Assembly: GCA_030828385.1 (NCBI GenBank)
Contig: JAURCS010000025.1
Span: 1 to 33,299, forward strand
From: Gammaproteobacteria bacterium
Lineage (GTDB): Bacteria; Pseudomonadota; Gammaproteobacteria; Pseudomonadales; Pseudohongiellaceae
Direction: 5' to 3'
DNA length: 33,299 nt
The notes under the pieces were generated by a model. That model made no database searches. It was not told the origin of the DNA and was given only the letters and a program-made list of their open reading frames with translations. A program made the translations under genes and the position numbers. Below, in pieces: positions 1 through 33,299 of the stretch (positions within the stretch are counted from its first letter, which is position 1; the number at the start of each line of letters is the position of its first letter).

Positions 1-244
1 TCAACAACATATCAATGACGCTGTTTGCCTGATCAACCATGAGAGCTATTCGCTCAGGGGTTTTTTCCAGAACATTCAGATGATCCTCGCGGATGGCCTG
101 AACAGCTTCCGGGTTTTCACTCAATTGTTTGCGGTAGGTTTGTATTAAAAGCGGCAAGTAGGATTCGATACCATCCATGCTGGCTCTGACTCCCGACAAG
201 GGGGTGCGCATCTCATGAGCGATATTGGCGCTTAAATCCTGCAT
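1..244 (-). CDS. Sensor histidine kinase, HisKA (H-box) part, truncated by window edge
   Basis: This is the dimerisation/phosphoacceptor part of a two-component sensor kinase. The translation has the H-box SANIAHEMRTPLSG about 10 residues after the first ATG, so the phosphorylated His is visible. The following helix, with YLPLL, a Tyr about 6 residues later, then HLNVLEKTPERI and AN..IDMLL, resembles the HisKA form I recall from quorum-sensing kinases of the CqsS/LqsS type; that comparison is from memory. The ATPase domain would lie outside the window. The frame is the same as that of the GNAT-like ORF upstream (248-1132) and is separated from it only by a TAG at 248-250. A GTG (245-247) and an ATG (242-244) follow the stop immediately, with no good ribosome binding site. 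The kinase may be read independently, by re-initiation, or be the 3' part of a broken gene. Starting 9 residues before the His leaves no sensor and almost no preceding helix. Confidence 0.8.
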   Translation of the reverse strand, partial: MQDLSANIAHEMRTPLSGVRASMDGIESYLPLLIQTYRKQLSENPEAVQAIREDHLNVLEKTPERIALMVDQANSVIDMLL

Positions 245-247
245 CAC

Positions 248-1132
248 CTACATTTTGTCTTCATAGTTTAATTCTGTTTGCTGCATGATGGCATCAAAGT
301 CCTTGTCCTGATCAAGTATGGCAGCCATTTGCAGGGCAAAATAATCAAGAATCCTGAAATCATATTCCTTAACACTATGCTCAAGATCTCCCAGCATAAG
401 CAGCATTTGATTAACCACATAATAATGAACCGGGACAAATCCTATCCCCATACTCCACTTTAATGATTCCATGTTTACCGGAGTTCGAAGAAAAATATAT
501 TTACAACCAAAGCCTAGAGCTCTGGACAAAACAAGCGAACATAAAAGAGGAGCACGAATTTTTTTGTACTGCTTTAGAACACCCAGATCACGAATGCAGA
601 CAAGCTTTTCCTTGCCGCCAGTCTGGGCAAGCCATTCCACAGTGGCGTTTAGATTGTCCTGATTGCTCAATTTTGTTGATGAAAAATGTGCAGCAAGATT
701 TCCCGGATTATTAGCAGCAATAATAAAAGCCCAACAGAAACCAATAACTTCTTCGCCACGGAAAACCAGGGTGATAATATTTATTCTGTCCTCATCTGCA
801 TTGAAATACTTTTCCAGCTCTTCTTTTGCCGATTCTGCTGTCCAGTTCTCGTACCACTTTTCCCGGGCCAACCTGGCATAACAATCTGCCAACGCTGCAA
901 GCGTAGAATCGTCCATCTGGCTGACCTGTTCTCCAACATACAGGTTTATTCGAAATTCACTTCCGGCCAGACGTGACAGCATTTTATTAAGACGGGAGAG
1001 ATTAAGAACGGTACGGGAGGAGGATTTTTCTTTAGCTACGTAGCTAGACTCACCCCCTTTATCGAGGGCGTTAGCATTTTCAGGCAGGGTTGCTTCACCC
1101 TGCCGATTCCGTTTTTCATTAATATCAGCCAA
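248..1132 (-). CDS. GNAT-like N-terminal domain, in frame with downstream histidine kinase
   Basis: A 294-residue product with a TTG start (1130-1132). No better start lies upstream, because the frame closes with TAG at 1157-1159. Residues 1-50 are polar and probably disordered. From about residue 60 to 250 the pattern fits a GNAT acyltransferase fold: EEVIGFCWAF as a central strand, DLGVLKQYKKIRAP where the acetyl-CoA loop should be, then IFLRTPVNMESLKW and GIGFVPV. The usual Q/R-x-x-G-x-G/A loop is degenerate (KKIRAP), so catalysis is doubtful and a ligand-sensing role is possible. The C-terminal 50 residues look helical and end just before the H-box of the next frame, as a linker helix in a sensor kinase would. 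It begins about 115 bp after the parC stop and is probably cotranscribed with it. GNAT assignment is by fold pattern only. The pair could be a pseudogene. Confidence 0.6.
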   Translation of the reverse strand: MADINEKRNRQGEATLPENANALDKGGESSYVAKEKSSSRTVLNLSRLNKMLSRLAGSEFRINLYVGEQVSQMDDSTLAALADCYARLAREKWYENWTAESAKEELEKYFNADEDRINIITLVFRGEEVIGFCWAFIIAANNPGNLAAHFSSTKLSNQDNLNATVEWLAQTGGKEKLVCIRDLGVLKQYKKIRAPLLCSLVLSRALGFGCKYIFLRTPVNMESLKWSMGIGFVPVHYYVVNQMLLMLGDLEHSVKEYDFRILDYFALQMAAILDQDKDFDAIMQQTELNYEDKM

Positions 1133-1246
1133 GAGAGCCTGACTCCAGGAGCAGACCTAATAATCAGAACTGCTCCAATAATCATACTGGATGACATAGG
1201 ATACTGAAAAAATCCGTAATTAGCCAAAAGCGGCAATTAAGCCTGC

Positions 1247-3502
1247 TTATTTAACCTGAACTTCCACCTTATCGACTTTTTGAAATCCCCGTGGAAGCTT
1301 GTTACCACGTCGACCTCTTTCACCACGATAATGTTCAAGATCAGACAAAGGCAGATTGATATAACGCTTGCCAGAATGGACGGTCAATATTTGACCTGGC
1401 TTGAGCACAGTTACAGCAACTACAAACTCAACCCTTTCTGCTACTCGCGCTGAAGGCACATTAATAATCTTGTTTCCTTTACCTTTGGCTAATTCAGGAA
1501 GTTGAGATAATTTGAACATCAACATTCTACCTTCATTGGTAATGCTGACCACTTCACAGTTTTCCAGATCTTCCACCGGTGCCGGCGACAATACCCTTGC
1601 GCCTTTAGGTAATGAAAGTAACTGCTTGCCCGCCTTGTTCTTGCTTACCAGATTTTCCAGTTTGGTGATAAAACCATAGCCGGCATCTGAAGCTACCAGG
1701 CAAAGTTCCGTTGGATCTCCAATCACCAGACCTTCAAAACTTGCCCCTGAAGGCGGTTTTACCCGACCAGATAGCGGCTCACCCATCCCCCTTGCAGAAG
1801 GCAGAGTATGTGCCGCAAGCGTATAGGCACGTCCCGTGGAATCCAGGAACATGGCATTCTGATTACTCTTGCCTCGAGCACTGAGCTTTAATTTATCACC
1901 TGATTTATAGGCCAGAGTAGACGCATCCACATCATGGCCCTTGGCAGCACGCACCCAACCGCCCTCGGAAAGAATAACTGTCACCGGTTCTGTTGAAATC
2001 AACTCTTCTTCCTTAAAGGCCTGGGCTTCTTCCCTGACAACCAGTTCAGAACGGCGATCATCACCATAGGTTTCAGCATCTTCCTTGATTTCTTTTTTAA
2101 TCAGCGTTTTAAGGCGGGCTTTTGAACCCAATAAACTTTCCAGAGTCTTTCTTTCATCGGCAAGCTCTTTTTGCTCACCTTTTATTTTCATTTCTTCAAG
2201 CTTGGCAAGATTACGCAGACGCAGATCAAGGATGGCTTCTGCCTGAATATCACTGAGGCTGAAACGTTTCATCAATACTGGCTTGGGTTTGTCTTCTGTT
2301 CGAATTATTTCTATCACTTCATCAATATTCAGAAACGCAATTAACAAGGCATCAAGAATATGGAGTCGAGCATTGATTTTGTCGAGTCGGTATTGAAGAC
2401 GTCTAGTGACTGTAGCTGTTCTGAACTCAAGCCATTCCTTGAGCAAACCAAGCAGGCCTTTAACTTGTGGCTTACCGTTAATACCAATCATATTGAAATT
2501 TACGCGGTAGCTCTTTTCAAGGTCTGTGGTAGAAAACAAGTGCGCCATCACCGCATCCACATCAATACGATTAGAGCGCGGCACAATAACAATACGGGTT
2601 GGATTTTCGTGATCGGACTCATCGCGCAGATCGACAATCATCGGCAGCTTTTTCTTCTGCATCTGCGCAGCGATTTGTTCCAGAATCTTGGTGCCGGACA
2701 CCTGGTAGGGCAGCGCAGTGATAACGATATCGCCCTGCTCCTTCATATAAACCGCCCGGCCCTTGATCATGCCGCGCCCGCTTTCATAGAGTTGATGGAT
2801 TTCTTCTTTCGGCGTTATGATTTCTGCGCTGGTCGGAAAATCGGGACCCTGCACAAACTGGCATAAATCCGCTACCGTCGTTTTGGGGTTGTCGAGCAGA
2901 TGGATACAGGCTTGCGCCACCTCCCGCAAATTATGGGGTGGAATATCGGTTGCCATGCCTACGGCAATACCACTACCACCATTTAAAAGGACGTTGGGCA
3001 GGCGTGCCGGAAGGATAATGGGTTCTTCCAGCTCACCGTCGAAATTCAGTTTCCAGTCAACCGTATCCTGGCCAAGTTCAGCCAACAGGACATCGGCATA
3101 GGCCTGCATTTTGGATTCGGTATAGCGCATTGCGGCAAATGATTTCGGGTCATCAGGAGAGCCCCAGTTACCTTGGCCATCAATAATCGGGTATCGATAG
3201 GAAAAAGGTTGTGCCATCAGTACCATGGCCTCATAACAGGCAGAATCTCCATGGGGATGGTACTTGCCAATGACATCACCAATAGTACGGGCTGATTTTT
3301 TATACTTTGCCGAGGATTTCAGCCCCAGCTCAGACATCGCATAGATAATGCGGCGCTGCACCGGTTTCAAGCCATCACCAATATGCGGCAAAGCCCTGTC
3401 GTTAATGACATACATGGAATAATTCAGGTAGGACTGCTCAACAAATGTTCGCAGCGCCATCTGTTCCTTGCCATCTTCATTTAGAGTGATCAGGTCTGTC
3501 AT
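1247..3502 (-). CDS. parC: DNA topoisomerase IV subunit A
   Basis: ParC is the DNA-cleaving subunit of topoisomerase IV, which decatenates daughter chromosomes together with ParE. The 751-residue length is normal. The N-terminal breakage-reunion domain starts with [21 protein letters not shown]. The active-site Tyr is at about residue 127 in the [10 protein letters not shown] motif. The quinolone-resistance region reads [12 protein letters not shown], with Ser at about 87 and Glu at about 91, which are the quinolone-sensitive residues at the E. coli S80 and E84 equivalents. The C-terminal third is the beta-pinwheel DNA-wrapping domain. The ATG has GGAAG about 10 bases upstream. It lies 96 bp downstream of parE on the same strand, with two inverted repeats in the gap. 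It is ParC rather than GyrA because of the shorter C-terminal domain and the adjacent parE. Confidence 0.97.
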
Positions 3503-3518
3503 AAACTTTTTTCTTCCT

Positions 3519-3593
3519 CTATTACTATTTGTAATAGTTAATCTTTCATATTCCTGGTCGCAAGTCGCAATCTGAACTCTTTAAACTTGCGAC
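3519..3593 (-). promoter_or_regulatory. Two inverted repeats between parE and parC
   Basis: The 96-bp gap between parE and parC holds two perfect stem-loops. One is CTATTAC (3519-3525) pairing with GTAATAG (3531-3537) over a 5-base loop, just upstream of the parC ribosome binding site. The other is GTCGCAAGT (3557-3565) pairing with ACTTGCGAC (3585-3593) over 19 bases. Neither is followed by a clear U-tract on the minus strand, so they are not obvious terminators. They could be processing sites or elements setting the ParE:ParC ratio. Confidence 0.45.
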
Positions 3594-3598
3594 TGTTG

Positions 3599-5497
3599 TT
3601 ATATTTCTGCCAGGTTGCCATATTTTTCCAGCCACTGCTTGCGATCCGGCGAGCGCTTCTTGGCTAGCAACATATCCATCAGCTCATCGGTTTTCTGCAC
3701 CAGATCAACATTCAGCTGGACCAGTCTGCGCGTGTCCTTGTTCATGGTGGTTTCGCGGAGCTGTAGCGGATTCATTTCTCCCAGGCCTTTGAATCGCTGA
3801 ACATTGGGCTTGCCTTTTTTCTTTTCTGCCGCGATACGGTCCAGTACACCGTTTTTCTCATCTTCATCCAGCGCATAAAAAACTTCTTTACCTACATCGA
3901 TACGATACAAAGGAGGCATGGCTACATAGATATGACCCGCATCCACCACCGGTCGAAAATGTTTCACAAACAACGCGCTGAGCAAGGTGGCAATATGCAA
4001 GCCATCTGAGTCAGCATCAGCCAGAATGCAGATTTTGCCATAACGCAGACCGGTCAGATCATCAGATGCCGGATCCACACCCATGGCAACGGAAATGTCA
4101 TGCACTTCCTGTGAGGCCAGGATTTCGCCTGAATCGACTTCCCAGGTATTGAGTATCTTTCCCCGCAACGGCATAACGGCCTGGGTTTCCCTGTCTCTGG
4201 CCTGTTTTGCCGAACCTCCGGCAGAATCACCCTCAACCAGAAACAATTCCCCTGCTTCAACATCCTGTGTACTGCAGTCTGCAAGTTTGCCGGGCAATGC
4301 GGGCCCCGCAGTAACTTTCTTGCGCACTACCTTTTTACCCTCGCGCATTCTGCTCTGCGCGTGGTGAATGCACATTTCGGCAATCTCCAACGCTTCATCG
4401 GTATGCTGGTTCAACCAGAGCCCGAAAGAGTCCTTAACGACACCGGAAATAAATACGGCACTTTGTCGGGAAGAGAGTTTTTCCTTGGTTTGACCCGCAA
4501 ACTGCGGATCCGCCATTTTGGTGGACAGGATATAACAGCAACGCTCCCAGACATCATCAGCACTAAGCTTCACACCTCTGGGCAAAAGATTACGGTACTC
4601 ACAAAACTCCCTGATTGCTTCCAGCATACCGGTTCTGAATCCATTGACGTGGGTTCCGCCAAGCATGGTGGGAATCAGGTTCACATAACTCTCGGTAATT
4701 AACTCTCCGCCTTCCGGCAGCCAGGATACCGCCCAGTCCACGGCCTCATCATTTCCCTGCATGGATCCCGTAAAGGGTTCCGCCGGGATACTCTCAAAGC
4801 CCTTGGTTGATTGAATCAGGTAATCAGTAAGACCATCCTCGTAACACCATTCTTCACTTTGTGCCTTGTCTTCCTTGACCGTAAGATCTTCAAAGATCAT
4901 ATGAAGACCCGGGCACAGCACCGCCTTGGCCCTTAACACATGGATCAGGCGTGGAATCGAGATATTGGGGGAATCGAAATATTTCGGGTTCGGAGAAAAT
5001 TTGATGGTGGTTCCGGTATTGCGCTGGCCTACCTTATCGATGACTTTTAGTGGTGTCTTTTTCTCGCCATCTGCAAACGTCATCTGATGCAGATTACCAT
5101 CACGTTTGACAAGAACTTCCAGCTCACTGGACAGCGCGTTAACAACGGAAACACCAACCCCGTGCAATCCCCCGGAAAATTTATAATTTTCATTATTGAA
5201 TTTGCCACCCGCGTGGAGTCGGGAAAGTATCAACTCAACACCGGAAACTTTTTCCTCAGGATGAACATCCACCGGCATACCACGGCCATCATCAGTAACC
5301 TCTACAGTGCCATCCTTGTGCAGGGTGACCTTGATATTACGGGCATGTCCCGCCAACGCCTCATCGACACTGTTATCAACCACTTCCTGAACCAGGTGAT
5401 TCGGCCGGGAGGTGTCGGTATACATACCGGGCCGTCGTCTGACAGGGTCAAGCCCGGTCAGGACTTCAATGGAATCTGAGGTATAGTCTTTACTCAT
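3599..5497 (-). CDS. parE: DNA topoisomerase IV subunit B
   Basis: ParE is the ATPase subunit of topoisomerase IV. The 632 residues match the usual length. The N-terminal GHKL ATPase has VQEVVDNSVDEALAGHA (Bergerat Asn/Glu), DDGRGMPVDVHP and GGLHGVGVSVVNALS. The transducer follows. The TOPRIM domain has EGDSAGGSAKQARDR, PLRGKILN and the metal-binding DADSDGLHI. The C-terminus has QRFKGLGEMNP and KRSPDRKQWLEK. The ATG has an AGGAAAG-like binding site about 12 bases upstream. It is preceded by yqiA with a 35-bp gap and followed by parC, so the subunits are probably cotranscribed. It is ParE rather than GyrB because it lacks the GyrB insert and neighbours parC. Confidence 0.97.
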   Translation of the reverse strand: MSKDYTSDSIEVLTGLDPVRRRPGMYTDTSRPNHLVQEVVDNSVDEALAGHARNIKVTLHKDGTVEVTDDGRGMPVDVHPEEKVSGVELILSRLHAGGKFNNENYKFSGGLHGVGVSVVNALSSELEVLVKRDGNLHQMTFADGEKKTPLKVIDKVGQRNTGTTIKFSPNPKYFDSPNISIPRLIHVLRAKAVLCPGLHMIFEDLTVKEDKAQSEEWCYEDGLTDYLIQSTKGFESIPAEPFTGSMQGNDEAVDWAVSWLPEGGELITESYVNLIPTMLGGTHVNGFRTGMLEAIREFCEYRNLLPRGVKLSADDVWERCCYILSTKMADPQFAGQTKEKLSSRQSAVFISGVVKDSFGLWLNQHTDEALEIAEMCIHHAQSRMREGKKVVRKKVTAGPALPGKLADCSTQDVEAGELFLVEGDSAGGSAKQARDRETQAVMPLRGKILNTWEVDSGEILASQEVHDISVAMGVDPASDDLTGLRYGKICILADADSDGLHIATLLSALFVKHFRPVVDAGHIYVAMPPLYRIDVGKEVFYALDEDEKNGVLDRIAAEKKKGKPNVQRFKGLGEMNPLQLRETTMNKDTRRLVQLNVDLVQKTDELMDMLLAKKRSPDRKQWLEKYGNLAEI

Positions 5498-5532
5498 GCT
5501 TGTTTTACTTTCCTGAACCGTGAATCAATTAG

Positions 5533-6159
5533 TTAAATTGTGCTGATTGCTGCCATTGTTTGCTGGCCAAGCATGCCATTTTTGGCAAACTCCAGAATAG
5601 GCGCAATCATGTTCTCAAAACCGTCAAAGCGATGGCTACCACCTTCCTGCACCACTTGTAGTGATCCGGCATAGCGCTCCAGAGCCAGTTTATAGTCAAG
5701 CACCTCATCGCCAGTCTGCACCATCAGCAGGTAGTTTTCCGGATGCTGCAGAGGATCTACGTCCAATGTCGCCAGAAACATTCCATACTCCCGGGTGAAC
5801 TCATACTTTTCGCCGGTGTACAGATTCTTTTGTGGCCCGAGAAATCCCTCCCCCAGGTTTTTTACCGGGGATATCGCCGGATTGATCAATGCCGCCCGGC
5901 AGGCATATTTTTCAGCCAGATAGGTGGCGTAGTATCCCCCCAGCGAGCTACCTACCAACAGGTATGGCTCGCCTCTCCCACTGGAAATCAGCTTTTCCAG
6001 TTGCTCAATGGCAGCTTCAGGGTTATGGGACAGGGCCGGTGCTTGAAGATTGAATCCATTGAACTGTTTGCAGTAGGCTATAAAATTCCGGGCTTTTTCA
6101 GAGGCAGGTGAGCTGTTAAATCCGTGAATATAGATAATAAGCGGCAGGCTCGATTTCAT
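5533..6159 (-). CDS. yqiA: YqiA family alpha/beta-hydrolase (esterase)
   Basis: A 208-residue cytoplasmic serine hydrolase of the YqiA family, known from E. coli as a small-acyl esterase with no firm physiological role. The start has the family opening IIYIHGFNSSP, which supplies the oxyanion-hole strand. The nucleophile elbow is GSSLGGYYA. The acid residue lies in VQTGDEVLDY and the catalytic His in EGGSHRFDGFE, so the full Ser-Asp-His triad is present. It sits between cpdA and parE on the same strand, the position seen in enteric bacteria, which supports the name. The ATG start gives the family N-terminus directly. Confidence 0.92.
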   Translation of the reverse strand: MKSSLPLIIYIHGFNSSPASEKARNFIAYCKQFNGFNLQAPALSHNPEAAIEQLEKLISSGRGEPYLLVGSSLGGYYATYLAEKYACRAALINPAISPVKNLGEGFLGPQKNLYTGEKYEFTREYGMFLATLDVDPLQHPENYLLMVQTGDEVLDYKLALERYAGSLQVVQEGGSHRFDGFENMIAPILEFAKNGMLGQQTMAAISTI

Positions 6160-6271
6160 CGCTTAATTATACGATGAATCACTCTTTTGAGTGGAAGGTT
6201 ATTTAAATAAATAAGGAATTTTTTGTATTTTATTACAGACTTAAGGGCTTTAATTCCTTAAATGGATTTTA

Positions 6272-7096
6272 TCAACATCCCGTACTGTCAAAATCAATGT
6301 TGTAAGCCTTGTCCTGGATTCGCTCAACCCTGGAGTTGATGGTGCCGTCCGGCTCGAGATCCAGCCAGCGATAGCCCGGATTTTCATTGTCGATGGTAAA
6401 TTCATTGTTGGTTGGATGAAACTGAATGCAGGTAGAGGGGGTTCCCATGATTCTGACCCCATTACGTATAGCTTCGAATTCCTGATGGATATGCCCGTAA
6501 AGAATACCTTTCACATGAGAATATTTGTCAGTGATTTCAAACAGCTCATCACTGTTTTTCAGACTGTGTTGTTGCAGCCAGGCAGCTTCAACTGGCAAGC
6601 AATTATGGTGCACGCAAATAAGTACATGGGAATTACTGCGTTCGCTATCTGCCAGCTCAAGATCCAGGTCAGCCAACTCTTTCTGGTCAAGCAGGCCATA
6701 GACCTGCCCTTCGACACTGGAGTTAAGCATGATAATGCGCCAGTCACCGAGTTGGGCCGAACGGCTTAAATGAATACTGTTCTGATCCAGTACCTGCTGC
6801 ATCTGGCTGCGGATATCATGGTTACCAGGGATCCATAATTGCGGGGCCTCCAGTGGTGACAAGGCATCAATAAAATGATGGTATGCCTCAATAGAGGAGT
6901 CCTGGGTTAAATCACCAGTACAAAGAATACATCCAATATTCTGCTGCTGAGCCGCAACCAGGGCAACAATATCTTTCAAGGTCTCAAATGTGTTTAAACC
7001 ATCGAAAATAGTGCTTCGATCCGCAAATAAATGCGAATCGGTAATCTGAACCAGGCGAAAACTCTGATTATTATTTTTTTCCAGGACTTCAGCCAA
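6272..7096 (-). CDS. cpdA: 3',5'-cyclic AMP phosphodiesterase, metallophosphatase family
   Basis: CpdA hydrolyses cAMP to AMP and so limits CRP signalling. The 274-residue protein carries the class III phosphodiesterase metal motifs in order: ITDSHLF (DxH), CTGDLTQD (GD), PGNHDIRS (GNHD), VHHNCLP and LYGHIHQE (GHxH). The start is a TTG (7094-7096) with no strong binding site. It places the first motif at the spacing seen in E. coli CpdA, and no in-frame ATG precedes the metal motif, so I keep it. It lies in the conserved yqiB-cpdA-yqiA-parE string. About 112 bp separate it from yqiA, including a weak TTAAGG/CCTTAA repeat just after its stop. Confidence 0.93.
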   Translation of the reverse strand: MAEVLEKNNNQSFRLVQITDSHLFADRSTIFDGLNTFETLKDIVALVAAQQQNIGCILCTGDLTQDSSIEAYHHFIDALSPLEAPQLWIPGNHDIRSQMQQVLDQNSIHLSRSAQLGDWRIIMLNSSVEGQVYGLLDQKELADLDLELADSERSNSHVLICVHHNCLPVEAAWLQQHSLKNSDELFEITDKYSHVKGILYGHIHQEFEAIRNGVRIMGTPSTCIQFHPTNNEFTIDNENPGYRWLDLEPDGTINSRVERIQDKAYNIDFDSTGC

Positions 7097-7194
7097 CTTG
7101 ATTTACTCTCACACACTTTCCCCAACGACCCAAACAGAACATATGCAGAAAATAGTTTGTACTTATAACCGTTCCTGAATACAGGAGCCAGCAG

Positions 7195-7806
7195 TTATGC
7201 GCAGGTCAATTTTTCCAAATGCAGTTCATCCGTCCTACTCAAGCCCTCATTGATACAAAGATTCAGCCATTCTGCCAGAAACAGATTGAGCTGTTCTTTT
7301 TCATCACATTGGTACATATAGGGATTGGGTAGCGGATATACCGCTTTGAAATACTTGTGATTCTGGTAGCTCGTTACTTCCGCTGTTTTTGCATCGTGGT
7401 AGACACGAATTATCATTTCAGGTGAACTGAAATGCGCAGCATTGTTACAATCCTCATTCTCAACTATCTCAGTTATTTTTTTTAATTTTTTTAATTCTGG
7501 CTCTTTTGTTATCCCCAGCTTTATTTCTGCTGGAGCAGAATCACTTTCATATTTTAGAAATTTTTCCTGATTAGCAGCAGAACTTATCTGTCGAATAGAA
7601 ATTGTGCTGGTGTACTTGAATTCCTCAAGCACATTGAGGCTCACAGATATTTTCTCACGTTTATCAGCAAGACCAATATCAGGTAACTCAAAAATACGCT
7701 GGTTTACTGAGCGTGTATTACCAAGTAATTTAAGCAAACGAATATAGTTGGCGTCACAAACAGCCATCTGTTCACTTAAATCTATGGTGTAGCTTTTTAC
7801 TTTCAT
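7195..7806 (-). CDS. yqiB: DUF1249 (YqiB) family protein with an internal insertion
   Basis: A protein of unknown function, placed by two conserved blocks. The first is KSYTIDLSEQM...CDANYIRLLKLL at the N-terminus. The second is EMIIRVYHDAKTAEV through NPYMYQCDEKEQLNLFLAEW at the C-terminus. E. coli YqiB is about 140 residues; this one is about 203. The excess is a charged segment of about 45-50 residues, rich in Lys, Glu and Ser, between the beta-strand block ending near SISIRQISS and the RVYHDA block. The frame opens at a TTG (7818), but the ATG at 7806 gives the family start (MK.xSYT), so I chose it. Neither start has a good binding site. It is the first gene of the minus-strand run leading to parE-parC. 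Confidence 0.85.
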   Translation of the reverse strand: MKVKSYTIDLSEQMAVCDANYIRLLKLLGNTRSVNQRIFELPDIGLADKREKISVSLNVLEEFKYTSTISIRQISSAANQEKFLKYESDSAPAEIKLGITKEPELKKLKKITEIVENEDCNNAAHFSSPEMIIRVYHDAKTAEVTSYQNHKYFKAVYPLPNPYMYQCDEKEQLNLFLAEWLNLCINEGLSRTDELHLEKLTCA

Positions 7807-8062
7807 TTTTACGTTCAACCAACGCTTACAACTTTCTATTACTTCCTTTAGCTTTAAGTTTTAGCGCCTGTAAATAACACTCAAGCACCCATCTGCATTC
7901 AAGCTTCCAATAACAATTCCTTTGTAATATCTACCAAGCTTAATGGTCTCACCTTATCCAAATAAAGGTCATATAACAAGAAGCGATTCTACTGCTTTTG
8001 CAAGCCGGTCAAGGCGGCGGGAATCCAGCCCTGACAATCAAAAAGTCTGATCCGTGCATGTA

Positions 8063-8092
8063 GATTCCCTGGTACCTGAGGCCAGGGTAATC
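8063..8092. repeat. Hairpin-forming inverted repeat
   Basis: GATTCCCTGG (8063-8072) pairs with CCAGGG-T-AATC (8082-8092), giving a 10-bp stem with one bulged T over a 9-base loop. There is no T-tract on either side, so it is not a standard intrinsic terminator. Function unknown. Confidence 0.5.
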
Positions 8093-8518
8093 AGTCCCTA
8101 TTATGCAGAATTTCTTTATTATTGATACTGATAATATCTTTCCTGCCAAGCGCTTTTCTGCAGTTTGTAATTTCAGTTTCCCCATCCCGTCTTGTTTTAT
8201 TGTTTGTTACAATGACGCTTTTAATGCCCGCTAAATTAACACCGTTTTCATCATACAAGTGAGGGTCGTACATCTGGTATACAAAGCAGTCATCAACTGC
8301 CTGAATCAGTTAACGCCATGGATAACAAATGACAACTTTGTAAATGATGTTTGCTTGACCGACAATTGCATGGAAAATCAAATTATCTCTTAATGGCAAG
8401 ACATGCTTTACTGAATAAATATCAGGTTATTTTCAGTCAGGTAAGGTTGCCAGGGTTTAGCATCGCCTCAAGTCAGCTTCCAGGTAAGTTTTTAACAGGC
8501 ATTTTTTTAATAATTCAC

Positions 8519-8534
8519 TGATTATTAATAATCA
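8519..8534. repeat. 16-bp perfect AT-rich palindrome
   Basis: TGATTATTAATAATCA reads the same on both strands. It lies about 240 bp upstream of tolC in a region without genes. The AT-rich symmetric form suggests a dimeric regulator site, but I cannot name the protein. Confidence 0.45.
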
Positions 8535-8651
8535 CCGATGAATGAAGGTTAGGAAGTTCGGACCCGCTATTATCAGTAATGGGCCAATGAACGACAATGG
8601 AATAAAGATTGATCAATTGGCGACAGTCTGACGTAAAACGCTGTTTACCTC

Positions 8652-8680
8652 TTGACACTACAGAGAAAAAAACAGAAACT
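8652..8680 (+). promoter_or_regulatory. Candidate tolC promoter
   Basis: A consensus -35 box TTGACA (8652-8657) is followed after 17 bp by GAAACT (8675-8680), a poor -10 box. The poor -10 abuts the palindromic operator, as expected for a repressible promoter. It lies about 95 bp upstream of the tolC start. Confidence 0.4.
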
Positions 8681-8697
8681 GACTGACCAGTCAGTCA
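8680..8697. promoter_or_regulatory. TetR/AcrR-type operator upstream of tolC
   Basis: TGACTGAC-CA-GTCAGTCA is a perfect 8-bp inverted repeat with a 2-bp centre. This form, with a TGACCAGTCA-like core, is typical of TetR-family operators. It overlaps the candidate -10 region of tolC, so binding should repress the outer-membrane channel. No tetR-family gene lies in the window, so the regulator would act from elsewhere. Confidence 0.6.
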
Positions 8698-8773
8698 ATT
8701 CATTGCTATCCATCAGGATGGCATTTTTTACAGATTATTCATAGCGTTAACTTATTTGCTCGAGGGATGAGAA

Positions 8774-10171
8774 ATGATGGGCGGCAACAAAAAGTCACAA
8801 CAAAAATTCATACTGACCAGAATAGCGACGAATCTAAACAGACGCTTATGGGCAGTACTGCCATGCATGCTGCTGATCCTGCCTTTCTCAACCGTCCAAG
8901 CTGATGACCTGGCACAGATTTTTGAGTTGGCGGCTAACAACGACCCTGAAATCAGACAGGCAAGGGCTAACTATAATGCTTCTCACACCACCATTGATCA
9001 GGGGCGCTCGTTCCTGCTACCGCGGGTAACTGTCGGCGGATCCACCAGCCGTGATACAGCAGGTCCGGCTGTGGAAACTCCTTTTGGGCAACCACACAGC
9101 TTCCAGAATGGCTTTAATACCAAAGGTTACAACCTAAGTATTAATCAGGCCTTACTTAATTTTGAAGCCTGGTATGCTTTTAAAGCCGCAAAAAATACTG
9201 ATCGTCAGGCCGCCGCCAATCTTGCCCAGGCTGAGCAACAATTGATCCTGAAAGTGGCTACTGCCTATTTTAATGTCCTGCGCTCACAGGATAACCTTGC
9301 CTCATTCCAGGGTGAGGAAGATGCTGCAGCACGGGTGCTTGAACAAACCCGCGAACGTTTTGAAGTTGGCCTGATAGCCATTACTGATGTCTATGATAGC
9401 CAGGCAAATTATGATCTGGCCCGGGTAAACCGCCTGGTAGAAGAAAACAATCTTAATCAGGCCCTTGAAGCACTGGAAGCCATTACCGGCCGTCCCCACA
9501 GCAATCTGGAAAGCCTCAGCAGTGATTTCCCGATTGAGTCTTTAAATCCGGATACCCTGGCAGCATGGGTAAATCTGGCAATGGATAATAATTTGGCAAT
9601 CAAGGCGGCAGAATATGACTTTGCCGCCAGGCAGGAGGACGCCAAATCAGCACGTGCCTCGATGTTCCCTACCCTGGAAATCAGTGCCGGTTATGGCTGG
9701 AATCAGTCTGCCAACCCGTTCAGCTTTTTTCCTGCGATTGCCTCGGAGCGCACCAATATTACCCTGAACTTTTCCTACCCACTCTATGCCGGCGGATTGA
9801 ATGGTGCCCGTAAGAGACAGGCTTACTACACGCGTGATGCCAGCGAAGAAGCTTTGCTGAAAACCCAGCGCGACAGTACGCAAAGCATCCGTAACAGCTA
9901 CCGAAACGTTGAAACTGACGTACTTGCTGTACGGGCCCGAGCCCAGGCAATAATTTCCTCTGAAAGCGCCCTGGAAGCTACTGAAGTTGGTGCAGAAGTA
10001 GGTACGCGAAACGTTGTTGATGTGGTTCTGGCCCAACGCACCCTGTTCCAGACGCGTCGTGATTTTGCCAATGCCCGCTACAACTATGTGATTAATACCC
10101 TGACCCTGAAACAGGCCGCTGGCATTCTCAGTCCGCAGGATGTTATTGATTTAAACAACTGGCTGGAATAA
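8774..10171 (+). CDS. tolC: TolC family outer membrane channel protein
   Basis: An outer-membrane/periplasmic channel tunnel that joins inner-membrane pumps in drug efflux and type I secretion. The 465-residue precursor has a long basic N-region, a hydrophobic core (WAVLPCMLLILPF) and a likely cleavage after VQA, giving a mature start at DDLAQIFELAANNDPEIRQA, the normal first helix of the family. The two structural repeats are visible. TAYFNVLRSQ and ERFEVGLIAITDVYDSQANYD are in the first; RNSYRNVETDV and EVGTRNVVDVVLAQRTLFQ are in the second. The ATG at 8774 follows GAGGGATGAGAA, an acceptable binding site; a second ATG follows at once. The gene is convergent with waaA, only 10 bp away. It is more likely a general TolC than a dedicated type I partner, because no ABC transporter is adjacent. 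Confidence 0.94.
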   Translation: MMGGNKKSQQKFILTRIATNLNRRLWAVLPCMLLILPFSTVQADDLAQIFELAANNDPEIRQARANYNASHTTIDQGRSFLLPRVTVGGSTSRDTAGPAVETPFGQPHSFQNGFNTKGYNLSINQALLNFEAWYAFKAAKNTDRQAAANLAQAEQQLILKVATAYFNVLRSQDNLASFQGEEDAAARVLEQTRERFEVGLIAITDVYDSQANYDLARVNRLVEENNLNQALEALEAITGRPHSNLESLSSDFPIESLNPDTLAAWVNLAMDNNLAIKAAEYDFAARQEDAKSARASMFPTLEISAGYGWNQSANPFSFFPAIASERTNITLNFSYPLYAGGLNGARKRQAYYTRDASEEALLKTQRDSTQSIRNSYRNVETDVLAVRARAQAIISSESALEATEVGAEVGTRNVVDVVLAQRTLFQTRRDFANARYNYVINTLTLKQAAGILSPQDVIDLNNWLE

Positions 10172-10181
10172 TCAGTACTGA

Positions 10182-11492
10182 CTAGTGACCGGCGGCTTTT
10201 TTTAAGGCCTGCAATAAAAGCAGCTCACTGATCTCATTGAGATTTCTATCGCTGGCACCCTGATTTTTTTCAACCACCGCCAGCGCAGCTGACTTAATCA
10301 TAGCGGCTTTTTCCTCACTAGCCAGCAAGGCATTCACCGCCTCGGCGAGCTCTTGCGCATCAGCGATACATATCATCCCGCCTGCCTGCAAAAGTTGTTC
10401 GCTTACTGCTTGGAAATTGAAAAGGGAAGGTCCGGTAATCACTGGCAATCCTAGCGCCGCCGGTTCAATAATATTCTGGCATCCGGTGGGCACCAGAGAG
10501 CCACCAACAAAAGCGACATCGGCAAGACTAAAGTAATACTGCATTTCCCCCATGGTGTCTCCCAGTAAAACCTGATGCGAAGCGTCAGCCACACTTTCCC
10601 TGCTACGCCGGGCGCAGCTAAATCCTTGCCTGGTAGCCAGTTCAAAGACTTCATCAAAGCGTTCGGGATGCCGAGGAACCAGGATCAGCAGTAGATCAGG
10701 ATGACTGCCAAGCAAGCTTCTAAACGCCTGCAAAACCTTTTCCTCTTCCATCTCCCCAGCCAGTATTCGCGTACTGGCTGCAATAAGAACCGGTCTGCCC
10801 TGCAAGCTGATCTTATCCCCGAGTGCCCTAGCCACCTGCTCTGTGTTTATTGTCATATCGTATTTCATACTGCCGGCAACAGTGATTTTTTCTTCAGCCA
10901 GACCCAATGACAATAACCTTTCGCGGTCATTTGGTGACTGCGCTGTTACCCTGTCTAACTGCCCAAGCATGGTTCTAACGAGATGGGGAATGCGCTGGTA
11001 GTTATGCAGGGATTTTTCCGATAGCCGGGCATTGGCCAGTAATAAGCGCACTCCCCTTTGAGAGCATGCATGAATAAGATTTGGCCATAATTCAGTTTCC
11101 ATAATGACCACCAGGCCAGGGTCGAAAATATTCAGGAAGCGCTTGATGGCACCAGGCAAATCGTAAGGCAGATAGACATGCGCTACCTTATCCTTCAACA
11201 ATGCCATTACCCGGGCAGAACCAGTAGGGGTTGAAGTGGTGACCAATACAGATAATTCCGGATTATTATCAAGAAGACGGTTTATCAGCGGTTCTGCGGC
11301 ATGAACTTCGCCTACAGAAACAGCATGAAAAATGATATCTGCTTTTTTAAAACCGGTAGATGAGGAATAGAAGGCAAAACGTTCTGACCAGCGCTTCAGG
11401 TAAGCTGGCGAACGCAAAGATCGCAATAGCAATCTCAGAATGATAAGCGGGGTAGCCAGATAAAATAAAAGGGAGTAAATAAACCGGTTCAC
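10182..11492 (-). CDS. waaA: 3-deoxy-D-manno-octulosonic acid (Kdo) transferase
   Basis: WaaA (KdtA) adds Kdo from CMP-Kdo to the lipid A precursor at the cytoplasmic face of the inner membrane, the first LPS-core step. The 436 residues fit the family (425 in E. coli). The N-terminal membrane anchor FIYSLLFYLATPLIILRLLL comes first. The conserved acceptor-domain motifs follow: FHAVSVGEVHAAEPL (with the catalytic Glu), TTSTPTGSARV and IMETELWPNL. The C-terminal half is a GT-B nucleotide-binding domain with FVGGSLVPTGCQNIIEPAALG. Whether one or two Kdo residues are added cannot be told. It is divergent from the FAD oxidoreductase across 114 bp. Confidence 0.96.
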   Translation of the reverse strand: MNRFIYSLLFYLATPLIILRLLLRSLRSPAYLKRWSERFAFYSSSTGFKKADIIFHAVSVGEVHAAEPLINRLLDNNPELSVLVTTSTPTGSARVMALLKDKVAHVYLPYDLPGAIKRFLNIFDPGLVVIMETELWPNLIHACSQRGVRLLLANARLSEKSLHNYQRIPHLVRTMLGQLDRVTAQSPNDRERLLSLGLAEEKITVAGSMKYDMTINTEQVARALGDKISLQGRPVLIAASTRILAGEMEEEKVLQAFRSLLGSHPDLLLILVPRHPERFDEVFELATRQGFSCARRSRESVADASHQVLLGDTMGEMQYYFSLADVAFVGGSLVPTGCQNIIEPAALGLPVITGPSLFNFQAVSEQLLQAGGMICIADAQELAEAVNALLASEEKAAMIKSAALAVVEKNQGASDRNLNEISELLLLQALKKAAGH

Positions 11493-11606
11493 GTTTTTAA
11501 AAATTTATTCCATTGGCGGAAATGAAAAAAATATCCCGGTAAATTTCCGGTTTATCCTGCAACCTGTTTATACTGTCATGCTTTCCCGTTATGCACAAAT
11601 TTCCAT

Positions 11607-12797
11607 ATGACTGAAACCCTGAAAACCGATGTGCTGATTTTTGGAGGTGGTGTTGCCGGACTATGGCTGTTGAACCGCCTCAGAAATGCCGGCTACCAAG
11701 CATGGCTATTTGAACAGGATCGACTGGGTACTGGCCAGAGTATCGCAAGTCAGGGCATGATCCATGGTGGCATCAAATACGCCCTGGGCGGAAAGCTGAC
11801 GACCGCAACCACAACTATTGCAGACATGCCTGCCCACTGGAAAAAATGTCTTGCCGGTGAAGGGGATGTGGATTTACGTGGCTGCAATCTGTTATCCAAA
11901 GACTATTACATGTGGCCACGCAACAGCATTCGATCCAGGCTCAATGCCTTTCTTGGCAGCAAGGCGCTTGAAGCCAAAGTCAGTACTGTTGAAAAAGCCG
12001 ACTACCCGGACTTTTTTAAAGACAGGATCTCCGGTCCTCTCTATCGCCTGCAGGATATTGTGCTGGATGTGCCGTCTCTCCTTTCCACACTAAGCAATGC
12101 CCAGGCAGAGAATATATTCAGCATTGACTGGCAGCAGGCCAGACTTGTCCCCGACACAAAAGGCGGTGTGGAGTGTCTGGAATTTGAAAATGGCCAGCGC
12201 ATCCAGGCGCAGCAATATGTTTTCACATGTGGTGCAGGGACCGAAGTCTTGATGAAAAATTTCGATCTGCCAATCACCACCATGCAGCGTCGCCCCTTGC
12301 GCATGGTAATGGTCAGGCATGGCATTACCGAACCACTTTACGTTCATTGTGTCTCCGACCGGCTCAGCATGACCCCTGAGATGACGATCACCAGTCACAC
12401 CAATGGCACCGGGCAACCGGTTTGGTACCTTGGCGGCGAAATAGCCGAACAGGGCGTGCATCAGACTGATGAAGAATTAATCAAGACGGCCCAAGGCAAG
12501 CTCAAGGAAATGTTTCCATGGTGTGATCTGGATAACGCCAGCTGGGCTACCCTGGCGATTGATCGGGCAGAAGAAAAACAGGCGAGCGGCAAACGCCCTG
12601 ATGATATCAGCATCGCGCAAAACAAAAATTTGATGGTGTGCTGGCCAACCAAGCTGACCCTTGCTCCCAATCTGGCCAATCAGGTTCTGGCGAGAATGCT
12701 GGACTCGGGCCTGACCCCCCATTCTGAAACACCAGCACAGGCTCCGGCATTTCTGCAGCATCCGCAAGTGGCTGCAACCCCCTGGGAGCAACTCTGA
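11607..12797 (+). CDS. FAD-dependent oxidoreductase (DAO / glycerol-3-phosphate dehydrogenase-like)
   Basis: A 396-residue flavoprotein of the D-amino-acid oxidase/GlpD-like group; the substrate is unknown. The N-terminus has the dinucleotide-binding fold VLIFGGGVAGLWLLNRL (GxGxxG as GGGVAG), ending in a Glu at the end of the second strand (AWLFEQD). Next comes a region like the family's second FAD contact, SIASQGMIHGGIKYALGG. YVFTCGAGTEVL is the later GxG strand. No signal peptide or membrane helix is seen. The stop is 2 bases before the ATG of the aldo-keto reductase, so the two are translationally coupled and probably act on related compounds. I recall a similar pair between waaA and hldE in Pseudomonas, so the linkage to LPS genes is old, but no role in LPS synthesis is known to me. 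Confidence 0.8.
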   Translation: MTETLKTDVLIFGGGVAGLWLLNRLRNAGYQAWLFEQDRLGTGQSIASQGMIHGGIKYALGGKLTTATTTIADMPAHWKKCLAGEGDVDLRGCNLLSKDYYMWPRNSIRSRLNAFLGSKALEAKVSTVEKADYPDFFKDRISGPLYRLQDIVLDVPSLLSTLSNAQAENIFSIDWQQARLVPDTKGGVECLEFENGQRIQAQQYVFTCGAGTEVLMKNFDLPITTMQRRPLRMVMVRHGITEPLYVHCVSDRLSMTPEMTITSHTNGTGQPVWYLGGEIAEQGVHQTDEELIKTAQGKLKEMFPWCDLDNASWATLAIDRAEEKQASGKRPDDISIAQNKNLMVCWPTKLTLAPNLANQVLARMLDSGLTPHSETPAQAPAFLQHPQVAATPWEQL

Positions 12798-12799
12798 AC

Positions 12800-13579
12800 A
12801 TGGCGTTCCTGCGTCATATACCTGGCACTGAGCTGAAGATTTCAGCACTTGGCCTGGGTACGGTGAAATTTGGCCGTGATCAATCAGTAAAATATCCGCA
12901 GCAATTCACGATCCCTGATGACAGCGAAGTCACCAATCTGCTGGCGCTGGCAAACAGCGAGGGCATAAATCTACTGGACACAGCACCGGCCTATGGCACC
13001 AGTGAGGAACGACTTGGTAAATTGCTGAGCAATCGTCAGGACTGGGTAATCGTTACAAAAACCGGGGAAGAGTTTGAACAGGGACAATCATCTTTTAATT
13101 TCAGTGGCGCTCATACCCGCGCCAGTATTGAAAGAAGCCTCAAGCGACTCAACACTGATTATCTCGACATAGTATTGATTCACTCCGATGGTAATGACGA
13201 AGACATACTCAAAAACACGGATTGTGTAGCGACACTCAAGCAGTGCCAGCAGGAGGGAATGATAAGAGCAATTGGCATGTCCACCAAAACCAGCAATGGC
13301 GGCTTACTGGCGGCCTCCATGCTGGATATCGTTATGATTACCTACAACCTGGAACAACAGGATCAGGCAGTACTTGATTACGCCCGAAATAATAATAAAG
13401 GGGTACTGGTTAAAAAAGGACTGATGAGCGGCCATGCCGGTTCCATTGCAGACAGCATGTCCCTGCTGTTTGGCAGTAACGGAATCAGCTCGGTGATTGT
13501 AGGGACTATTAACCCGGATCATCTGAAAGAAAATGTGAAACTGGCCAGGGCCGCTCTGGGTGAGATACCCGGGAGTTAG
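12800..13579 (+). CDS. Aldo/keto reductase family oxidoreductase
   Basis: A 259-residue NADPH-dependent aldo/keto reductase, shorter than the usual 310-330. The family tetrad is visible: Asp and Tyr in LLDTAPAYGTSEERLG, Lys in WVIVTKTG, and His in DIVLIHSDG. The C-terminal cofactor loop is short but present (FGSNGISSVIVGTINPDHL). The missing length comes from reduced loops in the second half of the barrel, not from a truncated end. It begins 2 bases after the FAD oxidoreductase stop (12797) and is convergent with hldE across 45 bp. Physiological substrate unknown. Confidence 0.85.
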   Translation: MAFLRHIPGTELKISALGLGTVKFGRDQSVKYPQQFTIPDDSEVTNLLALANSEGINLLDTAPAYGTSEERLGKLLSNRQDWVIVTKTGEEFEQGQSSFNFSGAHTRASIERSLKRLNTDYLDIVLIHSDGNDEDILKNTDCVATLKQCQQEGMIRAIGMSTKTSNGGLLAASMLDIVMITYNLEQQDQAVLDYARNNNKGVLVKKGLMSGHAGSIADSMSLLFGSNGISSVIVGTINPDHLKENVKLARAALGEIPGS

Positions 13580-13624
13580 CGGAATAAAAGGAAAAAATGC
13601 AGCGCATTGATTCCAGTTACGATT

Positions 13625-15055
13625 TTATTTTTTGTCTTTCTTGATCTTTTCTACGATAGCCGAAGTAGAGCAGTTATCTAAAAAAGACAGCACTCTGACT
13701 TCGCCACCATATTGCTGAACAATCTCTGCGCCTACGACACCTTCTATGCCGTAATCACCGCCCTTCACCAGGCAGTCCGGTTTAACTTCTGTTAACAGGT
13801 TTTCCGGCGTGTCTTCTGCAAAAGACACTACCCAGTCGACGGATTCCAGGCCGGATACCACTGCCATACGTCGCTCGATGGGATTAATTGGCCGCCCTTC
13901 TCCCTTTAAACGCCTTACAGACTCATCGTCATTGATGGCGACGATCAGTCTATCGCCACATTTTCGGGCATCCTGTAAATAACCAACGTGGCCAGCATGA
14001 ATTATGTCGAAACAGCCATTGGTAAAGGCGACCTTCTCGCCATGAGCCCGGGCATCCGCTACCACCAAAGCAAGCTGTTCACGGGTCATAACGCCACGAT
14101 CAGATCCACCGTCACTCTGCACTTCCCTGCGCAACTCCGGCCCACTAACAGCAACAGTACCGACACGGGTAACAGCCAGTCCTGCTGCGATATTGGACAA
14201 TGCAACGGCTTCGGGCAAGCCGGCTCCTGCTGCCAGGGCAGCACCCAGAACGGAGATCACGGTATCGCCAGCACCCGTCACATCAAAGACATCCCTTGCC
14301 CGCGCTGGAATATGCAACTCAGCTTCATTGGCACGAATCAGGCTCATTCCATGTTCGCCCCGGGTAACCAGCAAGGCTTCAAGTTCAAGTTCTTTTATTA
14401 ACAGACGGCCTTTTGCTACCAGATCTTCTTCACTTTCACAGGCGCCCATTACCTGTTCAAATTCATGCAGATTGGGCGTCAGCAAGGTCGCGCCACGGTA
14501 CTTGGTAAAGTCCTCACCTTTCGGATCAACCAGTACCCGAACTCCCTGTTTTCTTGCCTGGGTAATAAGCGCACTGACTGCGGCCAGGGCGCCCTTGTTG
14601 TAGTCTGAAACAATAACTACATCGGTGCCATCAAGCAGGGCTGCCACTTTGGCATTAACTGCCTGCGCGCTGCTGATATCAAAAGCTTCTTCAAAATCCA
14701 GTCGAATCAGTTGCTGATGACGACTGACAATGCGTAATTTGGTGATGGTAGGTTTGTCTGCCACTTTTTCGAAATCACAAAGCACCCCCGCCGCACGAAG
14801 CCGTGTTTCGAGCTCCTCACCGGCTTCATCCAGACCCACCAGGCCCACCAGAGTAGCTGCCGCACCTAGTGCCGCTAAATTAAGCGCCACGTTTCCTGCG
14901 CCACCCGGACTGTCCTCTGCATTACCGACTTTCACAACCGGCACCGGCGCTTCCGGAGAAATTCTAGAGGTAGCACCATGCCAGTAACGGTCGAGCATGA
15001 CATCACCAACCACCAACACACGTGCAGTATCAAACTTTGGAATTTCGAGTTTCAT
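13625..15055 (-). CDS. hldE: Bifunctional heptose-7-phosphate kinase / heptose-1-phosphate adenylyltransferase
   Basis: HldE (RfaE) makes ADP-heptose for the LPS inner core. It phosphorylates D-glycero-beta-D-manno-heptose 7-phosphate at C1 and later adenylylates heptose 1-phosphate. The 476 residues are full length and carry both domains. Residues 1-315 are a ribokinase-type kinase with VVGDVMLDRYWHG, SPGGAGNVALNLAALGA and DVTGAGDTVISVLG (catalytic Asp). Residues 340-476 are a cytidylyltransferase-like domain with FTNGCFDIIHAGHVGYL (HxGH). It is divergent from the acyltransferase fusion (104-bp gap) and convergent with the aldo-keto reductase. The heptose is used by WaaF encoded in this window and by WaaC, not seen here. 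Confidence 0.97.
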   Translation of the reverse strand: MKLEIPKFDTARVLVVGDVMLDRYWHGATSRISPEAPVPVVKVGNAEDSPGGAGNVALNLAALGAAATLVGLVGLDEAGEELETRLRAAGVLCDFEKVADKPTITKLRIVSRHQQLIRLDFEEAFDISSAQAVNAKVAALLDGTDVVIVSDYNKGALAAVSALITQARKQGVRVLVDPKGEDFTKYRGATLLTPNLHEFEQVMGACESEEDLVAKGRLLIKELELEALLVTRGEHGMSLIRANEAELHIPARARDVFDVTGAGDTVISVLGAALAAGAGLPEAVALSNIAAGLAVTRVGTVAVSGPELRREVQSDGGSDRGVMTREQLALVVADARAHGEKVAFTNGCFDIIHAGHVGYLQDARKCGDRLIVAINDDESVRRLKGEGRPINPIERRMAVVSGLESVDWVVSFAEDTPENLLTEVKPDCLVKGGDYGIEGVVGAEIVQQYGGEVRVLSFLDNCSTSAIVEKIKKDKK

Positions 15056-15122
15056 TATTTCTTCAATTAACCCGTCTAAAATTGGCGCTAATCATATCAT
15101 AGCCATTGCCAATTGCTGATTC

Positions 15123-15131
15123 TGATACAAT
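15123..15131 (+). promoter_or_regulatory. Extended -10 promoter candidate for the acyltransferase fusion
   Basis: TGATACAAT is an extended -10 element (TG-n-TACAAT) 28 bases upstream of the ATG at 15160. No good -35 box is present at 16-18 bp, which is tolerated by extended -10 promoters. A run of T follows. Confidence 0.4.
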
Positions 15132-15159
15132 GCCGCTGTATTTTTTTTACAAGTGATAT

Positions 15160-16683
15160 ATGCAGACACCTCCTCCTTTAAGTGCCTTTATTGGCATCAA
15201 GTACTGGCCCACCTGGCTGGGCCTGGGCCTGCTCTATATTCTGGTCTGGATGCCCTTTGCGGTGCGTATTAAAGTCGGTGAAATCCTTGGCCAATTAACC
15301 TACTGGCTCGGCAAAGAGCGTCGATATATCACTGCGACTAATATTGCTATTTGTTTTCCCGAGCTAAATGCCGCAGAACAAAATGCGCTTGTTCAAAAAA
15401 GTTTTCAGGAAAATGGCATTGGCCTGATTGAAACCATCACCAGCTGGGTGCGCGATAAAGACAGCTTCAAAAGTCAGGTCACAATGACAGGGCTCGACAA
15501 GCTTAAGGCTGCCGAGGCTGAAGGAAAAGGCGTTCTGTTAATAGGAGCGCATTATTCTACTCTGGATTTTGGCGCCATTCTGTTGTCCATATTTCATTCC
15601 TTTGGCGTGACCTATCGCCCTCATGGAAATGCATTATTCGATGCGTTCATGCTGCGCGGCAGAATATCCAATTGTAATGGCGTCTTTGATCGCAATGATA
15701 TCCGCGGCGCCTACCGTCATCTAAAAGAGGGGAATACACTATGGTATGCGCCTGATCAGGATTATGGCCCCAAGCATGCTGTGTATGCGCCGTTCTTTGG
15801 TCACCCCGCTGCCACCATTACCGCGGCAAGCCGCTTCGCCAGAATAAACAATTCACCAACTTTTCTGGTACGTCATCACAGGATAGATCGCTCCCATCAG
15901 TATGAAATGGAGTTCATTCCCTTTCCTGACAGTTTTCCCGGGAATGATGAGCTCAACGATGCCAGCGTCATCAATACCATGGTGGAAAACGCGATTCGCC
16001 ACTACCCGGCGCAATACCTGTGGATGCACAAACGCTTCAAAACCCAGCCCGGTGGCAAACCGATGAGTCCCTATATCGATATTGCCACCCCTAATCATCG
16101 CCTTACCGAGAAACAGTACTCTCAGGTCATTGAAGGCGCAGACAAGATCTCGGAATTGCAGGAGGTTTATGACTACAAACTTCCCAGTGGCCTGTGGCTG
16201 CGCCAATATCCTGGCACCATCAATAAACGCTCTTATCTTCCGCACCCGGCGAAACTATTTGATCGGCACGCTAAAAACCTGCGCATGCAGGGATTCCAGG
16301 CCATCACGGTAGATAATTTTTTCCGCATCCCGCCAATGAAGCTTTCTGCAGTCACTTATTTTGTTCCATCCGGACCGCTGCTCAGTCAGTTACCCCGCAA
16401 CCTGGTTCCCCTGAAAGCCCTGGCACAATTTATAGCAGAACTCCATAACAAGGGATTTGATTGCAAGAATCCAGGACCCGATCACTTCATTGTCACGGAA
16501 GATTCATTTGCCATTCTTGATCCCACTGACTTTATTTTTGAAGGCAAATCCATCAGCCTGAAAAAAAGACGCAGTGCCGTCATTAATTTGCTGCAAAATC
16601 TTGCTCTGGAAAAACCTGAAGGAGATGAATTCTTTTCCTGGTATGCAAAAGCAGCAGGCCTCAAGGTAAGCGAAGCAGGCTGA
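15160..16683 (+). CDS. LpxL/HtrB-like acyltransferase fused to a degenerate WaaP/InaA-like kinase domain
   Basis: A 507-residue two-domain protein. Residues 1-305 are a lipid A (LpxL/LpxM) type acyltransferase with a membrane-proximal hydrophobic helix (about 15-35), the catalytic HX4D motif HYSTLD (His131, Asp136), WYAPDQDYG near 195-203 and QYLWMHKRFKTQP near 285-297. This half should transfer an acyl chain to a glycolipid at the inner membrane. Residues 310-507 are extra. They follow the layout of a small LPS-type kinase: LWLRQYP (345-351) where VKRY is expected, then LHNKGFDCKNPGPDHFIV (429-445) and AILDPTDF (451-458). Compared with the intact WaaP at 18256-19056 (GICHRDYYICHFMV), the H-R-D triad reads C-K-N and the N-lobe Lys reads Arg. 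The second domain is therefore probably a pseudokinase. The next gene starts 4 bases after the stop. The family call for the first half is firm; for the second it rests on motif alignment by eye. Confidence 0.8.
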   Translation: MQTPPPLSAFIGIKYWPTWLGLGLLYILVWMPFAVRIKVGEILGQLTYWLGKERRYITATNIAICFPELNAAEQNALVQKSFQENGIGLIETITSWVRDKDSFKSQVTMTGLDKLKAAEAEGKGVLLIGAHYSTLDFGAILLSIFHSFGVTYRPHGNALFDAFMLRGRISNCNGVFDRNDIRGAYRHLKEGNTLWYAPDQDYGPKHAVYAPFFGHPAATITAASRFARINNSPTFLVRHHRIDRSHQYEMEFIPFPDSFPGNDELNDASVINTMVENAIRHYPAQYLWMHKRFKTQPGGKPMSPYIDIATPNHRLTEKQYSQVIEGADKISELQEVYDYKLPSGLWLRQYPGTINKRSYLPHPAKLFDRHAKNLRMQGFQAITVDNFFRIPPMKLSAVTYFVPSGPLLSQLPRNLVPLKALAQFIAELHNKGFDCKNPGPDHFIVTEDSFAILDPTDFIFEGKSISLKKRRSAVINLLQNLALEKPEGDEFFSWYAKAAGLKVSEAG

Positions 16684-16687
16684 CGCT

Positions 16688-18199
16688 ATGAACTCATTTA
16701 CCCGAGCATTGCAGAGTGTCGATATCAGGCTGATTGCTATCGTCCTTAGCTGCTGCTTCTCCCTTATCATTATTGCCAGCAGCCCCATCCCAAACGATGA
16801 TGCTTTCAGTTATCTCCGGGCAGCAGAAATATTTTCCCAGCAGGGCATGAATTCCACCCTCGCCAACTATGGTTGGTATTGGTATTCAGTACTGATTGCC
16901 TGCGTGGGAAGCCTGTTACCAATAAGCCTGATGAATGCGGCCCACCTGGTCAATATTCTTGCACTGGCTGTTCTGGTTTATGCCTTTATTACACTGGTCA
17001 TGGAGTTTAATCAGAGCACATCAGTAAAACTTTTCGCCGCAGTGGTAATACTGTGTTATCCCACCATTAATGAGATGCGCTACTTTCTTATTCGTGATTT
17101 TGCCTATTGGGCTTTATGCCTGAGCGCGCTCACGCAATGTATTCGTTTTGGCAAAACCGGCAAACTGGCCAATGCCTGGGGCTGGACCCTGGCCATGTCA
17201 GTAGCGGTTTTATTCAGGCTGGAAGGTTTGATCCTGCTGGCTATCACACCATTTTCACTGCTTGTTCCCGGGGTTACCTCAGTAGAGAAAAAAACAGCCC
17301 GGCTGTTCACGCTTTTATTCATCATGCTGGCTTCGGCGTTAGCAATATTGCTTGTCTTTGCATTGGCGGGTATCAACCTGTTTGAAGTATTCAATTTTAC
17401 TTACCGCTGGTACTTACCCCTACTCAATGAATACCCGGACACCTTAAGCGGTGCAGCACAAAATGCAGCCCTGTCTTCACATATTTCCGAACAGGTCGAA
17501 ATGTTCACCGGCAGGGGAATGATGGTACTTATATTTGGTTATGTTTATGCGCTGGCGAGTACTCTGGTAATGACAATTAGCCCGCCGATTTGTCTATTCC
17601 TTATTTATGGCTGGCTAGGTGGCAGACTCGAGATTTCATCTGAAAACAAATGGCCCTGGCTGTTTTTTCTCATTAGCGCATTACTGGTGTTGCTGACTTT
17701 TGTTTCCATCATGCAGTTTCTGACAACACGCTATGCCGTACTGGCAGCACTATTATTGCTAACGCTACTACCCGGGCTGATTGAAAATCTCTACCAGCTC
17801 TCCATCCGGGAACAAAGTGTTAAACGTTTTAAAATTGTCTTCGTCAGCCTGGCTTTATTTTTTGCAGCAGACAGCCTGGTAAGTTTCGGTTATTCAAAAA
17901 GCTATATCAGGCAAGCCGGTGACTGGACTCGAGAGAATATTGCCCAGGGCAGCAAGGTACAGACCAACAGTTTTGCTGTTGCTTATTACAGCGGTCTGGT
18001 AGCAGACTATGATGACATTGAAACTGATCCTGCAGAAAGCTTTTTGTTGTACGCCGAAAATGATTATCTCGTGCTGAACCTGCCTCATGATGATACTGAT
18101 AGCAGAGAGATTCTTGGCACGATGAGCGGGATCACAGAAATAGCAAGATTTGCTAACAAGCGCGATGATGCCATTGTGATCTACCAGGTACTGCCCTGA
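16688..18199 (+). CDS. Multipass membrane protein, probable GT-C glycosyltransferase (ArnT/PMT-like)
   Basis: A 503-residue integral membrane protein with about 10-11 hydrophobic segments in the first 380 residues and a soluble C-terminal domain of about 120 residues. After the first helix (IRLIAIVLSCCFSLIII) comes SSPIPNDDAFSYLRAAEIF, an acidic Asp37-Asp38 pair at the start of the first periplasmic loop. That is the hallmark of GT-C enzymes that use polyprenyl-phosphate sugars. Large aromatic loops (NYGWYWYSV, FNFTYRWYLPLLNEYP) suit such a fold. It begins 4 bases after the acyltransferase-kinase fusion and is almost surely cotranscribed. By context it could glycosylate LPS or a lipid. The substrate is unknown and a non-enzymatic role cannot be excluded. 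Confidence 0.6.
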   Translation: MNSFTRALQSVDIRLIAIVLSCCFSLIIIASSPIPNDDAFSYLRAAEIFSQQGMNSTLANYGWYWYSVLIACVGSLLPISLMNAAHLVNILALAVLVYAFITLVMEFNQSTSVKLFAAVVILCYPTINEMRYFLIRDFAYWALCLSALTQCIRFGKTGKLANAWGWTLAMSVAVLFRLEGLILLAITPFSLLVPGVTSVEKKTARLFTLLFIMLASALAILLVFALAGINLFEVFNFTYRWYLPLLNEYPDTLSGAAQNAALSSHISEQVEMFTGRGMMVLIFGYVYALASTLVMTISPPICLFLIYGWLGGRLEISSENKWPWLFFLISALLVLLTFVSIMQFLTTRYAVLAALLLLTLLPGLIENLYQLSIREQSVKRFKIVFVSLALFFAADSLVSFGYSKSYIRQAGDWTRENIAQGSKVQTNSFAVAYYSGLVADYDDIETDPAESFLLYAENDYLVLNLPHDDTDSREILGTMSGITEIARFANKRDDAIVIYQVLP

Positions 18200-18245
18200 A
18201 CGAACGCCAGGAATAGTTGTATTAGCGCGCAGTAATCATTGCAGG

Positions 18246-18273
18246 AAAAGCCCTGTCAGGAGTGCCGGCTTTT
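18246..18273 (+). terminator. Stem-loop between convergent GT-C gene and waaP
   Basis: AAAAGCC (18246-18252) pairs with GGCTTTT (18267-18273) across a 14-base loop, followed by AGTTTTG. The T-rich 3' side on both strands suggests a weak bidirectional terminator. It overlaps the last codons of waaP. Confidence 0.5.
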
Positions 18274-19056
18274 TAGTTTTGTTGCGCGCTCAAACACCAG
18301 CTTCCAGAAATCACTTTCCCGAGTCAATGCATTTTTCAAAGACATCCCCGAGTACAGGCGAATAAACCGAAACAGGTCACGGCTTGTCAATCCAATATCC
18401 ATCGCCGAGAAATACAGACTGCCAACATCCTTGATAATCCAGCGACGCTCCAGCTTTCGCTTAACAAGGGCGCGATGCAAATCGATCAAGGTAAGTGAAT
18501 TGCCCTCCTCCTTATCCTGCTCAACATTGCCGGTGACCATGAAGTGGCAAATATAGTAGTCACGATGGCAGATGCCACTACTGTGCATACGGCGACTGAT
18601 AGCGGCTACCTCCCTGATCAAGGCCAGCTTTCTGGCAAACGCTGGCGGCTTGCTCTGCCAGTCACGCGTCAGGTCTTCAAGATTCTCCTGAGTGCCTACA
18701 TCATCGGTAACGATAAAGGATTCGCATGTCTGGGGTAGCAGACCACGCTTTCCATAGGCGGCTATTTGCGGAACGTTGATGCCCAGAACATCGAGGCGGG
18801 AAAGCGCAAGCCATTCATTGCGGGCACTCACCACCGGCAAGCGCAACTGTAAGAGGTTCTTCAGAATTTCTGCAGTAGCGGTACCGCGATGATATTTGAC
18901 AAAATAACGTTTGCCATCCAGATCGACAGCAATAGTTCGCCTGGATTCCAGCGCACGGAATTCTTCGCCCTCCATCCCGGCGATAAACGCAAAGATATTT
19001 TCCTTCGGCAGATGTGGCTGCAGGTCTTCTCTGATAAAGACATCAGTTGCCATCAT
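18256..19056 (-). CDS. waaP: LPS core heptose(I) kinase
   Basis: WaaP (RfaP) phosphorylates heptose I of the LPS inner core in the cytoplasm, a modification important for the outer-membrane barrier. The 266 residues fit the family. Kinase residues are intact: Lys54 in YFVKYHRG, a probable ion-pair Glu81 in SARNEWLALSRL, the catalytic loop GICHRDYYICHFMV (His164-Arg165-Asp166) and the metal Asp192 in LIDLHRAL. The ATG pair at 19051-19056 lies just after GGAGG, a strong binding site. The second ATG has the better spacing, so the true start may be 19053. It overlaps the 3' end of waaG by 14 bp and is the last gene of the waaF-waaG-waaP operon. Confidence 0.93.
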   Translation of the reverse strand: MMATDVFIREDLQPHLPKENIFAFIAGMEGEEFRALESRRTIAVDLDGKRYFVKYHRGTATAEILKNLLQLRLPVVSARNEWLALSRLDVLGINVPQIAAYGKRGLLPQTCESFIVTDDVGTQENLEDLTRDWQSKPPAFARKLALIREVAAISRRMHSSGICHRDYYICHFMVTGNVEQDKEEGNSLTLIDLHRALVKRKLERRWIIKDVGSLYFSAMDIGLTSRDLFRFIRLYSGMSLKNALTRESDFWKLVFERATKLKSRHS

Positions 19057-20179
19057 TGGCCTCCCCGATTGCGTTTAACAGCATTGATGCTACCGCATCT
19101 GGCATATCATAGAGATTCTCTTTTTGTCCGTAGGCTATACCATTAGTGCGCCAACGACTTTTATCTTTGCTCTTCAGCATTTTTTTCAGCGCTTCATTTA
19201 GTGCCTGCTGGCTGAATGGCTCAGTAATGACAACACCCGCCTGCGCCTGCCTGACATGAAAAGCATAGCCACAGGAAGCCGTTGTCAGGACTGGCAAGCC
19301 GGCAACGATGGCCTCAATTAACACCATGCCGGCACTTTCCTTTACCGAAGGGTGTAAAAGGAGATCGGCCCCCTGATAAAAGCGCGGCAAATCATCACGA
19401 CTTTTAAAAAAGGTGACATTTGCTGCTATCCCCATTTTTTCAGCTATTTTTTCATAACGCTGAGAGTCGTCTCTACCAATAATAAATAATCTTGTCTGGT
19501 TTCCAGGTGCTTCGGGCAATGAGGCCAGCGCTGCCAGAGAGCGCTCAACGCCTTTTACAGGGAATCCTGATCCGACCTGCAGTACCAGCAACTGATCGTC
19601 AGTTATACCAAATTCATGACGCAACGATTGCCTCAGCGCTGTCGCATCTTCCCCGGCCATACGATTTCTTTCGATACCGGGAGGAATATTTATCATGCGT
19701 TTACCAGCCTTGGGATAACAGGCCAGGTACTCGTCTTGCTGCCCCGGAGAGAGCATTAATATTTTTGTCTCACTTTGTGGCCCAAAGACTGCTTCTTCAA
19801 ATGCCAGGTATTGGCGACTTCGCGGTGCCATTCGGTAAAGCCAGCCTCTTTCCCGAGTGGCCTTCCAGGCAAAACAGGTATCGGCGGCAAAGTAGTAATC
19901 CAGCCCGGGCAAACGGTTAAAGCCAAGCACCGCCAGGTAATCTTCTGCGGCAGTTATCTGCAAGACAAATTCGGAAAAGGCTTTTCTTGCCGCCACTTTG
20001 TTTTTTACTTTGAAGGAGGGAATTACCCGATTGATGCCCTCGGGCACACTGCCTTCCCAACTCATACATATAACGTCTACTTCAAGTCCTCGCTTAATCA
20101 GGCTGTTGGCGATACCCAGGCAGTCACGCTGCAAACCGCCGTGGGGAAACCAGTTAAACAATACCAGTGCGACTTTCAT
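19043..20179 (-). CDS. waaG: LPS core glucosyltransferase, GT4 family
   Basis: WaaG adds the first hexose of the outer core to heptose II, from UDP-glucose in enteric bacteria; the sugar used here is not known. The 378-residue GT-B enzyme opens with VLFNWFPHGGLQRDCLGIAN and has MSWEGSVPEG, both close to E. coli WaaG (FPFGGLQRD, SWEG). The GT4 donor-site signature ESAGMVLIEAIVAGLPVLTT is complete, with both Glu residues. The ATG overlaps the waaF stop by 4 bases (20176-20179), and its own 3' end overlaps waaP. This is a tightly coupled operon, which supports the specific name over a generic GT4. Confidence 0.92.
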   Translation of the reverse strand: MKVALVLFNWFPHGGLQRDCLGIANSLIKRGLEVDVICMSWEGSVPEGINRVIPSFKVKNKVAARKAFSEFVLQITAAEDYLAVLGFNRLPGLDYYFAADTCFAWKATRERGWLYRMAPRSRQYLAFEEAVFGPQSETKILMLSPGQQDEYLACYPKAGKRMINIPPGIERNRMAGEDATALRQSLRHEFGITDDQLLVLQVGSGFPVKGVERSLAALASLPEAPGNQTRLFIIGRDDSQRYEKIAEKMGIAANVTFFKSRDDLPRFYQGADLLLHPSVKESAGMVLIEAIVAGLPVLTTASCGYAFHVRQAQAGVVITEPFSQQALNEALKKMLKSKDKSRWRTNGIAYGQKENLYDMPDAVASMLLNAIGEANDGN

Positions 20180-21198
20180 GGTGAATCCAGCTCATGCAAA
20201 GAGCGAATGACCTGGTCAGGTTCAAGTAATTTCAGACAGTTGGTATGTCCCAATGGGCAGACTCGCTTGAAACAAGGGCTACACTCCAGTTCCAGGGAAA
20301 CTATCTGGACTTTATCTGCAAGTGGAGGAGTAAACGTCGGGGAAGTTGATCCGTATATTACAACCTGGGGCCGCTTCAGTGCAGCGGCAATATGCATCAG
20401 ACCGGAATCATTACTGACCACACGGGTAGCACAGGACATCAGGTCAATCGCTTCCCCCAGGGTAGTTTTACCGGTCAGATCAATGCAGTGTTCGGGGTCT
20501 GGCTCTGGCAAGGCGTTGATAATTTTCCCCGCATCCTTGCTGTCATTAGCCGAACCCATGATCCAGACCTGGCCAGCTTGAGACAACCAGTGGCTGGCAA
20601 CGGCAGCATAACCTGATGCCGGCCATTTTTTAGCCTCACCAAATTCAGCACCCGGACAAAGTATCAGCACCGGCTTTTGGGTATCCAGTGTGAGTGTAAG
20701 CAACAGCGACACAAGGGAGTCTGCCTTTACTTCAAGCTCAGGACGCGGCAATTCAGAGGGCAAGGCCGTTCCATCCGGGTAAGCCAGAGCAATAAAACGC
20801 TCCACCATCAACGGATGGGCTTGCTTGTCCAACACCCTGCAGTCATTAAGCAACCAGCTTCTGGCTTCACCACGCCAACCTGTTCTGACGGGAATGCCGG
20901 CAAACCAGGGAATGAGTGCGGACTTGAAGGAATTGGGAAGCACTATCGCCTGGTCATAATTCTCCTGCTTCAGTGAACTGGCCAATACCCTGCGCCTGCC
21001 AATGGCCAGCTCACCATGACCAATAGTCATTTCAATAGCACGGCTGATTTGCGGCATATGATCAAGCAGAGCCTTGCACCAGCCAGGAGCAAGCACATGT
21101 ATTTCAACATCAGGAACAATTTGTTTCAGGCTGATGAACAGACTTTGCGCCATCACCATGTCGCCTACCCAGGAAGGACCGATAATAAGGATCTTCAT
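20176..21198 (-). CDS. waaF: ADP-heptose:LPS heptosyltransferase II
   Basis: WaaF transfers the second heptose to the inner core of LPS from ADP-heptose. The 340-residue GT9 enzyme starts MKILIIGPSWVGDMVMAQSL, the WaaF form of the family opening. It contains AIVLPNSFKSALIPWFAGIP and GWRGEARSWLLND. The donor site has LCPGAEFGEAKKWP and CATRVVSNDSGLMHIAAAL. The C-terminus has SPCFKRVCPLGHTNCL. These motifs favour heptosyltransferase II over WaaC. The binding site AAGGG sits 5-9 bases before the ATG. It leads the waaF-waaG-waaP operon. Commonly waaC follows waaF, but here waaG does, with a 4-base overlap. Confidence 0.94.
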   Translation of the reverse strand: MKILIIGPSWVGDMVMAQSLFISLKQIVPDVEIHVLAPGWCKALLDHMPQISRAIEMTIGHGELAIGRRRVLASSLKQENYDQAIVLPNSFKSALIPWFAGIPVRTGWRGEARSWLLNDCRVLDKQAHPLMVERFIALAYPDGTALPSELPRPELEVKADSLVSLLLTLTLDTQKPVLILCPGAEFGEAKKWPASGYAAVASHWLSQAGQVWIMGSANDSKDAGKIINALPEPDPEHCIDLTGKTTLGEAIDLMSCATRVVSNDSGLMHIAAALKRPQVVIYGSTSPTFTPPLADKVQIVSLELECSPCFKRVCPLGHTNCLKLLEPDQVIRSLHELDSP

Positions 21199-21313
21199 GC
21201 GCCCTTACTCACTTGTCCGGGTTTATCGGTTATCAGTTTTATAATAAGAAACATGGCAAAAACATCTCTTTCGGGCATCGCCACAATGCCTGCTGGCAAT
21301 TTGGCACTCAAGC

Positions 21314-23095
21314 CTATTGACTCTCCGGAGCTACACGCAGAACCTCGTTAACAGTTGTTATTCCGGCAGCCACCTTGAGCGCACCGCTGAGCCTGAGACT
21401 GCGCATACCCTCTTTATAGGCATGTAACCTGAGCCGGGGTAAATCCCCCCTGTCTTCTGCATATTCCTGTAAAGCTGGTGAAAAAGGCATTACTTCATAG
21501 ATTCCCTGTCTGCCCTTGAAGCCGGTTTCCCGACATTCCTGGCAACCAGCGGGTTGATAAACCTTCTTGGGCATGGGAACTGTCCAGGGCTTAACCAGCA
21601 CGTTCCAGATCTCGCTATCGATCTGTGCCTCCTGTTTGCAATGGGGACACAAGGTTCTGACCAGGCGTTGGGCTACCACACCGACCAGCGTTGCTCTGAC
21701 CAGATAGGAAGGTACGCCCAGTTCCAGTAAACGGGTAATGGCAGCAGGAGCATCATTGGTATGCAAGGATGATAAAACCAGGTGACCGGTAAGCGCCGCC
21801 TGAACAGCCATCTCCGCTGTCTCCAGATCCCTGATCTCACCAATCATAATAATGTCAGGATCCTGCCTGAGTAATGCCTTGATCCCCCCGGCAAAGGTCA
21901 GGTCGATATTTTCCTGAACCTGCATTTGATTGAAACTGGATTCAACCATCTCAATCGGATCTTCAATGGTGCAGACATTCACTTCCTTGGTGGCCAGAGT
22001 CTTGAGCGTGGAATACAGGCTTGTTGTTTTTCCGCTACCGGTCGGACCAGTGATAAGAATAATACCGTTTTTCCTGGCTATCATGGTCTGCCAGCTTTCC
22101 AGATCCTGATCATCAAATCCCAACTCGGCAAAGGAACGTAATAGCACATCCGGATCAAAAATCCGCATTACCATTTTTTCACCAAAGGCCGTCGGTAAAG
22201 TGGAAAGACGCAACTCAATTTCATTGCCTTCCGGGCTCTTGGTTTTCAGACGACCATCCTGAGGCTTGCGTTTATCAGCAACATTCATTCGGCCCAGAAT
22301 TTTCAGGCGGCTGGTTACGGCGTTCATAACCTGCATGGGAATCTGGTAAACCGTGTACAGCACTCCGTCTATACGGAAGCGAACATTCCCTACTTCTCGC
22401 CGGGGTTCAATATGTATATCACTTGCCCTTTGCTCAAAAGCATATTGCAGAAGCCAGTCGACGATGCGAACCACATGTTGATCATTGGCCTCGGGATCCT
22501 TTAGCGCCCCCAGTTCCAGCATCTGTTCAAGATTGCTGATACCCATACTGGATGAACTACTGCCAGTAGTAGCCATATCAATAGAAGCTGCCAGTCGATA
22601 AAGTTCTTCCGTCATACGCTGCAATTCAACCGGGTTGCTGACTACCCGTTTTATTGGCTTTTTCAGTACATGAATCAGATCGTCTTCCCAGGAGGAAACG
22701 AGAGGCTCGGCACTGGCAATAACAACTTCATTGGCCGTAATGGATACCGCCATGATTTTGTGGCGCTGGGTAAAAGCATAGGACATAGCCTGGGTAACTT
22801 TTGCCGCATCAATACTCAGGGGATCGATATGGTAGTAATCCTGACCCGCCCATTCCGCCAGAAATTTTGTCAGTGATTCCAGATTGAGTTTTTGTCCGGG
22901 GTTTTTCTGATCATCCAGATTCTGATCAGCAATAAACACGAGCAGATGGGATTTCAGCTGTGCGCTGGTGCGACGCTGTGAAGTAACCTCATCAAGTTGA
23001 TCCTTGTTGATACGCCCGGCTTTTTCCAGTTCATGTAAAAATGACCCGAGCTCAAGGGGACGATCATGCTTTTTATTTTCTTTAGCGACGCTCAT
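21314..23095 (-). CDS. GspE/PilB-type secretion ATPase, not linked to a pilus or T2SS operon
   Basis: A 593-residue AAA-type traffic ATPase of the GspE/PulE/PilB family, which powers pilus or pseudopilus assembly from the cytoplasm. The N-terminal 170 residues hold an MshEN/T2SSE_N-like domain. Next come ASDIHIEPR and RFRIDGVL, Walker A GPTGSGKTTSLYST, the Asp box CTIEDPIEM, Walker B DPDIIMIGEIRDLETAEMA and the His box VLSSLHTNDA. The zinc-binding tetracysteine region is complete (CPHC and CQEC). All catalytic parts are present, so it should be active. It starts with ATG and weak spacing to a G-rich site. No platform, pilin or secretin gene is nearby, so its system is elsewhere or it is an orphan. 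It is 115 bp upstream of waaF. Confidence 0.9.
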   Translation of the reverse strand: MSVAKENKKHDRPLELGSFLHELEKAGRINKDQLDEVTSQRRTSAQLKSHLLVFIADQNLDDQKNPGQKLNLESLTKFLAEWAGQDYYHIDPLSIDAAKVTQAMSYAFTQRHKIMAVSITANEVVIASAEPLVSSWEDDLIHVLKKPIKRVVSNPVELQRMTEELYRLAASIDMATTGSSSSSMGISNLEQMLELGALKDPEANDQHVVRIVDWLLQYAFEQRASDIHIEPRREVGNVRFRIDGVLYTVYQIPMQVMNAVTSRLKILGRMNVADKRKPQDGRLKTKSPEGNEIELRLSTLPTAFGEKMVMRIFDPDVLLRSFAELGFDDQDLESWQTMIARKNGIILITGPTGSGKTTSLYSTLKTLATKEVNVCTIEDPIEMVESSFNQMQVQENIDLTFAGGIKALLRQDPDIIMIGEIRDLETAEMAVQAALTGHLVLSSLHTNDAPAAITRLLELGVPSYLVRATLVGVVAQRLVRTLCPHCKQEAQIDSEIWNVLVKPWTVPMPKKVYQPAGCQECRETGFKGRQGIYEVMPFSPALQEYAEDRGDLPRLRLHAYKEGMRSLRLSGALKVAAGITTVNEVLRVAPESQ

Positions 23096-23189
23096 TTTCG
23101 GTAACCCCGTGTAACAGGGCAGTTAAGGACTTCACACAGGAGTGTAAAGCCCATAATAGTAAAAACAAGCGTTAATTAGGGCAGGAAAT

Positions 23190-24155
23190 TCAGGGGGACA
23201 GCTGCGCACGCAACTTTTTAACTGCGGCTAAACTTTTCGGTGAATCTATAAATTCCTGCTTCAGCTTTCCGATCGTAGTAGAGACTGTGCCATAACGTTT
23301 TAAACCAAAACGCAGGGAAATATCCTGCAAGGTAACGCCCGCAACTTCCTGACACAGGTACATGGCTGTCCAGCGTGGCAGATTCCTCGAGCCGGGGCCA
23401 CGAGCAGCCTGATAGATACTTTTTTCAGTCACTTTGAACTGTGTTGCAACGGCAGCCACCACTTTTTTTATCGAAGGACGTAATCTGGCCTGCGGACCCT
23501 TGAACTTTCCTCTTGCCGTGCCAGGCACAAGTTTTCCCTGTGCACGCTTTTTGAATCGCTCATCACCAAGAATGGAAAGTAAATTTTTCTTTCCATAAAA
23601 ATGCGCCAGCTCTGCATCCACACCTTGAGCAACATAAGCCCCGTAACGGGCATTTGGGCGCGCGCCCGGAGTCATCAGGGAAATCACTTCTTCCCGTTTT
23701 AGCCAGGCAGGGGCTTTTACCTTATTGGTATAAGCAGTAAGGGATGACCAGGTATAGCTTTCAGGCCTGGTTTTATTTTTTTTGGGTATGTTATGAATAT
23801 AACGGGACACACCTAACAGGTACTTTTCAGGTTGCAGCAGCACAGATTTATAGCGTGACTTGAAAACCGAGCCACTTTCTTTTTTCAGCTTCTGGTAATG
23901 CTGCGTGTAGAGCCCATCGACCTGACGCATAAAACGACTGAGGTTTCCTTCCGGTGTTTTTATTACCAGATTGTATTCATTCCTCAGCAGGCAATAGCAA
24001 ATAATATCCACATTAAAGCGTTTACCAGCTTCGGCAATACAATCCAGGAAAGCCTGAAAATATTTAGGCCCGGGGAATACTGATACCCCCTCTTCTCCAC
24101 GATTGGTGACATGGTAATACGCATTGGGATATTCGATTCGTAATGGTCTGGCCAT
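23190..24155 (-). CDS. Y1 (IS200/RAYT-like) transposase relative lacking HUH, with DnaA domain IV-like tail
   Basis: A 321-residue protein from the ATG at 24155. The frame is open 15 codons further, but MARPLRIEYPNAYYHVTNRG is the standard family start. The transposase IS200-like fold is clear from that opening, LYTQHYQKLKK, SVFKSRYKSVLL, YLLGVSRYIHN and the PESYTWSSLTAY region. The HUH metal motif, normally NHYHLL or similar, reads NEYNLV (residues 59-64): both His are gone, so single-strand nicking should be lost. A family Tyr (83 or 87) remains. Residues about 225-305 resemble the DnaA C-terminal DNA-binding helix-turn-helix: WTAMYLCQEVAG, LQDISLRFGLKRYGTVSTT. It has no terminal inverted repeats and is probably a domesticated DNA-binding protein. 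It lies between cmoB and the GspE-type gene. Confidence 0.75.
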   Translation of the reverse strand: MARPLRIEYPNAYYHVTNRGEEGVSVFPGPKYFQAFLDCIAEAGKRFNVDIICYCLLRNEYNLVIKTPEGNLSRFMRQVDGLYTQHYQKLKKESGSVFKSRYKSVLLQPEKYLLGVSRYIHNIPKKNKTRPESYTWSSLTAYTNKVKAPAWLKREEVISLMTPGARPNARYGAYVAQGVDAELAHFYGKKNLLSILGDERFKKRAQGKLVPGTARGKFKGPQARLRPSIKKVVAAVATQFKVTEKSIYQAARGPGSRNLPRWTAMYLCQEVAGVTLQDISLRFGLKRYGTVSTTIGKLKQEFIDSPKSLAAVKKLRAQLSP

Positions 24156-24188
24156 AATCTCTACTAGTATCCTTATTTTTTTATAGTC

Positions 24189-24225
24189 AGCAATCAACAC
24201 GGCTTAATATTGGCTGATGATTGCT
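24189..24225. repeat. Inverted repeat upstream of the transposase-like gene
   Basis: AGCAATCA (24189-24196) and TGATTGCT (24218-24225) form a perfect 8-bp inverted repeat with a 21-base spacer, 34 bases before the ATG at 24155. It may be an autoregulatory site or a degenerate REP-type structure. Confidence 0.4.
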
Positions 24226-24276
24226 ATATATGCTTGATATACAGAGCTAAAGAAAAATTTTTCGTATAGTTCAAAG

Positions 24277-24293
24277 TTATGCTTTTGGCATAA
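24277..24293. repeat. Short hairpin downstream of cmoB
   Basis: TTATGC-ttttg-GCATAA forms a 6-bp stem with a 5-base loop. On the minus strand it lies about 75 bases after the cmoB stop and is followed, after a gap, by a run of T, so it could help end the cmoA-cmoB transcript. A 12-bp palindrome GAAAAATTTTTC sits at 24252-24263. Confidence 0.35.
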
Positions 24294-24368
24294 TCATGGA
24301 TGAACTGTGCAGGAAAAGTGCAAAATTGTAGAGGAAATTGGACCAATACTAAAGTAATAAATCCAGCT

Positions 24369-25352
24369 TTAAGGTTTTTCAGCCACAAATACTGCGCGCA
24401 TGGGTGCTGGATAGCCTTCAATAGTCATGGCTGGATCATTTTTATCAAGCGCCTGGGGTAATGATTCAAAGGTCATCCATTCGGTTGTACGCTGTTCATC
24501 TATGGATGTTTTGCTGACATCCACCAGGCGGATATTTCTAAATCCGGCTTTTTCCAGCCACGCATGAAGAGTGTCACAAGTCGGCAGGAACCAGACATTG
24601 GGCATCCGGGCATAACGCCCCTGAGGTACCAGTGTCATCCCTTTCTGTCCCTCAATCACCAGGGTTTCCAGTATCAGCTCCCCTCCCGGACGCAAACAGT
24701 CCTTCAAACCATAGAGATGATCAAACGGTGAACGGCGATGATAAAGCACGCCCATGGAAAAAACGCTGTCGAAGGCTTTCAAGCCCGCAGGCAAATCTTC
24801 CAATGCCAGAGGAGCAACATACACAGGAGGACTTTTCAGAAACTGCCGAATTGCCCAATATTGCATGGTAAACAACAGGTGGGAATCGACACCGAGAACA
24901 AAGCGGGCGCCTGCCCCGGCCATGCGCCAGCAGTGATAACCATTACCACAACCCACATCCAGCACATTCCGGTTTTCCAATGGCGCTATATGGGCTTTCA
25001 ATCTCTCCCATTTCCAGTCCGAGCGCCACTCTGTGTCAATCTTCAGACCAAACAGCTCAAATGGTCCCTTGCGCCATGGGTGTATCTTCAGAAGAGTCTG
25101 TTTTAACTGCCGCCGCTGAGCATCATCACATTGCTCATTAGACCCTATTCGAACCTGGCTCTGTAAATCCCATGAATCCGGCGCTATATCCGGCAAGGCC
25201 CGAAGCGCTTCTACCCAGCCGGCAAAATCCCCATGATTAAATGCAGCAAGAAAGTTCTGCGGCAGTTTTTCAATGATGGGCGAGAACCGGGTATTTTCCA
25301 ATACAGAAATCAGTTCTGAATAATTTACCAGGTTTTCAATAGGCTCAGGCAA
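24369..25352 (-). CDS. cmoB: tRNA U34 carboxymethyltransferase
   Basis: CmoB transfers the carboxymethyl group of carboxy-SAM to 5-hydroxyuridine at the tRNA wobble position, giving cmo5U. The 327 residues match E. coli CmoB (323). The conserved MPWRKGPF-type segment reads HPWRKGPFELFG, followed by IDTEWRSDWKWERL. The SAM-site motif is VLDVGCGNGYHCWRMAGAGA. SMGVLYHRRSPFDHL and RTTEWMTFESL follow, ending at EGYPAPMRAVFVA. The start is a TTG (25350-25352) with GGAAA nearby upstream, giving the family length. It is 35 bp downstream of cmoA in the usual order, which fits the pathway: CmoA makes the cofactor CmoB uses. Confidence 0.96.
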   Translation of the reverse strand: MPEPIENLVNYSELISVLENTRFSPIIEKLPQNFLAAFNHGDFAGWVEALRALPDIAPDSWDLQSQVRIGSNEQCDDAQRRQLKQTLLKIHPWRKGPFELFGLKIDTEWRSDWKWERLKAHIAPLENRNVLDVGCGNGYHCWRMAGAGARFVLGVDSHLLFTMQYWAIRQFLKSPPVYVAPLALEDLPAGLKAFDSVFSMGVLYHRRSPFDHLYGLKDCLRPGGELILETLVIEGQKGMTLVPQGRYARMPNVWFLPTCDTLHAWLEKAGFRNIRLVDVSKTSIDEQRTTEWMTFESLPQALDKNDPAMTIEGYPAPMRAVFVAEKP

Positions 25353-25387
25353 TGTGGTTTCCGCTCTGGTTTAAACGCGACTGGATA

Positions 25388-26119
25388 TTAATGGGACTTG
25401 ACTGCCACGATGGAGGCAAAGTTGAAGCACTGGAACCAGACGTCAAAAGTCTCAAAGCCGGCTTTCTTCAGGCGGCTTTCATGGGCGGCGATGGTTTCAG
25501 GAATAAGTACTTTTTCAAGGGCCGCCCGTTTGCGACTTATCTCAAGTTTGGAATAACCCTGCTGTTCCTTGAAGCGATGGTACATTTCAATAAAAAGGTC
25601 ATTCAGCGCTGAATCTTCAAAAAGAATTTTTTCAGACAGAATCAACATGCCCCCAGGCAACAGGCCCTCGTATATACGTGTCAGCAGTTCGTCTCGCGCC
25701 TCAGGCTTTACAAACTGCAGCGTGAAATTCATCACTACCATCGATGCATTATTCACTGGCGTGTCGAGTATATCCTCGAAGCGCACAGCGACAGGAAGCA
25801 CGGCACTGTCACGCTCTATTGCCTGTCGGCAACCTTCCACCATGGCGGCGGAATTATCTACCGCAACGATAGCGCAATTTTCTGCCCGAATATTATGACG
25901 CATGGACAAGCTTGCCGCCCCCAGAGAACAACCCAGGTCATAGCAGATACTGGCAGGCTGGGCATATTCCGCAGACAGCGTTCCAATCATGGCAATGATG
26001 GTAGCGTACCCCGGAACAGAGCGATTGATCATATCGGGAAAAACGGCTGCTACCTTTTCGTCAAACACAAAGTGTTCGTTAGGTAATCCGCTGGCAAATA
26101 ATGTATCTCTGTCAGACAA
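25388..26119 (-). CDS. cmoA: Carboxy-S-adenosyl-L-methionine synthase
   Basis: CmoA makes carboxy-SAM from SAM and prephenate for tRNA wobble modification. The 243 residues align along almost their whole length with my recollection of E. coli CmoA. SDRDTLF is at the start, then FDEKVAAVFPDMINRSVPGY, the SAM loop CYDLGCSLGAASLS, VVMNFTLQFV, LSEKILFEDS and the C-terminal WFQCFNFASIVA. The TTG start (26117-26119) gives the conserved N-terminus, and no in-frame ATG precedes the conserved block, so TTG is very likely real. It is cotranscribed with cmoB and lies 53 bp downstream of the HIT gene on the same strand. Confidence 0.97.
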   Translation of the reverse strand: MSDRDTLFASGLPNEHFVFDEKVAAVFPDMINRSVPGYATIIAMIGTLSAEYAQPASICYDLGCSLGAASLSMRHNIRAENCAIVAVDNSAAMVEGCRQAIERDSAVLPVAVRFEDILDTPVNNASMVVMNFTLQFVKPEARDELLTRIYEGLLPGGMLILSEKILFEDSALNDLFIEMYHRFKEQQGYSKLEISRKRAALEKVLIPETIAAHESRLKKAGFETFDVWFQCFNFASIVAVKSH

Positions 26120-26172
26120 GTATCTTGTTTCCCTGTTCTAAGGCCGTGTTGGGTTACAGGAATTGAAAAATC

Positions 26173-26601
26173 TCAGGAGGCGCTGATATTCGCTTGCTGG
26201 TGACCTTCGGCAACCAGCACTTCACGAATAATTGCCGCCGTTGCTGCCAGTAACTCCTCTGACATTTCCCTGGCATTTTTAAAATCCAGATCACCAAAGG
26301 TATCAATGGGGATCAGGTGAATATGCGTATGGGGCACTTCCAGACCGACAATTGAAACACCAATCCGGCTGCAAGGAATAACAGCCTTTATTGCCTTGGC
26401 AATTTTCTGGCAAACCGTCATCAGATGAGTCGCTGTTGCCTCGGGCACATCATCCCAGTGATTTACTTCAGCTTTTGGAATCACCAGAAGATGACCCTGA
26501 CGAATCGGCTGAATAGTCATAATGGAAATACAAAGATCATCTTCCCAGACAAAATGTCCGGGGATCTCCCGGTTAATTACTTTGGTAAAAATACTTGCCA
26601 C
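26173..26601 (-). CDS. HIT family protein (nucleotide hydrolase/transferase)
   Basis: A 142-residue histidine-triad protein. The family's active-site motif is complete: HTHIHLIPI (H-x-H-x-H). IFTKVINREIPGHFVWEDD and GHLLVIPKAEVNHWDDVP are the standard N-terminal blocks of HINT/Fhit-like proteins that bind nucleotide phosphates. The substrate is not known. The start is GTG (26599-26601) with CAGG about 9 bases upstream; no upstream start gives a better family fit. It lies upstream of cmoA on the same strand and 88 bp downstream of the Lrp-type regulator. Confidence 0.9.
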   Translation of the reverse strand: MASIFTKVINREIPGHFVWEDDLCISIMTIQPIRQGHLLVIPKAEVNHWDDVPEATATHLMTVCQKIAKAIKAVIPCSRIGVSIVGLEVPHTHIHLIPIDTFGDLDFKNAREMSEELLAATAAIIREVLVAEGHQQANISAS

Positions 26602-26689
26602 GCTCGGTACCTGCAGATTGCATCGGGGGGTGAATTTTACAGCAAGGATGTCAGGCCGTCATGCTGTAGCAGAAACCAGGTTTTATCTC

Positions 26690-27163
26690 CTACCCGGTTA
26701 TTTCAATCGGCAATGCTGTGCTGGAGACCACCTGACGCAGAATAAAGCTGGAATGCACATCAGACACTCCGGGCAAGGGCGTGATCCTGTTTAACAGAAA
26801 GTCCTGATATTGCTCCATATCCTCCACAATCACCTTGACCTGGTAATCTGCGGTCTGCCCGGTGATCAAAATGCACTCCATCACCTGGGGATACTCCATA
26901 ATGGTTTTTTCAAATTCCGCAAAGCGCTCCGGTGTGTGACGGTCCATCCTGATCTGGATCAGCGCCATCATTTTCAAGCCCAGTTTGGCCGGGTCCACCA
27001 GGGCAACATATCCTTTGATAATACCTTCATCCTCCAGCTGCTTTACCCGGCGCAGGCAGGGGGAAGGGGAAAGTCCAACCTTCTCGGCCAACTCCTGATT
27101 GCTCATCCTGCCATTGCTCTGCAATTCACGGAGAATGCGCTTGTCAGTACGATCCAGCTGCAT
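26690..27163 (-). CDS. Lrp/AsnC family transcriptional regulator
   Basis: A 157-residue feast/famine regulator. The N-terminal winged helix-turn-helix is LDRTDKRILRELQSNGRMSN followed by ELAEKVGLSPSPCLRRVKQLE. EDEGIIKGYVALVDPAKLG is the linker. The C-terminal RAM domain (effector-binding, oligomerising) has ECILITGQTADYQVKV and a C-terminal strand VHSSFILRQVV. The frame opens at ATG 27172, but AGGA touches that ATG; the ATG at 27163 has proper spacing and the usual MQLD start. It is divergent from leuA across an AT-rich gap with 12-bp direct repeats. I infer that it may control leuA, itself, or both. Which amino acid it senses cannot be told. The sequence is close to the Lrp subgroup. Confidence 0.93.
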   Translation of the reverse strand: MQLDRTDKRILRELQSNGRMSNQELAEKVGLSPSPCLRRVKQLEDEGIIKGYVALVDPAKLGLKMMALIQIRMDRHTPERFAEFEKTIMEYPQVMECILITGQTADYQVKVIVEDMEQYQDFLLNRITPLPGVSDVHSSFILRQVVSSTALPIEITG

Positions 27164-27387
27164 AACCACCATTCCTGTATATCAGCATTAATCTTATGAG
27201 CAGCATTATATTCTAACTATTATTATTATATTAGCAATATATGCCATTAATTTAATTATTATGGCGATATTAGCAATAATTATTCACAAAGTTTCCTGTA
27301 CACTACGCTCCCTGAATCAATAACTTGAAGCCAGATTGCTTCATACACGACTAAAGGCAGTTTCATAAAAAGGTTAAGAGGTAGCAG
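27164..27387. promoter_or_regulatory. Divergent lrp-type/leuA control region
   Basis: An AT-rich stretch. ATATTAGCAATA occurs twice in the same direction (27228-27239 and 27267-27278), 39 bp apart start to start. Between them GCCAT and ATGGC form a 5-bp inverted repeat. A TATAAT faces the regulator (27205-27210 on the minus strand). TACACT at 27299-27304 could be the leuA -10 box, with no good -35. Long AT-rich regions with repeated sites suit Lrp-family proteins. No leucine-rich leader peptide is seen. Confidence 0.4.
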
Positions 27388-29058
27388 GTGAAAAATTACG
27401 ACCACAGCAAGTACAAGGCATTCCCTCCCGTTGCCCTGCCCGACCGCACCTGGCCGGACAAGGTAATTACGCGCGCGCCGACCTGGTGCAGTGTGGACCT
27501 GCGCGACGGCAATCAGGCTCTGATCGAGCCAATGTCAGTTTCCCAGAAACGGAAGATGTATGCCTTGCTGCTGGAAGTAGGCTTCAAGGAAATCGAGATT
27601 GGTTTTCCTGCAGCCTCCCAACCGGACTATGATTTCGTTCGCTGGCTGATTGAGGAAAACAAAATTCCGGATGATGTCACTATCCAGGTACTAACCCAGG
27701 CCAGACCGCAATTGATCCAGCGCACCTTTGAGGCACTGAAAGGAGCAAAGCAGGCCATTATTCATATGTACAATTCCACTTCCGTGATCCAGCGTAACCA
27801 TGTTTTCAAAATGGATAAGGCTGGCATCATAGACATTGCGGTGAATGGCGCAAAAAGTGTTCTTGAGTGCGCACAACAGGCGCCTGAAACTGACTGGTAT
27901 TTTCAGTATTCGCCCGAGAGCTTTACCGGAACGGAAATGGAGTTTGCCGTTGAAGTTTGTGATGCAGTAAACGACGTATGGCAGCCCAGCCCGGAACGCA
28001 AAGTGATTATCAATTTGCCATCCACGGTTGAAATGGCAACGCCTAATGTCTATGCCGATCAGATCGAATGGTTTAGTCGCCATGTGCAGCGACGCGACTC
28101 GATTATCCTTAGCCTGCATACCCATAATGACCGCGGTTGCGCTGTCGCTGCCTCAGAGCTTGGCTTAATGGCAGGCGCTGATCGCGTGGAAGGTACGCTG
28201 ATGGGCAACGGTGAGCGCACCGGTAACCTGGATATCATGGTCATGGGCATGAATATGTATAGCCAGGGCGTAGATCCAAAACTGGATTTCAGCGACATGG
28301 ATCATATCAATTCCGTAGTAAAGGAATGTACCCAGATTGATGTTCATCCACGCCATCCTTATGCAGGCAGTCTTGTCTTTACGGCATTTTCCGGCAGTCA
28401 TCAGGATGCCATAAAAAAATGCCTTAACCTTTATAAGGAAGGAGACAGCTGGGATATTGCCTATTTACCAATTGATCCGAGAGATGTGGGGCAGACTTAT
28501 CAGGATGTCATTCGGGTTAACAGCCAGTCCGGAAAAGGCGGTGTTGCCTATGTCATGGAGTCCAAATATGGCTTCCAGTTGCCGCGCTGGCTGCAGATTG
28601 AATTCAGCCGCGTGGTGCAGAAGGCCGCCGAGGACTCAGGCCAGGAAATTGCACCCGACCAGATCTGGGAGTTATTCCAGAAGCAATATCTGGATCTTCC
28701 AGCACCCCTGTTGCTGAAAAGTTTTTCCATTGAAAAAGCAGAGCATGAAACCATCTCTGGCATCATAGAGCTTGATGGCAAACCTTTTGAAGTGAAAGGC
28801 GAGGGTGCCGGTATGCTGGAGGCGTTTGTGGACGCAATGGAACGCACTTTCGCTATGAGCCTGCAGATACTTGAATATGGTGAACATGCCATGAGCCAGA
28901 GCGCCAACGCTGATGCCGTGACCTACCTGCAGGTGAAATATGAAGGCAAACGCTTTACCGGCATAGCCATTGATGAGGATATTGTGACCTCTTCTGTAAA
29001 TGCATTACTCAATGCGGTAAGCCAGGTGTTACGAGCGCGTAGACAGGAAGCCGCTTGA
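27388..29058 (+). CDS. leuA: 2-isopropylmalate synthase (long LeuA type)
   Basis: LeuA condenses acetyl-CoA with 2-ketoisovalerate, the first committed step of leucine synthesis. The 556-residue length and the opening FPPVALPDRTWPDKVITRAP mark the long form I associate with pseudomonads, not the 520-residue E. coli form. The catalytic barrel has SVDLRDGNQALIEPM (metal Asp), LHTHNDRGCAVAASELG (HxH metal ligands) and GTLMGNGERTGNLDI. The C-terminal LeuA_dimer domain (from about 430) is the allosteric leucine-sensing part. The GTG start (27388) has AAGAGG 6-10 bases upstream. It stands alone and divergent from the Lrp-type regulator. leuB, leuC and leuD are not in the window. Confidence 0.96.
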   Translation: MKNYDHSKYKAFPPVALPDRTWPDKVITRAPTWCSVDLRDGNQALIEPMSVSQKRKMYALLLEVGFKEIEIGFPAASQPDYDFVRWLIEENKIPDDVTIQVLTQARPQLIQRTFEALKGAKQAIIHMYNSTSVIQRNHVFKMDKAGIIDIAVNGAKSVLECAQQAPETDWYFQYSPESFTGTEMEFAVEVCDAVNDVWQPSPERKVIINLPSTVEMATPNVYADQIEWFSRHVQRRDSIILSLHTHNDRGCAVAASELGLMAGADRVEGTLMGNGERTGNLDIMVMGMNMYSQGVDPKLDFSDMDHINSVVKECTQIDVHPRHPYAGSLVFTAFSGSHQDAIKKCLNLYKEGDSWDIAYLPIDPRDVGQTYQDVIRVNSQSGKGGVAYVMESKYGFQLPRWLQIEFSRVVQKAAEDSGQEIAPDQIWELFQKQYLDLPAPLLLKSFSIEKAEHETISGIIELDGKPFEVKGEGAGMLEAFVDAMERTFAMSLQILEYGEHAMSQSANADAVTYLQVKYEGKRFTGIAIDEDIVTSSVNALLNAVSQVLRARRQEAA

Positions 29059-29484
29059 TACTGTTATTTCCCGAGAAAAAAGCAAAGTCGCTTGAAATCT
29101 ATGGAGCGGTTCTCTCGGCGGATTGCTGTAGCTGACACATGAAGCGTTGACGGCAGCCTTATTCACCCGAGCAAACCATTTCGCTTTCTGGCAAAGTTAG
29201 AAAAATATTTCCTTTTGATGGTCTCATTTTATTGAGCAACTATTCTCTTTCGAATACTATTCGTTGCAGCGCCACTAAAGTCCCACACAGGACAAGCCGG
29301 TTTATATTCTTCAGGAAATTATCATGAGAAAGCAGACTGGGTTGCTGCCTACCAGGCACCAGGCAATTCTTTTAGCTCCTGTGATTCCAATAAAAAGTCA
29401 TTGGGCTTTTCATGTTTTCTTTAACCCGGGGATGAACGCGAAAAACTCCTGTTCCGCCCCGAATGAAAATTCCGTTTAACAACT
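29059..29484. other. Intergenic region between leuA and the DUF3820 gene
   Basis: 426 bp with no recognised gene. It holds a 51-codon frame (29324-29479, described separately) and a short inverted repeat TGCCT-acc-AGGCA near 29345-29357. No strong leuA terminator is visible. Confidence 0.5.
29324..29479 (+). CDS. Possible small protein of 51 residues, unrecognised
   Basis: ATG at 29324 with AGGA 8 bases upstream, then an open frame of 51 codons to TAA at 29477-29479, ending 5 bases before the DUF3820 gene. The product is basic near its start (MRKQTG), then mixed (IPIKSHWAFHVFF), with no clear membrane helix or family. The binding site and the close spacing to the next gene are the only support. 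It may be chance. Confidence 0.2.
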   Translation: MRKQTGLLPTRHQAILLAPVIPIKSHWAFHVFFNPGMNAKNSCSAPNENSV

Positions 29485-29712
29485 ATGGAAGATGCTGCCG
29501 CCGATAAATTCTTATTGCTCAAGCTTCTCAGGACGCCGATGCCGTTTGGCAAATATCAGGGGAAAATTATTATTGACCTGCCGGAGGCCTATTTACTATG
29601 GTTTCAGAGAAAGGGTTTCCCTGAAGGTGAAATTGGAAAATTACTGCAATTAGCGCTTGAAATAGAGGTTAGCGGTAGCAGAGAACTGGTAAAATCTTTA
29701 AAAAATGCCTGA
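29485..29712 (+). CDS. DUF3820 family small protein
   Basis: A 75-residue protein. The family core MPFGKYQGKIIIDLPEAYLL followed by WFQRKGFPEGEIGKLL is complete. The FGKY-G motif is shared with a group of small nuclease-associated or nucleic-acid-related domains, but no function is established to my knowledge. The ATG has no clear binding site. The length is usual for the family and the first 18 residues are a plausible helix. The gene overlaps the YgjP-like metallopeptidase by 8 bases, so translation is probably coupled. Confidence 0.8.
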   Translation: MEDAAADKFLLLKLLRTPMPFGKYQGKIIIDLPEAYLLWFQRKGFPEGEIGKLLQLALEIEVSGSRELVKSLKNA

Positions 29713-30415
29713 AATTTGCAATCTAAGCCCCACTTTCCCATTTAACTTTGAAATTATTCGTTCAAAGCGGAAGTCATTGGTAATTTATGTGAAAAGTGGG
29801 AATGTAGAAGTAAGATCTCCGCGAAATGCCCCCACAAAGTGGATCCATGAGTTTGTTTTTGAGAAAAAAGACTGGATACTGGAAGAGCTTGAGCGCCAAA
29901 AACGGCACTTTCGTCAACGCCTTGTTATAGCTGAAGGCCGGGAAGTTACCTACCTGGGCAGGCCAAGAACCATTGTGGTCCTGATCAGCGATGCTCAGGA
30001 GGTCAGGGTCACCCGCGATTTTCTGTTCATCTATGCGCGCAAAAACAGTCCCGAAAAACTTGAGCTGCTATTTAACAACTGGCTTAAGGAAAAGGCCCAC
30101 GAATATATGACCAGCGAATCCTGGAAGGTCGCTAAGCAGTTGGGCGTTGAACACAAACTAAAAAAGGTAGTGTTTAGAAAAACCAAATCCAAGTGGGGGC
30201 ACTGTTGCCAGAATGGCACTATTCAGTACAACTGGCTCGCCATGATGGCGCCAAAAGACGTTATTAATTACCTGATTGTGCATGAATGCAGCCATCTGCG
30301 GCACATGGATCATTCAAAAAGATTCTGGAATACAGTAGAAAGTGTCTGCCCAAGATTCAAGGAGTTACGCAACTGGCTTGCAGAAAACGGTCATCGCTTC
30401 TGGAGCCGCCAATAG
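29705..30415 (+). CDS. YgjP-like (M48/DUF45) metallopeptidase-domain protein
   Basis: A 236-residue predicted zinc metallopeptidase of the YgjP/SprT-like group. Residues 1-90 form a beta-rich N-terminal region (SKRKSLVIYVKSGNVEVRSP, TKWIHEFVFEKKDWI) typical of YgjP. The zinc site is IVHECSHLRHMDHSKRFW: His and Glu of HECSH plus a third His nine residues on, as in the family's HELxH-x(n)-H/FW pattern. FRKTKSKWGHCCQNGTIQYN is the conserved segment before it. No signal peptide, so it should be cytoplasmic. In some bacteria YgjP genes accompany type I restriction systems; none is seen here. It starts inside the end of the DUF3820 gene and is convergent with trmB. Confidence 0.85.
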   Translation: MPEICNLSPTFPFNFEIIRSKRKSLVIYVKSGNVEVRSPRNAPTKWIHEFVFEKKDWILEELERQKRHFRQRLVIAEGREVTYLGRPRTIVVLISDAQEVRVTRDFLFIYARKNSPEKLELLFNNWLKEKAHEYMTSESWKVAKQLGVEHKLKKVVFRKTKSKWGHCCQNGTIQYNWLAMMAPKDVINYLIVHECSHLRHMDHSKRFWNTVESVCPRFKELRNWLAENGHRFWSRQ

Positions 30416-30428
30416 GCATCCACAGCAA

Positions 30429-31139
30429 CTAGTCGACTGCTTTTTCATCACTGTTTTTGACAAACAGAAGATCCCATACCCCGTGCCCCAGCCTGCGCCC
30501 ACGACGTTCGAATTTTGTTTCTGCCCGCTGTTCCTGCCCGGCAAAATTCCCCACCCCTGCAACATTTGAGTAAGTAGGCGATGCCGACATCACTTCCATC
30601 ATCTGCTGGGCATAATTTTCCCAGTCAGTGGCCAAATGCAAAACGCCACCAGCAGCCAACTTTACGGCGAGCGCTTCTACAAAAGCAGGCTGAATGAGAC
30701 GACGCTTGTGGTGCCGCTTCTTATGCCAGGGATCCGGGAAATAGATTTGAATCCTGTCCAGAGAGTTATCGTGAAAACAATTATCCAGTATAAGAGTAGC
30801 ATCGCCCTGCATTACCCGCAGGTTCTGTATTCCTCTTTCTTTGATATCGCGCAGAATAGTCCCTATTCCAGGTGGGTGCACATCGACACCGATGTAATCA
30901 CGCTCAGGATGCTGGCTGGCCATTTCTACCAGAGAATCACCCATACCAAAGCCAATTTCAAAAACCAGCTGGGCATGACGGCCAAATACGCGCTCCCGAT
31001 CAATTAGCCCATCTTCCTGGTCGAGCCCATATTCCGGCCACAGGCTTTCAATAGCATCCTGCTGGGCTTGAGTAAGCCGGCCTCCCCTGACCACATAACT
31101 GCGTATTGGGCGCTGCTTGTCACTAATCGAATCAACCAC
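30429..31139 (-). CDS. trmB: tRNA (guanine-N7-)-methyltransferase
   Basis: TrmB methylates G46 in the tRNA variable loop using SAM. The core is complete: RPIRSYVVRGGRLTQAQ at the N-terminus, the SAM loop FEIGFGMGDSLVEMA, QGDATLIL, YFPDPWHKKRHHKRRLIQ (the family signature) and, at the end, TKFERRGRRLGHGVWDL. The frame is open to 31187, overlapping the upstream DUF423 gene by 56 bp. Better candidates are ATG 31163, which lacks a binding site, or GTG 31139, which has AAGGG 8 bases upstream and only an 8-base overlap. I chose 31139, giving 236 residues, close to E. coli TrmB (239). Confidence 0.93.
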   Translation of the reverse strand: MVDSISDKQRPIRSYVVRGGRLTQAQQDAIESLWPEYGLDQEDGLIDRERVFGRHAQLVFEIGFGMGDSLVEMASQHPERDYIGVDVHPPGIGTILRDIKERGIQNLRVMQGDATLILDNCFHDNSLDRIQIYFPDPWHKKRHHKRRLIQPAFVEALAVKLAAGGVLHLATDWENYAQQMMEVMSASPTYSNVAGVGNFAGQEQRAETKFERRGRRLGHGVWDLLFVKNSDEKAVD

Positions 31140-31512
31140 GCTTCGCACCCTTAACGATCGCATATAACAGACAAGCCCAGGCGCCAAGAAACATTACACC
31201 ACCGATGGGAGTGATCATCCCGAGCATGTTGATGCCTGTAAGCGCGAGTATATAAAGGCTGCCACAAAAAGTTACGATACCGCCCAAAAACAGATTGGTG
31301 GCGCGGTTGACGAGAATATTGTCTGGCCGGGTCTGCGCTAACAGCCCTGTGCCAAACAGGGCAGCAGTATGGAACATATGATACTGAACCGCCGTATCCC
31401 AGGTTCCCAGTTGCTGCTGACTGAGCATGGCTTCCAGGGCATGAGCGCCAAAAGCGCCCAATAACACCACCAGGAAACCATTAACGGCCGTAATAATTAA
31501 TGCATAGTTCAT
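31132..31512 (-). CDS. DUF423 (YgdD) family inner-membrane protein
   Basis: A 126-residue membrane protein of unknown function. Four hydrophobic segments are seen: about 3-27 (TAVNGFLVVLLGAFGAHALE), 44-60, 70-92 (FLGGIVTFCGSLYILALTG) and 96-120 (ITPIGGVMFLGAWACLLY). GAFGAHALE and the THTAALFGTG-like segment (MFHTAALFGTG) are the family's marks. The ATG has no strong binding site. Its 3' end overlaps trmB. It lies downstream of rpoH but beyond a strong terminator, so it is likely on its own transcript with trmB. Confidence 0.88.
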   Translation of the reverse strand: MNYALIITAVNGFLVVLLGAFGAHALEAMLSQQQLGTWDTAVQYHMFHTAALFGTGLLAQTRPDNILVNRATNLFLGGIVTFCGSLYILALTGINMLGMITPIGGVMFLGAWACLLYAIVKGAKRG

Positions 31513-31553
31513 TGTTAATAGTGATTATTCATTTACAGCTGTAAAGCGGATAT

Positions 31554-31580
31554 AAAAAAGCCGCCTGAGCGGCGGCTTTT
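31554..31580 (-). terminator. Rho-independent terminator downstream of rpoH
   Basis: AAAAGCCGCC (31556-31565) and GGCGGCTTTT (31571-31580) form a 10-bp stem with a 5-base loop. On the minus strand it ends in six T (31559-31554), so it terminates rpoH transcripts 46 bases after the stop. Confidence 0.9.
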
Positions 31581-31625
31581 CTGAATGTCTTTTTTTTGTT
31601 CTTTCTATCTTGCTGCTCTGCTTAT

Positions 31626-32498
31626 TCAGGCCTCAAGAATAGCCTTTACCTTATTCATGGCATTTTTTTCCAACTGACGAATACGCTCAGCTGAAATACC
31701 ATATTCTTCGGCCAGATCATGTAGGGTAACTTTGTCATCGCTGAGCCAGCGACGGTTCAGGATATCCCTGCTTCTGTCATCAAGATCTTCCAGCGCTACA
31801 TACAATCCATCAGTAGACGACTTATCATAATCCGCCTCTTCAACAGAGCGGGCCGGGTCAAACCGGGTATCTTCAAGGTATTGGGCTGGAGCTTGATAGG
31901 ATTCTTCATCATCGGCATCGGCAGCACCATCGAATGAAGCATCATAAGCCCCCATACGACCTTCCATCTGCATTACCGTCTCTGGCGGAACACCCAGATC
32001 CTTTGCTACCGCTTCGGCCTCAGCCTGACTTAACCAGCCCAGACGCTTCTTGGAGCCGCGCAGGTTAAAAAATAATTTGCGTTGAGCCTTGGTCGTGGCC
32101 ACTTTCACTATACGCCAGTTGCGCAGAATGAATTCGTGCATTTCAGCCTTGATCCAATGAACAGCAAAGGATACCAGACGCACACCCACTTCCGGGTTGA
32201 AGCGTTTTACCGCCTTCATCAGACCTACATTGCCTTCCTGAATCAAATCGGCTTCAGACAGACCATAGCCTGAATAACTTTTAGCCATATGGACAACGAA
32301 ACGCAGGTGAGCAAGTACTAACTTACGCGCTGCATCAAGGTTGTCCTCGTAGTAATACTGATTAGCAAGCTCCAGCTCTTCTTCAGCACTAAGGATAGCA
32401 ATGCCGTTGACGGCACTGATATAGGCGTTTAAATCACGCCCTGGCACCATTGTGTCAATAAGCTGCAGCTCTTTGCTGTTACTGGTTTCCAGAGTCAT
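31626..32498 (-). CDS. rpoH: RNA polymerase sigma-32 (heat-shock) factor
   Basis: RpoH directs RNA polymerase to heat-shock promoters. From ATG 32498 the protein has 290 residues, near the E. coli length (284). Region 2 is visible: [37 protein letters not shown] and [22 protein letters not shown]. The RpoH box QRKLFFNLR follows, which separates sigma-32 from other group 3 factors. Region 4 ends with [27 protein letters not shown] lies 5 bases before ATG 32498. The frame is also open to ATG 32576, itself preceded by AGGA, so an extended form with 26 more residues is possible. Two promoter candidates and a GC hairpin lie upstream. ftsY-ftsE-ftsX, the usual upstream neighbours, are absent; a divergent lipoprotein gene is there instead. 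Confidence 0.95.
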
Positions 32499-32591
32499 CA
32501 GTCCTTTATTACTCTCTCTATGGTTATAATGGTTACAATCATTCTTCTGAATATATGTATTTACTTTAGCGCTCATAATTATCCTACGTAA

Positions 32592-32605
32592 CGCCGTAGC
32601 CGGCG
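32592..32605 (-). promoter_or_regulatory. GC-rich hairpin in the rpoH leader
   Basis: CGCCG-gcta-CGGCG on the minus strand forms a 5-bp all-GC stem with a 4-base loop, 15 bases before the upstream ATG at 32576. It could affect leader folding. It does not itself cover a start codon. Confidence 0.35.
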
Positions 32606-32606
32606 G

Positions 32607-32636
32607 ATTCTATCATCTTATAAGTTAGACAGCCAA
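32607..32636 (-). promoter_or_regulatory. rpoH proximal promoter candidate
   Basis: TTGGCT (-35, 32631-32636) and TAGAAT (-10, 32607-32612) with an 18-bp spacer. Transcription would start near 32600, giving a short leader before ATG 32576. Confidence 0.35.
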
Positions 32637-32723
32637 TAACTGAAAATATTCGCCAACCGGGAAAAAAGCCCTGTTTTTCAATAAATTATGCGGCTTGGTT
32701 ATTTTTTTATTATACCTCTATCC

Positions 32724-32751
32724 AATATAGGACTGATTTGACCTATTTCAA
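32724..32751 (-). promoter_or_regulatory. rpoH distal promoter candidate
   Basis: TTGAAA (-35, 32746-32751) and TATATT (-10, 32724-32729) with a 16-bp spacer on the minus strand. Several promoters for rpoH are usual in gammaproteobacteria. Confidence 0.45.
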
Positions 32752-32766
32752 GCATAATCCGACACT

Positions 32767-32795
32767 TTCTCATACGGATTTCAGGCTTCTATAAT
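32767..32795 (+). promoter_or_regulatory. Promoter candidate of the lipoprotein gene
   Basis: TTCTCA (-35, 32767-32772) and a consensus TATAAT (-10, 32790-32795) with a 17-bp spacer, about 65 bp upstream of the ATG at 32862. Confidence 0.5.
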
Positions 32796-32861
32796 AAAGG
32801 CCCCCTGATATACCATGGCCTAATTACCTCATATTCAATCTTGGTCACATCGGAGTACAAG

Positions 32862-33299
32862 ATGCCCTGCTTTAGATATTTTCTTCTGTCTTTCCTCTCT
32901 CTGGGTCTCACAGCCTGCAGCAATACAGGCTCGGTTTCATCCGCCAAGATGATGCCTGATTATCCGGATATCATTACTGTGGAGCGCGGTGGCTTTACCC
33001 CGGAAGGTATTGAGTATGATCATCTCAATCAACGCTTTTTGCTGGGTTCTTTTATTGAAGGCAAGGTGTTTGCGCTGGCGGCCAATGGTGAATTGTCCAC
33101 TGTGGTGGACGACCCGGATGTGGATGCCATTATTGGTATTGAGGTTGAAGAGGATCGCCAGAGAATCCTGGCCGCTGTTGCCGACCCTGGGGTCTTTGCC
33201 GGACAGACCAGTGGCTTTGCCAGAGTCGGGGTATTCGACCTCACTAGTGGTACAAGAATTGCTCTGGTATCACTGGACGATGCCTACATTGATGCCCCT
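32862..33299 (+). CDS. Secreted lipoprotein with SMP-30/beta-propeller-like domain, truncated by window edge
   Basis: The first 146 codons of a gene that runs out of the window. The ATG at 32862 follows GGAG with good spacing. The product has a lipoprotein signal: a short basic start, hydrophobic FLLSFLSLGL and the lipobox LTAC with Cys19, followed by Ser-Asn rather than Asp, so outer-membrane sorting is likely. The mature part has FTPEGIEYDHLNQRFLLGSF, IEGKVFALAANGELSTVVDD and RQRILAAVADPG, the repeated strand pattern of SMP-30/gluconolactonase or NHL-type six-bladed propellers. The catalytic metal residues would be largely beyond the edge, so enzyme or binding role is open. It is divergent from rpoH. 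Confidence 0.75.
   Translation, partial: MPCFRYFLLSFLSLGLTACSNTGSVSSAKMMPDYPDIITVERGGFTPEGIEYDHLNQRFLLGSFIEGKVFALAANGELSTVVDDPDVDAIIGIEVEEDRQRILAAVADPGVFAGQTSGFARVGVFDLTSGTRIALVSLDDAYIDAP

Follow-up and report, generated by a model that had tools for sequence, protein, structure and literature searches.

Lipid A serves as an outer-membrane anchor, and its acylation controls the tightness of the outer membrane. LpxL and the kinases of lipopolysaccharide (LPS) act on the same inner-core molecule, and the LpxL of enteric bacteria acts only once Kdo is in place. Known members of the LpxL/HtrB group (TIGR02207, PF03279) stop at approximately 300 residues, and we know of no accessory domain for LpxL. 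Among the LPS kinases, the catalytic residues of WaaP are given in PMC6147952. In PMC8005017, which was the only directly relevant report retrieved by a literature search with PA4998 and LPS terms, the PA4998 gene lies between msbA (PA4997) and waaL (PA4999) and beside hldE, and is entered as a putative 'kinase'; its Pseudomonas syringae counterpart is listed as a 'toluene tolerance protein' of unknown function.

The LpxL-type fusion gene and its neighbourhood

In the window, i.e. the whole stretch of 33,299 nucleotides that was analysed, the fusion gene (15160..16683, + strand) forms an open reading frame of 507 aa. Its acyltransferase domain of the LpxL/HtrB type (residues 13–295; 15196..16044, +) matches Pfam Lip_A_acyltrans (PF03279) at 216.7 bits versus a cut-off of 22.3 bits, and the best Foldseek match is LpxM (5knk/5kn7). 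The score against TIGR02207 (292.2 bits) does not reach the cut-off of 297.8 bits but is still the best among all NCBIfam models; because it lies just under the cut-off, the protein was filed as LpxL-type. The HX4D acyltransferase motif (H131–D136; 15550..15567, +) is invariant in all 17 aligned proteins. The fusion resembles known LpxL/HtrB proteins in its N-terminal 300 residues, its HX4D site, and its nearest solved fold (LpxM, 5kn7), whereas it extends beyond them by approximately 200 residues of kinase fold. The gene product is a predicted LpxL-type secondary acyltransferase of lipid A, and would catalyse the acylation of Kdo2-lipid IVA with acyl-ACP as donor. Three Lip_A_acyltrans genes are present in the window's genome, one of them a partial match, and the single PF06293 match in this genome is the WaaP protein of the window. 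Nucleotide identity to a near relative (L007) is 76–78% at window positions 15301–15900 and 85–99% over the rest of 8701–21200, and an allele exchange in the LpxL half is possible.

The divergent neighbour, hldE (13625..15055, −), adjoins the fusion in all 16 fetched loci (L002–L017). Downstream, after a gap of 4 nt, lies a gene for a 503-aa protein with no Pfam match (16688..18199, +), which is likely co-transcribed with the fusion and possibly encodes a sugar transferase; it follows the fusion in 12 of the 16 loci (exceptions, L010, L012, L016, and L017). This gene is conserved after LpxL, fused or unfused, and adjoins a stand-alone kinase-fold gene in L079, L194, and L195. The window also contains waaA for Kdo transferase (10182..11492, −), waaF for heptosyltransferase II (20176..21198, −), and waaP for heptose I kinase (18256..19056, −), whose product has an intact H-R-D motif. 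By BLAST on the fetched stretches, WaaP was not seen in L010, L012–L014, L016, and L017; a gene scan using ATG starts only misses some WaaP genes, and the WaaP absences in that scan were discounted. A Y1 transposase (IS200-like) with a DnaA-C-type helix-turn-helix domain is encoded at 23190–24200 (−). The first-pass annotation had read both the intact acyltransferase site of the fusion and the preserved kinase motif of WaaP correctly, and its remark that no described enzyme with this pairing was known to it agrees with our literature searches for an LpxL–kinase-fold pairing, which retrieved no paper.

The C-terminal kinase-fold domain

The C-terminal domain (residues 306–507; 16075..16680, +) was identified by structure and profile comparison. 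Searches of Pfam, NCBIfam, and PDB sequences with residues 310–507 gave nothing credible, and the domain would therefore escape annotation. PDB sequence searches with the domain yielded three matches at E-values of 0.87 to 1.8, or none, and PF06293 (WaaP/KdkA) gave no match at an E-value of 10. Structure comparison of a confident model identified a two-lobed kinase fold, with the WaaP–ACP entry 6dfl among the nearest structures, and a C-terminal fold that is not kinase-like is thereby ruled out. PRPK/Bud32 and APH, which are active kinases on other substrates, share 9–16% identity with the domain.

Unlike WaaP (6dfl) and PF06293, the window's domain lacks H-R-D, the beta-3 Lys, and the alpha-C Glu. 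The beta-3 Lys is replaced by R348 (16201..16203, +), the alpha-C Glu by F367, which is followed by D368 (16258..16263, +), the H-R-D motif by C435-K436-N437 in the alignment (16462..16470, +), and the catalytic-loop Asn by H442 (16483..16485, +); D454 of D454-P455 at the DFG position (16519..16524, +) is the only residue of the WaaP/KdkA catalytic set that is retained. Conservation was compared between 21 fused and 44 stand-alone domains, taken from the fetched loci with filters on hmmsearch E-value (1e-7), length, and coverage. A second fusion (L160) and another kinase matching in the C-lobe only (L170) were left out of the fused count, five partial rows were dropped, and weak C-lobe matches on frames of about 480–770 aa, except those in L180–L189, stand outside the counts. 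The HRD His is found in none of the 21 fused domains, the HRD Asp in 2, Lys in 1 (Arg in 14 and Trp in 6), the loop Asn in 6, and the DFG Asp in 15 (Asn in the other 6); Lys and the HRD Asp never occur together. The catalytic-Asp position is occupied by N, K, H, D, R, Q, S, or E, and the alpha-C Glu position by Phe (12 proteins) or Leu (9), compared with Phe in 42 of the 44 stand-alone proteins.

Other positions are conserved. H429 is common to all fused and all stand-alone domains, and a further set is conserved only in the fused form: D368 and P455 in 21/21, and T and D of T383-V-D385 (16306..16314, +), absent from the stand-alone family, in 20/21 each. The fused domain is weakly basic at best, with a median charge of +2.5 per 100 residues versus +5.8 in the stand-alone family.

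No working residue set exists in the 21 fused proteins, and the fused form as an active LPS kinase was rejected. The kinase-type layout proposed in the first-pass annotation was thus recovered as a kinase fold, and no orthologue with a working H-R-D and Lys was found. Its claim of lost catalytic residues holds across the orthologues, but the particular residues C-K-N and Arg vary from one to another. The assignment as a pseudokinase likewise stands, except that the loss began before the fusion, as stand-alone proteins already have F-R-S at the H-R-D position (38/44) and Phe for the alpha-C Glu (42/44). Judged from these alignments, the C-terminal domain is a pseudokinase that has been stripped of its ATP-site residues. 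It has nevertheless been kept by evolution.

Relatives, distribution, and history of the domain

A profile of the fused domains was searched against 293 genomes of the order and 369 of the class (E-value, 0.001), and relatives were found in 53 and 26 genomes, respectively; as in all genome counts given here, related genomes are included and are not independent of each other. Most strong matches are stand-alone genes of approximately 220 aa, and the weaker ones are C-lobe matches to other kinases. In hhalign comparisons, the fused and stand-alone profiles matched over 200 columns with a probability of 99.8% (E-value, 1.9e-28), and the stand-alone profile matched WaaP at 80.3% (E-value, 1.4e-5), whereas the direct match of the fused profile to WaaP was not significant (1.0%; E-value, 0.051). 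The closest kin of the domain are thus the stand-alone proteins, which fit far better than WaaP, and simple descent of the domain from the neighbouring WaaP was rejected.

A scan of 28 stand-alone proteins at an E-value of 0.1 or better gave matches to PF06293 for 19 and to APH for 13 (best values, 1.2e-6 and 7.3e-8, respectively), and some members of the family exceed the PF06293 cut-off (26.3 versus 21.3 bits for L067). The Kdo kinase model is matched by 27 of the 28, far below the cut-off as far as shown (23.9 versus 142 bits for L067). The stand-alone family is a branch of the LPS-kinase/Bud32/APH group that is not clearly inside PF06293. Lys, the loop Asn, and the DFG Asp are each present in 44/44 stand-alone proteins; in the six without F-R-S at the H-R-D position, the third place is Asp (three), Gly (two), or Ala (one). 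Alignment A4, comprising the stand-alone family and L160, shows the signature F-R-S..H..N without exception in its 28 rows. Both this signature, which reads C-K-N..G..H in the window's domain, and Lys (R348) are missing from the latter, which is therefore a diverged relative and not a typical member. The two forms are homologous and both lie in LPS gene neighbourhoods, but the stand-alone form is a separate protein that keeps Lys, Asn, the DFG Asp, and F-R-S, and the fused domain has lost these. Despite its atypical catalytic base, the stand-alone family seems capable of binding nucleotide, and the fused domain does not. Three stand-alone relatives with Asp at the H-R-D position (L164:1492-2214, L176:1321-2028, and L177:1492-2271) may have stayed active as kinases and are the candidates for this within the family. 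A tblastn search of plasmids with a stand-alone protein gave no match. Judging from gene order, the stand-alone family is probably that of Pseudomonas PA4998.

The surroundings of the stand-alone genes were examined in 35 regions of at most 16.5 kb, each from a different genome, by scoring msbA, hldE, waaA, lpxL, waaP, waaF, waaC, waaG, lpxK, and kdsB. At least one of these LPS genes was present in 27/35 regions (the exceptions being L080, L082, L085, L087, L090, L192, L214, and L215), versus 0/20 control stretches of the same size. The hldE gene is directly divergent from the stand-alone gene in L074, L075, and L193, and lpxK-kdsB precedes it in L198. In L216, hldE is divergent from lpxL and the stand-alone gene follows 87 nt further on; this locus corresponds to that of the window in unfused form. 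The arrangement in L220 is the same, except that one kinase gene lies between lpxL and the domain, which is cut by the contig end. In L084, the stand-alone gene overlaps lpxL by 4 nt in the opposite order.

Among 138 genomes of the family to which the window belongs, 21 have the full fusion with an open frame, which rules out a single bad assembly as its source. It is present in all seven genomes of the window's genus, in nine of a second genus, in which, among the genomes listed, a tenth carries a fragment and G305 has none, and in five of a third genus. In the LpxL tree, the 21 fused proteins group together (support, 100) as part of a larger clade (support, 98) that also contains 12 unfused LpxL proteins of the same family and one of another, and the branching order within the latter clade is unresolved. 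The 21 fused domains likewise form one clade in the domain tree (support, 99). Ten loci (L180–L189) represent other genera of this family: hldE is divergent from a plain lpxL that is followed by the 503-aa gene in 9/10, directly in 5/10. No stand-alone domain was found in the genera represented by these loci, indicating that LpxL works without the domain. WaaP-like proteins in L187 (2579-4129, +; 516 aa) and L189 (2424-3965, +; 513 aa) contain an H-R-D motif together with a second kinase motif, H-G-D, and may therefore combine two kinases; in other unfused genera, the H-G-D protein is a separate one of 481–499 aa near waaP.

Fusions of the same domain family also occur elsewhere. A second LpxL–kinase-fold fusion of 605 aa (L160:333-2150, −), just downstream of msbA, was found in one MAG (G758) from another family of the class, and in none of the other four genomes of that family; a frameshift in this MAG is possible. 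It retains Lys, F-R-S, Asn, and the DFG Asp and groups with the stand-alone proteins in the domain tree, which, if it is real, indicates a separate fusion event. In four genomes of a Pseudomonas-like family (f21; G153, G217, G257, and G296), long frames proved to be O-antigen-ligase-like proteins with the domain at the C-terminus (L252:1697-4633, L253:4168-6159, L254:3934-5790, and L255:4033-5943), matching PF04932 (48.7–56.4 bits) and PF06293 (22.8–28.0 bits) within a single open frame; msbA and hldE lie in the vicinity. The one translated (L254; an ATG-started ORF of 618 aa) keeps kinase-site residues of the stand-alone kind. Like the window's fusion, these are membrane LPS enzymes with the same domain C-terminal, but they carry PF04932 in place of PF03279. 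Fusions to both LpxL and an O-antigen-ligase-like protein indicate that the domain family is a repeated partner of membrane LPS enzymes.

Comparison with the two nearest orthologues gave dN/dS values of 0.089 and 0.086 for the C-terminal domain versus 0.113 and 0.097 for the LpxL part. In the 7 of 21 genus pairs with unsaturated dS, the values for the domain range from 0.049 to 0.215. These low values indicate that the domain is maintained by purifying selection. Outside the genus, identity is 24–30% for the domain and about 45–49% for the full-length protein.

Possible roles of the fused domain

We regard it as very likely that the gene combines an LpxL-type enzyme with a kinase-fold domain that was drawn from an LPS-linked stand-alone family, has been stripped of its ATP-site residues, and is under selection. 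The domain most likely serves as a non-catalytic cytosolic module that binds either the acceptor headgroup or an LPS-assembly partner. The roles suggested in the first-pass annotation, namely recognition of a sugar-bearing glycolipid or control of acylation, are plausible candidates. In the explanation that we tentatively prefer, this binding module would lie at the cytosolic face of the inner membrane and bind the acceptor, Kdo2-lipid IVA or a heptosylated form, by its sugar-phosphate headgroup, at the position used for this by a sugar kinase of the same fold, thereby bringing the acceptor to the acyltransferase site or delaying acylation until the right core sugars are present. This explanation draws on the kinase fold, the homology to the stand-alone family, some members of which reach PF06293, the lost ATP-site residues, purifying selection, the residues conserved only in the fused form, the frequency of LPS genes near the stand-alone genes, the finding that lpxL lies next to the stand-alone gene in L216 and L084 and two genes away from it in L220, the second LpxL fusion in L160, and the inner-core molecule that LpxL and the LPS kinases share as substrate. 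The unfused LpxL proteins of L180–L189 and the weakly basic character of the domain count against it, and taken whole, acceptor binding included, it falls somewhat short of an even chance.

That the domain is a decaying, functionless remnant of a gene fusion seems very improbable: its faster evolution than LpxL at larger distances and the drift of its kinase residues would fit decay, but the dN/dS range, the open frame in 21 genomes, the residues invariant only in the fused form, and the confident fold argue against it. It is improbable, too, that the domain still binds and senses nucleotide or performs another transfer as an unorthodox enzyme. The DFG Asp of 15/21 fused proteins and the Lys, Asn, DFG Asp, and invariant F-R-S..H..N of the stand-alone family and L160 (28 rows) speak for such a role, yet in the window's family Lys, the HRD His and Asp, and the loop Asn are lost or drifting and Asn replaces the DFG Asp in 6/21. 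K51A, H161A, D163A, and D188N are moreover among the WaaP variants tested in PMC6147952, most of which failed to support growth.

LpxL uses acyl-ACP, and the domain might instead hold this donor, in the way WaaP was crystallized with acyl-ACP. The tight binding of acyl-ACP by Pseudomonas aeruginosa WaaP, as described in PMC6147952, and the presence of 6dfl among the nearest structures favour this role. However, according to the same report, WaaP grips ACP mostly by a basic three-helix subdomain (residues 218–263); at about 200 residues the fused domain is shorter than WaaP (264), and it is less basic than its stand-alone relatives, which makes a donor site a poor prospect. The alternative that comes next after acceptor binding, although itself less likely than not, is that the domain tethers LpxL to LPS assembly proteins (MsbA, WaaA, WaaP, or heptosyltransferases) at the cytosolic face and does not bind the acceptor. 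Two different membrane LPS enzymes carry a domain of the family (LpxL and the PF04932 proteins of four genomes), and the stand-alone gene occurs beside msbA, hldE, waaA, or lpxK-kdsB, as would suit such docking. The O-antigen ligase reaction is periplasmic, so cytosolic acceptor binding is a less natural role for the domain on O-antigen-ligase-like proteins; the discovery of these fusions raised the standing of docking and lowered that of the acceptor-binding step.

A wider reading takes in the whole family, although we doubt that it holds in full. The PA4998-type proteins could be cytosolic subunits of kinase fold, largely pseudokinases, that assist or gate membrane LPS enzymes, free-standing in most species and in some built into LpxL or an O-antigen ligase; the window's fusion would then be a fully non-catalytic, permanently attached form in which a dead kinase couples acylation to inner-core status.

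The fusion links a little-studied kinase-like family to lipid A and LPS assembly. It also opens a way to study the conserved stand-alone proteins encoded beside msbA and hldE, most of which, from their sequences, lack the catalytic Asp. If acylation is coupled to core assembly through a conserved pseudokinase on LpxL, the mechanism would be new.
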